This document shows positions 1-49,001 of a DNA stretch of 49,001 nt, piece after piece. The notes under the pieces are model-generated. The model had not been told where the DNA came from and did no database searches. It saw only the letters and a program-made list of their open reading frames with translations. Made by a program: the position numbers and the translations under genes. The DNA comes from Roseibium sp. TrichSKD4. GTDB taxonomy: Bacteria > Pseudomonadota > Alphaproteobacteria > Rhizobiales > Stappiaceae. Location of the stretch: positions 158,198 through 207,198 of the forward strand of contig NZ_GL476310.1 of NCBI RefSeq assembly GCF_000148725.1, read 5' to 3'. The number at the start of each line of letters is the position of its first letter. Within the stretch, counting starts at the first letter, position 1.

Positions 1-72
1 ACGTCGTTGCAAATCTTTGAAAACCGGACGGTTTCATTCAGCCTTGCGCATCGTATCCGAACAAATTCATCC

Positions 73-606
73 CTACCATTCCATCCAAATTAATGGGTCC
101 TGACCCCTAAGTAAAGCAAGAAGATGCGGGGAGGCAGAGCCAAATGTCAGTGCGCCTACAAGCGTACCAACCAGAAATCCACGGTCTTCCTTGCCCCACC
201 CAACGGCGATTTTCATTCCAACGGGATAAACACCGGCAAGCATCGCTCCGGTCAAAAATCGGGCCAGAATGGAGGCAGTTCCGCCCGGTGTCAGGACCAG
301 TAGCGACAGGTTGGCGACCGCTGCCGTAAGTGCGCATACAGCAAACAGCCGGGCGGGATTGATCCGGTCCGCCAATCCCAAAAACGCCGACGCCAGAGCG
401 CCAAACACAAAACCGGCCTGGACTGCGCTGGACAGGGCGGCTTGGCGCGTTTCGGAGACCGCGTGCTCTGAAAGCATTTCAGGCAAAATGGCAGCGGATA
501 GAAACCAAAGGCTCATCACTGCAATTTCAGCCAGCATCAACAGACATAGTGAGCGGAATTTGGCCGCGCGGTTATTGTGTGGCGCGGGATCAGACGATAA
601 GGCCAA
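73..606 (-). pseudogene. MFS transporter, 3'-truncated
   Basis: The 177-residue product reads as the first half of a major facilitator superfamily permease: a short cytoplasmic N-terminus, then about five hydrophobic segments including a segment with an acidic/arginine loop (ADRINPAR, about residue 79) of the kind found between helices 2 and 3. Members of the family are about 390-420 residues with 12 helices, so this product lacks the second half. Family-like sequence stops near residue 165 (PHLLALL); the last dozen residues look unrelated and end at a TAG. The switch point falls near position 110-118, where a GGGGTCAGGACCC palindrome-like sequence begins. I infer disruption by inserted DNA, whose bulk would lie left of the window. 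The start codon lies 17 bases inside the MmcQ-like gene, so the two genes were probably co-transcribed. Substrate unknown. Confidence 0.75.
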
Positions 607-949
607 GGTCTGCCCGTTGTTTTCGCGTTAGTTTCGCAGAAATGATCTTGTGCGCAGCAGAGATGTAATCGCGAAGTTCATCATCTGTCAAAGCCTCCGG
701 TTTTGTCACCTGTATCCACTTGGCGCGTGCCAAATAAGGTGCGGGGCGAAAACCCTCCTGATCACTTAACAGGGAGTAAGAGAGTCCTGAGCATTTGAAG
801 GCGACTTTATCTTCAATGTCATCGCCCCAGGCGGAGCAAATGGCGAAAATCTTGCCGCCAACTTTCCAGACAGAGGCATTTCCCCACTGGATGACATTCG
901 TTGTCGCGGAAAGCGAAGCACAAAACTGATTGAATTCTGATCGTGTCAC
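590..949 (-). CDS. MmcQ/YjbR family protein
   Basis: Small protein of the MmcQ/YjbR (CyaY-fold, 'DNA-binding protein') family. Visible family traits are an N-terminal FNQFCASL helix, a central WGNASVWKVGGKIFAI stretch, and an AKWIQV segment followed by a DDELRDYISAAHKIISAKL C-terminal helix. The reading frame stays open upstream to 1123, but a GTG at 947-949 gives 119 residues, which is the usual length of the family, so I choose it; the extra upstream residues show no family similarity and no good ribosome binding site is visible. The biochemical role of this family is not settled. Its end overlaps the start of the truncated MFS gene, suggesting an operon, and it is divergent from the LysR-type regulator. 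Confidence 0.8.
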   Translation of the reverse strand: MTRSEFNQFCASLSATTNVIQWGNASVWKVGGKIFAICSAWGDDIEDKVAFKCSGLSYSLLSDQEGFRPAPYLARAKWIQVTKPEALTDDELRDYISAAHKIISAKLTRKQRADLGLIV

Positions 950-1345
950 GGAAGGAGCTTTGATTTTTGAACCAAGCTCACCATGCAATTGTTGCCAAGT
1001 GTTCGCAAGCGCCTCCAGCATGACAAAAACTTGAGCGGTAACAAACTCAGTATAACCAGTCGCCGCTTCTCGGGCATTTGTTCGAGAGGGAGGGGAATGT
1101 CGCTTGGAGGCGGTGGTCCCCAAAGAACATCAGCATGCGGATAGAGGACGCGGCGTATGTCATTCCGCGCAAGCGGGGAATGGGTACGCCGTATTTGTGG
1201 CAAAGCAAAAGGAAAGATGGGGGCTGGCATCATAGGTTCCGCAAAATTGCGCTCCATTTATGAAAAGAAAGCTCTAGACTGGGAAATGTGATAAGCCCTC
1301 TAGTGAAAATTCACTGCAGATAATGGTGAAAGCGACTTTTCAAAA
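950..1345. other. Gene-free divergent intergenic region
   Basis: About 400 bases between the MmcQ-like gene and the LysR-type gene. Frames are open on both strands here but none resembles a protein family. The region holds one clear structure, a 41-base hairpin repeat (1151-1191), and presumably the divergent promoters of the flanking genes, which I could not place with confidence. Confidence 0.6.
1151..1191. repeat. REP-like hairpin repeat
   Basis: Nested inverted repeats: CGGCGTA (1151-1157) pairs with TACGCCG (1185-1191), and CATTCCGCGC (1161-1170) pairs around an AA loop with GCGGGGAATG (1173-1182) apart from one bulge-like position. The inner core resembles the widespread family of GTCATTCCCGC-type intergenic hairpin repeats. 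There is no T-run, so it does not look like an intrinsic terminator. Copy number elsewhere in the genome cannot be seen here. Confidence 0.6.
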
Positions 1346-2197
1346 ATGAAAAGAGAGTTTGATTGGCAGGACTTGAAGCTGTTTCTTGCCGTTGCACGAA
1401 ATGAAGGTTTGTCTGGCGCCTCGCGTGAAACGGGGAGCAGCCCCGCAACGCTCGGCCGCCGTATGGCTATGCTTGAAGAGGCACTGGGCATGCGCTTGTT
1501 TCATCGCGGTGCGCGTGGCTATGCGCTTACCGAGGAAGCGGGGGATCTCCTGATCGCAGCTCAAGAAATGGAGAGTTCCGCGAGCGCGATAGATGCTTGG
1601 ACGGCTGATAGACAAACGCAACGCCGCATCCGCATTTCAGCAGGTTACTGGACCATTCGGCTCCTTGCCGACAATTTGACCACCTATTGGAAGCCGGAAA
1701 ATGATTGGATCCCGGAATTCCTGTCGGACCTTCAAAAACGAGACATCGCCAGACGGCAGATTGATATTGGGGTGCGAAATGCGCCACCCGAAGAACCGTG
1801 GCTTGCAGGTCAGAAGGTCGGCGCGGTTCGGTTTTGTGCTTATTGTTCAGCTGCCCTAAAGGATCCTTCGGGCAAATGGATCGGGTTTGTAGAAGGTGGC
1901 GCTAATTCGCCAACTGGCCGCTGGCTTCGAAGGCATTTTGCGGACAAGGTCGGTGTCACCGTCAATGACGCTTCTCACGCTCTGTCTGTGGCGCGAACAG
2001 GACAAGGGAACGTGGTACTGCCCACATTTGTGGGAGATCCAATGAAAGACTTGAAGCGCATCGGGGATGAATTGAGCGAGCTGGAAACTGAAAGGTGGCT
2101 TGTGATGCATCACGAGGATCGCCATCGCTCCCAGACACGTCAAGCGATCAACGCGCTGCGCTCCTTCCTGAGGACCGACCCCGAGATGATCTATTAG
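1346..2197 (+). CDS. LysR-family transcriptional regulator
   Basis: A 283-residue LysR-type regulator. Residues 5-65 form the winged helix-turn-helix (DWQDLKLFLAVARNEGLSGA, then LGRRMAMLEEALGMRLFHR, then a wing ending in LTEEAG). The rest is the effector-binding domain, with a DIGVRNA strand near residue 138 at the position where these proteins carry the conserved 'DIAIR' segment. Length is slightly short of the usual 290-310. The ATG at 1346 directly precedes the canonical start of the HTH. It is divergent from the MmcQ-like/MFS pair, the usual arrangement for a LysR regulator and its target, so it may control them. Effector unknown. Confidence 0.9.
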   Translation: MKREFDWQDLKLFLAVARNEGLSGASRETGSSPATLGRRMAMLEEALGMRLFHRGARGYALTEEAGDLLIAAQEMESSASAIDAWTADRQTQRRIRISAGYWTIRLLADNLTTYWKPENDWIPEFLSDLQKRDIARRQIDIGVRNAPPEEPWLAGQKVGAVRFCAYCSAALKDPSGKWIGFVEGGANSPTGRWLRRHFADKVGVTVNDASHALSVARTGQGNVVLPTFVGDPMKDLKRIGDELSELETERWLVMHHEDRHRSQTRQAINALRSFLRTDPEMIY

Positions 2198-2271
2198 GGC
2201 GGGCCGGGTGGTTATTTGGGCGAAATTAATCCCGCGTTATCAGGCTTTGGAAATAGTCAATGCGGGTTCGG

Positions 2272-2300
2272 CTTGAATCAGGAAGATCAAGTCGCCATAT
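2272..2300 (+). promoter_or_regulatory. RpoH (sigma-32) type promoter of hsp20
   Basis: CTTGAA at 2272-2277, exactly 17 bases, then CCATAT at 2295-2300. This matches the alphaproteobacterial heat-shock consensus (CTTG, 17-18 bases, CCnTAT-type -10) and lies about 85 bases upstream of the small heat shock protein gene, where such a promoter is expected. Confidence 0.7.
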
Positions 2301-2386
2301 TCTGATGTGAACAGAGGCCCCGTGCCTCATGTCCGGATGCCGCTCTTTGGGTCCGGGCGCAAGGTCGCTATGATAGGACTTTGAGG

Positions 2387-2818
2387 ATGACACGAATGTC
2401 AGCTTTTTCCAGCCCGTTTATGCTCGGGTTCGATGACATTGAGCGTGTTTTGGATCGCGTGTCCAAAGCTGCAAATGATGGCTACCCGCCATACAACATC
2501 GAACGCCTGCCCAAATCCGAAGCACAAGGTGAGGATATCATCCGCATAACCTTGGCTGTTGCCGGGTTCACGCGCGATCAGCTGGATGTGTCTGTCGAAG
2601 AGAGCCAGCTCGTTATTCGTGGTCGGCAAATCGACGATAAGACCCGTCAGTATCTCCATCGCGGGATCGCTGCGCGTCAGTTCCAACGTGCCTTCGTCTT
2701 GGCTGAGGGGATTGAGATCCTCGGGGCCGATTTGAAGGATGGACTGCTTTCAATCGACCTTGCCCGCCCAGAGCCGGAGCGCGTTATTCGGAAGATTGAA
2801 ATCTCCAGTGGCGAATAA
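2387..2818 (+). CDS. Small heat shock protein, Hsp20 family
   Basis: ATP-independent holdase chaperone that binds unfolding proteins under heat stress. The alpha-crystallin domain spans about residues 35-135: an ITLAVAGFTRDQLDVSVEE strand region, LVIRGRQ, a YLHRGIAARQFQRAFVL segment and a final GLLSIDL strand carrying the conserved G-L-L-x-I/V motif. The short N-terminus and near absence of a C-terminal tail with IxI are visible (only EISSGE remains). Three starts are possible; ATG 2387 has AGGA at 2375-2378 with 8-base spacing and gives the MTRMSAFSSP opening that I recall for this alphaproteobacterial subgroup. An RpoH-type promoter lies upstream. It is followed after 29 bases by a DUF1150 gene, a pairing typical of alphaproteobacteria. 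Confidence 0.92.
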   Translation: MTRMSAFSSPFMLGFDDIERVLDRVSKAANDGYPPYNIERLPKSEAQGEDIIRITLAVAGFTRDQLDVSVEESQLVIRGRQIDDKTRQYLHRGIAARQFQRAFVLAEGIEILGADLKDGLLSIDLARPEPERVIRKIEISSGE

Positions 2819-2847
2819 TCGCCGGGGCCATCGACGGAGTAGTATGC

Positions 2848-3132
2848 ATGTATAATCCGAACTCACCTGCGCTCGAGGAGCAGACCCCTTCGCATGTTCC
2901 CATGTCCGATGATGATTTCATCCAACTCGGAACTGGTGAAGTGGCTTACCTGCGGCCGATTGGACCACATGAGCTGGGAACTCTTTTCCCACAAGTACCA
3001 GCCATTTCCGGGCACGTGCTGCTTTATGCGCTTTTCAATGCGGATGGCACACCGATGATGCTTGCAGACACGAAGGATGCCCTCATGGCAAATGCTTTCG
3101 AAAATGAACTGCAAATGGTGTCCACGCACTAG
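2848..3132 (+). CDS. DUF1150 family protein
   Basis: A 94-residue DUF1150 protein of unknown function. The family core is visible as GTGEVAYLRPI (about residues 28-38) and the C-terminal FNADGTPMMLADTKDALMANAFENEL segment, which describes a small soluble fold. Start chosen at ATG 2848: GGAG at 2836-2839 sits 8 bases upstream, while the ATG at 2844 runs into a stop after three codons. It is co-directional with, and close behind, the Hsp20 gene, and followed by a strong hairpin terminator, so the two form a heat-inducible bicistron. A co-factor role for the chaperone is inference from context only. Confidence 0.88.
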   Translation: MYNPNSPALEEQTPSHVPMSDDDFIQLGTGEVAYLRPIGPHELGTLFPQVPAISGHVLLYALFNADGTPMMLADTKDALMANAFENELQMVSTH

Positions 3133-3163
3133 GCTCCTGACCCTAAGCCCGATGCATGAAATG

Positions 3164-3203
3164 AAAACAGCCCTGGACGACACTCTCGTCCAAGGCTGTT
3201 TTT
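3164..3203. terminator. Intrinsic terminator, bidirectional
   Basis: AAAACAG-CC-TGGACGA (3164-3180) pairs with TCGTCCA-AGG-CTGTTTT (3186-3202) around a CACTC loop, followed by a T-run; the A-run on the left means it can also act on the opposite strand. It separates the Hsp20/DUF1150 unit from the convergent OpgC gene. Confidence 0.85.
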
Positions 3204-3228
3204 GTATGTGCTGTAAGGTCCCCGCCGA

Positions 3229-4479
3229 CTATGCGGGCTCATTTACCTTTGTTGTCCGGCTCGATTGCGTTTCAGCAGGTGAAACACTGGATGGAGCTGA
3301 GGGGAGGTTGCTGTGAGGTGGTTTGCGCCATGGCTGGCTCTTGTACCAAGACACCACATAGGCAACGGCAATCAGAGCGGCAAAGCCACTGAAGTTGACG
3401 ATAACCTGCGCATACCACTCACCCCGCGCCCAGAACATGTCTCGAATGATCGCAAACGCCTGAGCGAATACAAGGCTCGCCATGAAAACGGCGAGTGATT
3501 GTTGCCCGACCTTCTGGACGACTTTCACAAATCCCTGCCAAATCGCGGAGCCGGTGGAGAGATATTTGCCATGTTCCCCCGCAGCGATCCAAGCAAGGTA
3601 AGCCAGCGCCAGAAAGTGAATATACCGGAACAAGCCAAATTCAGTCTTGATCCAGAAGGGCTTGATCACGCCCCGGAGGTCAGATGCCCATTCCAGATTT
3701 TGATAAACCCGGAAATACGCAAACGGGATGGTAAGAAGGACGATAGCTAGACTGAGCCCGATGAGGCGTTTGTTCACAGGTGGAGCGGGAATCCAGCCGC
3801 GCATGAAAGCAAAGCCGGTGAAGAACACGAGCTGCCACCCAAACGGATTGAAGAACCACTTTCGGTCACTCCATGGTTCGGCAGGGAGGTCCAGATACCC
3901 AAACTGAGCAGCAATCCATAGGCCGATGGAAACTGCGAAGGCCAGAGGCACGGAAATGCGGGCCGCGATCATGATCACCGGGATAAGCGCCAGGATCACG
4001 GTATACATCGGCAGGATATCGAAATAGTTCGGGACCCAGGTCAGGCTCATGATGCCCGGCAGGGAGATTTCGGTCTTGTTATAAAGGTGCCAAAGGTTCA
4101 ATGAGACGACGTAATCCTGCGTGAGATTACAACATTCCATCAGATAGCCACTTTCATGGACCGCAACCAGACCAACGGCTATGACAAGAAACTGACCAAT
4201 ATGAGCCCAATAGACCTGCCACATACGGTGGAGAATGCGGGCTGCACCAATGCCAACGCCGTGGGTGTCGAAGATTTTGCCGAAGGCGAGGGCGGATGCC
4301 ATACCAGAGCAAAACACGAAGATCTCGGTGGCATCGGAAAATCCAAAGCGCGCCGGAATCCAGAGCGTCCACCAGTTCCATGGAACGTGGGCGATGAAGA
4401 TGATGAACATGCCGAGGCCACGGAAAAAGTCCAGACGAGGGTCACGCGGCCGCTTGGTGATCGGTTGCTGTTTGGTCAC
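3229..4479 (-). CDS. opgC: OpgC-family membrane acyltransferase
   Basis: A 416-residue integral membrane protein of the OpgC family. Members add succinyl groups to osmoregulated periplasmic glucans or related surface glycans at the inner membrane. The N-terminal RDPRLDFFRGLGMFIIFIAHV (about residues 11-31) is the family signature, with the Arg-Leu-Asp and His residues of the acyltransferase-3-like fold. It is followed by about ten hydrophobic helices and family motifs such as DATEIFVFCSGM and a WVPNYFDILPMY segment. A Pro/Ser-rich cytoplasmic tail of about 30 residues ends the protein. It stands alone, convergent with DUF1150 across a terminator, and 54 bases downstream of a TPR gene on the same strand. 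No glucan synthase is nearby, so the acceptor glycan is inferred, not shown. Confidence 0.85.
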   Translation of the reverse strand: MTKQQPITKRPRDPRLDFFRGLGMFIIFIAHVPWNWWTLWIPARFGFSDATEIFVFCSGMASALAFGKIFDTHGVGIGAARILHRMWQVYWAHIGQFLVIAVGLVAVHESGYLMECCNLTQDYVVSLNLWHLYNKTEISLPGIMSLTWVPNYFDILPMYTVILALIPVIMIAARISVPLAFAVSIGLWIAAQFGYLDLPAEPWSDRKWFFNPFGWQLVFFTGFAFMRGWIPAPPVNKRLIGLSLAIVLLTIPFAYFRVYQNLEWASDLRGVIKPFWIKTEFGLFRYIHFLALAYLAWIAAGEHGKYLSTGSAIWQGFVKVVQKVGQQSLAVFMASLVFAQAFAIIRDMFWARGEWYAQVIVNFSGFAALIAVAYVVSWYKSQPWRKPPHSNLPSAPSSVSPAETQSSRTTKVNEPA

Positions 4480-4533
4480 GGGTATTGGTTCTGTTGTGGT
4501 TTCTTGTTGTCCGCCTCGCTGTTAGGCAAAAGA

Positions 4534-5916
4534 TCAGGCAGGCGTTGCCCGAAGTTTTTCGTCACCCATGATCTCTTCAGCTCGCAGCATTTTTTCGCAC
4601 ATTTCAAAGCGCTGTTCGGCGTAGCGGTCAAGTGCACCGCGCAATTTCATTCGCTCATTCAGCAGCTTTTGTGCATCTGCAGCCAATCCGGCTCGAATTC
4701 CCGCATCAATGGTCATTCGTTCAAAGACGTCGCGCTGCGCATGTGATCCGCCGATCCGAGGCATGTTGAACCGAGCGGTGTTTAAATGCATGAAGGCAGA
4801 GCCGTAGTTGCCGAGCCGGAATTGCTCAAGCCCAAGGGCAGCTGGTTGGCCGGCATCCTTGGCAATGCGCGCAAGATCACCGTCAGCGGCGCTTGTTGTA
4901 TGAAGTGATTTCATCAAGCGTTCGGCGCCAAGGCGCTTTCCGCCATTAAGAAGCGCCAACAAATAGTGCAGGTCAGCGAAAACGTTGCAGCTGTCTTCCG
5001 CCCGCTTGTCCGACAATTGCGCCAATTCTTCCCAGCGGTGGCCAACATTCACACCCTCAAGCTCGAGCCGCATCAAGAGGGACACACCATTGGAAATGTC
5101 GCGATAATCGTCGGTGTGATCCCGCCGGATTTCCTCGTCATAAAGCGACAGAACACGGCTGATATCACCGCGGTCAAGATACATCAGCGCCAAGTGCCAC
5201 CAGACGTGATAGCCAAAGTTGTTACAGTGCGCCCAGCCATCGGGCTGGTTTTCCAACCACTTGATGCCCTCTTCCATGCGACCGGTCATGTCATGAACGT
5301 GCGCGACCGAATGAAGACCCCATGCATCATCGGGGGCATATTCAAGTCCCTCGCGGCCAACGGTCTCGGCCATCCGGTAATCGCCGGTTTCCTCCAGCGC
5401 AAATGACCGGCAACCTAGAACATATCCGAAAGACGGATGTGTTGGATCATACTCGGGAAATACCGTTTCGATGGAATGGCGCATTCCGGCGGCATCGCCC
5501 ATAACAAAGCGGATGGCATGAACCAGCTTTAGCAAAAGCGCATCACGTGGATGCTGGCGAAGGGCCGTATCAAGGATTTCTGCTGATTCAGACGGCCATC
5601 CGTTCAGCCATGCAGACAGCGAACGAACCACGGCTTGTTCTCGATCAACGCCCCCACGCTCTTTCAGGGATGTTTTGGCAATGGTCAGGCAATCCTTGGC
5701 CGTCGTAACAAGTTCTTTGCGGCCCAACAAAAGGCAAAACAGACCGCGAGCTGCATGCCCAAGCGCGAATTGGGGGTCATGTTGCAAGGCCTGATCCAGA
5801 TGAACAGGAGTTTCCTTACCGTGAGCCAGAAAAGCCCCCACGGTTGCATTCCAGCTTGAAATGCACTCCATGTTTTCGGCAGTCAGCTCATAACCAAACT
5901 GGTCCAGCAGGCGCAT
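4534..5916 (-). CDS. TTC38-like tetratricopeptide repeat protein
   Basis: A 460-residue soluble protein resembling the TTC38-type TPR proteins found in many alphaproteobacteria and in animals. Visible features are a chain of helical pairs, with TPR-like units around residues 45-75 (QALQHDPQFALGHAARGLFC), 155-205, and a His/Trp-rich segment about 195-250 containing DDAWGLHSVAHVHDMTG and HVWWHLALMYLDRGD that is characteristic of this family. No signal peptide or membrane segment is seen. The molecular role of the family is unknown to me; TPR surfaces usually bind protein partners. The upstream 334 bases carry no gene. It may be co-transcribed with the OpgC gene. Confidence 0.8.
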   Translation of the reverse strand: MRLLDQFGYELTAENMECISSWNATVGAFLAHGKETPVHLDQALQHDPQFALGHAARGLFCLLLGRKELVTTAKDCLTIAKTSLKERGGVDREQAVVRSLSAWLNGWPSESAEILDTALRQHPRDALLLKLVHAIRFVMGDAAGMRHSIETVFPEYDPTHPSFGYVLGCRSFALEETGDYRMAETVGREGLEYAPDDAWGLHSVAHVHDMTGRMEEGIKWLENQPDGWAHCNNFGYHVWWHLALMYLDRGDISRVLSLYDEEIRRDHTDDYRDISNGVSLLMRLELEGVNVGHRWEELAQLSDKRAEDSCNVFADLHYLLALLNGGKRLGAERLMKSLHTTSAADGDLARIAKDAGQPAALGLEQFRLGNYGSAFMHLNTARFNMPRIGGSHAQRDVFERMTIDAGIRAGLAADAQKLLNERMKLRGALDRYAEQRFEMCEKMLRAEEIMGDEKLRATPA

Positions 5917-6250
5917 TGTCCAGATCTTCCCTATTCGACTGAATTCCGCATTGGTCGCTTTGAACGATCAATGTCCAAACTCACCTTACGCATAAGATGA
6001 AAACTCTTAGGTCACTTCATGAACTGCAACACACAAATAAGTGTATTTGGCGTGTGTATTTCTACGAAGAGGTCGGTTTTTTGGTTTAAAAACACAGACA
6101 GCTGGGCGAGTTGGAAAATTCATTTCTTGCCCGGAAATTCACAGTGGCTTAGTTCGTTGGAGCAAATGAACGCCTCCTGTTGATCTGAGAATGTAGGCAC
6201 AAGTGAGGCGCGCCACGTCTTTGGTAGAGTAGCAAGTCAGGTCCAAACCC
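5917..6250. other. Gene-free divergent intergenic region
   Basis: This stretch of 334 bases separates the divergent TPR and YeeE/YedE genes. It is AT-richer than the flanks and contains one imperfect inverted repeat (6028-6057). I could not place -35/-10 boxes convincingly for either gene, and no small open frame with a good ribosome binding site was found. Confidence 0.5.
6028..6057. promoter_or_regulatory. Imperfect inverted repeat, possible operator
   Basis: ACACACAAATA is followed, after AGTG, by TATTTGGCGTGTGT: an interrupted palindrome in the AT-rich divergent region upstream of the thiosulfate-type permease gene. Position and symmetry suit a dimeric regulator, but no regulator gene lies nearby and I do not recognise the motif. 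Confidence 0.3.
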
Positions 6251-7366
6251 ATGCAAGTTGCAACAATGGAAACATCTCAGAAAACGGTGTTGGCTGCCGC
6301 CCTCGCCGGACTTGCAGCTGTTGCCGTGGCCGCGTTTCCATATGGTGGCATGCAGAAAGTCTATGCAGTCCTGATTGGCGGTCTGGCCGGTTTGGCGCTT
6401 TATCATGCAAGTTTCGGGTTTACTGCTGCCTGGCGTCACATTCTGACAGAGAAAAAGGGCACTGGCCTTCGGGCGCAGTTCGTATTGATCCTGCTGACGA
6501 GTGCTGTTTCCTTTCCGTTAATTGCCTGGGGTGCTGATTTCGGAGTGCCAACCGGGGGATTTGTTTTCCCGTTCGGTGTTGCTGCAGCCATTGGTGCCTT
6601 CATGTTTGGTATTGGAATGCAGCTTGGTGGCGGCTGCGCATCGGGAACACTGTTCACGTCCGGGGGCGGATCAACGCGGATGATGGTAACTCTGCTGTTT
6701 TTCGTGATTGGCTCAGTTCTGGGTGCGGCGCATTTTTCGCAGTGGAACCAGCTTCCCAAGCTTCCAGCCTATTCGCTGGTCAAGGACTTTGGGCCACATT
6801 GGGCCTTCCTGCTGACTGCATTGGTTTTGGGCGCAATCGCCCTTTGGACCATCCGCGTGGAAAAGACAGCTCACGGGGAGCTCTTGCCTTCCCGACAGAC
6901 CGGAAGCCTGTTGAAGGGGGCGTGGTCTCCGGTATTGGGCGCTGTCATGATTGCCGTTGTGTGTATCCTGACCTTCGTTCTCATCGGTCGGCCTTGGGGT
7001 ATCACATCCGGTTTTGTCGTTTGGGGAAAAAAGGGCTTGGAGCTGCTTGGTTTTGGCGGTCAGGTGTCTGTCCTTCGCGACACCACATCAGTCATGAATT
7101 TCGGCATTATTCTCGGGGCCATGGCCGCAGCAGCATTGGCTGGAAAATTTGCGCCAGTGTGGCATTTGTCTGCGAAAGACCTCGCAACTGCAGTGATTGG
7201 CGGTCTGTTGATGGGCTATGGTGCGCGTCTTGCCTATGGCTGCAACATTGGCGCCTATCTTGGCGGTATTACGTCGGGATCGCTTCACGGTTGGCTGTGG
7301 CTGGTCTTTGCCTTTGTCGGAAGTCTGCTTGGCACGCGTCTCCGCTTTAAACTCGGAATGGGCTGA
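6251..7366 (+). CDS. YeeE/YedE (TsuA-like) sulfur-compound permease
   Basis: A 371-residue inner-membrane protein of the YeeE/YedE family, whose characterised member TsuA imports thiosulfate by relay between conserved cysteines. About nine hydrophobic segments are visible. Two family cysteine motifs stand out: GGGCASGTLFTSGGGSTR (about residues 129-146) and YGCNIGAYLGGI (about 327-338), placed symmetrically in the two halves as expected from the family's internal duplication. The start could be ATG 6251 or ATG 6266; neither has a strong ribosome binding site. No TusA-like gene follows, unlike many homologues. Thiosulfate as substrate is a family-level inference. Confidence 0.87.
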   Translation: MQVATMETSQKTVLAAALAGLAAVAVAAFPYGGMQKVYAVLIGGLAGLALYHASFGFTAAWRHILTEKKGTGLRAQFVLILLTSAVSFPLIAWGADFGVPTGGFVFPFGVAAAIGAFMFGIGMQLGGGCASGTLFTSGGGSTRMMVTLLFFVIGSVLGAAHFSQWNQLPKLPAYSLVKDFGPHWAFLLTALVLGAIALWTIRVEKTAHGELLPSRQTGSLLKGAWSPVLGAVMIAVVCILTFVLIGRPWGITSGFVVWGKKGLELLGFGGQVSVLRDTTSVMNFGIILGAMAAAALAGKFAPVWHLSAKDLATAVIGGLLMGYGARLAYGCNIGAYLGGITSGSLHGWLWLVFAFVGSLLGTRLRFKLGMG

Positions 7367-7379
7367 GCGGTTCCGTCCG

Positions 7380-7979
7380 TTAGAAGGCGACGTCCCCGGT
7401 CACTTTCGGAACAACAGGGGCAAGACACTCGTGAAGGCGGGTTTCCCATTCGCGCAAGGTTGATGTCGTGCTAGGGAACGGGTTCAACGGCAAAAACAGA
7501 GAATAGAGCGGCTCAATGCCGTGCTTTGCCAGACCACGAGCCGAGCGTTTGCCGCCTTTGCGGTGCTCAGCAAATCGTTTTTCAAACGGTTTTGACGTCG
7601 AGCCTACATAAGCGCCATAGGTGCCGTTTTCGCGCACATATCCATCTCGCAAAATAACGTAGACCGTGCCCTTGCCCTTCCGGTCCGGGCGCTCTGGCGC
7701 AAGCGTTGACAAAACGGCGTCTCTGGCCGCCGAAAGCCACGGAATGGGGGTCAGGCCGATGTTCGCAAATTTCATTCTGGCATTCAGATCGTCCTGGCGA
7801 ATGTCGAGCTCATTTAGGGCCAGTGTTGCCAATTCCAGACAAGGCGGGTCTAGTTGCAACCATCCACCGATTAGCGTTTCCAAATGTTTGCTGGACCACC
7901 TGGAAAACGGGCGCATGGCCGAATAGTCAATCCCTTCAAGCGGTGGATTGAGGGCGCTGGAGTAAGGGTGATCAGACAT
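7380..7979 (-). CDS. GIY-YIG-like protein
   Basis: A 199-residue protein whose second half (about residues 103-165) resembles a GIY-YIG nuclease domain: VYVILRDG strand, YGAYVGSTS in place of the GIY-x10-YIG second strand, then FEKRFAEHRKGGKRSARGL, where the Arg and His sit at the usual catalytic-helix positions. The N-terminal half (PFSRWSSKHLETLIGGWLQL and after) is helical and unrecognised. GIY-YIG proteins cut or once cut DNA; whether this one is active cannot be judged, since a catalytic glutamate is only possibly present (REWETRLHE near residue 180). Its ATG overlaps by one base the stop of the peroxiredoxin gene upstream, so both are one operon. Confidence 0.65.
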   Translation of the reverse strand: MSDHPYSSALNPPLEGIDYSAMRPFSRWSSKHLETLIGGWLQLDPPCLELATLALNELDIRQDDLNARMKFANIGLTPIPWLSAARDAVLSTLAPERPDRKGKGTVYVILRDGYVRENGTYGAYVGSTSKPFEKRFAEHRKGGKRSARGLAKHGIEPLYSLFLPLNPFPSTTSTLREWETRLHECLAPVVPKVTGDVAF

Positions 7980-8545
7980 CAGGATCTGGTTTCAGCCAAC
8001 CAGTCGATCACATCTTGGGCATTCCGGTCTGGCGGGAAGACGGGGTAAAACACGTTTGAGATAATCCCGTCCTTGACGATCAAGGTGAGGCGTTTAATCA
8101 GGGTTTTGCCGTCGACTTGGAAGGTTGGAAGGTCAAGCGCACGCGCCAGTTTCAAGTCAGCGTCAGAGAGCAGCGCAAAGGGCAGGTGAAGCCGCTCGGC
8201 TGCTTCAAGCTGATCGTCGCTTGTCTGTGTTGAAATGCCGAATACATGCTCGACACCAAGCGCAGCCAGTTCTGCATAATGGTCGCGAAAAGAGCAGGAC
8301 TGCGGCGTGCAGCCTCGCGCACCTGGAATGTCGTTCCACCCGTCTGGCAAAGCCCGGTCAGGGCGGCCCGTCATGGGATAGACGTAGAAGACAGCCGTAC
8401 CGGATAGCTCTGCAAGCTGCACGGCAGACCCATTGGTTGATGTGAGATCAACGTTCGGAATCTCGGCTCCGTTCAGATGATCGCAGGCTCCATCATCTTC
8501 CGGGCGAGGGAGGGTAGACCAGTCCACAGTTTCCAGCTTTCCCAT
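7979..8545 (-). CDS. Peroxiredoxin (AhpC/TSA, BCP-like)
   Basis: A 188-residue thioredoxin-fold peroxidase. The pair GCTPQSCSFRD places a peroxidatic cysteine at about residue 79 and a candidate resolving cysteine five residues later (84), the BCP/PrxQ spacing that reacts peroxide and forms an intramolecular disulfide reduced by thioredoxin. An insertion (GRPDRALPDGWNDIPGAR) separates the YPMTG strand from the active-site cysteine, which is longer than in classic BCP and typical of a less studied redoxin subgroup. The C-terminus contains the expected SDADLKLARAL and LIKRLTLIVKDG strands. Cytosolic: no signal peptide. It forms an overlapping pair with the GIY-YIG-like gene and is divergent from the 25-codon gene. 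Confidence 0.87.
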   Translation of the reverse strand: MGKLETVDWSTLPRPEDDGACDHLNGAEIPNVDLTSTNGSAVQLAELSGTAVFYVYPMTGRPDRALPDGWNDIPGARGCTPQSCSFRDHYAELAALGVEHVFGISTQTSDDQLEAAERLHLPFALLSDADLKLARALDLPTFQVDGKTLIKRLTLIVKDGIISNVFYPVFPPDRNAQDVIDWLAETRS

Positions 8546-8582
8546 TCCTGCGTTCTCTTTCTCAAATTCTTGAAGCTTTTAC

Positions 8583-8610
8583 TTGCCGATGCGCATTTGA
8601 ACCCTATCAT
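8583..8610 (+). promoter_or_regulatory. Promoter of the 25-codon gene
   Basis: TTGCCG (8583-8588), 16 bases, TATCAT (8605-8610): a reasonable sigma-70 pair that would start transcription near 8617, about 30 bases ahead of the tiny open frame. Together with the terminator at 8773 this defines a short autonomous transcript of about 185 bases. Confidence 0.45.
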
Positions 8611-8630
8611 ACTCACTATCGTCAACGGCA

Positions 8631-8646
8631 AGAAAGGAGGTGATCC
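8631..8646 (+). promoter_or_regulatory. Full-length Shine-Dalgarno sequence
   Basis: AGAAAGGAGGTGATCC is complementary to the 3' terminus of alphaproteobacterial 16S rRNA (GGATCACCTCCTTTCT) over all 16 bases. Ordinary sites match 4-8 bases. GGAGG ends 7 bases before the ATG at 8648, the ideal spacing, so the site fixes the start of the small gene. Confidence 0.8.
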
Positions 8647-8647
8647 C

Positions 8648-8725
8648 ATGTCTAGTGAGCTTCAGATGGTGACCTTGGGGTCTGGGCAAATTCTGATGGT
8701 GAAGGAGCAGACTCTTTCGTCGTAA
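8648..8725 (+). CDS. 25-residue protein of unknown function
   Basis: A 25-codon open frame, ATG 8648 to TAA 8723-8725, beginning MSSELQMVTLGSG and ending KEQTLSS. It has its own likely promoter, an extreme ribosome binding site, and a strong intrinsic terminator 48 bases after the stop, so it is an independent transcription unit, not chance. There is no Tyr, Cys or Trp, so it is not a PqqA- or mycofactocin-type precursor; the middle (LQMVTLGSGQILMV) is hydrophobic and could form a beta hairpin. I do not recognise it. The alternative is that the RNA acts as a regulatory transcript with the 16S-complementary sequence as the active part. Confidence 0.6.
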   Translation: MSSELQMVTLGSGQILMVKEQTLSS

Positions 8726-8772
8726 GGTTTGCTGGGATCTGATCCGGATGTCGGGTCACATCGGTCTCATGG

Positions 8773-8802
8773 AAGAGGGTCGCATTGCGGCCCTCTTTTT
8801 TG
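8773..8802 (+). terminator. Intrinsic terminator after the 25-codon gene
   Basis: AAGAGGG-T-CGC (8773-8783) pairs with GCG-G-CCCTCTT (8787-8797) around ATT, followed by an uninterrupted T-run to 8801. Confidence 0.88.
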
Positions 8803-8886
8803 TTGTCGTAGTTTGACTTTGCCTGAAAGTCTCTGCTTGGCATTTGGTTGCAATTGAAACTAAGCTCCTGAAAGTGGGAGGTTTCA

Positions 8887-9537
8887 ATGACAGCACCTAT
8901 TCTTCATTCCTATTTCCGAAGCTCGACATCTTTTCGTTTGCGAATAGCCCTGAATTTGAAAGGAATTGAAACGGACTATCAGTCCCATCACCTTAAACTC
9001 GGTGAGCAACACTCTGACGCCTATCTCCGAGTAAACAGGCAAGGTTTGGTGCCTTCACTGGTGCTGGCGAACGGGACTGTTCTGACACAATCCATGGCCA
9101 TCATTGAATATCTGGATGAAACCATCCCTGAGCCATCCCTGCTTCCAAAAGACCAGGAAACCCGGGCCAAAGCACGGGCCATGGCCCAAATGATTGCCTG
9201 CGAGATTCATCCGGTGAACAACCTGCGTGTCCTTGAGTACCTGCGCTCCGAGTTCGGGGCAGGAGACAGTCAGGTCGCAAGCTGGTTTCGCCATTGGGTG
9301 GACACAACATTTGTGCCGCTTGAGCAAATGCTGGCTGAACGTGAGACCGCGCATCGTTTTTGTCTGGGCGAAACGCCGGGCCTTGCGGATATCTGTTTGG
9401 TGGCGCAGGTGGCCAACAATGCGCGTTTTGATGTCGACATGTCGGCCTATCCGGTGATTTCCCGCATCAACGCTGCGTGTATGGAGCTGGACGCGTTTAA
9501 AAAAGCTGCGCCAGCAGCGCAGCCCGATGCGGAATGA
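8887..9537 (+). CDS. maiA: Maleylacetoacetate isomerase (zeta-class GST)
   Basis: A 216-residue glutathione S-transferase of the zeta class, which isomerises maleylacetoacetate to fumarylacetoacetate in tyrosine or gentisate breakdown, using glutathione. The signature SSTSFRLRIALNLKG (residues 12-26) carries the catalytic serine and glutathione-activating residues (classically SSCSWRVRIAL; the Cys is Thr here). The thioredoxin-like domain ends with QGLVPSLVL and TQSMAIIEYLDE; the helical C-terminal domain has the MAQMIACEIHPVNNLRVL segment in which these enzymes are strongly conserved, and FCLGETPGLADICL. GGGAG-like sequence just ahead of ATG 8887 supports the start. No other tyrosine catabolic gene is adjacent, so the exact substrate is a family inference. 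Confidence 0.9.
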   Translation: MTAPILHSYFRSSTSFRLRIALNLKGIETDYQSHHLKLGEQHSDAYLRVNRQGLVPSLVLANGTVLTQSMAIIEYLDETIPEPSLLPKDQETRAKARAMAQMIACEIHPVNNLRVLEYLRSEFGAGDSQVASWFRHWVDTTFVPLEQMLAERETAHRFCLGETPGLADICLVAQVANNARFDVDMSAYPVISRINAACMELDAFKKAAPAAQPDAE

Positions 9538-9543
9538 AGGTGA

Positions 9544-10305
9544 TTAAATCAGCCCGACGGCTTTGCGAACGCTTTCATCGCGTAAAGAGCAATCGGTGCC
9601 TTTATAGGCATCGCCCGCATCTGTTGAAAGCCAAGAGATCGCCTCTCCAACCCATTCAGCTGGGATATGAGCCGATGGGTCCAGCTGGCTGACCGGGTTG
9701 ATGCCAGACGCCTTGATTTGCACCTGCATTTCGGTGGCAACGGTTCCCGGGCTAAGGCCCATCACACGAATACCTTTCTCGCCGAATTCTTTGTCACCGC
9801 ATTTTGTCAGCGACAGGACAGCGGCCTTGGAAGCGCAGTAATGGCTCCACCCCTCCAGCGCACCAGTGGCAGCACCGGAGCTGATATTGATGATTGTGCC
9901 CTGTCCCTTTTCCAGCATGTGCGGTGTGGCCGCTCGCATGCCGTAATAAACGCCTTTGACATTCACATCTATGACCTTGCCCCAGCCATCGGGGTCGGAC
10001 GTTTCAATTCGGCTAATCGGGTCGATCAAGCCGGCATTGTTCACCAGAATGTCGATGCCGCCAAAACTGGAGGTGCATAGGCGCACGGCATCTTCAATAT
10101 CATCAAACCGGCTGACATCTCAGGCAATGGTTGCAGCTTGTCCGCCTTTTTCGCGGATATCGGCAGCAATCCGCTCAATTTCCTTGGTGCTTCTGGCAGC
10201 AAGAACAACAGAGACACCATATTTTGCCAAGCTATAGGCTGCCGACTCTCCAATGCCACGGCTTGCGCCGGTGATCAGCGCAGAATTTCCCTCGATCTGA
10301 AACAT
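9544..10305 (-). pseudogene. SDR oxidoreductase with one in-frame TGA
   Basis: A complete 254-codon classical short-chain dehydrogenase frame, ATG 10303-10305 to TGA 9544, broken only by TGA at 10120-10122 (codon 62). Before it lie the cofactor motif TGASRGIG (residues 13-20) and the second strand; after it DVSRFDD, NNAGL, ISSGAATG with the catalytic Ser, and YCASK with the catalytic Tyr/Lys. Related enzymes usually have Cys, Ala or Val just before the DVS motif, so a TGC- or TGT-to-TGA change is the simplest explanation. Length, frame and catalytic residues are otherwise intact, so the lesion is recent or a sequencing error. A second start downstream would lack the Rossmann glycine motif, so no functional shorter product is likely. 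Substrate unknown. Confidence 0.8.
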
Positions 10306-10576
10306 GTTTCCCGCCCCTTGATTGTTGCATCCCAGTCCCGTGTGTCGGCCCCGGACAGTGTGATTTCGTAAGTAGGGGTATTTCTGACAATTTGCACCGA
10401 TTTGCCGACTTAAAAATTGGCCGGTGTATTGGAGAACGAGAAAACGCAGCGGCAGGGGTTGCATGAAGTGGCCTGAAGCGCAGATAAACACCTTGAGAGT
10501 TTAGACTGCAGTCGTTTGGTCCACGAAATGCATCTCCAATTCGTCCACACAGCCTAGGCAAACTGTCAGGAGCCAC

Positions 10577-11362
10577 ATGACCGATGTGATGAGCCGGGTG
10601 CGCGCAAACTTGCGTCAGCTATATTTTGGTAGCTCCACAACGTCGCAGGTCTGGCGTTACGGACTTCTGGTCTTCGATGTCCTGACAATCGCCTATTTCG
10701 TCATTGCACCTTTTCTGGAACCGGAGCCGGTGCACTTTAAGGTGGATTATACGCTCGCCGTCCTTCTCACCCTCGACTATGTAGCCCGCATGATCGCGTC
10801 TGCGCATCCGGGCAGGTACGTTCTAACGTTCACTTCCGCTGCCGACATTGTGGTGATTGTCTCCCTAATCATTCCGGCGTTTTTCGAGAACCTCGCGTTC
10901 TTGAGGGTGGTGCGGATGATGCGGCTCATGCGATCCTATCACCTGTTGCGGGAGCTTCGAGAAACATCACGCTGGTTTCGCCAGAACGAGGAAATCCTCC
11001 ATTCCACGGTGAATCTTTTTGTTTTCATCTTTGTGGTCACAGCGATTGTTTATGTCGTCGAGGTCGATCGGAACGCGGGCATCAATAACTATCTGGATGC
11101 GCTGTATTTTACCGTCACCACGCTGACCACCACTGGATTTGGCGACATCACCATGACCGACAGCATCGGCCGGTTGATGACCGTCTGCATCATGATTTTC
11201 GGTGTCGCTCTGTTCTTACGCCTTGTTCAGACGATTTTTCGCCCCACCAAAGCTCTCTTTCCTTGCCCGGAATGCGGCTTGAAGCGTCATGACCCAGATG
11301 CGGTCTACTGCAAACATTGTGGCAATGTGGTCAACATTCCGACCGACGGGGACTGGTCATGA
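10577..11362 (+). CDS. Voltage-gated-type K+ channel with C-terminal zinc ribbon
   Basis: A 261-residue six-helix ion channel subunit. S1-S3 lie about residues 25-105; S4 is RVVRMMRLMRSYHLLRELR (about 110-128), with arginines at three-residue spacing as in voltage sensors; S5 is about 145-162; the pore loop has the potassium selectivity filter TTGFGD (185-190); S6 is about 198-215. After S6 a short tail carries CPEC and CKHC (Cys 230, 233, 245, 248), a four-cysteine zinc ribbon, instead of the RCK or cyclic-nucleotide domain often found in bacterial channels. Tetramer in the inner membrane. It is divergent from the broken SDR gene. The zinc ribbon could sense metal or redox state or assemble the tetramer; that is inference. 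Confidence 0.88.
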   Translation: MTDVMSRVRANLRQLYFGSSTTSQVWRYGLLVFDVLTIAYFVIAPFLEPEPVHFKVDYTLAVLLTLDYVARMIASAHPGRYVLTFTSAADIVVIVSLIIPAFFENLAFLRVVRMMRLMRSYHLLRELRETSRWFRQNEEILHSTVNLFVFIFVVTAIVYVVEVDRNAGINNYLDALYFTVTTLTTTGFGDITMTDSIGRLMTVCIMIFGVALFLRLVQTIFRPTKALFPCPECGLKRHDPDAVYCKHCGNVVNIPTDGDWS

Positions 11363-11468
11363 AACGATCTCCAGCAAGCGTGCTCGCCAAACTGTGAACG
11401 CAAGTGTCTTTTCTAAAAGAGCGAAAGCACAATAACGAAGAGCATCCTATTCGCCCCGAGGCAAAACC

Positions 11469-12323
11469 ATGCGTCTGCCTGCCATTTTTCTGTTTGCACT
11501 TACAGCGCTGAGCCTTTCTACGGTCGGGCCTGCACAATCATCCGAATGCCGGGATGAAGTGCCCTGCCAGCTCGAAAAGGGTGAATATTACATTCACTTG
11601 CCACCCGAATTTGCAGCAGACCAACCCAGAGGCGCGATCCTGTTTCTGCATGGTTATCGAGGCAAGGCGCTCAATGAGATCAGGAACAAGCGGTTTAAGG
11701 CTATCGCCGACGAGTTGGGTGTTGCGTTTGTGGCAGTCAACGGCGTCAAGGGAACATGGTCCTTCCCGAGTTCCCCGCGCGATTATCGAAATGAGTTTGC
11801 CTTTTTCGACAAGGTGCTGACTGATCTGGGAAATCGGTTCGGGATTGACCGGACACGAACCATGCTTAGTGGGTTTTCTTCTGGTGGATTCATGACATGG
11901 TACACCGCCTGTCACGATGCGCGGCTTTTTGGCGGCTACGCACCGATCGCAGGCGCATTCTGGAAACCGGAACCGATAACCTGTACCTCGCCGAAAATCC
12001 CATATCTGTTTCACGTTCATGGAACGTCCGACAAGGTGGTGCCGATGGACGGTCGACCACTGGGAGGAGGTCGTTGGCATCAGGGGGATGTGATTGAGAG
12101 CATGAATGTCTGGCTGAAGCAGGCGGATCTTGAAAGCACGCTGCCGCACAAAAGCACCTTTCAAAATCTTGCTTGTGAAAGCTGGACTGCCAACGATGGT
12201 TTCTTGGAGCTTTGCCTTCATGGCGGTGGCCACAGCGTCAAGGCAGACTGGATCAAGCGAGCCTGGCTCCGTTTAAGTGAAGCACGCGGGTGGTCAAAAC
12301 CAATTGACGAAACAGACAATTAA
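11469..12323 (+). CDS. Secreted esterase, PHB depolymerase/LpqC-like
   Basis: A 284-residue alpha/beta-hydrolase with an N-terminal signal peptide (MRLPAIFLFALTALSLS..., likely cleaved after PAQSS or nearby, about residue 25), so periplasmic or extracellular. The oxyanion-hole strand ILFLHGYRG is at about 57-65, the nucleophile elbow GFSSGG at 135-140 (Ser 137), an HVHGTSDKVVP segment with the candidate acid Asp near 190, and a catalytic His in LHGGGHSV near the C-terminus. This is the layout of polyhydroxybutyrate depolymerase-like and feruloyl-esterase-like (LpqC) enzymes. Several cysteines (Cys 27, 33 and later pairs) suggest disulfides fitting export. Natural ester substrate unknown. It has its own upstream gap of about 105 bases. 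Confidence 0.83.
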   Translation: MRLPAIFLFALTALSLSTVGPAQSSECRDEVPCQLEKGEYYIHLPPEFAADQPRGAILFLHGYRGKALNEIRNKRFKAIADELGVAFVAVNGVKGTWSFPSSPRDYRNEFAFFDKVLTDLGNRFGIDRTRTMLSGFSSGGFMTWYTACHDARLFGGYAPIAGAFWKPEPITCTSPKIPYLFHVHGTSDKVVPMDGRPLGGGRWHQGDVIESMNVWLKQADLESTLPHKSTFQNLACESWTANDGFLELCLHGGGHSVKADWIKRAWLRLSEARGWSKPIDETDN

Positions 12324-12371
12324 GCCTCTGATGCACGCCTTCCCGACACCTAATCAGAAAAATATAGGCAA

Positions 12372-13658
12372 GTGGTGACTGAATCAGCTGAAACCCGCGG
12401 TGCCCTGTCAGGGCTAACTGTTCTGGATCTCTCTCGAATTTTGGCCGGCCCCACGTCGACCCAGATCTTGGGTGATTTGGGGGCGGAGGTCATCAAGGTC
12501 GAGCGGCCCAAGCGCGGTGATGACACAAGGGGGTGGGGCCCGCCTTTTCTGCTTGATGAAGAGGGGCAGGAAACCTGCGAGAGCGCGTACTACCTTTCAT
12601 CTAACCGCAACAAGCAATCCGTGGCGATCGATCTTGCCAGCGCAGAAGGGCAAGACCTGCTCCAGTCGCTTGCAGAGAAAGCCGATATCTTGATCGAGAA
12701 TTTCAAGGTTGGCGATCTGGCGCGCCGTGGTCTGGATTATGACACGCTCAAGACGCGCAATCCGAAGCTGATCTATTGTTCCATTTCCGGTTTTGGGCAA
12801 ACCGGGCCGTATTCCCATCGAGCAGGATATGATTTTCTCATTCAAGGAATGGGGGGGATCATGTCTCTGACCGGGTTCCCGGATGAAGAAGGCGGAACAC
12901 CAACCAAGGCAGGTGTTGGAATTGCGGACGTCATGTGCGGCATGTACGCGACCGTGGCCATTCTGGCAGCGCTCAATCACCGTCACCAGACCGGCGAGGG
13001 GCAATACATAGACATCTCCCTCTTCGACAGCCAGGTGGCCTGGCTCATCAATCAAGGCGTTGCACATCTGGTCAGTGGTAAAGTGCCGGGGCGCTTGGGA
13101 AATGGGCATCCCACAATTGTTCCTTATGAAACATTTCCCGCGCGCGACAAGCAGTTCATTCTGGCAGTCGGAAATGACAGTCAGTTTCAAAAGTTCTGTG
13201 CTGTGGCGGGGTGTTCCGAACTTGCTGAGGATTCGCGTTTTGCATTAAATGCAGACCGGGTGCGGAACCGTAAGGAGCTGGTGCCCTTGTTGCGAAGCGT
13301 CACAATTCAAAGAGACGCTGCGGACTGGATCTCAGCGCTTGAAGAAGCCGGTGTGCCATGTGGCCCGGTCAATGATCTTGGGGATGTCTTCACTGATCCG
13401 CATGTGCATAGCCGGGGGATGAAGATCACCCTCCCGCATCCGCTATCGGGATCTGTTGATCTGATTGGTTCTCCCATCAAGATGGAAAAGACGCCGGTGA
13501 GTTATCGCGCCGCACCGCCGGTTCTTGGTTCGGGCACATTGGATGTATTGCAGCGTCACCTCGGACTAACATGCGAGCAGTTGTGCGATCTGAAAAACGC
13601 TGGCGTTCTGGACTTTCCCGAGCCGACTGAAAACAACAAGAAGGAGACAGCCCAATGA
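12372..13658 (+). CDS. CaiB/BaiF-type CoA-transferase
   Basis: A 428-residue class III CoA-transferase, moving CoA between carboxylic acids. Visible family motifs: LSGLTVLDLSRILAGP at the N-terminus, LGDLGAEVIKVERPKRGDDTRGW, the ADILIENFKVGDLARRGLDY segment, and GIADVMCGMYATVAILAAL near residue 185, which contains the aspartate that forms the acyl-enzyme intermediate. Length is standard. The start is a GTG at 12372 or 12375 with AGGCAAG just upstream. Its ATGA stop overlaps the start of the ThDP enzyme gene, so the two are translationally coupled. CaiB plus ThDP enzyme recalls oxalate breakdown (formyl-CoA transferase plus oxalyl-CoA decarboxylase), but the second gene does not look like a true Oxc, so the substrate is open. 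Confidence 0.88.
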   Translation: MVTESAETRGALSGLTVLDLSRILAGPTSTQILGDLGAEVIKVERPKRGDDTRGWGPPFLLDEEGQETCESAYYLSSNRNKQSVAIDLASAEGQDLLQSLAEKADILIENFKVGDLARRGLDYDTLKTRNPKLIYCSISGFGQTGPYSHRAGYDFLIQGMGGIMSLTGFPDEEGGTPTKAGVGIADVMCGMYATVAILAALNHRHQTGEGQYIDISLFDSQVAWLINQGVAHLVSGKVPGRLGNGHPTIVPYETFPARDKQFILAVGNDSQFQKFCAVAGCSELAEDSRFALNADRVRNRKELVPLLRSVTIQRDAADWISALEEAGVPCGPVNDLGDVFTDPHVHSRGMKITLPHPLSGSVDLIGSPIKMEKTPVSYRAAPPVLGSGTLDVLQRHLGLTCEQLCDLKNAGVLDFPEPTENNKKETAQ

Positions 13659-15268
13659 CAAGCGGAGCCGACATTATCGCCGGAAAATTGCATGCCGCGG
13701 GCTGTCGGCATGCATTTGGAATCCCCGGCGGTGAAGTCCTTGCCCTGATGGACAGTTTGAACCGGGCTGGCCTTCGGTTTGTGTTGGTGAAGCATGAGAA
13801 TGCCGGCGGCTTCATGGCAGAAGGCGGGTGGCATGCCGATGGAGCTCCCAGCGTCCTTTTGGCCACGCTTGGCCCCGGCGTCGCCAATGCTGTTAATGTT
13901 GTTGCCAATGCATGGCAGGACCGTGTGCCGCTTATCTTCCTGACCGGCTGCGTCGATGCTGCAGAAGCGGAAAGTTATACCCATCAGGTCTTTGATCACC
14001 AGCAGCTGCTACGCCCGATTGTAAAGGCCAGTTTTTCGGCTCGGTTGGGCGCGTTGGATGCAATGATGGACAAGGCTATTGCCCTCGCCATGGAAGGGCA
14101 GCCGGGGGCGGTTCATATTGATGTTCCGATCAATGTCGCGGATCAGATCACGGAAGAGCCTTGGAGCGCCTCAACGCCCTTGCCGCTTCCCGCACAAGCC
14201 CCTGCTCCAGGACGGCAATTGGAGGAGGCGTTAAAGCTATTTCGGACCGCTCAAAGACCGATTGTCTTGGCGGGCGTTGATGCCGTGAATGAAGGTGTTG
14301 GTCCCGAAATCACTGCGTTTTGTGAGCAGTTCGAGATACCTCTGGTAACGACCTACAAGGGCAAGGGGTTGATGGACGAGCGCCGCGCGTTGGCGCTGGG
14401 CGGCGCGGGCCTTTCGCCAAAGGCGGATGACGTTTTACTGCCACTTTTCCAGCAGAGCGATTGTATCCTGCTGCTTGGGTATGATCCCATCGAAATGCGG
14501 ATTAACTGGCGGCACCCTTGGCCCAAGGATGCGCCCGTGATCGAGGTCACCTCTGTTTTGCGCACCCACGGCATGCATGACGTACAGGCGACACTGCGAA
14601 GTGATATCCGGCCTGCACTTGAGCACCTGTCTGCAGCTCGTGACGGTGGGCAAGCCACCTGGCAAGACGCAGAACCCGCCAAAGCGAAAGCTCAACTTAA
14701 AGGCATTTTCGAAGCGGAAGAGAATTGGGGTCCGGCGCGCGCATTCCATGCCCTAAGGTCTGTTATGCCAGATGAAACGGTTGTAACGGCCGACAGTGGT
14801 GCGCACCGGATTTTGGTCTCGCAAATCTGGCAGTGCACGAGCCCGCGCACGATGCTGCAATCCTCTGCTCTTTGTACAATGGGCTGTGCGTTACCGCTCG
14901 CGATGGGCCATCGATTGGTTGATGGCAAGGCGCCGGTTTTGGTTTTTGTCGGAGATGCCGGTCTTGAAATGTGTCTCGGTGAATTGTCCACCCTGCGAGA
15001 TCTGAAGATCCCGGTAATCATCTGTGTGATGGTTGATGCCAGCCTTGCACTGATTGAGCTCAAACAGCGCAAAAGCCAACTTGGAAATGTCGGAGTTGAT
15101 TTCGAGGAAACAGACTTTCCGGCTGTCGCTCGAGCGTATGGCGGGCACGGGGTTTGGATCGATGATGAGGCAGCTCTGATGAAGGAGGCGAAAGCGGCCT
15201 TGGCGCGGGAGAGCTTCACGATATTGGCATGCCGGATTTCCCGCAAAGCATACGACGGGAAATTCTGA
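13655..15268 (+). CDS. ThDP-dependent enzyme, acetolactate synthase-like
   Basis: A 537-residue thiamine diphosphate enzyme with the three-domain POX/AHAS layout. The Pyr domain (1-165) has the catalytic glutamate in VKHENAGGFMAEGG (about residue 49). The middle domain (about 185-320) has a degenerate nucleotide-type fold, and the PP domain (about 360-520) carries the GDAG start of the ThDP motif near residue 430, with the second half near VDASLAL; the usual NN or ND end is replaced by VDA. That change may affect magnesium or ThDP binding or mark a special subgroup. The reaction is unknown: acetolactate synthase-like, glyoxylate carboligase-like and oxalyl-CoA decarboxylase-like activities are all possible. 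Coupled to the CaiB gene (4-base overlap) and followed after 105 bases by panC. Confidence 0.8.
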   Translation: MTSGADIIAGKLHAAGCRHAFGIPGGEVLALMDSLNRAGLRFVLVKHENAGGFMAEGGWHADGAPSVLLATLGPGVANAVNVVANAWQDRVPLIFLTGCVDAAEAESYTHQVFDHQQLLRPIVKASFSARLGALDAMMDKAIALAMEGQPGAVHIDVPINVADQITEEPWSASTPLPLPAQAPAPGRQLEEALKLFRTAQRPIVLAGVDAVNEGVGPEITAFCEQFEIPLVTTYKGKGLMDERRALALGGAGLSPKADDVLLPLFQQSDCILLLGYDPIEMRINWRHPWPKDAPVIEVTSVLRTHGMHDVQATLRSDIRPALEHLSAARDGGQATWQDAEPAKAKAQLKGIFEAEENWGPARAFHALRSVMPDETVVTADSGAHRILVSQIWQCTSPRTMLQSSALCTMGCALPLAMGHRLVDGKAPVLVFVGDAGLEMCLGELSTLRDLKIPVIICVMVDASLALIELKQRKSQLGNVGVDFEETDFPAVARAYGGHGVWIDDEAALMKEAKAALARESFTILACRISRKAYDGKF

Positions 15269-15373
15269 GCCGGAAAACAGCTGAAACCATCTTTGGTCGT
15301 GTGGACCTTTTGAGAGCACCTGCCTATGTTGCGCTCGCAATTCGTCCACACAGCCTCAAGGTGTTGCTGAAAC

Positions 15374-16258
15374 ATGCTTGTCTGCCCGACAAAAGCCGAA
15401 GTCCGGTCATTGGTCGCCGGATATCGCCGTGCAAGGCGAACTGTCGCACTTGTCCCGACCATGGGATATCTCCATGAAGGTCATCTGGCATTGGTGCGCG
15501 AAGCAAAACGGCAAGCCGAGAAGGTCATTGTTTCGATCTTTGTGAACCCCACACAGTTTGGGCCAAACGAAGATTTGGACAGCTATCCGAGAGATACAGA
15601 CCGTGACCTTGCCCTGTTGGAGCAAGAAGGTGTCGATGGTGTATTTCTGCCCAGTCCGGAAGAAATGTACGGCACGGGCGGAGCCACATTTGTTGAGGTG
15701 CCAGAGCTCTCCGGCATGCTGCAGGGAGTACTAAGGCCAGGACATTTTCGCGGTGTCTCAACCGTTGTGACCAAGCTCTTCAATATTGTTCAGCCTGATG
15801 CTGCCGTCTTTGGTGAAAAGGACTACCAGCAGCTAACTTTAATCCGCCAGATGGTGCGCGATCTGGATATGCCGATTGAGATCATGGGGCACCCAACGGT
15901 TCGCGAAGAAGACGGGCTTGCGCTGTCGTCCCGCAATGTCCGTTTGAGCGAAAGTCATCGCCAGCAGGCTGTTGTTCTTTCAAAGGCCCTATCAGTGGCG
16001 GAAGATGCAGCCAAGACAGACCCGGATATTGAAAATCTGAAAACCGTCATTCACGAGACACTGAATGATGCGCCTGACGGCAAGGTGGAAAGCGTTGATA
16101 TTCGGGATGCAAAAACATTGGCCGAAGTGGTGGGGCATCCAGCGCGGCCAGTCGTTGCATTGCTCGCGGTTCGCTTTGGATCTGTGCTTTTGATTGACCA
16201 GCGGGTCATCGCAAATCTTCTTACGGTCGTTGATGGAAACAAGGGGAACCAAATATGA
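15374..16258 (+). CDS. panC: Pantoate-beta-alanine ligase
   Basis: A 294-residue pantothenate synthetase: pantoate plus beta-alanine plus ATP gives pantothenate, AMP and pyrophosphate, the last step of vitamin B5 synthesis, in the cytosol. Recognised by [14 protein letters not shown] (residues 29-42, the HIGH-like nucleotide-binding motif), [18 protein letters not shown], the [13 protein letters not shown] segment, GEKDYQQL and [11 protein letters not shown] (the KMSKS-like loop). Length is normal. The ATG at 15374 lies just ahead of the usual N-terminal segment; AAGGTG at about 15358 may serve as ribosome binding site. The stop overlaps the panB start by four bases. Confidence 0.97.
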
Positions 16259-17064
16259 GTGACCATAGCAAAATTCGCCGCACCACCGTCCCGCAGATCC
16301 GAGCCCGAAAGGGAAAGGAACCTATTGTCTCATTAACGTCCTACCACGCCCACACTGCTGCCATTGTTGATGAACACGCAGACTTCATTCTGGTTGGCGA
16401 CAGTCTTGGCATGGTGATGCATGGGATGGAGTCGACGGTCGGTGTGCCGCTTGATCTGATGATCATGCATGGCAAGGCGGTGGTTCGGGGAACGCAGCGG
16501 GCACTCATTGTCGTCGATATGCCCTTCGGCACCTATGAGGAAAGCCCGTCCGTTGCTTTTCGCAATTCTGCTCGCATTATGAAGGATACCCAGTGCGGCG
16601 CGGTCAAACTGGAGGGCGGTAAACGGATGGCGGAAACAATTCGCTTCCTGACTGAGCGCGGCATTCCGGTGATGGCGCATATCGGCCTTACCCCGCAGTC
16701 CAGTCATGTCATGGGGGGCTTCAAAACACAGGGTCGGAACGAGGACAGCTGGCCAGAGCACGAAGAGGACGCGCGCGCCGTTTCTGAGGCCGGGGCGTTC
16801 GCACTGGTGCTGGAAGGCATGGTGGAACCACTGGCCGCTAAAATCACACGGCAGGTTGATATTCCAACCATCGGGATCGGCGCTTCGGCTGAGTGCGATG
16901 GTCAGATACTTGTGCTGGAAGACATGCTTGGCCTAAACCCTACACCACCAAAATTCGTGCGTGTCTACGGCAATCTGGGCGGTCAAATTGAGGCGGCTGT
17001 GAAAGCGTATTCCGACGATGTGAAGTCACGCCACTTCCCGACAGACAAGGAGACCTACAGCTAG
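16255..17064 (+). CDS. panB: 3-methyl-2-oxobutanoate hydroxymethyltransferase
   Basis: A 269-residue ketopantoate hydroxymethyltransferase, which adds a hydroxymethyl group from 5,10-methylene-THF to 2-oxoisovalerate, the first committed step of pantothenate synthesis. TIM-barrel motifs are clear: [13 protein letters not shown] (residues about 42-54, with the metal-binding Asp), [28 protein letters not shown] (with the catalytic-site Lys/Glu), [10 protein letters not shown] and the [11 protein letters not shown] end segment. It overlaps panC by four bases, so the pair is coupled; panC before panB on one transcript is a common order. The CaiB and ThDP genes upstream may share the promoter. Confidence 0.97.
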
Positions 17065-17196
17065 TTTCGAGGGTAGGACTATAGCCCCATCAGAGTTAGT
17101 TAACCCGCAATTCATGAAATTGCATATACGTGTAAACACTACTTTAAATGGCTATTATTACCCTGCGTCAGAAAAGTGTGAGTGCGGGTTTCTGCA

Positions 17197-17670
17197 ATGT
17201 ATCTGATGCGATTGACCTACTACAGTACACCGTCGATTACCCCGGAGCATGGTGGGCGTACGACGGCGTTGAAAGACAATTTGGCGGCAAGCCGTAAGAA
17301 CAATGCGACCAGCGGTATCACCGGAACGTTGTTCTTCAATGATGACTATTTTGCGCAGGTGATCGAAGGGCATCGTGATGAAGTTAGCAATTCATTCGTG
17401 AGGATTTCAGCTGATCCTCGCCATGAAGACGTTATCATTCTGCGGGCTGAACCTATCGATGAGCGATTGTTCAACAAATGGGAGATGGGGTTCGCAAGCA
17501 TCACTGAGCAAACAGAGGCGCTATACCGAAAGTATTCAGCTTCTCCGCGTTTTGACCCGGCGAAAATGAGCGCAGAATCCCTTGAGCAGCTCTTGGCGGA
17601 GATCGCGCAGAGCGCGCAAGAACAAGCCAAGCCCGAGCCTCAAAAGGTTCGCCGTGTGGCAAGCCTCTGA
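17197..17670 (+). CDS. BLUF-domain blue-light photoreceptor
   Basis: A 157-residue single-domain BLUF protein binding FAD. The domain covers about residues 1-95: YLMRLTYYSTPS contains the flavin-contacting Tyr; NNATSGITGTLFFNDDYFAQVIEG carries the conserved Asn and the Gln that switches hydrogen bonds on light; then DPRHEDVIIL and FNKWEMGFA, which hold the conserved RH and the Trp/Met position. The C-terminal 60 residues are helical and end in a charged tail (QEQAKPEPQKVRRV), with no output enzyme domain, so it must signal through a partner. ATG 17197 starts one residue before the conserved first strand; a GTG at 17182 is the alternative. No obvious partner is adjacent. Confidence 0.88.
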   Translation: MYLMRLTYYSTPSITPEHGGRTTALKDNLAASRKNNATSGITGTLFFNDDYFAQVIEGHRDEVSNSFVRISADPRHEDVIILRAEPIDERLFNKWEMGFASITEQTEALYRKYSASPRFDPAKMSAESLEQLLAEIAQSAQEQAKPEPQKVRRVASL

Positions 17671-17798
17671 CAGCTTCCGCTGATCTGCCAGTGTCAGTCT
17701 TGCAAATTGACCAAGGGCAACTTTCCCGAAATATTTATAATACACGGGCATCCCTTTATCGAGTAGGGGGCTCTTTTTGTGTTTTCGGAAAGAGTGGC

Positions 17799-19235
17799 AT
17801 GTACGAAAAGGAAGCAGATACGCTCAAGGCCTTCCTTGATGGACAAATGTCACGGCGGGAATTGCTGAGCCGGTTGGCCGCTTCTGGATTAGGGGCAGCT
17901 GCTGTTTCCTCCATCTGTTCGAATGCAGCACAAGCTGCGTTTTTGTCGGATTTCGACTGGAAGAAACATAAAGGCAAAAGCATCAAGCTGCTTTTGAACA
18001 AACACCCTTACACAGATGCCATGATTGCTCGGCTGGAGGAATTTCGTCAGCTCACAGGTATCGGTGTCTCTTATGACATATTCCCCGAAAACGTTTATTT
18101 CGAAGAGCTGACCGCAGCGCTTTCTCTCCACTCCGACGAATATGATGCCTTCATGACCGGGGCCTACATGACCTGGACCTATGGTCCGGCTGGTTGGGTG
18201 GTCGATCATAATGAATGGCTAAATGATCCTGAGAAAACCAACCCTCGTTACAATTGGTTCGACGTGCTTCCTGGCGTGCGAAAATCATGCGCATGGAACG
18301 GACAACCCGGCGGTGAGTTGGGCTCGGGAGATGCAAATCAGTGGTGCATTCCATGGGGGTATGAGCAGAACGACCTTACCTATAATGCAACCATGTTTGA
18401 ACGCGCCGGAGTGCGCATTCCAACCAATCTTGATGAGTTGACTGAAGCTGCAGCGGCAGTGCAGGCCGGGAATGAAGGTATCCACGGCATTGGTCTTCGG
18501 GGGACGCGGTCTTGGGCCACGATCCATCCGGGTTTTCTGTCGGCCTATGCAAATTTTGGCGAACGCGACCTGGTGGTGGAAAATGGTAAGCTTAAAGCTG
18601 CAATGAACACTCGTGAGTCTCGGGCATTTCACGCAAAATGGGTGCAAATGATCCAGCAGAGCGGAGCGAGGGATTGGTCCACCCATACATGGTACAAGGT
18701 CAGGGAAGATATTGGCGCAGGACGGTCAGCTATGACCTTCGATGCTGACATCCTTGGGTATTTTGCAAACAGCGATGAAAACCCGATGTCGGGTCAATTG
18801 CACTACGCTCCGTTTGCGGCCAATCACGCAGCGTCTGCACCAACGCCGAACATCTGGATTTGGGCTCTGGCAATGTCATCCTTTTCTAGAAATCACGATG
18901 CGACCTGGTACTTTATGCAATGAGCAACAGGGCCCCAGTTTAATCTGGATGGCGCGCGGAACCTGAACTTCGTAAATCCGGTCCGCCGGACGACCTGGAG
19001 AGACGAAGAATTCCGCAATGGATTAAAAACCAACTACCCCGGATATGTAGAAACACATGATGTGTCCGTCCCTGGCGCGAGCATCAAATTCACGCCGCAA
19101 CCACTCTTCTTTGACCTAACGACTGAGTGGGCTGCCAGCCTTCAAAAGATGGTCGCCAACAAGGTGCCCGTTGACGAAGGTCTCGATCAACTTGCTGAAA
19201 GCATCAATACTCAGCTCGAAGCAGCCGGTCTTTGA
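17799..19235 (+). pseudogene. Tat-exported ABC solute-binding protein with one in-frame TGA
   Basis: A family-1 extracellular solute-binding protein, 479 codons to TGA 19233-19235, interrupted by TGA at 18921-18923 in the context FMQ-stop-ATGPQFN. Relatives have FxQWATSP there, so TGG to TGA is the likely change; the frame and similarity resume at once and continue to the natural end (QPLFFDLTTEWAASLQKMV). The N-terminus has a twin-arginine signal (SRRELLSRLAASGLGAAA, about residues 18-35), unusual but known for such proteins. ATG 17799 is chosen because it directly precedes the signal region; an open frame to 17691 adds unconvincing residues. No permease or ATPase gene is adjacent, so it is an orphan, and loss of about 100 C-terminal residues probably inactivates it. 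A sugar-like ligand is a family-level guess. Confidence 0.8.
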
Positions 19236-19412
19236 TCCCCACTAACTTTGGGTCAGGGCGCAATGCTTTATTTCTGGTTTCTCGATCAAAGGTGAGATGT
19301 CGTGATTTGACTTTTCTCGGCGGTTTTCCCACTTCAAAAGTCAGAGACACTTTTCAACTGATGCCCGAGATCGACTGATCTGTCGGGCGGTACTCTCGCG
19401 TTGGGGTGGAGA

Positions 19413-20264
19413 ATGAGCGAGTTTTTGTTGGCAAATGAGCCAACCGTCCGATTGGCGGTATTTCTGGGTGTGCTTGTTCTGATGGCCATCTGGGAGGTTG
19501 CTGCTCCGCGCCGGCGTATTGAAATCCCACGGGTTATCCGCTGGACCAACAATCTCGGTGTTGTGATTGTCGACACCGTGCTTGTTCGATTGGTCTATCC
19601 AATTGCAGCCGTCGGATTGGCACTGCTCGCGCAGCAAAATGGATGGGGACTGTTCAATCTTGTTACGCTGCCCGGTTGGGTCGCAATTCTGGTCTCAATC
19701 ATCTTGTTCGATTTGGCGATCTATCTGCAGCACGTTTTCTTTCACAAGGTGCCGTATCTCTGGCGCCTCCACCGGATGCATCACGCAGACACCGGCATTG
19801 ATGTAACGACCGGGTTGCGGTTTCATCCGCTCGAAATCTTGATCTCGATGGCGATTAAATTCGCCGTCATTCTTGTCCTTGGACCTCCTGCCGTTGCAGT
19901 TCTCCTGTTTGAAGTCATTCTGAACGGAATGGCGATGTTCAACCATTCCAATATCAAGCTGCCATTCGCCCTTGATCGGGCTTTGCGGTTGATTGTGGTA
20001 ACGCCTGACATGCACCGGGTGCATCACTCGATAGATCGCGTAGAAACCGATAGTAATTACGGTTTCAATCTGCCTTGGTGGGATCGCTTGTTCGGCACCT
20101 ATATCGATCAGCCAGAAAAAGGGCATGATGGAATGACAATCGGGTTTGCTGGTTTCCGGACGCAACGTGATCATTGGCTTGATCGGATGCTTATCCAGCC
20201 CTTTAGCACGCCCTCAAAAAAAGACCCTAAGAGCATTGAGGCAGAGGCGAGCCCAGACGTTTAG
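19413..20264 (+). CDS. Sterol desaturase/fatty acid hydroxylase family protein
   Basis: A 283-residue membrane di-iron oxygenase. Four hydrophobic helices surround the histidine clusters that bind iron: HVFFH (about residue 107), HRMHHAD (about 120), HSNIK (about 177) and HRVHHSIDR (about 203). The end of the catalytic part shows the NYGFNLPWWDRLFGTY motif typical of this superfamily. It would hydroxylate or desaturate a lipid at the cytoplasmic membrane; the exact lipid (sterol, carotenoid, fatty acyl or ornithine lipid) cannot be told from sequence alone. ATG 19413 is chosen because GGTGGAG lies a few bases upstream. It stands alone between the broken solute-binding protein and the SWIM cluster. 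Confidence 0.88.
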   Translation: MSEFLLANEPTVRLAVFLGVLVLMAIWEVAAPRRRIEIPRVIRWTNNLGVVIVDTVLVRLVYPIAAVGLALLAQQNGWGLFNLVTLPGWVAILVSIILFDLAIYLQHVFFHKVPYLWRLHRMHHADTGIDVTTGLRFHPLEILISMAIKFAVILVLGPPAVAVLLFEVILNGMAMFNHSNIKLPFALDRALRLIVVTPDMHRVHHSIDRVETDSNYGFNLPWWDRLFGTYIDQPEKGHDGMTIGFAGFRTQRDHWLDRMLIQPFSTPSKKDPKSIEAEASPDV

Positions 20265-20535
20265 GCCACAGCCTGTTCCGCGCGCCCAAGTCGGTTATAG
20301 CCTTTGGCCTTTTGATGGGAGCTGTCGTTTGTTTGACCGCTTCAATCAAGAGTGGGTTCCCTTGTAAATTTAACGCTTGAGATATGTTGCAGGCTCGGAC
20401 GAAGCCGATATTGTGCCTTCGTAACGTTATTTGGTTTTAGAGTTGTTTGAGGGAGACAAACGGGGGGGCGGTTTTTGATCCCTTCGCATTGTTTTCCGTC
20501 CCGAATTTTAAATCTCCGAAAGTTGGCCTTTTTGA

Positions 20536-21923
20536 ATGTCCCTTACCCATGATGCCATTGCAGCGCTTGCCCCGGACCAGGCATCTCTGAAAGCTGCCAA
20601 CGGTATGACAAAGCCAAAAAAATGGCCGACGCGTGCACGGTCCGAGGCCGAGCCACTTGTCTGGGGGAGTGCCAAGGTTCGGGCGCAAATCCGTATCGCA
20701 CGGTGTTTGACACTTCAAATCACGGCTATAAGTGCACTTGCCCATCGCGAAAGTTTCCGTGCAAGCATGTTCTTGCCCTGATGTGGATGTACGTTGATGA
20801 TCCGGTGCCATTTCAGCCCGCTGAAACGCCTGACTGGGTTTCGGACTGGCTGGGGCGCAGGAGAACCACCGCATCCGCACCCAAATCGGCACCGCCGAAT
20901 TCTGGCGAGGACAAGTCGCTTACAGCGGCCATGCGTACTGAACCTGAAAAGCCAAACGACCCGAAGGCAGAGGCGCGCAAAAAGGCAGCTGCGGAGAAGC
21001 GGGCACAGGAAACAGAGGCGGCTTTAAAAGGTGCGGCCGACGATCTTGAACAATGGATCGGCGACCAACTCCGCACCGGCCTATCAGCTTTTCTGGAAGA
21101 CATGACAGATCGCTGTCGTGCGATTGCAGCGCGCCTCGTGGATGGTAAGGCTCAGGCGCTCGCAAGCCGTCTTGATGAATTGCCTGCACTTGCTCTTGCT
21201 TATCCCGGAGAAGAACGGATGCAATTGGTTGTGCGTGAGCTTGGAAAAATCGTGCTCTTGCTCGCCGCTTGGCGGCAAAGCCCGGCGGATCCCGAATTAC
21301 GGCGGATGATCGCTACGTCAGAAACGCGAGACAGTCTCTTTGAAAATCCGAATGCGCAGAAGGTGACGTCGGTCTGGGAAGTGGTTGGCGAAGATATTTC
21401 AACCCGGCGGGACGGGATGGTCAGTCAGGCGACATGGCTCATGAACCTTCAATCGAGCGGGCCGCGCTTTGCTGTTCTCCTTGATTTCTTTCCGGCCAGT
21501 CTCGGAAAGCGCTCCAGCGCGGTTGTCATGGGAGAACAACTCCACGCGGAACTGGTCTTTTACCCCGCCAGCCATCCGCTTAGAGCTGTATTAGGAGAGC
21601 GGAAATCAGCACCGGACACACCCTTGCCATGGCCGGAAATCGAGCTGCAGAGTGATCCTCTGCAAAGCTTCTTGGAGATTCAAGATGTAGCGCCCTGGAC
21701 CGGCGTGGCACCGGCGGTTTTGCCCGAGGGGCGGTATTGCAAGAATGGGCCGGAGACGTGGTGGCAGTCTGTTGATGGGCAAATTGCCTTGCCGGTCAAA
21801 AATGCTCCCGATCCGCATACCGCGGGATTTCAATTGCAATCCTCTTTCGGACTTTGGGACGGACTGCGTTTGACACTTCTGTGTGCTCGCACAAATTGGG
21901 GTAGGGTTCAGCTAAATGGTTGA
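20536..21923 (+). pseudogene. SWIM zinc finger protein, one-base frameshift
   Basis: The first gene of the five-gene cluster. The frame from ATG 20536 (MSLTHDAIAALAPDQASLKA) runs to PLVWG, then similarity continues in another frame with ECQGSGANPYRTVFDTSN. The junction is the run GGGGG at 20663-20667; six G would restore one frame of about 462 residues. The SWIM motif follows immediately (CTCPSRKFPCKH, a CxC...CxH zinc site thought to bind nucleic acid or protein). Then comes an Ala/Lys-rich charged linker, a helical region, and a C-terminal beta-rich part. As given, translation from 20536 would end early. The end overlaps the DUF5691 start by eight bases, so coupling is expected. Either a real lesion or a missed base in a homopolymer. 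Confidence 0.82.
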
Positions 21924-23334
21924 TCTAAGCCAGTTTGTGGAGCGCATTCAAAGTCGCTGGATGGTGGGCGGGTCTGCGCAAGAACAAGCGCCTGAGGCTT
22001 GGCGTTCGTTGGCGTCCCAAACAGATAATCCCGACCTTTCGCTATTGGCCTTGGTAGCACAAGCGGCGCAGGTGGGACTTCGGCCTGCACCTGCCAAGGA
22101 TCTCCAGCCTTATCCATCGCTGCCCAAATTGGATTTGCCGCCAGTGTCGGACGCGCAGCGGGGTCTGTTTCGACGCATCTTCTTGCTGGTCAAACCGACC
22201 CGAGAGCAAAGTGATCTTTTACTCAGCTTTCTCGCTGCCCGCGGGTTTACGAGCCATCCGGCGGACTTCATGCCCGCCAATATGGAGAACCTTCCGGCCT
22301 GCTACGCTCCGTGGGAACAATGGAGTGAAAGGCAGGAGGCAGACCTAAGCGAGCTGTCGGCAACCAGTTGGGATGATTTCATGCCGTCGGAGCGGGTTCA
22401 TGCTCTAAGGCAAATCAGGTTGAACAACCCGTCCGCGGCTCGCGACATGTTGGTGGAAAAAGCGGCAGAACTTCCAGCTGAACAAAGATTGCGCGCAGTT
22501 CAGGTTCTTGAAATCGGGCTTGGACCCAATGACGCACCCCATCTGAACAAGCTGCTGGAGACGGACCGCTCAGGAAAGGTCAAGGCCTTGGCGCAATCCT
22601 ATCTGGCGAGACTGGGTTTGCAGCAGGACGAAGGTGACGCGGTCTCGGAACTTGCCGATTTTTTGGAGCTTGGCAAAAGCTGGATTATCCGGCGCAAGGT
22701 GACCGTTCGCCCGAAGAAACTGAAAACATCCGCCCAACACAAACGCCGGGCTGACCTGTTTGAAGCAGTCAGTTTGAATGGTTTGGCTACCGCGCTAGAA
22801 CTTGCCCCGGACATCATCATTGCAGGATGGCAGTTTTCAAATCAGCGAGAGGACCGAGAGTTCTTCGACATGGTTGCTCGCACCGGTTCTGACGATGCTG
22901 TTCGGAGCCTGATGGACAGAATACTGGAAAGCGGTGAAGTGCAGCTCCACGTCATCGGGTCACTGCTTGACCGGCTGACGCCAGCGGACCGGTGGGCACG
23001 CCTGCCGGCAATCATGAAACAAGATGATGAATTGATGGAGGCCGTTCTGGCTTGCGCACGTCATCGCCTTGGAGACTTGAGCCTTGATGTCTTGTCAAAG
23101 TCTCTGCAGGTTAAATCGCTGATTGCCAAGATCAAGGAACAGGCTAAGAGCGACAAGGCCGGGGCTTATGATCATGTCCTGCGCCCCAGCCTTTTCATTC
23201 TGGGCCTTTTGGCAGACCCTCAAGCGGCTACAGCCTTGATCGACACATTTATTGAAGCGGGTTTGTCCCGCGCCGACGCGGCACTGCTTGTCTTGCAGTT
23301 TAACGCCGCTTTGCCCTCCGGAGATATCAAATGA
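21916..23334 (+). CDS. DUF5691 family protein
   Basis: A 472-residue, mostly helical soluble protein that I assign to DUF5691, mainly from its place in this conserved cluster and from its repeat-like helical pattern. The centre (about residues 150-230: LRQIRLNNPSAARDMLVEKA, AEQRLRAVQVLEIGLGPNDAP, GKVKALAQSYLARLGL) looks like HEAT/ARM-type helix pairs, suggesting a protein-binding scaffold. No catalytic motif, signal peptide or membrane segment is seen. ATG 21916 lies inside the end of the SWIM gene and its stop overlaps the ATPase start by four bases, so translation is probably coupled on both sides. Function unknown; an adaptor between the SWIM protein and the ATPase is inference. Confidence 0.65.
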   Translation: MVDLSQFVERIQSRWMVGGSAQEQAPEAWRSLASQTDNPDLSLLALVAQAAQVGLRPAPAKDLQPYPSLPKLDLPPVSDAQRGLFRRIFLLVKPTREQSDLLLSFLAARGFTSHPADFMPANMENLPACYAPWEQWSERQEADLSELSATSWDDFMPSERVHALRQIRLNNPSAARDMLVEKAAELPAEQRLRAVQVLEIGLGPNDAPHLNKLLETDRSGKVKALAQSYLARLGLQQDEGDAVSELADFLELGKSWIIRRKVTVRPKKLKTSAQHKRRADLFEAVSLNGLATALELAPDIIIAGWQFSNQREDREFFDMVARTGSDDAVRSLMDRILESGEVQLHVIGSLLDRLTPADRWARLPAIMKQDDELMEAVLACARHRLGDLSLDVLSKSLQVKSLIAKIKEQAKSDKAGAYDHVLRPSLFILGLLADPQAATALIDTFIEAGLSRADAALLVLQFNAALPSGDIK

Positions 23335-24407
23335 GTGACACGTTGCGGCGTCCGGCCGAGATTACCTATGCAGCCGAAATCGAAGCCCTGAAAGCGGTCG
23401 ATGATCACCCCAAGCCACAAGGTTGGGTTTTGTCTCCGCAATCGGTCATCACTTATGTGATGGGCGGCAAGGCTGGATCAGTTGAAATCAGTGCCAAATA
23501 TGTCGGCAATCGGCGTTTGATTGAAACGGCTGTTGCAACACTGGCGACCGACCGGGCACTGCTTCTTCTCGGAGTTCCGGGAACTGCGAAATCCTGGGTG
23601 TCAGAACATTTGGCCGCTGCCATTTCTGGAAACTCGACATTGGTGATCCAGTGTACTGCCGGAACCGATGAAAATCAGGTGCGTTATGGCTGGAATTACG
23701 CCCAGCTTCTCGCTCATGGCCCGAGCCGGGAAGCCTTGGTGCCGACGCCTCTATTTCGGGCGATGGAAAGCGGAAAACTGTGCCGTCTGGAGGAACTGAC
23801 TCGGATGGGCTCGGATGTGCAGGACACGCTGATAACTGTGCTTTCGGAAAAAATGCTGCCGATCCCGGAACTGAATGACGCGGTGTTTGCAAACCGGGGT
23901 TTCAATGTAATTGCAACGGCCAACGACCGAGACAAGGGCGTAAACGAGTTGTCTGCCGCCCTGAAACGCCGTTTCAATGTTGTGGTCCTGCCACTGCCTG
24001 ACGACATGGACGAAGAGATTGCCATTGTGACAAAGCGGGTTGGAGAGATGGCAAATTCCCTGGATCTACCGGCTCCGAAAAACGTTGCAGAGGAAGTTAC
24101 GCGATTGTTGTCGATCTTCCGCGAATTGCGGTCAGGCGAAACACTGGATGGCAAGACGACCTTGAAAAAGCCGTCCGGAAACCTTTCAACAGCAGAAGCG
24201 ATCGCGGTCACGGTCGGCGGACTGAGCCATGCAGCTTACTTCAACAAAGGGACCCTTTCGGCATATAGCCTTGCGCCCAACGTCATTGGGGCTGTGTTGA
24301 AAGACCCGGTTCAGGACAAGGTGGTTCTTGAAGAATATCTGGAAACGGTCCTGAAAAAACGGCGCGACTATTCCGATTATTATCAGGCATTGACCGAGTT
24401 GGTTTAA
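23331..24407 (+). CDS. MoxR-type AAA+ ATPase
   Basis: A 358-residue AAA+ ATPase of the MoxR/RavA-like kind. Walker A is GVPGTAKS (residues 81-88), with the Ala-Lys-Ser form typical of MoxR; Walker B is LCRLEE (about 150-155); sensor 1 is ATAND (195-199); an arginine-finger region KRRF is at 212-215. A helical lid follows. MoxR ATPases work as hexameric remodelling chaperones, usually with a vWA-domain partner that grips the client; the vWA gene two positions downstream is the obvious partner here. The ATG overlaps the DUF5691 stop (ATGA), and the DUF5682 gene starts on the base after this gene's stop. Cytosolic. Client and trigger are unknown. Confidence 0.93.
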   Translation: MSDTLRRPAEITYAAEIEALKAVDDHPKPQGWVLSPQSVITYVMGGKAGSVEISAKYVGNRRLIETAVATLATDRALLLLGVPGTAKSWVSEHLAAAISGNSTLVIQCTAGTDENQVRYGWNYAQLLAHGPSREALVPTPLFRAMESGKLCRLEELTRMGSDVQDTLITVLSEKMLPIPELNDAVFANRGFNVIATANDRDKGVNELSAALKRRFNVVVLPLPDDMDEEIAIVTKRVGEMANSLDLPAPKNVAEEVTRLLSIFRELRSGETLDGKTTLKKPSGNLSTAEAIAVTVGGLSHAAYFNKGTLSAYSLAPNVIGAVLKDPVQDKVVLEEYLETVLKKRRDYSDYYQALTELV

Positions 24408-26594
24408 GTGGCAGCTCCCGTCTCCTATTTCGGCATCAGGCATCACGGACCGGGCTCTGCCCGGCGTCTCGTAGAGGCTTTGGATGAGGTCAGGCCTCAC
24501 GAGGTGCTGATTGAAGGCCCAGCTGATCTCAGCCACCTTTTGCCCATGTTGGCCAGTCCGCAAATAAAGCCTCCGGTCGCGCTTCTCGGCTATCCGGCAA
24601 ATATGCCGGAAAAAACAGTGTTCTGGCCATTTGCAGAGTATTCGCCTGAATACCGGGCGGTCGTGTGGGCCGTTCAAAACTCAGTGCCTGTGCGGTTCAT
24701 TGACTTGCCGGTTTACTGGCGGATTGAGCCTGACGCACAAGACCCCATTGAGCCGGAGGCGGGTGAGGGTGACCCCGCTGAAACGGAGGAACAACAGACG
24801 CTCGAACAGGAAGCCACAGACACGTCAGGGCAGAAGCACCAGGCCAATTCCTTGAGTGGCGATCCGATTGGCGTGTTGGCGGAACTAGCCGGCTATGAAG
24901 ACGGAGAAAGTTGGTGGCAGGATGTCATTGAAGAAAATCCTGCTCCCGGCCCGGTGTTTGAAGCGGTTGAGCAGGCCATCACGGCTCTTCGCGCGCAAGA
25001 GTTCGAGCTTTCAGAACGCGAAGCCGCCCGAGAGGCCCATATGCGGCTTGAAATCAGAAAGACGGTCAAGGACACGGATGGTCCTGTCGCCGTCGTGTGC
25101 GGGGCATGGCATGTGCCAGCATTGAAGGCCAAACATGCGGCCAAGGACGACCGTGCTCTCTTGAAGGGCGCGCCAAAGCAAAAGATCTCTGCAACTTGGG
25201 CACCCTGGACCTCGCCGCGTTTGTCCTTCGCAAGCGGGTATGGGGCAGGGGTTGCTGCACCCGGCTGGAACCAGCACCTCTGGACGGCTGATGACGATAC
25301 TAAGGTCACACGCTGGGTGGCTCGCATTGCGCGCGCCCTGCGGGGGCAGGGGCAAGTTGTTTCAACCGCCTCTCTAATTGAGGCAGAACGCCTTGCAACA
25401 TCGCTGGCGTCCATTCGCAGGCGTCCGCAGCCCGGTTATGAGGAGTTGCGAGACGCCGCAGTCTCTTGTCTATGTTTTGGCAATGGTCTTATCTGGCAAA
25501 CCATTGCAACCGAACTTCTGATTGGGTCTGAGACCGGAGAGATCCCCGATGATGTGCCAATGGCCCCGCTTCTGGAAGACCTTCAGCGTCAGCAGAAAAA
25601 AGCGAAGTTGAAGCCGGAGGCATTGGAGCGAGACCTCTCATTGGACCTGCGGTCTGATAGCGGACTGTTCCGCTCCACCTTATTGCATCGGTTAACAATT
25701 CTGTCGGTGCCATGGGGACGTCCGCTTGACCCCGGCAAAAGCCGTGGCACCTTCCGGGAACGGTGGATGCTGGCTTGGGAACCGGAATATGCGGTTGAGC
25801 TGGTTGAAAACCTGATCTATGGCGCAACCATCGAGCAAGCTGCAAGTGGACGGCTTCAGGCGAAACTCGAAGACTGCCGCGAGCTGGGGCCGCTGGCTGA
25901 TCTCGTCTTCAATGCCATGACAGCGCAATTGCCGGAAGCAGCCGCGCGCGGTGTTCAGCTTTTGGGAGATCGGGCCGGTCAAACTTCTGATTGCAATGAA
26001 CTTTTGTCCGCGCTTCCAGCTCTTGCTGATATTCTGCGTTATGGCGCAGCCCGGGAGCTGGATACTGTTCAGCTTGGTACCTTGTTTGAGCGAATTGCCA
26101 CTCAAGGCGCGCTTGCTCTGCCCTATGCTGTGCGAGGTCTCGACACAGAAACATCCGAGGCCATGCGCGCCAAAATACAGGCTGTAAATAATGCAATTGG
26201 GCTGCTGGACGATCTGAAGGACTTGCAGCAGGCATGGCAAAACGCACTTCATGCAATCGTGGATGAAGCGCACGCAAATCGTTTGATTTCTGGTTTGGCC
26301 GCCCGGCTGCTCTACGAAGCAGATTTGATGACCTCGGACAATGCCGTAGATCTTCTGGCTCGCATGCTGTCTCCTGGAACGGAAACAAAAGATGCCGCAG
26401 CCTTTTTTGCCGGGTTCTTGGAAGGGGCGGGGCAGCGCCTTCTTTATGATGAGGGTTTACGCGCCTGCGTGGACGCTTGGCTCATCGGTCTGGAAGAAGA
26501 TGCGTTTACCGAGCATCTCCCACTGTTTCGGCGCGTTTTTTCCCAGATGGACAAAAGTGAGCGTCGCCGCTTGATGGATGCACTGTTCGGATGA
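24408..26594 (+). CDS. DUF5682 (TraB/EreA-like) protein
   Basis: A 728-residue protein of the DUF5682 family. The N-terminal 240 residues look like a TraB/ChaN/EreA-type fold: YFGIRHHGPGSARR (7-20), then HEVLIEGPADLSHLLP, and a second histidine motif VVCGAWHVPALK (about 229-240), together giving the GxRH and GxxH pair that forms the putative metal-dependent site. An acidic low-complexity stretch (about 107-145) is inserted in this domain. The C-terminal two-thirds is helical, with WGRPLDPGKSRGTFRERWMLAWEPE near 450, a segment I recall as family-typical. GTG 24408 directly follows the ATPase stop. Reaction unknown; a hydrolase or peptidase-like role activated by the ATPase is inference. Confidence 0.8.
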   Translation: MAAPVSYFGIRHHGPGSARRLVEALDEVRPHEVLIEGPADLSHLLPMLASPQIKPPVALLGYPANMPEKTVFWPFAEYSPEYRAVVWAVQNSVPVRFIDLPVYWRIEPDAQDPIEPEAGEGDPAETEEQQTLEQEATDTSGQKHQANSLSGDPIGVLAELAGYEDGESWWQDVIEENPAPGPVFEAVEQAITALRAQEFELSEREAAREAHMRLEIRKTVKDTDGPVAVVCGAWHVPALKAKHAAKDDRALLKGAPKQKISATWAPWTSPRLSFASGYGAGVAAPGWNQHLWTADDDTKVTRWVARIARALRGQGQVVSTASLIEAERLATSLASIRRRPQPGYEELRDAAVSCLCFGNGLIWQTIATELLIGSETGEIPDDVPMAPLLEDLQRQQKKAKLKPEALERDLSLDLRSDSGLFRSTLLHRLTILSVPWGRPLDPGKSRGTFRERWMLAWEPEYAVELVENLIYGATIEQAASGRLQAKLEDCRELGPLADLVFNAMTAQLPEAAARGVQLLGDRAGQTSDCNELLSALPALADILRYGAARELDTVQLGTLFERIATQGALALPYAVRGLDTETSEAMRAKIQAVNNAIGLLDDLKDLQQAWQNALHAIVDEAHANRLISGLAARLLYEADLMTSDNAVDLLARMLSPGTETKDAAAFFAGFLEGAGQRLLYDEGLRACVDAWLIGLEEDAFTEHLPLFRRVFSQMDKSERRRLMDALFG

Positions 26595-26694
26595 GTACAG
26601 AGTGGAGGTGTCCGGCTTGTTGCAGCTCCTGATGCCAAAGCGCGCTGGGTGGCCCATTTTGAAATCTTATCCGGCATTTTGACGGGAGAGCAGC

Positions 26695-27867
26695 ATGGAT
26701 GATCGCGGACGCCGTTGGCGGTTGGCTTTGGGTGGAGATGATGAGGCTTTGACAGGGCGGGATCAACGCCTGTCTGCGGCTCTGAGCGCGCTTTATAACG
26801 CTGACGATGAGCCGAGTGGAAAGGGTGGTAAATCCAAACGTGGCGGGCTCGGCAGTTCGTCTCCCAAAGTTGCCCGCTGGCTCGGTGATATTCGCGAGTT
26901 TTTCCCGTCCCCTGTTGTTCAGGTCGTACAGAAAGACGCGTTTGATCGCCTTGGGCTGCGGCAAATGCTGATGGAACCGGAATTTCTCGCGGTCATGGAG
27001 GCCGACGTCAATCTCGTCGCCGATCTGGTGTCGATGCGCGGTGTCATGCCGGAGAAGACCAAGGAAACAGCGCGCGAAGTCATCGCCAAAGTTGTGGCTG
27101 AATTGATGGAACGGCTGGAACGGCGGACAGCAGAGGCATTGCGCGGGGCGGTCGATAAATCCAAACGCACGTTTCGGCCACGTTTTGCTGACATTGATTG
27201 GCCGCGCACCATTCGAGCGAACCTTCATAACTATCAGGCAGATCACAAGACCATCGTTCCTGAAAAACTGATCGGCTTCATGCGTCGTCAGCGCCGGATA
27301 GTCGATCTGGATGAAGTGATCCTTTGCGTGGATCAATCTGGTTCGATGGCCTCGTCCGTTGTCTATGCCTCCATCTTCGCGGCGGTCATGGCCTCGCTTC
27401 CGGTGGTGGCAACCAAACTGGTGTGCTTCGATACAGCCATACTGGACCTCACTGACGATTTGGCCGATCCGGTTGAGGTCCTCTTCGGTGTTCAGCTTGG
27501 CGGTGGAACGGACATCAATCATGCTGTCGCCTATTGCGAAGACAAGATCGAGAAGCCGTCCAAATCGCATCTGCTCTTGATTACCGATCTTTATGAGGGC
27601 GGAAACGCGGAAGAACTTGTTGCCCGGATCGCGCGTTTACAAGGGCAAGGGGTGAACGTGATTGTCCTCCTGGCCCTGACCGATACAGGGAACCCTTTTT
27701 ACAATCCCGCACTGTCTGCAACGGTCGCCGCGCTTGGCGTACCTGTCTTTGCTGCCACTCCAGATCAGTTTCCTGACCTCATGGCGTGTGCCTTGCGCCG
27801 CGAAGACATCCACCAATGGGCGGCCGGTCAGGACATCAAGACGATTAGACCGGACGAAGGTGCGTGA
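26695..27867 (+). CDS. vWA-domain protein, MoxR partner
   Basis: A 390-residue protein with a C-terminal von Willebrand A domain (about residues 205-375) containing a complete MIDAS metal site: DQSGS (213-217), Thr 272 in GGGTD, and Asp 298 in LITDLYEGG. The N-terminal 200 residues are helical and highly charged (SGKGGKSKRGG about 41-51; RERWL-like and FMRRQRR segments), like the ViaA/CoxE-type vWA proteins that work with MoxR ATPases as adaptor subunits. GGGAGAG upstream of ATG 26695 supports the start; a 100-base gap separates it from DUF5682. It is the last gene of the cluster and converges with a SnoaL-like gene 40 bases on. Role: probable client- or metal-dependent adaptor for the ATPase. 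Confidence 0.9.
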   Translation: MDDRGRRWRLALGGDDEALTGRDQRLSAALSALYNADDEPSGKGGKSKRGGLGSSSPKVARWLGDIREFFPSPVVQVVQKDAFDRLGLRQMLMEPEFLAVMEADVNLVADLVSMRGVMPEKTKETAREVIAKVVAELMERLERRTAEALRGAVDKSKRTFRPRFADIDWPRTIRANLHNYQADHKTIVPEKLIGFMRRQRRIVDLDEVILCVDQSGSMASSVVYASIFAAVMASLPVVATKLVCFDTAILDLTDDLADPVEVLFGVQLGGGTDINHAVAYCEDKIEKPSKSHLLLITDLYEGGNAEELVARIARLQGQGVNVIVLLALTDTGNPFYNPALSATVAALGVPVFAATPDQFPDLMACALRREDIHQWAAGQDIKTIRPDEGA

Positions 27868-27907
27868 TGTCAGCCACAAAGCTGATGGATCGGTGCAGGA
27901 GCTGAAA

Positions 27908-28900
27908 TTATGCTTTGCTATTGGATTCTTCTATCAGGTCACGGCCCATTTGCTGGAAGAGGTCGAGGTAATCGAGAAGCACCCAGTTCTCCATGATCTT
28001 GCCGGACGCGCAGCGATAGAAATCCATAACGCGCAAGGTCAGCGATTTGCCGGAAGCCGGTTCTCCAAGATAGTCACCTTGGTGCGTCATGGTCATGGAG
28101 GGCCAACCGCTGACAGCGGCGAAATTCCCATTGCCTATCCGGCAATAGTGATCCCCGCCAACCCGGTCCGGAAATGCTGTCAGGAATGATGCCCTGTGAT
28201 CCTTTTCAAACCCGCTCCAACGATAATTGGAGCCGATGCCTCCGGGTCCGTACCAGAGCATGTCATCATGCCAATACCCTTCGTCGCCAGTTTGCCCCTT
28301 TGAGGTGAAAGTCTCCGGGTCGAAGGCCTTTAGGTCCGCCAGCATGGCCTCGCAAAGGTCCAGTGTTTTCTCGCCGTCTGCTTGCTCGGCAGGTAAAACG
28401 CCATCATGGGTTGCTGGTCCTGGGAACAGCATCTCGGTTCCGAGCATTTGCGGAAGCGGAAAACGGCCTGTCTGGCGCATAAGGTCCAGCAAATCGAGTA
28501 TGATCTTGGCTTCTGATATCTGACCATCCGGTTCGATGCGGTAGAATTCTCCCGCTCTCAAAAACACTAGGTGCCCGGATGGTTTGATCCCGAACAGTGG
28601 CACTTCAAAATTCCCGACGTAATGCGTGACGCTGGCAATCCAGTGGCCGCCCGGTTCGCGACGGTTCGGCCCGCCTATGAAAATCTCATCCCGCCGGCGA
28701 ATGTGAGATAGGGCGCTTTGCAGTGGCTCAAAAAAGCCGCTCAAGACAGCGTCGCGACCAGAGAGGCGATTGACCGGACAGGCCACGTCAAAAACCACAT
28801 CTTCTCGCAAGTGTCTGGAAATTAGATTCATTCTTTCACTTGGGTCAGCCGTCCGAAAGGAGTTCAGAAAGCTATGTGGTGCGAGGCGAAAGTCGGACAT
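27908..28900 (-). CDS. Double SnoaL/NTF2-like protein
   Basis: A 330-residue protein made of two SnoaL/ester-cyclase-like (NTF2-fold) halves. The first covers about 15-150 (SERMNLISRHLREDVVFDVACP, then RAGEFYRIEPDGQISEAKII). The second covers about 190-325 (WHDDMLWYGPGGIGSNYRWSG, AFPDRVGGDHYCRIGNGNFAAVSGWPSM, then NWVLLDYLDLFQQMGRDL). The ending motif and an internal PGPATHDGVLP segment are shared with the protein at 35345, so they are paralogues. ATG 28898-28900 is preferred; an upstream ATG would lie within the operator palindrome. It is transcribed away from the ABC importer operon, with two operator palindromes between, so it belongs to the same LacI regulon. SnoaL proteins bind or isomerise small substrates; the true activity here is unknown. 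Confidence 0.8.
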   Translation of the reverse strand: MSDFRLAPHSFLNSFRTADPSERMNLISRHLREDVVFDVACPVNRLSGRDAVLSGFFEPLQSALSHIRRRDEIFIGGPNRREPGGHWIASVTHYVGNFEVPLFGIKPSGHLVFLRAGEFYRIEPDGQISEAKIILDLLDLMRQTGRFPLPQMLGTEMLFPGPATHDGVLPAEQADGEKTLDLCEAMLADLKAFDPETFTSKGQTGDEGYWHDDMLWYGPGGIGSNYRWSGFEKDHRASFLTAFPDRVGGDHYCRIGNGNFAAVSGWPSMTMTHQGDYLGEPASGKSLTLRVMDFYRCASGKIMENWVLLDYLDLFQQMGRDLIEESNSKA

Positions 28901-28944
28901 CAGATTGCCTGAGTAACATTGGTGGGACTGCCACTTGTAACAAA

Positions 28945-28962
28945 TTTGCATTCGTATGCAAA
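28945..28962. promoter_or_regulatory. Probable LacI-family operator 1
   Basis: TTTGCATTCGTATGCAAA is an 18-base palindrome with a single mismatched pair and the central CG step typical of LacI-family operators. It lies between the divergent SnoaL-like gene and the ABC importer operon, overlapping the probable promoter of the former. Confidence 0.7.
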
Positions 28963-28968
28963 ATTATA

Positions 28969-28998
28969 TTGCCAAACTGAAGTGACTATGCGTAGATT
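28969..28998 (+). promoter_or_regulatory. Candidate promoter of ABC importer operon
   Basis: TTGCCA (28969-28974), 18 bases, TAGATT (28993-28998). The predicted start would fall inside operator 2, which would explain repression. The -10 match is only fair. Confidence 0.35.
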
Positions 28999-29000
28999 TG

Positions 29001-29016
29001 TTGCATAGGAATGCAA
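29001..29016. promoter_or_regulatory. Probable LacI-family operator 2
   Basis: TTGCATAGGAATGCAA: TTGCAT and ATGCAA half-sites in the same spacing as operator 1, 54 bases downstream (centre to centre about 55), close to five helical turns and on one face of the DNA. Just ahead of the ATPase gene. Confidence 0.65.
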
Positions 29017-29051
29017 AACGCAGCTCGACTGACGGTTCTGGGAGGGGCGCG

Positions 29052-30107
29052 GTGGCTGAAATTCAGCTCAAAAACGTATCAAAGCGATGGGGAAGTTTTG
29101 TCGGTGTTGACGACTTTAACCTGACCATCGCTGACCGTGAGTTTCTCGTGCTTCTGGGGCCGTCCGGCTGTGGGAAGACCACGACCATGCGCATGATCGC
29201 AGGGTTGGAAGATGTCACAGATGGAGAGATCGTCATTGGCGAACAGGTCGTCAACGACCTTGATCCCAAGGATCGGGATATCGCGATGGTGTTCCAGTCC
29301 TACGGCCTTTATCCGAACATGAATGTTTATGAGAACATTCGCTTTCCGCTGAAGGTGCGCAAGGTCGATCCCGCGACCCACGATGAACGGGTCATGCGCG
29401 CAGCGGGTATGGTAGAGCTGGAAGAGTTCCTCCATCGAAAGCCTGCCGAACTTTCGGGCGGCCAGCGCCAACGTGTTGCGCTGGCGCGGGCGATCGTGCG
29501 CGAGCCGAATGTCTTCCTGATGGATGAACCTCTGTCGAACCTTGATGCGAAACTGCGTGTCTCGACAAGGGCCCAAATCAAGAACTTGCAGCACGAACTC
29601 AAGACCACCACCATTTATGTGACCCATGATCAGATCGAGGCAATGACCTTGGCAGATCGGGTTGTTGTTATGAAGAAGGGTCTGATCCAGCAGGTCGGCT
29701 CGCCTACGGAAATCTACGACAAGCCAGCCAACACGTTTGTTGCCGGATTTATTGGGTCGCCCGCCATGAACCTGATGGACGGGGTTCTGGAGGGCGGAAC
29801 ATTTTCCGCAGAAAACGTGAAAATATCCGGACTTGATGGCCCCGATGGTCCCGTCACGCTGGGATTCCGCGCTGAAGACGCTTCGGTCGCGACGGATCAA
29901 GAGTCGGGGGAAGTCGTTGCCCCGGTTTACACGATGGAGCTCCTTGGCGATGCAACGATGATCACGGTCAAGGCAGGCGGAGCCCTTGTGTCCGTGAAGG
30001 CGCACAAGGACTTTCGTATCGAAATTGATGACCAGGTGGAACTCAGCATTCCAGCGGGCATCTGTCACCTCTTCAATCACGAGACTGGGATGCGCATCGA
30101 CGCTTAA
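29052..30107 (+). CDS. ABC importer ATP-binding protein (MsmX/UgpC-like)
   Basis: A 351-residue nucleotide-binding subunit of a carbohydrate-type ABC importer (CUT1 class). It has Walker A GPSGCGKTT (about residues 37-45), the Q-loop in MVFQSYGLYP, the signature LSGGQRQRVALARAI, Walker B VFLMDEPLSNLDAK, and the H-loop in VTHDQIEAM. The C-terminal 110 residues form the TOBE regulatory domain. GTG 29052 is chosen over an earlier ATG because GGAGGGG lies just upstream and the family N-terminus (AEIQLKNVSKRWG) begins there. It is the first gene of an operon with its own solute-binding protein and two permeases, directly downstream of operator 2. Confidence 0.95.
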   Translation: MAEIQLKNVSKRWGSFVGVDDFNLTIADREFLVLLGPSGCGKTTTMRMIAGLEDVTDGEIVIGEQVVNDLDPKDRDIAMVFQSYGLYPNMNVYENIRFPLKVRKVDPATHDERVMRAAGMVELEEFLHRKPAELSGGQRQRVALARAIVREPNVFLMDEPLSNLDAKLRVSTRAQIKNLQHELKTTTIYVTHDQIEAMTLADRVVVMKKGLIQQVGSPTEIYDKPANTFVAGFIGSPAMNLMDGVLEGGTFSAENVKISGLDGPDGPVTLGFRAEDASVATDQESGEVVAPVYTMELLGDATMITVKAGGALVSVKAHKDFRIEIDDQVELSIPAGICHLFNHETGMRIDA

Positions 30108-30183
30108 CCCGTCCGACCGGCAAAATTGCCAAACATCCAGAGACGCGCCATGTGCGCACGGAACACCAGGGAGACCTGATCTA

Positions 30184-31416
30184 ATGTTGAAAAAACTGCT
30201 TCTCGCCGGCGCAATGTCGCTGGCAGCCAGCACGGCCTATGCAAACTGCGGCATCGAGGAAGGCCGCATCAGCATCATCGGCAATGAGTTTCCGGCCATT
30301 CAAACTGTTGGAGCAGGGGCGCTTGCCTGCGGCTCTGAAACGGTCGAGGCGAAGTCAAACCTGACGGCCGATCACCAGAAGCTCAATGTAGCGGGCATGA
30401 GTGGAAATCCGGCGGAATACACCACCGCGATTATTGCGAATTCCTCCATCGTTGCGCTGATGAATGAAGACGTAATTCGTCCGCTGGATGATTTGGTCGC
30501 AAAGCATGGCGGTGATCTGAAAAAGACCCAGTTGATCACCATCAACGGCAAGATCATGGCGGTCGCCTTCATGGCCAATGCCCAGCATTTGGTTTACCGG
30601 AAGGACGTGCTGGACGAAGCGGGTGTCGAGCCGCCAAAGACCTATGAAGGAATGCTCGAAGCAGCCAAGGTGATCCGTGAAAAGGGTCTGATGGACAACC
30701 CGGTCGGCGGTGCATATGCCGCAGGTTGGAACCTTGCCCAGGAATTCAACAACATGTTCCTTGGCTACGGTGGTCAGCATTTCAAGGCTGGGTCCGCAGA
30801 GCCGAACGTGAACACACCGGAAGGTGTGAAGGCGCTTGAGATGATGAAAGCGCTCAGTGCCTATATGAACCCGGACTTCCTGACACACGATTCCAACGCC
30901 ACCAATGCGGAATATCGTGCGGGCAATGTTGCTCTGATGAATATGTGGGGGTCGAGGGCCGCCACGCTGACATCTGCTGAAGGGGTGCCGCAAGAAGTCG
31001 TTGATGGATTTGCAATCGCCGGTCCAATGACCGTCGGCGGAGGCTCAACACCGGCCACGACCTTGTGGTGGGATGGCTGGACCGTTGCAAAGAACATCAG
31101 CGATGCGGAAGCCGAGGCAACGTTCGTTGCAATGAAAAAGGCGATCGACCCGTCAATCCTGAAGGATTCGGAAGTTGCGCAACAGGCAGTTTGGCTGATC
31201 GATGGCTATGAGCCGACCGATAAGGCTGTAGGTGTCTTTGAGGCCGCAAAAGCAGGCTCCATACCTTATCCAATGCTGCCTTACATGGGCCTGATGCACA
31301 CCGCGCTGGGCAATGAGCTGGCTGACTTCATGCAAGGCAAGGAAAGCGCCGAGCAGGCCCTGAAGGACGTGGAAGCAGCCTACACGGCCGCGGCCAAGGA
31401 AAAAGGTTTCCTCTAA
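30184..31416 (+). CDS. ABC solute-binding protein, family 1
   Basis: A 410-residue periplasmic binding protein. Signal peptide MLKKLLLAGAMSLAASTAYA is cleaved before Asn-Cys (about residue 21). The mature protein has the two-lobe pattern of CUT1-type binding proteins: NEFPAIQTVGAGALACG strand near the N-terminus, the AVAFMANAQHLVYRKDVLDEAG hinge segment, MNMWGSRAATL, and a WWDGWTVAKN cleft region. Two cysteines in the mature N-terminus (about 23 and 51) may pair. A strong hairpin follows the stop, which fits the need for more binding protein than permease. Ligand unknown; it defines the substrate of this regulon. Confidence 0.92.
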   Translation: MLKKLLLAGAMSLAASTAYANCGIEEGRISIIGNEFPAIQTVGAGALACGSETVEAKSNLTADHQKLNVAGMSGNPAEYTTAIIANSSIVALMNEDVIRPLDDLVAKHGGDLKKTQLITINGKIMAVAFMANAQHLVYRKDVLDEAGVEPPKTYEGMLEAAKVIREKGLMDNPVGGAYAAGWNLAQEFNNMFLGYGGQHFKAGSAEPNVNTPEGVKALEMMKALSAYMNPDFLTHDSNATNAEYRAGNVALMNMWGSRAATLTSAEGVPQEVVDGFAIAGPMTVGGGSTPATTLWWDGWTVAKNISDAEAEATFVAMKKAIDPSILKDSEVAQQAVWLIDGYEPTDKAVGVFEAAKAGSIPYPMLPYMGLMHTALGNELADFMQGKESAEQALKDVEAAYTAAAKEKGFL

Positions 31417-31429
31417 TACCCACCAACTG

Positions 31430-31460
31430 GCGGCGCGTTGCCCGAACGCGCCGCTTTTTT
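31430..31460 (+). terminator. Hairpin after solute-binding protein gene
   Basis: GCGGCGCGTT (31430-31439) pairs with AACGCGCCGC (31445-31454), then six T. Perfect ten-base-pair stem between the binding protein and first permease gene: an attenuating terminator or mRNA 3'-end stabiliser that would set unequal subunit levels. Confidence 0.85.
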
Positions 31461-31482
31461 CTTCAATGGTCAGGGGAGCGTC

Positions 31483-32508
31483 ATGAAGCACCGGACATTT
31501 TTCTGGTTCTTCCTGCCAACCGGACTGGCGATGCTGATCTTTATCGCAGCGCCCATTGTCTCGGTTGTCATGCAGTCCTTATTCGTTCCGCATGAAGCGG
31601 TCTTGGTCGAGACGGAAAACTGTGGCCCGTTTGGCTGCACTACAGCCGTCGCCGTTGATCAGGACGCAACGGAACAATTGCGCGCAGAGCAGCCGCTTGG
31701 GCGGTTCGCTGGACTGGAGATCTACCTTGATCGGGGCCATCTGGCCTTTGGTGAAATCGCAGAAGCCTGGTTGATCACGACCTCACTTGGTGAGTTCTTT
31801 TCAGAACTTGGGGATCTGCCCTTTTATCGGGCGCTGAGTTTCACACTGACATACACTTTTGTCGTTACTCCCCTTCTCATCGCATTGGGTTTCGCGATCG
31901 CGCTGGCGGTCAATTCCCTTACGCAGAAGATCAAGGGATTTGTGATCTTCTTCTCTCTGCTGCCAATGATCGTCACTCCGCTTGTCGGGTCCCTGATCCT
32001 TTTCTGGATGATTGACAGCCGAGGCGTGCTGGGAACCTTGATCCAGTATCTGGCGGATGACCAGACCCTGTCGCTCAAAGCATCAACCAGTTTGATGTGG
32101 TGCGCCTTGATCATTTACGGCATCTGGAGCAGCGCGCCCTTTGCGTTCGTGGTCTTCTATGCTGGCTTGCAAACCGTGCCGCAGGACACACTGGAAAGCG
32201 CCCGCATTGATGGGGCAACCCGTTGGCAGCAAGTGCGCTATGTGGTGCTTCCGCATCTGATGCCGTTGGTGACATTTGTGGCCCTGATCCAGCTGATGGA
32301 TAACTTCCGCGTCTTTGAGCCAATCGTCGGCTTCAATGCGTCGGCACACGCGCAATCTCTCTCGTGGATCATCTTCAATGATTTGGGAGGAGAAACCCGC
32401 CAGCTTTCCGCGGCCGCGACAACTTCGGTCCTGACAATCATCGGTGTTGCCATCTTGCTGTCCCCGGTTTTGGTCCGGACATGGCGCGACTTCAAAGGAA
32501 AGGCTTGA
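31483..32508 (+). CDS. ABC importer permease 1
   Basis: A 341-residue MalF-type inner-membrane permease. First helix FFWFFLPTGLAMLIFIAAPIV; then an unusually long periplasmic segment of about 95 residues (about 37-130) with two close cysteines (NCGPFGC), then five or more helices. The cytoplasmic EAA loop that contacts the ATPase is ESARIDGATRWQQVRYVVLP. ATG 31483 has AGGGGAG upstream. It is followed two bases after its stop by permease 2. The extended loop recalls the P2 loop of MalF, which touches the binding protein. Confidence 0.93.
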   Translation: MKHRTFFWFFLPTGLAMLIFIAAPIVSVVMQSLFVPHEAVLVETENCGPFGCTTAVAVDQDATEQLRAEQPLGRFAGLEIYLDRGHLAFGEIAEAWLITTSLGEFFSELGDLPFYRALSFTLTYTFVVTPLLIALGFAIALAVNSLTQKIKGFVIFFSLLPMIVTPLVGSLILFWMIDSRGVLGTLIQYLADDQTLSLKASTSLMWCALIIYGIWSSAPFAFVVFYAGLQTVPQDTLESARIDGATRWQQVRYVVLPHLMPLVTFVALIQLMDNFRVFEPIVGFNASAHAQSLSWIIFNDLGGETRQLSAAATTSVLTIIGVAILLSPVLVRTWRDFKGKA

Positions 32509-32510
32509 TC

Positions 32511-33392
32511 ATGGCTTCAGCAGCGCAACGCCGTCCGACCGTTCTGGTTGTTGTCTCCACCGCCTTTCTTGTTCTCTGGCTTTTGGCAGCGGCCTTTCCG
32601 TTTCTGTGGACGGCCTGGGGCTCCTTTAAGGTCGAGCTGGACTTCTTTTCCATCTCCAACTGGACCAACGCTCTTACGGGCGAAGCGACCGAAAACACTT
32701 ACAGACGCCCGTTTACAGGGGCAGGCTATGAAGGTGCTTGGGTTCAGGAGGAGTTCTGGCGGGCGGCGCTGAACACCGCCGTCGTCTGCTTCTTTGTGGT
32801 CTGCACATCGCTGACGATTGGCACACTTGGCGGGTATGCGCTCAGCCGCTCCAACCACAACTATGTTTTTTGGCTGCTGATCGCTGCTTTGATTTTCCGC
32901 GCCATGCCGCCGATTACATTGGTTTCCGGCTATCTGCCGCCGTTCTTTCAATGGAACCTGTGGGGCTATCTGCCGACGGCCATCATCGTGCTCGTCGCCA
33001 TCAATCAGCCGTTCACGCTTTGGATGCTGCATTCCTTCTTTCAAAAGATCCCGAAAGACCTGGATGAAAGTGCGCGTGTTGATGGTTGCACGCAGTTTGA
33101 AGCGTTCCGTTTTGTAATTATTCCGGTCATGTGGCCGGGCGTCATCACCACCGGTCTGTTCAGCTTCTTGCTGGCCTACAATGACTTTGCAGTGACGGCG
33201 ATGCTGCTGAACGAAAACAACCGGACAATGGTACCAAAGATCGCAGCGTTTCTCGGGACGACCTACACGGAGGGCAACGTGATGTTCGCGGTTGCCGCCT
33301 CCGTTTCCGCCGTCATCCCGCTTTTCTTGCTTGTGATGGTGTTCCAACGCCAGATCGTGTCCGGCCTGACAGCGGGGGCGGTAAAAGGATGA
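32511..33392 (+). CDS. ABC importer permease 2
   Basis: A 293-residue MalG-type permease with six helices and the EAA loop ESARVDGCTQFEAFRFVIIPV near residue 195. A periplasmic segment between helices 1 and 2 (about 45-85) is moderately extended. It starts two bases after the permease 1 stop (AAGGAAAGG upstream serves as ribosome binding site), and its stop overlaps the start of a SnoaL-like gene by four bases. With the ATPase, binding protein and permease 1 it completes an importer. Confidence 0.93.
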   Translation: MASAAQRRPTVLVVVSTAFLVLWLLAAAFPFLWTAWGSFKVELDFFSISNWTNALTGEATENTYRRPFTGAGYEGAWVQEEFWRAALNTAVVCFFVVCTSLTIGTLGGYALSRSNHNYVFWLLIAALIFRAMPPITLVSGYLPPFFQWNLWGYLPTAIIVLVAINQPFTLWMLHSFFQKIPKDLDESARVDGCTQFEAFRFVIIPVMWPGVITTGLFSFLLAYNDFAVTAMLLNENNRTMVPKIAAFLGTTYTEGNVMFAVAASVSAVIPLFLLVMVFQRQIVSGLTAGAVKG

Positions 33393-33937
33393 GTGGCGCA
33401 CGCCCTGAACAAGCGGTTCTCAGCCGTGATACCGATCTGTCGAAGACAGACGAAACGCGCCGCGTCATCGAAGACATGGTGGACGGCCTCAACGATCATC
33501 GAATTGCCGATATCGGCGAGTTCTTTGCGGAAGGATTCCGCTGGATGGGGAATTTTGGTTGTGGCACCAAGACGGGTCTGACGGAATTTCAGGACAATTG
33601 GCAAAAGCCGTTTCAGGCTGCCTTTTCCGATAAGGTGTGTGTTGATGAAGCTCGTCTCTATATGGGCGAATGGGCCGCTGCTTTTGGTCGTCAGGAAGCC
33701 ATTCACTCCGGCGAATTCATGGGGCTTGCGCCGACTGGGAGAAAAATTGAAATCCGCTACATGGATTTCTGGAAGGTCGTGGATGGAAAGATCGTCGATA
33801 ACTGGGTGATGGTCGACTTTCCGCACGTGTTAGCCCAACTCGGCAAAGATGTTTTCAGCGGCGAAGGCTGGGAAGCTTTTGACCGGGGAGAGAAACAGCC
33901 GCCAGGCCCAACCGGCACAAGACACCAACAGCTGTAA
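33389..33937 (+). CDS. SnoaL/ester cyclase-like protein
   Basis: A 182-residue single-domain NTF2-fold protein. The domain covers about 22-155: TRRVIEDMVDGLNDHRIADIGEFFAEGFRWMG, then GLAPTGRKIEIRYMDFWKVVDGKIVDNWVMVDFPHVLAQLGKDVF. The NWVMVD...QLGKDVF ending matches the ends of the double-domain relatives at 27908 and 35345, so all share an ancestor and probably a related ligand. ATGA overlap with permease 2 means it is translated with the importer. Ester-cyclase relatives act on polyketides or on short hydroxy-acids; here the activity is unknown. Confidence 0.82.
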   Translation: MSGARPEQAVLSRDTDLSKTDETRRVIEDMVDGLNDHRIADIGEFFAEGFRWMGNFGCGTKTGLTEFQDNWQKPFQAAFSDKVCVDEARLYMGEWAAAFGRQEAIHSGEFMGLAPTGRKIEIRYMDFWKVVDGKIVDNWVMVDFPHVLAQLGKDVFSGEGWEAFDRGEKQPPGPTGTRHQQL

Positions 33938-33970
33938 CGATCATGGTCTTGGAGACAAAACAGCTCATAT

Positions 33971-33986
33971 CTGCATACGTATGCGA
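33971..33986. promoter_or_regulatory. Probable LacI-family operator 3
   Basis: CTGCATACGTATGCGA: a perfect GCATACGTATGC palindrome with the same core and centre as operators 1 and 2. It lies 45 bases ahead of the HisD-family gene, marking a second repressed promoter inside the locus. Confidence 0.7.
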
Positions 33987-34030
33987 TAGTTAAGGGATGA
34001 AGGGCGGTTCACCGCTGAAGGGAAGTAACT

Positions 34031-35341
34031 ATGGCGATAGAGTATCTGAAACGCGGAAAGCCGGAGGCCGAACGGTCTGAAGATGACGCAAAGGTGCGCT
34101 CCATTGTTGAAGGCACCTTAAAAGAGATCGAAACTCGTGGCGATGCGGCTGTGCGTGAGTTGTCCGAGAAATTCGACAACTACTCTCCCACATCTTTCAA
34201 ATTGTCACCGTCAGACATAGAGGCGTTGATGAACCAGGTCTCCACGCGGGACATGGAAGATATCAAGTTTGCGCAGGAACAGGTGCGCAAATTCGCTGAA
34301 GCCCAGCGCGCATCGATGACGGATATCGAAGTGGAAACGATGCCGGGGGTGATCCTTGGGCATAAGAACATTCCGGTTCAATCCGTTGGGTGCTACGTGC
34401 CGGGCGGCAAATTCCCGATGGTGGCCTCGGCTCATATGTCGGTTGCAACAGCATCAGTGGCTGAAGTGCCGCGCATCATAGCCGCAACCCCGCCCTTTAA
34501 GGGCGCACCAAATCCGGCAGTCATTGCGGCCATGCATTTGGGCGGTGCGCACGAAATCTATGTCCTTGGTGGGATTCAGGCCGTTGGGGCCATGGCGTTG
34601 GGCACGGAGACCATTGATCCGGTGCATATGTTGGTTGGGCCGGGCAATGCCTTTGTTGCCGAGGCCAAGCGCCAATTATTTGGCAAGGTCGGCATCGATC
34701 TTTTTGCAGGCCCGACCGAGACCATGGTGATTGCCGACGAGACGGTGGATGCAGAACTCTGCGCGACTGATCTGTTAGGGCAGGCAGAGCATGGCTATAA
34801 CTCACCGGCTGTCCTCGTTACCAATTCTCATAAGCTCGCCATTGAAACCCTCGCCGAAATTGAACGGCTTTTGAAAATCTTGCCGACCGCAGAAACTGCC
34901 GGAAAGTCGTGGGAGGATTATGGTGAGGTTATCCTCTGCGATACCTATGACGAAATGCTGGCAGTTGCCGATGACATTGCTTCCGAGCATGTACAGGTGA
35001 TGACGGATCGGGACGACTGGTTCCTCGACAACATGACCTGCTACGGCGCGCTTTTCTTAGGACCGCGGACGAATGTCGCCAATGGTGACAAGGTTATTGG
35101 AACCAACCACACCCTGCCGACGAAGAAAGCAGGACGCTACACCGGCGGTCTCTGGGTGGGCAAGTTTCTGAAAACGCATTCCTATCAAAAAGTGCTGACT
35201 GACGAGGCTGCAGCCGAAATCGGCGCTTATTGCTCACGACTTTGCATGCTTGAGGGCTTCGTCGGGCATGCAGAACAGGCAAACGTCCGCGTGCGCCGCT
35301 ATGGCGGTCGCAATGTCACTTACGGAGAAGGGGCAGACTGA
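34031..35341 (+). CDS. HisD-family (HpsN-like) dehydrogenase
   Basis: A 436-residue zinc- and NAD-dependent dehydrogenase of the histidinol dehydrogenase superfamily, which oxidises a primary alcohol to a carboxylate in two steps. Family residues are visible: [13 protein letters not shown] (cofactor region), [27 protein letters not shown] with the Gln and His zinc ligands, ASEHVQV with the catalytic His, [15 protein letters not shown], and a [11 protein letters not shown] end with the last zinc-ligand His. No other histidine synthesis gene is nearby and the gene sits in a catabolic regulon, so it is unlikely to be hisD; sulfopropanediol dehydrogenase (HpsN) and related catabolic enzymes are the closest precedent. 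GAAGGGAAG upstream of ATG 34031 is the ribosome binding site. Followed after 3 bases by the next gene. Confidence 0.85.
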
Positions 35342-35344
35342 GAC

Positions 35345-36394
35345 ATGGGGCGGCATACGGATCACAAAAAGCTACTTGCCCCATTAAGGTCGGCGATGGC
35401 GGATTTTGATGAAGCGTCCGTAAGACGGGCGCTGGCTGATCTGTGCGCTTCGGACGTTGTCGTGCGCTTATGTCACCCGTTTGGGGAGCTGACCGGTCCG
35501 CAGGCGTTTTACGACCGTGCCTATAAAGAGCTTTTTAGCGCGATACCGGATTTGGAACGACGCGACACGATTGTGATGGCCGGTCCAACAGCTGAAGGGA
35601 ACGACTGGGTCGGATGCTGTGGCGTGTACACCGGCTCATTTGTAAACCCGTGGTTGGACATCCCCGCCACGGGCCATCAAGTCGCCATGCGTTTCCACGA
35701 GTTCTATCGGTTTGATAAAGGCACGGTTGTCGAAATTCAGGTCATCTGGGACATTCCCGAAGTCATGATACAGGCGGGTTGCTGGCCCATGGCCCCAAGT
35801 CTTGGGCGCGAGTGGCAAGTGCCCGGACCAGCAACACAGGATGGGCTTGTGCCCGGACCTTACGATGAAGCGGCAGGCCGGGCATCCTGCCAAACCATCA
35901 TCGACATGCTGGAGCACATGAAACGGCACCCGTCGCAAGGCGGACCCGAGGTGATGGAGATGCCAAGGTTCTGGCATCCGCGCATGAGCTGGTATGGACC
36001 TGCAGGCATTGGGACCGCGCGCGGTATCAAGGGCTTCCGGAATTGGCACCAAATTCCGTTTTTGGCTGCGATGCCGGACCGGGGACAATATGCAGATCAA
36101 GTGACCTATCATTTCTTTGGGGACCGGAACTACGCAGCCGTAACCGGTTGGCCAAACATGATCCAAACCGTCACACATGACGGATGGCTCGGCATTGCGC
36201 CCTCAGGTCAAAAGATCTCTCTGTGCAGTCTTGACTTTTGGAGATTGGAAGACGGCCTCATCCGGGAAAACTGGGTGATGGTGGACCTTCTCGACGTTTA
36301 TCGACAATTGGGCGTTGACGTTTTCCGCCGACTTCGGGAATTCAACAAGGCCCGCCCGGGCTTTGATCCTCAAACCGGAGTCGCCTTGTCATGA
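35345..36394 (+). CDS. Double SnoaL/NTF2-like protein
   Basis: A 349-residue protein with two NTF2-fold halves (about 15-150 and 200-340), paralogous to the product at 27908: both contain PGPAT-x-DG, a WYGPxGIG segment, a GxRNYAAVTGWPxM-like strand and an NWVMVDLLDVYRQLGVDVFRR ending. The first half has HPFGELTGPQAFYDRAYKELFSAIPDLERRD, typical of SnoaL-type ester cyclases. Soluble, no signal peptide. Start ATG 35345 is three bases after the dehydrogenase stop, and its own stop overlaps the SDR start by four bases. Function unknown. Confidence 0.82.
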   Translation: MGRHTDHKKLLAPLRSAMADFDEASVRRALADLCASDVVVRLCHPFGELTGPQAFYDRAYKELFSAIPDLERRDTIVMAGPTAEGNDWVGCCGVYTGSFVNPWLDIPATGHQVAMRFHEFYRFDKGTVVEIQVIWDIPEVMIQAGCWPMAPSLGREWQVPGPATQDGLVPGPYDEAAGRASCQTIIDMLEHMKRHPSQGGPEVMEMPRFWHPRMSWYGPAGIGTARGIKGFRNWHQIPFLAAMPDRGQYADQVTYHFFGDRNYAAVTGWPNMIQTVTHDGWLGIAPSGQKISLCSLDFWRLEDGLIRENWVMVDLLDVYRQLGVDVFRRLREFNKARPGFDPQTGVALS

Positions 36395-37158
36395 TCGATC
36401 TTCCCTCCACCCCAAGTTTTTCCCTCAAAGGCAAAAAGGTACTGGTCGCTGGAGCGTCCTCTGGCATCGGTCTGGCCTGCGCATCAGCCCTAGCAGAAGC
36501 TGGCGGCGATGTCGTTCTGGCAGCCCGTCGGGCAGACAAACTGTCGGACGCAGTCAGCGCTATGACCGCAAAGGGCTGGACTGCGTCCGCGCTTCAGTTG
36601 GATATTGTGGATGTCGAGGCAGTTCAGGCGGCAGTCGCTGAACATGGTCCCTTTGATGTTCTTGTAAACAGCGCTGGTCTTGCCCGTCACTCTCCGGCAG
36701 TTGAAACGACGCTGGAAGACTATGATGCCGTTATGGCGATCAATGTGCGCGGAGCTTATTTTCTGGCGCAGGCGGTCGCTAAGGGTCTTATGGAAGCAGG
36801 CAAGCCCGGTTCGCTGATTACGATTTCGTCGCAAATGGCTCATGTTGGCGGCATCGACAGGGCGGTTTACTGCGCGTCCAAATTTGCCGTTGAGGGCTTC
36901 ACAAAAGCCATGGCCCTGGAATTTGGGCCCAAAAAGATCCGCATCAACACCATCTGCCCGACATTTATCAGAACACCGCTCACTGAACCTACCTTTGAAA
37001 ATCCGGAGCGGGTCAAATGGATTGAGGAAAAGATCAAGCTGGGCCGCACAGGTGTCGTCGAGGATATCATGGGCTCGGTGCTCTATCTTGCCAGTGATGC
37101 CTCGTCTCTTGTTACAGGTACATCGTTGCTGGTGGACGGCGGCTGGACGGCAGACTGA
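36391..37158 (+). CDS. SDR-family oxidoreductase
   Basis: A 255-residue classical short-chain dehydrogenase/reductase. NAD(P)-binding glycine motif GASSGIG (about residues 19-25), an NSAGL motif (about 90), catalytic Ser in TISSQMAHVGG (about 144), YCASK with catalytic Tyr and Lys (about 156-160), and PTFIRTPLTEP substrate-loop region. An Arg pair (AARRADK) after the second strand suggests NADP(H) or mixed preference. ATGA overlap with the preceding gene and a one-base overlap with the LacI gene show tight coupling. Substrate unknown, probably a hydroxy intermediate of the regulon's pathway. Confidence 0.93.
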   Translation: MIDLPSTPSFSLKGKKVLVAGASSGIGLACASALAEAGGDVVLAARRADKLSDAVSAMTAKGWTASALQLDIVDVEAVQAAVAEHGPFDVLVNSAGLARHSPAVETTLEDYDAVMAINVRGAYFLAQAVAKGLMEAGKPGSLITISSQMAHVGGIDRAVYCASKFAVEGFTKAMALEFGPKKIRINTICPTFIRTPLTEPTFENPERVKWIEEKIKLGRTGVVEDIMGSVLYLASDASSLVTGTSLLVDGGWTAD

Positions 37159-38189
37159 TGGGCGCTGAGAAGGTCACCTCAATAGATGTTGCAAAACGGG
37201 CGGGTGTCAGCCAGTCAGCCGTCAGCCGTGTTTTTACGCCCGGAGCCTCCGTTTCTCCGAAAATGGCTGAAAAGGTCCTCAAGGCGGCAGAAGAGCTGGG
37301 CTATCGTCCCAACGTGCTAGCTCGGTCTTTGATCACAGGTCGATCCCGGATCATTGGCTTGGTTGTCGCCTATCTGGAAAACCAGTTTTATCCCGATGCG
37401 CTTGAAAAGCTCTCCAACGCTCTTCAGGCCCACGGCTATCACATTCTCGTTTTCATGGTGTCCAACGATGATGCCTCGGTCGACAAGGTAATGGACGAAC
37501 TGCTCGATTATCAGGTCGATGGCATCATCACTGCATCCGTTGGAATGTCCAATGCACTTACATCCAGGTGTTCCGCAGCTGGTGTGCCTGTTGTCCTCTT
37601 TAACCGGGGGCAGGATGACGACCGCCTTAGTCAGGTGACCTCCGACAATTTCGAAGGGGGGCGAAAGATTGCCGAGTTTCTGGCAGCCGGTGGCCATCGC
37701 CGTATTGCGCACATCGCAGGCTGGTCAGGATCATCGACCGGACGAGATCGTGAAGCCGGGTTTCGGCAGGGACTGAAAGAAGCTGGACTGGAATTGATTG
37801 CTTCCATTGATGGCATGTACACACGCGAAACAGCTGCTGCTGCAACACGGCAACTGTCTCAAAATGATGTGAAACCGGATGCAATCTTCGTCGGCAATGA
37901 CTATATGGCATTTGCCGTCATGGATGTGTTGCGGTTTGAATTAAAGCTCGACGTCCCCGGTGATGTCTCCGTTGTCGGCTATGACGATGTGCCTCTGGCC
38001 TCCTGGCCAGCCTATGACCTTACAACCTTGCGCCAACCCTCCAATCGCATGGTGGAAGCCACCGTCTCAACCCTGCTCGGTTGGATTGAGGAAGGCAGCA
38101 AGGACGTCCAGAAAATCAAGATCGAAGGGCCGCTGATGATCCGCGGCTCAGCGCGTGTACCTGAAGGATGGCCTGATGAAAGGCTTTGA
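37158..38189 (+). CDS. LacI-family transcriptional regulator
   Basis: A 343-residue LacI/GalR-type regulator. The HTH is TSIDVAKRAGVSQSAVSRVF (about residues 6-25), followed by the hinge helix PNVLARSLITGRS that inserts in the operator centre, and a periplasmic-binding-like ligand domain (IIGLVVAYLENQFYPD... to VPLASWPAYDLTTLRQPSN). The hinge helix with LARSL is the form that reads a central CpG, matching the CG in the three palindromes at 28945, 29001 and 33971. It is the fifth gene from operator 3, so it likely represses its own transcript. The effector is probably the imported compound or a breakdown product. Confidence 0.93.
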   Translation: MGAEKVTSIDVAKRAGVSQSAVSRVFTPGASVSPKMAEKVLKAAEELGYRPNVLARSLITGRSRIIGLVVAYLENQFYPDALEKLSNALQAHGYHILVFMVSNDDASVDKVMDELLDYQVDGIITASVGMSNALTSRCSAAGVPVVLFNRGQDDDRLSQVTSDNFEGGRKIAEFLAAGGHRRIAHIAGWSGSSTGRDREAGFRQGLKEAGLELIASIDGMYTRETAAAATRQLSQNDVKPDAIFVGNDYMAFAVMDVLRFELKLDVPGDVSVVGYDDVPLASWPAYDLTTLRQPSNRMVEATVSTLLGWIEEGSKDVQKIKIEGPLMIRGSARVPEGWPDERL

Positions 38190-39144
38190 CAGCCGTTGGA
38201 AGGATTTCCCGGATTACATCTTGGGGATCACTAGGGAGATTTGGGAAGATCGCAAGATTGCAACCCTTCATCACTACTATTCGGATGACATCATTGTTCG
38301 ATCGCCGGGGTCGATCGTCACCGGAAATAAAGGTGTCATCGGCGCAACAATGGCAACCCTTGCCGAGTTCCCGGATCGTCAGTTGTTGGGCGAGGATGTG
38401 ATTTGGTCCGGCACGCCGGAAGAAGGTATGCTCTCATCTCATCGGATTATCTCCACTGCGACCCATACTGGAGACGGTGTGTATGGCGCCGCAAGCGGGA
38501 CAAAACTTCGCTACCGGATCATTGCGGACTGCCACGCGATCAACAACCAGATCAACGATGAGTGGTTGATCCGCGATCAGGGGGCGATTGTCCGCCAGAT
38601 GGGGTGGGGTCCACATGCCTACGCAAGAGATCTGATCGAGCGGGAAGGCGGCGCCGAGGCGTGTGTCAAACCATTTACACCATCTGACGACAAGTCGGGG
38701 CCTTACACCGGTAAGGGCAATGACAATGAGTGGGGCGCCCGACATACAGACATTCTGACCCGTATGATGGGCGCGGACATGGCTGTGATCGAGAGCGAGT
38801 ATGACCGGGCCTGCCAGCTGGCTTATCCGGGCGGACAAAGCGGTGTGTCCTTTGACGATGCAGACCGGTTCTGGATGGGGCTCCGCGCAAGTTTCCCGTC
38901 TGCGAAATTTACAGTCCATCATCAGATTGGCCGTGATGACCCGATGATGGCTCCGCGCTCTGCGGTTCGCTGGTCCTTGCATGGCACCCATGATGGCTGG
39001 GGGGCTTTTGGCAAGCCGACAGGTGCTGAGGTTTATGTCATGGGCGCGTCCCATGCCGAGTTTGGCCCATGGGGCTTGCGGCGCGAATACACCCTTTTTG
39101 ATGAAACCGCGATCTGGAAACAGATTGCCTTGAAAACCGGCTGA
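38176..39144 (+). CDS. SnoaL/NTF2-like protein, divergent member
   Basis: A 322-residue protein with two NTF2-like halves: about 10-145 (YILGITREIWEDRKIATLHHYYSDDIIVRSPG; DEWLIRDQGAIVRQMG) and about 190-320 (HTDILTRMMGADMAVIESEYDRACQLAYPGG; HHQIGRDDPMMAPRSAVRWSLHGTHDGWGAFG). It lacks the NWVMVD...QLG ending of the other three relatives. The ATG at 38176 lies within the last codons of the LacI gene, a 14-base overlap, so it should be co-translated. Function unknown; probably acts on a different intermediate from its relatives. Confidence 0.75.
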   Translation: MKGFDSRWKDFPDYILGITREIWEDRKIATLHHYYSDDIIVRSPGSIVTGNKGVIGATMATLAEFPDRQLLGEDVIWSGTPEEGMLSSHRIISTATHTGDGVYGAASGTKLRYRIIADCHAINNQINDEWLIRDQGAIVRQMGWGPHAYARDLIEREGGAEACVKPFTPSDDKSGPYTGKGNDNEWGARHTDILTRMMGADMAVIESEYDRACQLAYPGGQSGVSFDDADRFWMGLRASFPSAKFTVHHQIGRDDPMMAPRSAVRWSLHGTHDGWGAFGKPTGAEVYVMGASHAEFGPWGLRREYTLFDETAIWKQIALKTG

Positions 39145-39169
39145 CTGCTGCCCAATCAGGACGAAACTG

Positions 39170-40135
39170 ATGACCCCAGATGAGATGGAAACCCGCATTG
39201 TTCGCTATGGCGACTTGAAGCCGTGCCGGACCGCCTTCATCGATGCCCATACACCCGGCTCCGATCAAAAGGAAAACTTCACGATCATCGGAGGCGGGGT
39301 GTCTGAAAGTCCGGACCAGCATGTCCATATCAAGGAAACTCCAGGCTTCAATATCGGCGCGGCAGGTCAACCTCCCAAATGCCGAAACTCGCTTCACTCC
39401 CACCGCACGGCAGAAGTTTTCTTTGTATTGAAAGGACGCTGGCGCTTTTTCTGGGGGCGCTGGGGAACAGCTGGTGAAGTTGTTCTGGAAGAAGGCGATA
39501 TTTTCAACATCCCGACAGGCATTTTCCGCGGGTTTGAAAACATCGGAACCGATTACGGAATGATCATGGCGATCCTCGGCGGTGATGATGCAGGCGGCGG
39601 GGTCATTTGGGCGCCGCAAGTCATCGAAGACGCCAAGGATCATGGACTTGTTCTTGGCGAAAACGGCGTTCTCTATGACACCAAGCAGGGTCAAAACCTC
39701 CCGGACAATGTGAAGCCCATGGCTTTGCTCAATAACGAAGAGCTGAAGGCATATCCGGAACCGGGAAATGCAGATGTCGTTCCAGGCTACGTTGCACGCT
39801 ACTGGGACATGATGGCGTTGGCGGCCAAAGAGCCGTGTCGGGTGATTGGCGAAACTGCGCTCTTGAAGGACAGGCCGGGATTTGAAGTCGAGTTCCTGAC
39901 GCGCGGGTCCATTCCCGAGACGCCTTACAGTCGCAATGCCCATGAAATCCTGATGATCATGCGCGGCCACTGGAAGCTCACTTGGTCCGGCGGCGAAAAG
40001 GTCCTCGCACCGGGTGATACCTGTGCAGTGCCTCCAGGATTAGAGCACTGTCTGATGCCATCTATGAGCGGCGAGGCAAGCCTATATCGTGTGATGAACA
40101 CGAATGATCCTGCCGGAGAGACCTGGCTCGGATAA
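39170..40135 (+). CDS. Bicupin protein
   Basis: A 321-residue protein with two cupin domains, about 55-145 and 220-310. The first has the clearest metal-binding pattern: SLHSHRTAEVFFVLKGRWRFFWG, with His-x-His and Glu, then EEGDIFNIPTGIFRGFEN, where the usual last His is replaced. The second (RNAHEILMIMRGHWKLTW; LAPGDTCAVPPGLEHCL) keeps a His near the end. Bicupins include quercetinase- and gentisate-dioxygenase-like oxygenases, and non-catalytic binders. Whether this one binds metal in one or both sites is open. It lies 25 bases after the SnoaL-like gene and 89 before the MetE-like gene. Confidence 0.82.
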   Translation: MTPDEMETRIVRYGDLKPCRTAFIDAHTPGSDQKENFTIIGGGVSESPDQHVHIKETPGFNIGAAGQPPKCRNSLHSHRTAEVFFVLKGRWRFFWGRWGTAGEVVLEEGDIFNIPTGIFRGFENIGTDYGMIMAILGGDDAGGGVIWAPQVIEDAKDHGLVLGENGVLYDTKQGQNLPDNVKPMALLNNEELKAYPEPGNADVVPGYVARYWDMMALAAKEPCRVIGETALLKDRPGFEVEFLTRGSIPETPYSRNAHEILMIMRGHWKLTWSGGEKVLAPGDTCAVPPGLEHCLMPSMSGEASLYRVMNTNDPAGETWLG

Positions 40136-40224
40136 GTTTGCAAATTGCACTGTCCCGGTTGAAGCCCGGGCCATCTCCAGATACCGGAAGTACACCCGGC
40201 ACGGGGAACGAGGAGGGGGAAAAG

Positions 40225-41358
40225 ATGCCAAAACTGGATGTGACTCATGTCGGGTCCTTGCCACGAACTCAGAAGGTCGTCGACTTCATCTTTGCGCGAG
40301 AACAGCGCGAAGAGTATGACCGGTCCACTTTCGATGACGCTATGGCTGAGGCCGTTTCTGAAACCGTGCGCAAGCAGGTTGAGGCAGGTGTCAGTATCGT
40401 GAGCGATGGCGAGACCTCCAAGATCTCCTATGCAACCTATGTGAAGGATCGCTACACCGGTTTTTCAGGCGATAGTCCGCGCAACGCGCCTCAAGATCTC
40501 AAGCTCTACCCAAGCTTCTTGACGCGCATTGCCGAAAGTGGCGGAACGCCCCAATACGCACGGCCAATGTGCACAGGCGAAGTGAAGTCCAAGGGGCAAG
40601 GCGAGCTGCAAAAAGACATCGCCAATTTGAAAGCAGCGATGAAGGAGCACGGTGTGGAGCGCGGCTTCATGAACGCCGCGTCTCCCGGTGTGATTTCACT
40701 TTTCCTGCAAAACGACTACTACCCGACCCGCGAGGCCTACTTGCAGGCACTAGCAGATGTCATGAAGGCTGAATACGAGACGATTGTCGCCAGTGGTCTT
40801 GACCTTCAACTCGATTGCCCGGATTTGGCCCTGTCTCGCCACATGCTCTTCACAGACCTGTCCGACGAAGAGTTCGTCAAGATCGCTGCCAGTCACGTGG
40901 AAGCGCTCAATCATGCGCTGTCCCATATCGATCCTGCCAAGGTGCGGATCCACATCTGTTGGGGCAACTATGAAGGCCCACATGTCTGCGATATCTCGAT
41001 GGACAAGGTGTTCTCGACCTTGATGTCAGCACGCGCCAATTATGTGTTGTTTGAGACATCCAACCCGCGCCACGCTCATGAATGGACAGTCTTCCGGGAT
41101 CGGAAATCGGAAATTCCAGAGGACAAGATTCTCGTGCCGGGGGTCGTCGATACGACAACGAACTTTGTGGAGCATCCCGAAGTCGTCGCCCAACGATTGG
41201 AACGGTTCCTTCCCATTTTCGGCGCGGATCGGGTGGTGGCCGGATCAGACTGCGGCTTTGGAACCTTTGCCGGCTTTGGTGCGGTCGACCCTGAAATTGC
41301 CTTTGCCAAGCTCAAGGCGCTCTCTGATGGGGCGGAGCTTGCTGGAGCGCGCGTGTGA
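40225..41358 (+). CDS. MetE C-terminal/epoxyalkane:CoM transferase-like protein
   Basis: A 377-residue protein of the cobalamin-independent methionine synthase (UROD/MetE C-terminal) superfamily: a single TIM barrel that activates a thiol on zinc. The N-terminal THVGSLPRTQKV is the family opening; zinc ligands are likely in RIHICWGNYEGPH (His and Cys, about residues 237-249) and in VAGSDCGFGTFAG near 343. A full MetE is about 750 residues, so this is the short type, like epoxyalkane:coenzyme M transferase and related lyases or thiol transferases. A strong site, GGAGGGG, sits upstream of ATG 40225. It suggests that a carbon-sulfur bond is made or broken in this pathway; that is inference. Confidence 0.82.
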   Translation: MPKLDVTHVGSLPRTQKVVDFIFAREQREEYDRSTFDDAMAEAVSETVRKQVEAGVSIVSDGETSKISYATYVKDRYTGFSGDSPRNAPQDLKLYPSFLTRIAESGGTPQYARPMCTGEVKSKGQGELQKDIANLKAAMKEHGVERGFMNAASPGVISLFLQNDYYPTREAYLQALADVMKAEYETIVASGLDLQLDCPDLALSRHMLFTDLSDEEFVKIAASHVEALNHALSHIDPAKVRIHICWGNYEGPHVCDISMDKVFSTLMSARANYVLFETSNPRHAHEWTVFRDRKSEIPEDKILVPGVVDTTTNFVEHPEVVAQRLERFLPIFGADRVVAGSDCGFGTFAGFGAVDPEIAFAKLKALSDGAELAGARV

Positions 41359-42050
41359 CCTCACTCGTTCTCTTGCCGGGTATGATGTGCGATGCGCGCC
41401 TTTTTGGACCGCAAATCAAGGCCCTGTCTGGCCGACTACCCATGCATTTGGCCCCGATAACAGGCGAGGAAATAATTGAGGCGCTGGCGGCCAGTGTGCT
41501 CGACCACGCTCCAAGGCGTTTTTCACTTGTCGGATTGTCCATGGGCGGAATTGTCGCCATGGAAGTGATCCGGCAGGCCCCGGATCGGGTGGATAGATTA
41601 GCGCTTCTGGACACAAATCCGCGAGCGGAACTGGATGAGGTCAAACAGCGCCGTGAGCCGCAGATTGAAAAGGTTAGAGCCGGTTATTTGCGCGAAGTGA
41701 TGCGCGACGAACTCAAACCAAATTATCTGGCGAATGGGCCAAAACGGCAGGAAGTGCTCGATCTGTGCATGGATATGGCGCTTGATCTCGGACCTGAGGT
41801 TTTCGAGCGCCAGTCCCGTGCATTGCAAACGCGCCCCGATCAACAGGACGCGCTGAAGAGTGTCAGCGTTCCAACCCTTGTTTTGATGGGGGAAGAGGAC
41901 CGCCTATGCCCGCGCGACCGGCATGAGTTGATGCAGCGTCTCATTCCAAACGCACGCCTCGAGATCGTAAGTGGCGCTGGCCATTTGCCGACCCTTGAAC
42001 GGCCAGACACAGTCAACAATGCCTTTAAAACATGGCTGGAGCTATCATGA
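41355..42050 (+). CDS. Alpha/beta hydrolase
   Basis: A 231-residue alpha/beta-hydrolase without signal peptide. The first strand and oxyanion region are VLLPGMMCDARLFGPQ; the nucleophile elbow is GLSMGG (about residues 59-64, Ser 61); a candidate acid Asp is in LMGEEDRLCP (about 181); the catalytic His is in SGAGHLPTLERP (about 212). The GTG start shares four bases with the previous stop (GTGA), and the stop overlaps the RraA-like start. Related enzymes cleave esters, thioesters or carbon-carbon bonds of ring-cleavage products. Substrate unknown. Confidence 0.88.
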   Translation: MTSLVLLPGMMCDARLFGPQIKALSGRLPMHLAPITGEEIIEALAASVLDHAPRRFSLVGLSMGGIVAMEVIRQAPDRVDRLALLDTNPRAELDEVKQRREPQIEKVRAGYLREVMRDELKPNYLANGPKRQEVLDLCMDMALDLGPEVFERQSRALQTRPDQQDALKSVSVPTLVLMGEEDRLCPRDRHELMQRLIPNARLEIVSGAGHLPTLERPDTVNNAFKTWLELS

Positions 42051-42742
42051 CTGACGACGTGTTCGCACTCTTGAGATCGGTCGACACTCCGACCGTCTGC
42101 AACGCCATTGAAGTTGCTGAAGGGGGACGAGGGTTCAACCGTTTTACCCGCAGCACAATGCTGGCGTCTGCGCCCAATGCCGGAGCAATGGTTGGCTACG
42201 CAAGAACAGCAAAAATTTCAGCCTTGGCCCCGCCGACAGAGCCTGCGGAAGTCATCCGGGCGCGGCGGATGGATTACTATCGCTATATGTCTGAAGGACC
42301 GCGTCCGGCCTTGGCGGTCGTCGAAGACGCAGATTACCCAAATGCCATCGGCGCGTATTGGGGTGAAATCAATACAACGGTGCACAAAGGACTTGGTCTG
42401 TTTGGCGCCTTGACCAACGGTGTCATGCGGGACTTGGGTGATTTGCCTGACGGCTTTCCCGTTGTGGCCGGTTCCGTTGGCCCAAGTCACGGTTTTGTTC
42501 ACATCAAGGAAATAGATAAACCTGTGAAGATATTTGGCCTTGATATCCGCCCGGGAGAATTGGTGCATGCGGACCGTCACGGAGCTCTGGTCATTCCGCA
42601 GGCGGTGGTGCCTATTCTTGCGGATGCGATCCGCAAGCTTCTTAAGACCGAGCAGATTATTCTGGAGCCGGCACGGCAGTCTGATTTTTCATTCGAGAAA
42701 TTCGAAGCTGCATGGGCCGCTTTTGAAAAGGCACGCACCTAA
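42047..42742 (+). CDS. RraA-like aldolase-family protein
   Basis: A 231-residue member of the RraA/HMG-CHA aldolase family. Visible motifs: SVDTPTVCNAIEVAEGG at the N-terminus, GLFGALTNGVMRDLGDL, with the Arg-Asp pair that binds substrate and metal, and GELVHADRHGALVIPQAVV, holding the second conserved Asp. Many such proteins are class II aldolases or decarboxylases of 4-hydroxy-4-methyl-2-oxoglutarate type compounds, needing Mg2+ or Mn2+; the older name 'dimethylmenaquinone methyltransferase' is a misassignment. ATG 42047 overlaps the hydrolase stop by four bases. It is the last gene of the catabolic operon and would split a C4-C7 oxo-acid near the end of the pathway, by inference. Confidence 0.85.
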   Translation: MTDDVFALLRSVDTPTVCNAIEVAEGGRGFNRFTRSTMLASAPNAGAMVGYARTAKISALAPPTEPAEVIRARRMDYYRYMSEGPRPALAVVEDADYPNAIGAYWGEINTTVHKGLGLFGALTNGVMRDLGDLPDGFPVVAGSVGPSHGFVHIKEIDKPVKIFGLDIRPGELVHADRHGALVIPQAVVPILADAIRKLLKTEQIILEPARQSDFSFEKFEAAWAAFEKART

Positions 42743-42838
42743 CTTTAAGCAAAATCCGAGACAGGGCATGGAAGATTTGGCCGTGATTGGGTAAAAGCGC
42801 TGAAATTGTGCAATTAAGAAATCGACGCGAATTAGCAT

Positions 42839-44044
42839 ATGCCCACCATAAAACTGCTGCTTGGCCTATATTTTGTTTTAATGGCGACACCATTCTTGAT
42901 GGTTTTGTCCAGAAATATCGCTAGCCCAATTTTAGTGGGGTTCGCAGTACTGGGTGTCGCTCTTTTATTGGCATCACGAGATTTTCAACTTGAGAAAGTG
43001 AAAACACAGCTGAGTGCGTTTCGAACGCCTCTTATTCTTTCAGGACTGCTGTTGTGCTTTATGGGGGCATCCCTCCTCTGGTCACCCATTCCGCTCCGTG
43101 GCGCTGATGCGTGGACAGCCACTCTATTGAACGTAGCGGCTTTGATCGCCGCTTTTTTAGTGGTTGCGCGGTTCAGGCCAAATTCTCAGACAGTGCATCT
43201 GGGTCTGGCAGTAAGCCTTGTGATTACTGCCGTGCTCATTTTGATCGAAATTCACTATCAGTCACCTGTCAGGACATTTCTTGGCGGAACTGCCGAATTG
43301 TTTCGTATGAACCGGGCGGCAGTCGCAATTTCATTGTTTTTGCCATTATTGTTTTACGTGACACCAAAAAGGCCGTTCCATCTTGTTGCGCTGGCGATCA
43401 TCACAGTCCTTGGCATTTATGGGATTTTTTCCTCAATAAGCGAAAGTGCAAAACTAGCTGTTTTGGTCGCGCCGATAGCCGCAGCAGGTGCATATACTTT
43501 TGGTCGCGCAGCAATACCGTATTTTGCCGCTGGAGTGTTGATCTCTCTTTGGGGATCACCGTTCGTTGCGCCCTACATAAATGACCTCATTCCGCAGACC
43601 GTTCACGAAGTGGTCGGCTATGGAACACTTGGCGTGCGCGCCGATATCTGGTCGTCGTTTGGAAGTTTGCTTTCGCTTAAGCCGATATTTGGACAGGGTT
43701 TGGAGGCAAGCTATGTAGCTGCGGATGTACACGGGCATCTGGTTCCAGATGAGAAGATGCTTGGAATGGCGCATCCGCACAATTTCGCGGTGCAGGTATG
43801 GTATGAACTTGGCCTCACGGGTGTTGTTTTGGTCACAGCATTACTTCTGATGTTTTTCAGAAGCCTTAGACACCTCCCCAGAGCGATGATGCCAGCCGTG
43901 TTGGCGACCACCTCAGCAGTCTGGACAGTTGCACTCGTCAGTCACGGTGCCTCGCAATCCTGGTGGTGGAGCCTCGTTGGCATTGTGGCACTAATCTGGG
44001 TTGTTATCTATTTGACTCAACAGGAGACCAATGCGCCGACGTGA
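42839..44044 (+). CDS. O-antigen ligase/polymerase-like membrane protein
   Basis: A 401-residue protein with about eleven hydrophobic helices and a longer periplasmic loop (about 265-320) that ends in AHPHNFAVQVWYELGLTG, the Wzy_C/WaaL signature with the conserved histidine. Family members polymerise or ligate undecaprenyl-linked glycans at the outer face of the inner membrane. GC content and codon use look lower than in the preceding operon, fitting an acquired surface-polysaccharide segment. It converges with the KpsC-like gene 33 bases on. Whether it is ligase or polymerase cannot be told. Confidence 0.82.
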   Translation: MPTIKLLLGLYFVLMATPFLMVLSRNIASPILVGFAVLGVALLLASRDFQLEKVKTQLSAFRTPLILSGLLLCFMGASLLWSPIPLRGADAWTATLLNVAALIAAFLVVARFRPNSQTVHLGLAVSLVITAVLILIEIHYQSPVRTFLGGTAELFRMNRAAVAISLFLPLLFYVTPKRPFHLVALAIITVLGIYGIFSSISESAKLAVLVAPIAAAGAYTFGRAAIPYFAAGVLISLWGSPFVAPYINDLIPQTVHEVVGYGTLGVRADIWSSFGSLLSLKPIFGQGLEASYVAADVHGHLVPDEKMLGMAHPHNFAVQVWYELGLTGVVLVTALLLMFFRSLRHLPRAMMPAVLATTSAVWTVALVSHGASQSWWWSLVGIVALIWVVIYLTQQETNAPT

Positions 44045-44077
44045 TGGGCACAAAACTCTCCATCTCAAATACTTTAC

Positions 44078-45286
44078 CTATCGATAGATTGTTCCAAGCG
44101 GAACAGCGTGACCGGTTTCGGGGTCGACATAGACGGATTGACGGATCATCAACTCAACTGCAACATCAATTGGACGAAGGGTGTTTGTTCTACGGCTGCA
44201 GCTGACGTGATCGACCGTGAAGCCCCAGTTTGAATAAAACGACACACCATAACAGTGCACCACGCAGCCTCGGAGTGCTGCCTCCAGCCCAACGCCGGAC
44301 GTGATCGTCGCGACGATTGGCTGCTGTTCCAGCAATTCAATGATGTTTTGTTTTTCTGGCACAATCTGCAATTCAGGAAATCTGTATTGTAGATCGGCAA
44401 TCTCTCTTTCGTTGGTTTTGTTTTTTGGATGCGCCTTGTAATAAAAACGCTTGGTTTCCGGCCATTCTGTTTTGCTCAGAACTTGCTCGACAAGGTGGGT
44501 ATTAGTGGCGCAAACGGTGTCCGTGTAAGTCAATGCTTGGTCACCCCGAACCTGCCCGATGATCAATACCGAGCCTTCTTCCAGCAAATAGGCCTCACTA
44601 TCAAGCGGCGAAAACTTGGTCACGCCTCGCTTAACTAGCGTATCGATTGTTTTCTCGTTCTCCAGGCGTCGATCGATGTCTCCTTTTGTGAGTGCGTTGA
44701 GGGCTTCTTCCAGTTGGGATGGCTGACGACCGTCAAAATACATTCCCTTGGAGCTGAATATGTATGACGTCAAAAAGCGCTCACAGGCCGGGCCGGGCAC
44801 AAGGCCGGCTTCAATCCGCGTGACTTCCCCAAAATACTCTTCAAACGAAAATCCCAGATTGATATGATCCCGATACCCCCAAACAACAGTTTTGGTTCCG
44901 GAAGGCAGTAGCCTTTGTATAAATGTCAATTTGCGGCGAGCCGAGTGTTCGCGAAAACCAAAGCCGCCTCGAAAATAGTTGGCCCTAATGGCGATTGCAT
45001 CCGGTGCAAAAGCAGACAAAAACCGGCGTTCTTTGTCGTTGACGGAGAGACCGAACACTAATTGTCGATTTTTGGGCAGCACAAGCAACCGCAAACACAA
45101 GAAGTAGAATTTGAGATGGTTGAGAAGACTTCTCACGCAAACACCATGTCTAAGGAAACCCGCGGAAGTGGAGCGCAGTACGTATGACCCGCTGCTGCAT
45201 TCAATGCAATGAGGTTTAACCATTCCTGTGTAAGGTAGGTGAGGTAAACATGGCGGAGAGAGAGTCCGCTTGTGTATCAGTTTCAA
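44078..45286 (-). CDS. KpsC/KpsS-like capsule glycosyltransferase
   Basis: A protein of up to 402 residues related to the capsule polysaccharide export/modification family. The C-terminal half shows the pattern VLIIGQVRGDQAL, FYYKAHPKNK, ATITSGVGLEAALRGCVVHCYGVSFYSNWGFTVD, matching the retaining beta-Kdo transferase module of KpsC, which builds the Kdo linker on capsule lipid. KpsC itself has two such modules (about 700 residues); only one is present here, as in shorter relatives. The start is uncertain: TTG 45286 or ATG 45221-45223, neither with an ideal ribosome binding site. The N-terminal third is less conserved. No export genes (KpsD, KpsE, KpsM, KpsT) are next to it. Confidence 0.8.
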   Translation of the reverse strand: MKLIHKRTLSPPCLPHLPYTGMVKPHCIECSSGSYVLRSTSAGFLRHGVCVRSLLNHLKFYFLCLRLLVLPKNRQLVFGLSVNDKERRFLSAFAPDAIAIRANYFRGGFGFREHSARRKLTFIQRLLPSGTKTVVWGYRDHINLGFSFEEYFGEVTRIEAGLVPGPACERFLTSYIFSSKGMYFDGRQPSQLEEALNALTKGDIDRRLENEKTIDTLVKRGVTKFSPLDSEAYLLEEGSVLIIGQVRGDQALTYTDTVCATNTHLVEQVLSKTEWPETKRFYYKAHPKNKTNEREIADLQYRFPELQIVPEKQNIIELLEQQPIVATITSGVGLEAALRGCVVHCYGVSFYSNWGFTVDHVSCSRRTNTLRPIDVAVELMIRQSVYVDPETGHAVPLGTIYR

Positions 45287-45358
45287 GTCATCTCATGGAG
45301 TTCTGGTCAGTCCATCGTGTATAAAATGATGGGCTGTTTGATGGGCTGATGAGATCTA

Positions 45359-46573
45359 ATGATGTTGAGCGATGCCAAAGCGCGGAAAATATAACCTGAT
45401 GACAAACCCATATTGGATGGGTCGATCAAGGGGCTCTATTTGTTTCCTGCCAAGACCCATGGGCAAGGAAAATGGATCTTGCGCTTTACGTCTCCTGAGA
45501 CCGGGAAGCGGCGAGACATGGGTTTGGGGAGCTATCCCACATTCTCGGTAAAACGTGCGCGCGAAATCGCATTCTAAGCACGCAAGCTGATCGACATGAA
45601 AATCGATCCGATTGAAGACCGGGAGCGAGAAGCCAAGGTTCAAAAGGCGCAGATGGAAATGCCGTCTTTCGAAGAAGCGGCCCGAAAGGTCCATGAAGAC
45701 AAGAAGTCAGGGTTCAAGAACGCCAAGCACGCAGAGCAATGGATCAACACGCTCGAGCAGTATGTGTTCCCAGATTTGGGAAGGTCTCTGGTTTCTGAAC
45801 TGACCGCAGCAGATTTCGCCAGAGCTCTGAAGCCCATATGGCTGGAGAAGGCCGAGACTGCGAGCCGCGTCAAGCAGCGATGTGATGCGGTCATGAAGTG
45901 GAGCGCGGCCAGAGGGTATGTGCTTGCCAGTCCCGTCGGTGTCGTTGATCAGCTCCTGCCCAAGCAACCGGGCAAACGGGAACGTGTTGCGCATCAACCT
46001 GCCGTTCCGTGGCGAGATATTCCGGAATTTGTTCAAACGGTCTTGAGGCAGGGGCTTAGAACCAAAGCCAAGATCATGCTCGATGTTCTGATTTTGACGG
46101 CTGCCCGGTCTGGGGAAGTTCGATTGATGGAGTGGTCAGAGCTGGATCTTCAAAATGGTATCTGGATATTGCCCGCCCAGCGCATGAAGGCAAAAACACT
46201 GCATCGGGTTCCGCTATCGCCATATCTTGTCAGCCTCTTTGAGGATCTGCGGAGTTCAGCTTCTCCCGATACATCTCTTGTATTCCCCTCTCGCAAGAAC
46301 ACCCCGATCAGTGACATGACGCTGACGAAGTTTTTGCGGGATCACAAAGTTGCCAGTGACACGCCTGGGCGCTTTGCAACAGCACAAGGTTTTCGTTCCA
46401 GTTTCCGTGATTGGGCGTCAGAAAACGGATACCCACGTGACTTGGCAGAGCGAGCTCTTGCTCACACCATCAAAAACTCCACCGAAGCAGCCTACCACCG
46501 CACAGACCTAATCGAACAACGAAGCGAAATGATGCTTGATTGGGAAGGCTGGGTATTGTGTTGCTGTACCTAA
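45359..46573 (+). pseudogene. Tyrosine integrase (P4/DUF4102 type), two in-frame stops
   Basis: A 404-codon integrase frame with TAA at 45392-45394 (after KARKI) and 45575-45577 (after REIAF). Between and after them the frame is intact: the DUF4102 N-terminal domain (PDDKPILDGSIKGLYLF; MGLGSYPTFSVKRARE), the core-binding domain, and the catalytic domain with Arg in AARSGEVRL, FRSSFRDWA and ALAHTIKNSTEAAYHR, containing the likely active-site His and Tyr. The His usual in HxxR is Gln (QGFRSS). Both stops fit single-base changes of AAA and GAA. A fragment from ATG 45596 would lack the N-terminal arm-binding part. No tRNA or att duplicate was found beside it. It marks an old integration event. 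Confidence 0.85.
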
Positions 46574-46850
46574 GCGTACTGGTCATTTTCAACTCTAGTG
46601 ATCGCAAAAAAAAGCCAACACAATTATAATCGAACTTGCCGGGTTCTGTTGACGCTTAGGGACACTTATTCATCAAGCTTTGTTGGCGTCTCGATCACTC
46701 GTCTCAATTCAATTTGGCGAATTCATACAAGTCATCTTCGATCCGCACTGCTCCATTTTGCGCTAGATCTTTACTTAGCTGCTCATCCTTGGCCTTCACG
46801 CCAACCACACCTTCATCTCGCAAAACCTTGAACGAGTATGCTGTTGGTTG
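46574..46850. other. Gene-poor AT-rich stretch
   Basis: About 280 bases downstream of the integrase remnant. No frame with a ribosome binding site or family resemblance was seen, and I found no direct repeat convincing as an att site. Confidence 0.45.
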
Positions 46851-47516
46851 CTACCTTACAAGCACTTCAGCAATTGGAGATGGGTTTGGCCCCCAAGCTG
46901 CTAAGGATACAGCATAAGCAGAGTTGATATCGAGAGCTGAATACATAATCTGCTGATAAATAGAGTTTTCGGATTTCTTTTGTCCCTTCAGCCCATTGTT
47001 GATCAACATGGACATCTGGCTCGTAGATTGCGTATCGCCAATGGAACTTAAATTCGTGCTATTTCTATTTTTGGCCGAAACAACAGGCGTTTGGCTTCGG
47101 TGTGTGTGAATTTGCTGACTATCACCATTAGTTTTCGTCGTTATTGGCTCACTTAAGACAGTTACCCTTGGCTGTGTCGAGACCTGATGTAGCTGCCCCA
47201 ACTGGTTTTGCAAAACCACAAGCTGTGTTTGGAGGCCTGCCAGTTGACTTTGAATAGATGCAACATTGCTCGTACCAGCATTGTTTTGAACCTGAAGCAA
47301 AGCAACCTGTTGCTGCATCTTGGTCAAGTGATCCAGCTCACTGGATTGGCTAAAGCTTCCCAATAGCATCAGTGTTCCGATTATTCCGATTGAAAGCCCG
47401 GCTATCGGCAATACGAAAAGCTTGTATTTTAAAACACTGTCGATTGAGAGTTTTGATCTCGTTGACGCTGATGTATCTGACATATCGATATCAATGACTT
47501 TCGGTCTACTGGTCAT
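46851..47516 (-). CDS. Membrane-anchored coiled-coil protein, unknown
   Basis: A 221-residue protein I do not recognise. Residues about 1-30 are polar; one hydrophobic helix follows (YKLFVLPIAGLSIGIIGTLMLL, about 31-52); then a Gln/Leu-rich heptad region of about 50 residues (LTKMQQQVALLQVQ..., LAGLQTQLVVLQNQLGQL) forms a likely coiled coil on the far side of the membrane. The last 100 residues are Ser/Thr/Asn/Gln-rich and poorly structured. ATG 47514-47516 is preferred: GGTGA sits a few bases upstream and it starts five bases after the stop of the pentapeptide gene, so the two form an operon. A structural or surface-anchoring partner of the pentapeptide protein is inference. Confidence 0.6.
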   Translation of the reverse strand: MTSRPKVIDIDMSDTSASTRSKLSIDSVLKYKLFVLPIAGLSIGIIGTLMLLGSFSQSSELDHLTKMQQQVALLQVQNNAGTSNVASIQSQLAGLQTQLVVLQNQLGQLHQVSTQPRVTVLSEPITTKTNGDSQQIHTHRSQTPVVSAKNRNSTNLSSIGDTQSTSQMSMLINNGLKGQKKSENSIYQQIMYSALDINSAYAVSLAAWGPNPSPIAEVLVR

Positions 47517-47521
47517 GAGAT

Positions 47522-48160
47522 TCACCAATCAAAGGGGCACCCGTGGCAACCTTGCATGTAAGCGTCTTGGAAGATTGCAAAGGTGATGTTTGTGCCGTCA
47601 TCAAGAAAAGCGCCCTCAAGATTACTGTCGAAGAGCTTCATTTCCTGAAGGTTTGCGCTCGTAAGATTGGCGCCTTTAAGCTGAACCTTGTTGGCCCGAA
47701 CCATTTCTAGGTTCGCCGCAGTTAAATCCGCACCTGACCAATCAGCAGCAGAGATACGGGCATACTCCATGTTTGTTGCCCGCATGTCCGCACCTCGAGC
47801 CTTCGATTTTTGCATGAATGCTCGAATGAAAGACGCGCCTTTAAGATCAGCGCGATCGAAATTCGCAAAACGAAGGTTCGCGTCATCAAAACGTGCGCGC
47901 GCGAGTTTCGCGTCTGCAAAATTTATCCCAAACAAGTCCAAATTCGACAAGTTAGCGTGCCGAAGATCAACACCAGAACAATCGGACTTTGGCTCTAAAC
48001 GGCATCCATTAATCACCAACACTCCGTCTGCGCCGGGTTGTGGGCCATCATAGGTCCAGCCACTATCTCCATAGTTGACGTCTTCATCGAAAGCGATTGC
48101 GGGTTCCAAGTTCAAAACCAGAAAGACCAATAAAATGCAGGAAAAAACGACAGGAAACAT
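47522..48160 (-). CDS. Secreted pentapeptide-repeat protein
   Basis: A 212-residue protein. ATG 48158-48160 is chosen over an upstream TTG because AGGAG lies at the right distance and because it starts exactly at a signal peptide (MFPVVFSCILLVFLVLNLEPAIA, cleavage near residue 23). The mature part has a short variable head, then about 24 pentapeptide units of A(D/N)LXX type from about residue 62 (LRHANLSNLDLFGINFADAKL...), which fold into a right-handed quadrilateral beta-helix, and ends with Cys-His-Gly-Cys near the C-terminus. Three earlier cysteines may form disulfides. Most pentapeptide proteins are cytosolic, so export is notable. Paired with the coiled-coil membrane protein downstream. 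Confidence 0.82.
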   Translation of the reverse strand: MFPVVFSCILLVFLVLNLEPAIAFDEDVNYGDSGWTYDGPQPGADGVLVINGCRLEPKSDCSGVDLRHANLSNLDLFGINFADAKLARARFDDANLRFANFDRADLKGASFIRAFMQKSKARGADMRATNMEYARISAADWSGADLTAANLEMVRANKVQLKGANLTSANLQEMKLFDSNLEGAFLDDGTNITFAIFQDAYMQGCHGCPFDW

Positions 48161-48323
48161 TGCCAAACTCCTGAGTAATGTAGAGGCCAATTCATGCTGG
48201 CCTCTACTGCGTTCGCGCTGAAAAACCCCTTAACTGATTGAAGAGTATGGATACCCATTGGGTTTTGGATGTGTGAATATGCCGGTTAGTTGATCCGAAG
48301 CACGCATTTTCTGGCATATTCTC

Positions 48324-49001
48324 ATGAGACCTTCAAAACGCAACAAACGGTGTGGCGATCTGTTCAAGGAACGCCTGGCCGCAATCATCGATATGAACCA
48401 TTCGTTGGTGCGGCTGTCTGGTCTGATGCCTTGGGATGAATTTGATGCGGAGTTCGGCAGGCATTATCGCCCCTTGGGACGACCGGCCAAACCAACGCGT
48501 CTGATGGCCGGGCTGCACTTTCTCAAGCACATGTACGATCTTTCCGATGAAGAGACGGTTGAGCGTTGGGTTGAAAACCCCTACTGGCAGTCTTTCTGCG
48601 GTTTTGAGTTTTTCCAGCACCAATTCCCCATTGATCCCTCAACCATGACCCGCTGGCGCAAACGGATTGGTCCTGAGGGAATGGAAAAGCTTCTTTCTGC
48701 TACGGTAGGTGTTGCGATTGAGAGCGGGACGATCAAGAAGAGCAGCCTTGAGCGGGTCTTGGTTGATACGACCGTCAACCCAAAGCCATTGCCCATCCCA
48801 CCGATAGCCGTCTTTATCACAAAGCCTTGCAGCTTCTGGTGCGCCAGGCCAAGAGGGCCGGCATCATCTTGCGTCGCAGCCATACCAGAGTTGCCAAAAG
48901 CGGCCTTGATGGCGGCCGTTATGCCATGCCAACAGTTCAGCGATGCGCCGGACTCAAAAGCTGAGACTATCTGGCGGTCTATCGCGACATCTCCGCAGAT
49001 C
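48324..49001 (+). pseudogene. IS5-family transposase, frameshifted, runs off window
   Basis: From ATG 48324 the frame gives an IS5-type N-terminal domain (MPWDEFDAEFG, RLMAGLHFLKHMYDLSDEE, WVENPYWQSFCGFEFF, IDPSTMTRWRKRIG), then the first catalytic Asp in VLVDTTVNPK at about residue 153. Immediately after this (near 48785) similarity moves to another frame, where AHPTDSRLYHKAL and RQAKRAGI follow; expected AAGGCCATT is AAGCCATT, one G short. Further indels occur toward 48950, where the frame again no longer reads like a transposase. The reading frame stays open to the window edge only by chance. So this is a decayed element; its left terminal repeat was not identified in 48190-48320. Confidence 0.82.

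Follow-up and report, generated by a model that had tools for sequence, protein, structure and literature searches.

The known MoxR-vWA pairs, such as RavA-ViaA and NorQ-NorD, serve metabolic or respiratory clients, according to the available parts of two papers (PMC9976466, PMC3893208). E. coli K-12 has two MoxR ATPases, one of which is YehL (PMC3893208, partial text), and none of the literature matches listed, available as partial texts, gave a function for the yeh operon. We analysed a window of 49,001 nucleotides from Roseibium sp. TrichSKD4 and found in it one copy of a five-gene unit that, judged by sequence, is a cousin of this uncharacterised yehL-yehM-yehP-yehQ operon. By alignment, its MoxR-DUF5682-vWA core is homologous to yehL-yehM-yehP: MoxR shares 41% identity with YehL over 360 columns, DUF5682 25.9% with YehM, and the vWA protein 35% with YehP. 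The window thus holds the components of a YehL-type operon, a YehL-homologous MoxR gene, adjacent YehM/YehP-type genes and a SWIM gene, the last of them frameshifted. An earlier note on this DNA had pointed to the RavA-ViaA couple and had not named the yeh operon, the closest known system; its statement that the unit has no assigned function agrees with the literature searched (partial texts), in which neither a function nor the published housekeeping role that would have spoken against it turned up.

A Pfam search placed SWIM, DUF5691, AAA_5 (MoxR type), DUF5682 and VWA_CoxE consecutively, all on the + strand (Table 1), in the order first claimed, and the three junctions described as overlapping or abutting are an 8-base overlap (SWIM/DUF5691), a 4-base overlap (DUF5691/MoxR) and an abutment (MoxR/DUF5682), with a 100-base gap between DUF5682 and vWA. 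A promoter and terminator scan gave no signal above shuffles. The motifs reported for the proteins were recovered as well: the SWIM finger CxC-x6-CxH at about 20733-20768, which is the same in 71 of 71 family rows; the MoxR Walker and sensor motifs, with the P-loop GVPGTAKS at 23571-23594, an EE pair, ATAND and RRF; the GxxH pair of DUF5682; and the vWA MIDAS, with D-x-S-G-S from 27331, T at 27508 and D at 27586. The MoxR and vWA couple is supported, and DUF5691, described as HEAT-like, is predicted to form a HEAT/ARM-like alpha-solenoid.

Table 1. Features of the five-gene unit in the window
Feature	Position	Strand	Basis
N-terminal piece of SWIM gene	20536..20676	+	other frame than remainder; relatives' N-termini match
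SWIM zinc-finger ORF, 433 aa as open	20622..21923	+	PF04434, 28.2 bits, cut-off 19.6
DUF5691 protein, 472 aa	21916..23334	+	PF18944, 60.2 bits, cut-off 27; predicted alpha-solenoid
MoxR-type AAA+ ATPase, YehL-like, 358 aa	23331..24407	+	PF07728 (AAA_5), 127 bits, cut-off 22
DUF5682 protein, 728 aa as open	24408..26594	+	PF18934, 733.6 bits, cut-off 26
DUF5682 in-frame stop and downstream stretch matching relatives' C-termini, same frame	26592..26699	+	
vWA protein (VWA_CoxE), 390 aa	26695..27867	+	PF05762, 166.8 bits, cut-off 26.4

Two genes of the window copy, SWIM and DUF5682, look damaged as sequenced, and intact copies exist. Relatives' SWIM proteins align to about 20536-20676 and then, in a different frame, to about 20664-21920 (29 of the 30 listed, of 68 matched; relative L050 matches the second part only), and because the two parts lie in different frames, the gene is frameshifted near 20660. 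A programmed frameshift was ruled out, since both parts form one ORF in 29 of the 30 relatives listed. Position 20536 holds as the N-terminus by homology but not as the start of one open frame. In DUF5682, the C-terminal homology of 16 of the 18 relatives compared continues in the same frame past the TGA at 26592, reaching 26636 to 26699, so that the window protein ends roughly 35 residues early; in L023 and L025 the homology ends before this stop, and in the closest relative, L012, the DUF5682 gene overlaps the vWA start. The lesions may be assembly errors or real decay. The earlier gene reading had the five genes right and missed both lesions.

To count co-occurrence, 80 close relatives were fetched by DUF5682 similarity, 53 of them with enough flank, and all five families were present in 53 of 53, but the loci were picked by similarity to a window protein, a selection biased towards conserved operons. 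In a sample of 198 genomes, all 16 with DUF5691 over the cut-off have DUF5682 no more than about 5 kb away on the same contig. From these counts, the five-gene set is more than chance and behaves as the single unit proposed; homologues lying mostly as separate genes, the outcome named beforehand as contradicting it, were the opposite of what we found. The unit is widespread yet patchy among bacteria, DUF5682 occurring in 2/190, 17/198, 7/198 and 3/61 genomes of four samples (each count includes the sampling-centre genome). Among the relatives, SWIM-DUF5691 and DUF5682-vWA (L008) are found fused, seven of the 53 flanked loci, from Streptomycetaceae, have a divergent SWIM-DUF5691, and DUF5691 and SWIM diverge fastest of the five proteins. 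Gene set and order, co-occurrence, co-divergence, fusions, conserved motifs and predicted folds are what we observed for the unit.

We regard DUF5682 as a putative hydrolase. Its N-terminal domain is TIKI/TraB/Ere-like, and its C-terminal part is largely helical. Its signature, G9xxH12, E36, R208 and G232xxH235, provides the paired GxxH, Glu and conserved basic residue of the TIKI/TraB/Ere hydrolases (residues per PMC6254334, partial text), and the TraB/EreA-like motif pair noted previously is part of it. No counterpart of the TIKI site's second Glu was recognised in DUF5682, and the spacing from first His to Glu is 24 in DUF5682 versus 26 in TraB rows. Among the PDB comparisons, the model's top VIA row, spanning residues 1-247, belonged to a complex (8bqs) reported to hold a TraB-family subunit; the TraB rows had no sequence match to 8bqs, so the identity of chain DQ comes solely from the paper's mention. 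One ChaN row (L101) was used for the PDB look-up only, and Foldseek of the DUF5682 model against the PDB gave no match at E ≤ 0.001. For hhalign we used TraB rows from seven of nine places, excluding L097 (under the cut-off) and L100 (wrong frame). Against these seven, the DUF5682 N-terminus gave a probability of 4% and P 0.0095 (four unrelated controls, P 0.093-0.38), and full-length DUF5682 gave P 0.024 (controls: vWA 0.027, DUF5691 0.044, SWIM 0.59, MoxR 0.66); global alignment gave P 0.86, and inclusion of one wrong-frame row P 0.089. The 61 DUF5682 rows matched 45 Pfam families at E ≤ 10, and no hydrolase superfamily recurred in the 25 of these that were listed. The fold offers a hint that agrees with the TIKI/TraB/Ere signature, and the profile homology is not significant.

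These data also bear on the reading that DUF5682 has no catalytic role and serves as an adaptor or a scaffold for client binding. The machine would then mature some other, unlinked enzyme or complex, in the way that RavA-ViaA and NorQD act on the clients mentioned above. A TIKI-fold member without the catalytic motif has been described (PMC6254334, partial text), and the predicted DUF5682 model is more than half helical. However, all 61 rows agree in the putative catalytic residues, each of nine rows with E. coli-type proteins among them keeps H12, E36, R208, G232 and H235, and the Pfam families listed for the flanks sampled hold no recurring client gene; we consider a scaffold unlikely.

We give about an even chance to the reading that the operon encodes a YehL-type, ATP-driven MoxR-vWA remodelling machine with DUF5682, a putative hydrolase, as its dedicated partner. 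A MoxR hexamer would carry the vWA co-chaperone, whose MIDAS would hold DUF5682, and ATP hydrolysis would toggle DUF5682 between an inactive and an active state, or would help to mature its active site, as with NorQD and its client. The DUF5691 solenoid and the SWIM protein would form a recognition module that delivers the target, be it a protein or a nucleic acid, to the machine; in E. coli-type operons it is DUF4132 that occupies DUF5691's place. Its role in the cell is likely that of a stress or quality-control response called on conditionally, not that of a dedicated anti-phage system. Complex formation, catalytic activity, substrate and direction of remodelling are what we infer for this operon. 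More tentatively, and with considerable doubt, the operon may represent a new class of remodeller-gated hydrolases, in which a MoxR-vWA ring feeds or switches a TIKI-fold peptidase or esterase, DUF5682, the target is chosen by a SWIM finger together with a solenoid that can be exchanged (DUF5691 or DUF4132), and the yeh operon is the model member. If DUF5682 is indeed a hydrolase gated by MoxR-vWA, a couple known chiefly for chaperone work would gain an enzymatic output.

The same parts could make up a conflict system, anti-invader or abortive, in which SWIM and DUF5691 sense an invader and MoxR-vWA activates DUF5682 as a TIKI-like peptidase harming the cell or the invader. The window has the MoxR and vWA core of the ternary conflict systems, and its P-loop form GXXXTAKS, found in 60 of 78 family rows (the remaining 18 have GVPGTAKT), is frequent in the FtsH and beta-propeller ternary systems (PMC7159879, partial text). 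The window MoxR scores just above the Pfam bpMoxR cut-off (27.5 versus 27 bits) whereas YehL does not (18.4 bits); it matches the NCBIfam MadB ATPase model at 60.6 bits, far below the cut-off of 475, and PADLOC mad8 (E 0.0012) and IetA (E 0.031) weakly, as the vWA protein matches PADLOC at E 0.0038. The DUF5682-vWA fusion of L008 recalls the vWA-peptidase fusions in conflict systems (PMC12839542, partial text), and the patchy spread of DUF5682 and the fast divergence of DUF5691 and SWIM also fit a conflict role. Against it, PADLOC gave nothing for SWIM, DUF5691 and DUF5682 at E ≤ 0.1, and no window protein matched a PADLOC-DB family in a way that would make it a known anti-phage member. A motif-seeded scan of viral contigs found five stretches with the motif, of which none was confirmed as a relative; an unannotated, phage-labelled 'UNVERIFIED' scaffold with MoxR-DUF5682-vWA was taken as a bacterial contig, and a phage or mobile origin was set aside. 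In the flanks (142 of 180 ORFs at 46 of the 53 loci; crude calls of 100-899 aa, up to two per side; 38 ORFs dropped by the residue limit and the seven Streptomycetaceae loci by spurious ORFs), PADLOC matches at 1e-10 were scattered over 11 families, one with two members and the others with one, including RtcR-type, mad2, mad3, BrxL, DrmC and a type II nickase. This count has no background rate and therefore reads as absence of a recurrent signal, not as a depletion test. A defence island was rejected; no defence family recurred in the flanks sampled. The effector is not displaced, DUF5682 being present in all 53 flanked loci, which were themselves selected by DUF5682, and the E. coli operon was recovered from 5162 of the 5426 complete E. 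coli genomes (at least 80% of its length; median one place). Of the conflict or stress response suggested earlier, a specific conflict role was not borne out, nor was an anti-phage one, and we regard the conflict system as an unlikely rival.

A stress unit linked to DNA damage or nucleic acids, in which SWIM does the nucleic-acid binding, would suit the universal finger motif, but SWIM fingers bind proteins too. No damage-response family is prominent among the flank families listed (128 Pfam families at E ≤ 1e-5 in the 142 proteins, with at most three members each among the 25 listed). A further point for this reading comes from Deinococcus radiodurans, where depletion of DdrO upregulates an operon containing a DUF4132 gene, but in the cited irrE deletion irradiated cells did not show upregulation of these genes (PMC8533742, partial text), and any link between them and an operon of the present kind is conjectural. 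We judge this reading very unlikely.

Like RavA-ViaA and NorQ-NorD, the window unit joins a MoxR AAA+ protein to a MIDAS-bearing vWA protein; unlike them, it adds DUF5682, DUF5691 and SWIM, and its vWA protein matches the ViaA equivalog model weakly, at 15.7 bits against a cut-off of 500. With the ternary conflict systems (PMC7159879, partial text) it shares MoxR, vWA, a third conserved protein and the P-loop variant, but the third protein is DUF5682, and no variable effectors were seen; the terms SWIM, DUF4132, TIKI, EreA, MolR and TraB do not occur in the available main text. At E ≤ 0.1, Pfam gave none of the five proteins a match to a VMAP, iSTAND, FtsH or beta-propeller third component. 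DUF5682 carries the GxxH, Glu, Arg, GxxH signature of the TIKI/TraB/erythromycin-esterase hydrolases, yet in it the signature part is joined to a large helical part and lies inside a MoxR-vWA operon. In the E. coli yeh operon, MoxR, DUF5682 and vWA are likewise neighbours on a single strand, and a SWIM gene adjoins them, but that gene (yehQ) stands last and resembles the window SWIM in the finger only, and DUF4132 (yehI), a feature of the E. coli arrangement and not a published criterion, lies upstream where the window, which has no DUF4132 match, has DUF5691. The two are unrelated by profile comparison, which gave no support to DUF5691 as a divergent DUF4132 (P 0.24), and five Bacteroidota loci have both. 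The swap of DUF5691 and DUF4132 points to the recognition module, and the DUF5682 signature makes the question of the yeh operon reachable by point mutation in laboratory E. coli.

The five same-strand genes described in the earlier note were all recovered in the window, each scoring over its Pfam cut-off, and the motifs claimed for them are present in the window proteins and kept in relatives. The SWIM finger CxC-x6-CxH occurs in 71/71 rows of SWIM relatives, the P-loop G-xxx-TAK-S/T in 78/78 rows of MoxR relatives, and the MIDAS motif DxSGS in 76/77 rows of vWA relatives. Downstream of the operon lie a gene for a SnoaL-like-domain protein and a possibly spurious 384-aa ORF that lacks a Pfam match and overlaps ORFs on the plus strand. 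A phage-type integrase gene, preceded by a capsule-synthesis-like gene, lies in the lowest-GC end of the window (0.47-0.50), a possible island edge.

Genes of the operon and other features in the window
Feature	Position	Strand	Profile match
SWIM	20622-21923	+	above Pfam cut-off
DUF5691	21916-23334	+	above Pfam cut-off
MoxR/AAA_5	23331-24407	+	above Pfam cut-off
DUF5682	24408-26594	+	above Pfam cut-off
VWA_CoxE	26695-27867	+	above Pfam cut-off
SnoaL-like-domain protein	27911-28951	-	
384-aa ORF	29082-30233	-	none in Pfam
Phage-type integrase	45596-46570		

Relatives' SWIM proteins align to ~20536-20676 in one frame and to ~20664-21920 in another (29 of the 30 among the matches listed, of 68), so the window SWIM gene is frameshifted near 20660, with the finger 3' of the frameshift, inside the open part; the SWIM protein of locus L050 aligns to the second part only. 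In 16 of the 18 DUF5682 relatives compared, the C-terminus aligns across the TGA at 26592 without a change of frame, up to 26699, and the window ORF therefore ends ~35 residues early. Both lesions reflect either sequencing error or decay. Intact copies are known, for example in the Roseibium contig L012, whose DUF5682 is 75% identical to that of the window. In the draft contigs L025 and L029 the MoxR gene appears as two overlapping frames, and the window is thus not the only place where this operon shows frame breaks.

When the DUF5682 alignment was scanned against GTDB genome contigs, at least 593 stretches matched, 588 of 593 encoding relatives. From the best 80 of the at least 588 relatives (L012-L091), we counted the 53 loci with at least 5.5 kb of upstream and 2.5 kb of downstream flank and left out the other 27. 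The co-occurrence in order that the earlier note had proposed to count was borne out: by our own profiles all five families are present in 53/53 loci, which were picked by similarity to the window DUF5682 protein, a selection favouring complete operons, and 38/53 keep the window gene order on one strand, including L056, where ~4 kb separates MoxR from DUF5682, and L047 and L050, in which SWIM and DUF5691 are fused. Variants include SWIM-DUF5691 on the opposite strand (7/53, Streptomycetaceae), an extra DUF4132 gene (5/53, Bacteroidota) and a vWA gene some kilobases off on the opposite strand (2/53, Lentzea); in L046 SWIM and DUF5691 are a single ORF, and SWIM is hence absent from the automatic family string. 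Less selected is a Streptomyces-centred phylum sample of 198 genomes, in which 17 have DUF5682 and 16 have DUF5691 over cut-off; all 16 carry DUF5682 on the same contig within ~5 kb, and three further genomes have sub-cut-off DUF5691 matches without DUF5682. In a sample of 190 genomes from the class to which L012's genome belongs, DUF5682 and DUF5691 each occur in two, in both cases the sampling centre and one other genome, and a third DUF5691 match is under cut-off. Divergence is correlated within each of the ten protein pairs (Spearman 0.70-0.86 vs permutation maxima of 0.08-0.17), which points to joint inheritance, not contact, because shared ancestry alone yields such correlation. We also observed small ORFs without a Pfam match between MoxR and DUF5682 in two plasmid-borne relatives (L003:7359-7970, 203 aa; L005:7762-7998, 78 aa), and a rotated order, MoxR-DUF5682-vWA-SWIM-DUF5691, in an Akkermansiaceae MAG contig (L023) that groups with alphaproteobacterial proteins.

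H12, H13, E36, D99, E175, R208, E209, G232 and H235 of DUF5682 are invariant in 61/61 rows, and G9 is kept in 60; in a nine-row alignment including E. coli-type proteins, H12, E36, D99, R208, E209, G232 and H235 are kept in 9/9 and G9 in 8/9. G17xxH20, E46, R218 and G242xxH245 are invariant in seven TraB rows taken from the genomes of relatives, and the Arg-to-last-His spacing is 27 residues in both families, whereas the first-His-to-Glu spacing is 26 in TraB and 24 in DUF5682. Active TIKI-family members are described as having a 2His/2Glu site together with a basic residue that is conserved (PMC6254334); one Glu of the two was located in DUF5682. By hhalign, the N-terminal part of DUF5682 matched TraB weakly (P 0.0095, probability 4%; four unrelated families, 0.093-0.38), and full-length DUF5682 gave 0.024 for TraB beside controls of 0.027 (vWA), 0.044 (DUF5691), 0.59 (SWIM) and 0.66 (MoxR). 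Global alignment gave P 0.86, and a first run that included one wrong-frame row gave P 0.089. The alignment spans 28 columns, which are the Arg-to-GxxH stretch itself, and no recurring hydrolase superfamily appeared among 25 listed of 45 Pfam families matched by the 61 rows (E<=10). Since the motifs are alike but the profile scores are weak, we infer from motif plus fold that DUF5682 may work like a TIKI hydrolase, as a putative member of that family.

The operon could instead be a conflict system, with SWIM and DUF5691 sensing an invader and MoxR-vWA turning on DUF5682, which we consider unlikely. The P-loop reads GXXXTAKS in 60/78 MoxR rows, a peculiar variant often found in FtsH and beta-propeller MoxR-vWA ternary systems (PMC7159879), vWA-MoxR-VMAP genes have been described in the vicinity of type III CRISPR loci (PMC10910872), and the window shows a bpMoxR match barely above the Pfam cut-off and weak matches to NCBIfam MadB (60.6 bits vs a cut-off of 475) and mad8 (PADLOC). 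SWIM and DUF5691 diverge fast, and DUF5682 is patchy (2/190, 17/198, 7/198 and 3/61 genomes, each count including the sampling centre). However, PADLOC gave no strong match for the five proteins, a motif-seeded scan of viral contigs confirmed no relative, and the proximity to defence genes raised in the earlier note did not emerge, as no defence family recurred in the flanks sampled. The related E. coli operon is present at >=80% of its length in 5162/5426 genomes; a transposon in the metG/DUF4132/yeh region of an ST131 sublineage (PMC9334617) implies that part of this region is dispensable in nature. The DUF5682 tree, a quick one without a mixture model and with long-branch warnings, clusters by phylum (12 changes vs 9 least possible; shuffled mean 40.1) with a few cross-phylum placements. 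MoxR-DUF5682-vWA is also present in L011, a faecal scaffold labelled as phage and marked UNVERIFIED, which is probably bacterial.

Known MoxR-vWA couples remodel a client, and NorQD is proposed to do so with the client bound at the vWA MIDAS and the AAA+ ring driving (PMC9976466). By this analogy, DUF5682 would most likely be the client or output of MoxR-vWA, because it adjoins both in nearly all loci and is once fused to vWA. SWIM and DUF5691 would likely form a recognition module, because they are the operon's least conserved pair and are sometimes fused. SWIM and DUF5691 form one ORF in L003, L046, L047 and L050 (4/76 DUF5691 ORFs), and DUF5682 and VWA_CoxE form one protein in Streptomyces L008, suggesting that the partners of each pair likely touch. 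Further fusions may underlie the long DUF5682 frames (1189-1645 aa) of Actinomycetota, L008 being the one checked. The operon is ordinary as a find; its value is as a lead, since the residues proposed to be catalytic allow its function to be tested directly.

In agreement with the earlier note, no function for yehL/M/P/Q- or DUF5682/DUF5691-type operons was found in the literature covered, which takes in few subscription papers, nor was MoxR found there together with TIKI/TraB. Mutations in yehM have turned up in copper-evolved E. coli (PMC12409786), and a mutated yehQ is one of the genes assayed for butanol tolerance (PMC6442406); the passages covered establish no role for either gene. The YehL subfamily was first named in a review cited by PMC3893208.

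In E. coli K-12, yehL (MoxR), yehM (DUF5682), yehP (vWA) and yehQ (SWIM) are consecutive, with yehI (DUF4132) upstream. The window proteins are 41% (MoxR), 35% (vWA) and 25.9% (DUF5682) identical to their E. coli counterparts, while the SWIM protein and yehQ have the finger alone in common. The plasmid-borne relatives examined are likewise of two kinds, with DUF5691 (L002, L004, L005, and L003 with DUF5691 fused) or with DUF4132 (L006, L007, L008, L009, L010), and profile comparison found no relationship between DUF5691 and DUF4132. The two are not strictly exclusive, since five Bacteroidota operons (L061, L065, L077, L078, L085) have DUF5691 and a DUF4132-like gene together. Eight E. coli entries listed as plasmids, of which some are chromosome-sized, also have a DUF5682 match, and L010, with its yeh region alongside chromosomal neighbours, is probably a chromosome-derived segment. 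From E. coli and the two kinds of plasmid relatives, with their unrelated DUF5691 and DUF4132, we take MoxR-DUF5682-vWA to be the conserved core and the accessory parts to be exchangeable, as judged from sequence. The window carries a real, widespread and functionally uncharacterised operon, a cousin of E. coli yehLMPQ of the DUF5691 type.
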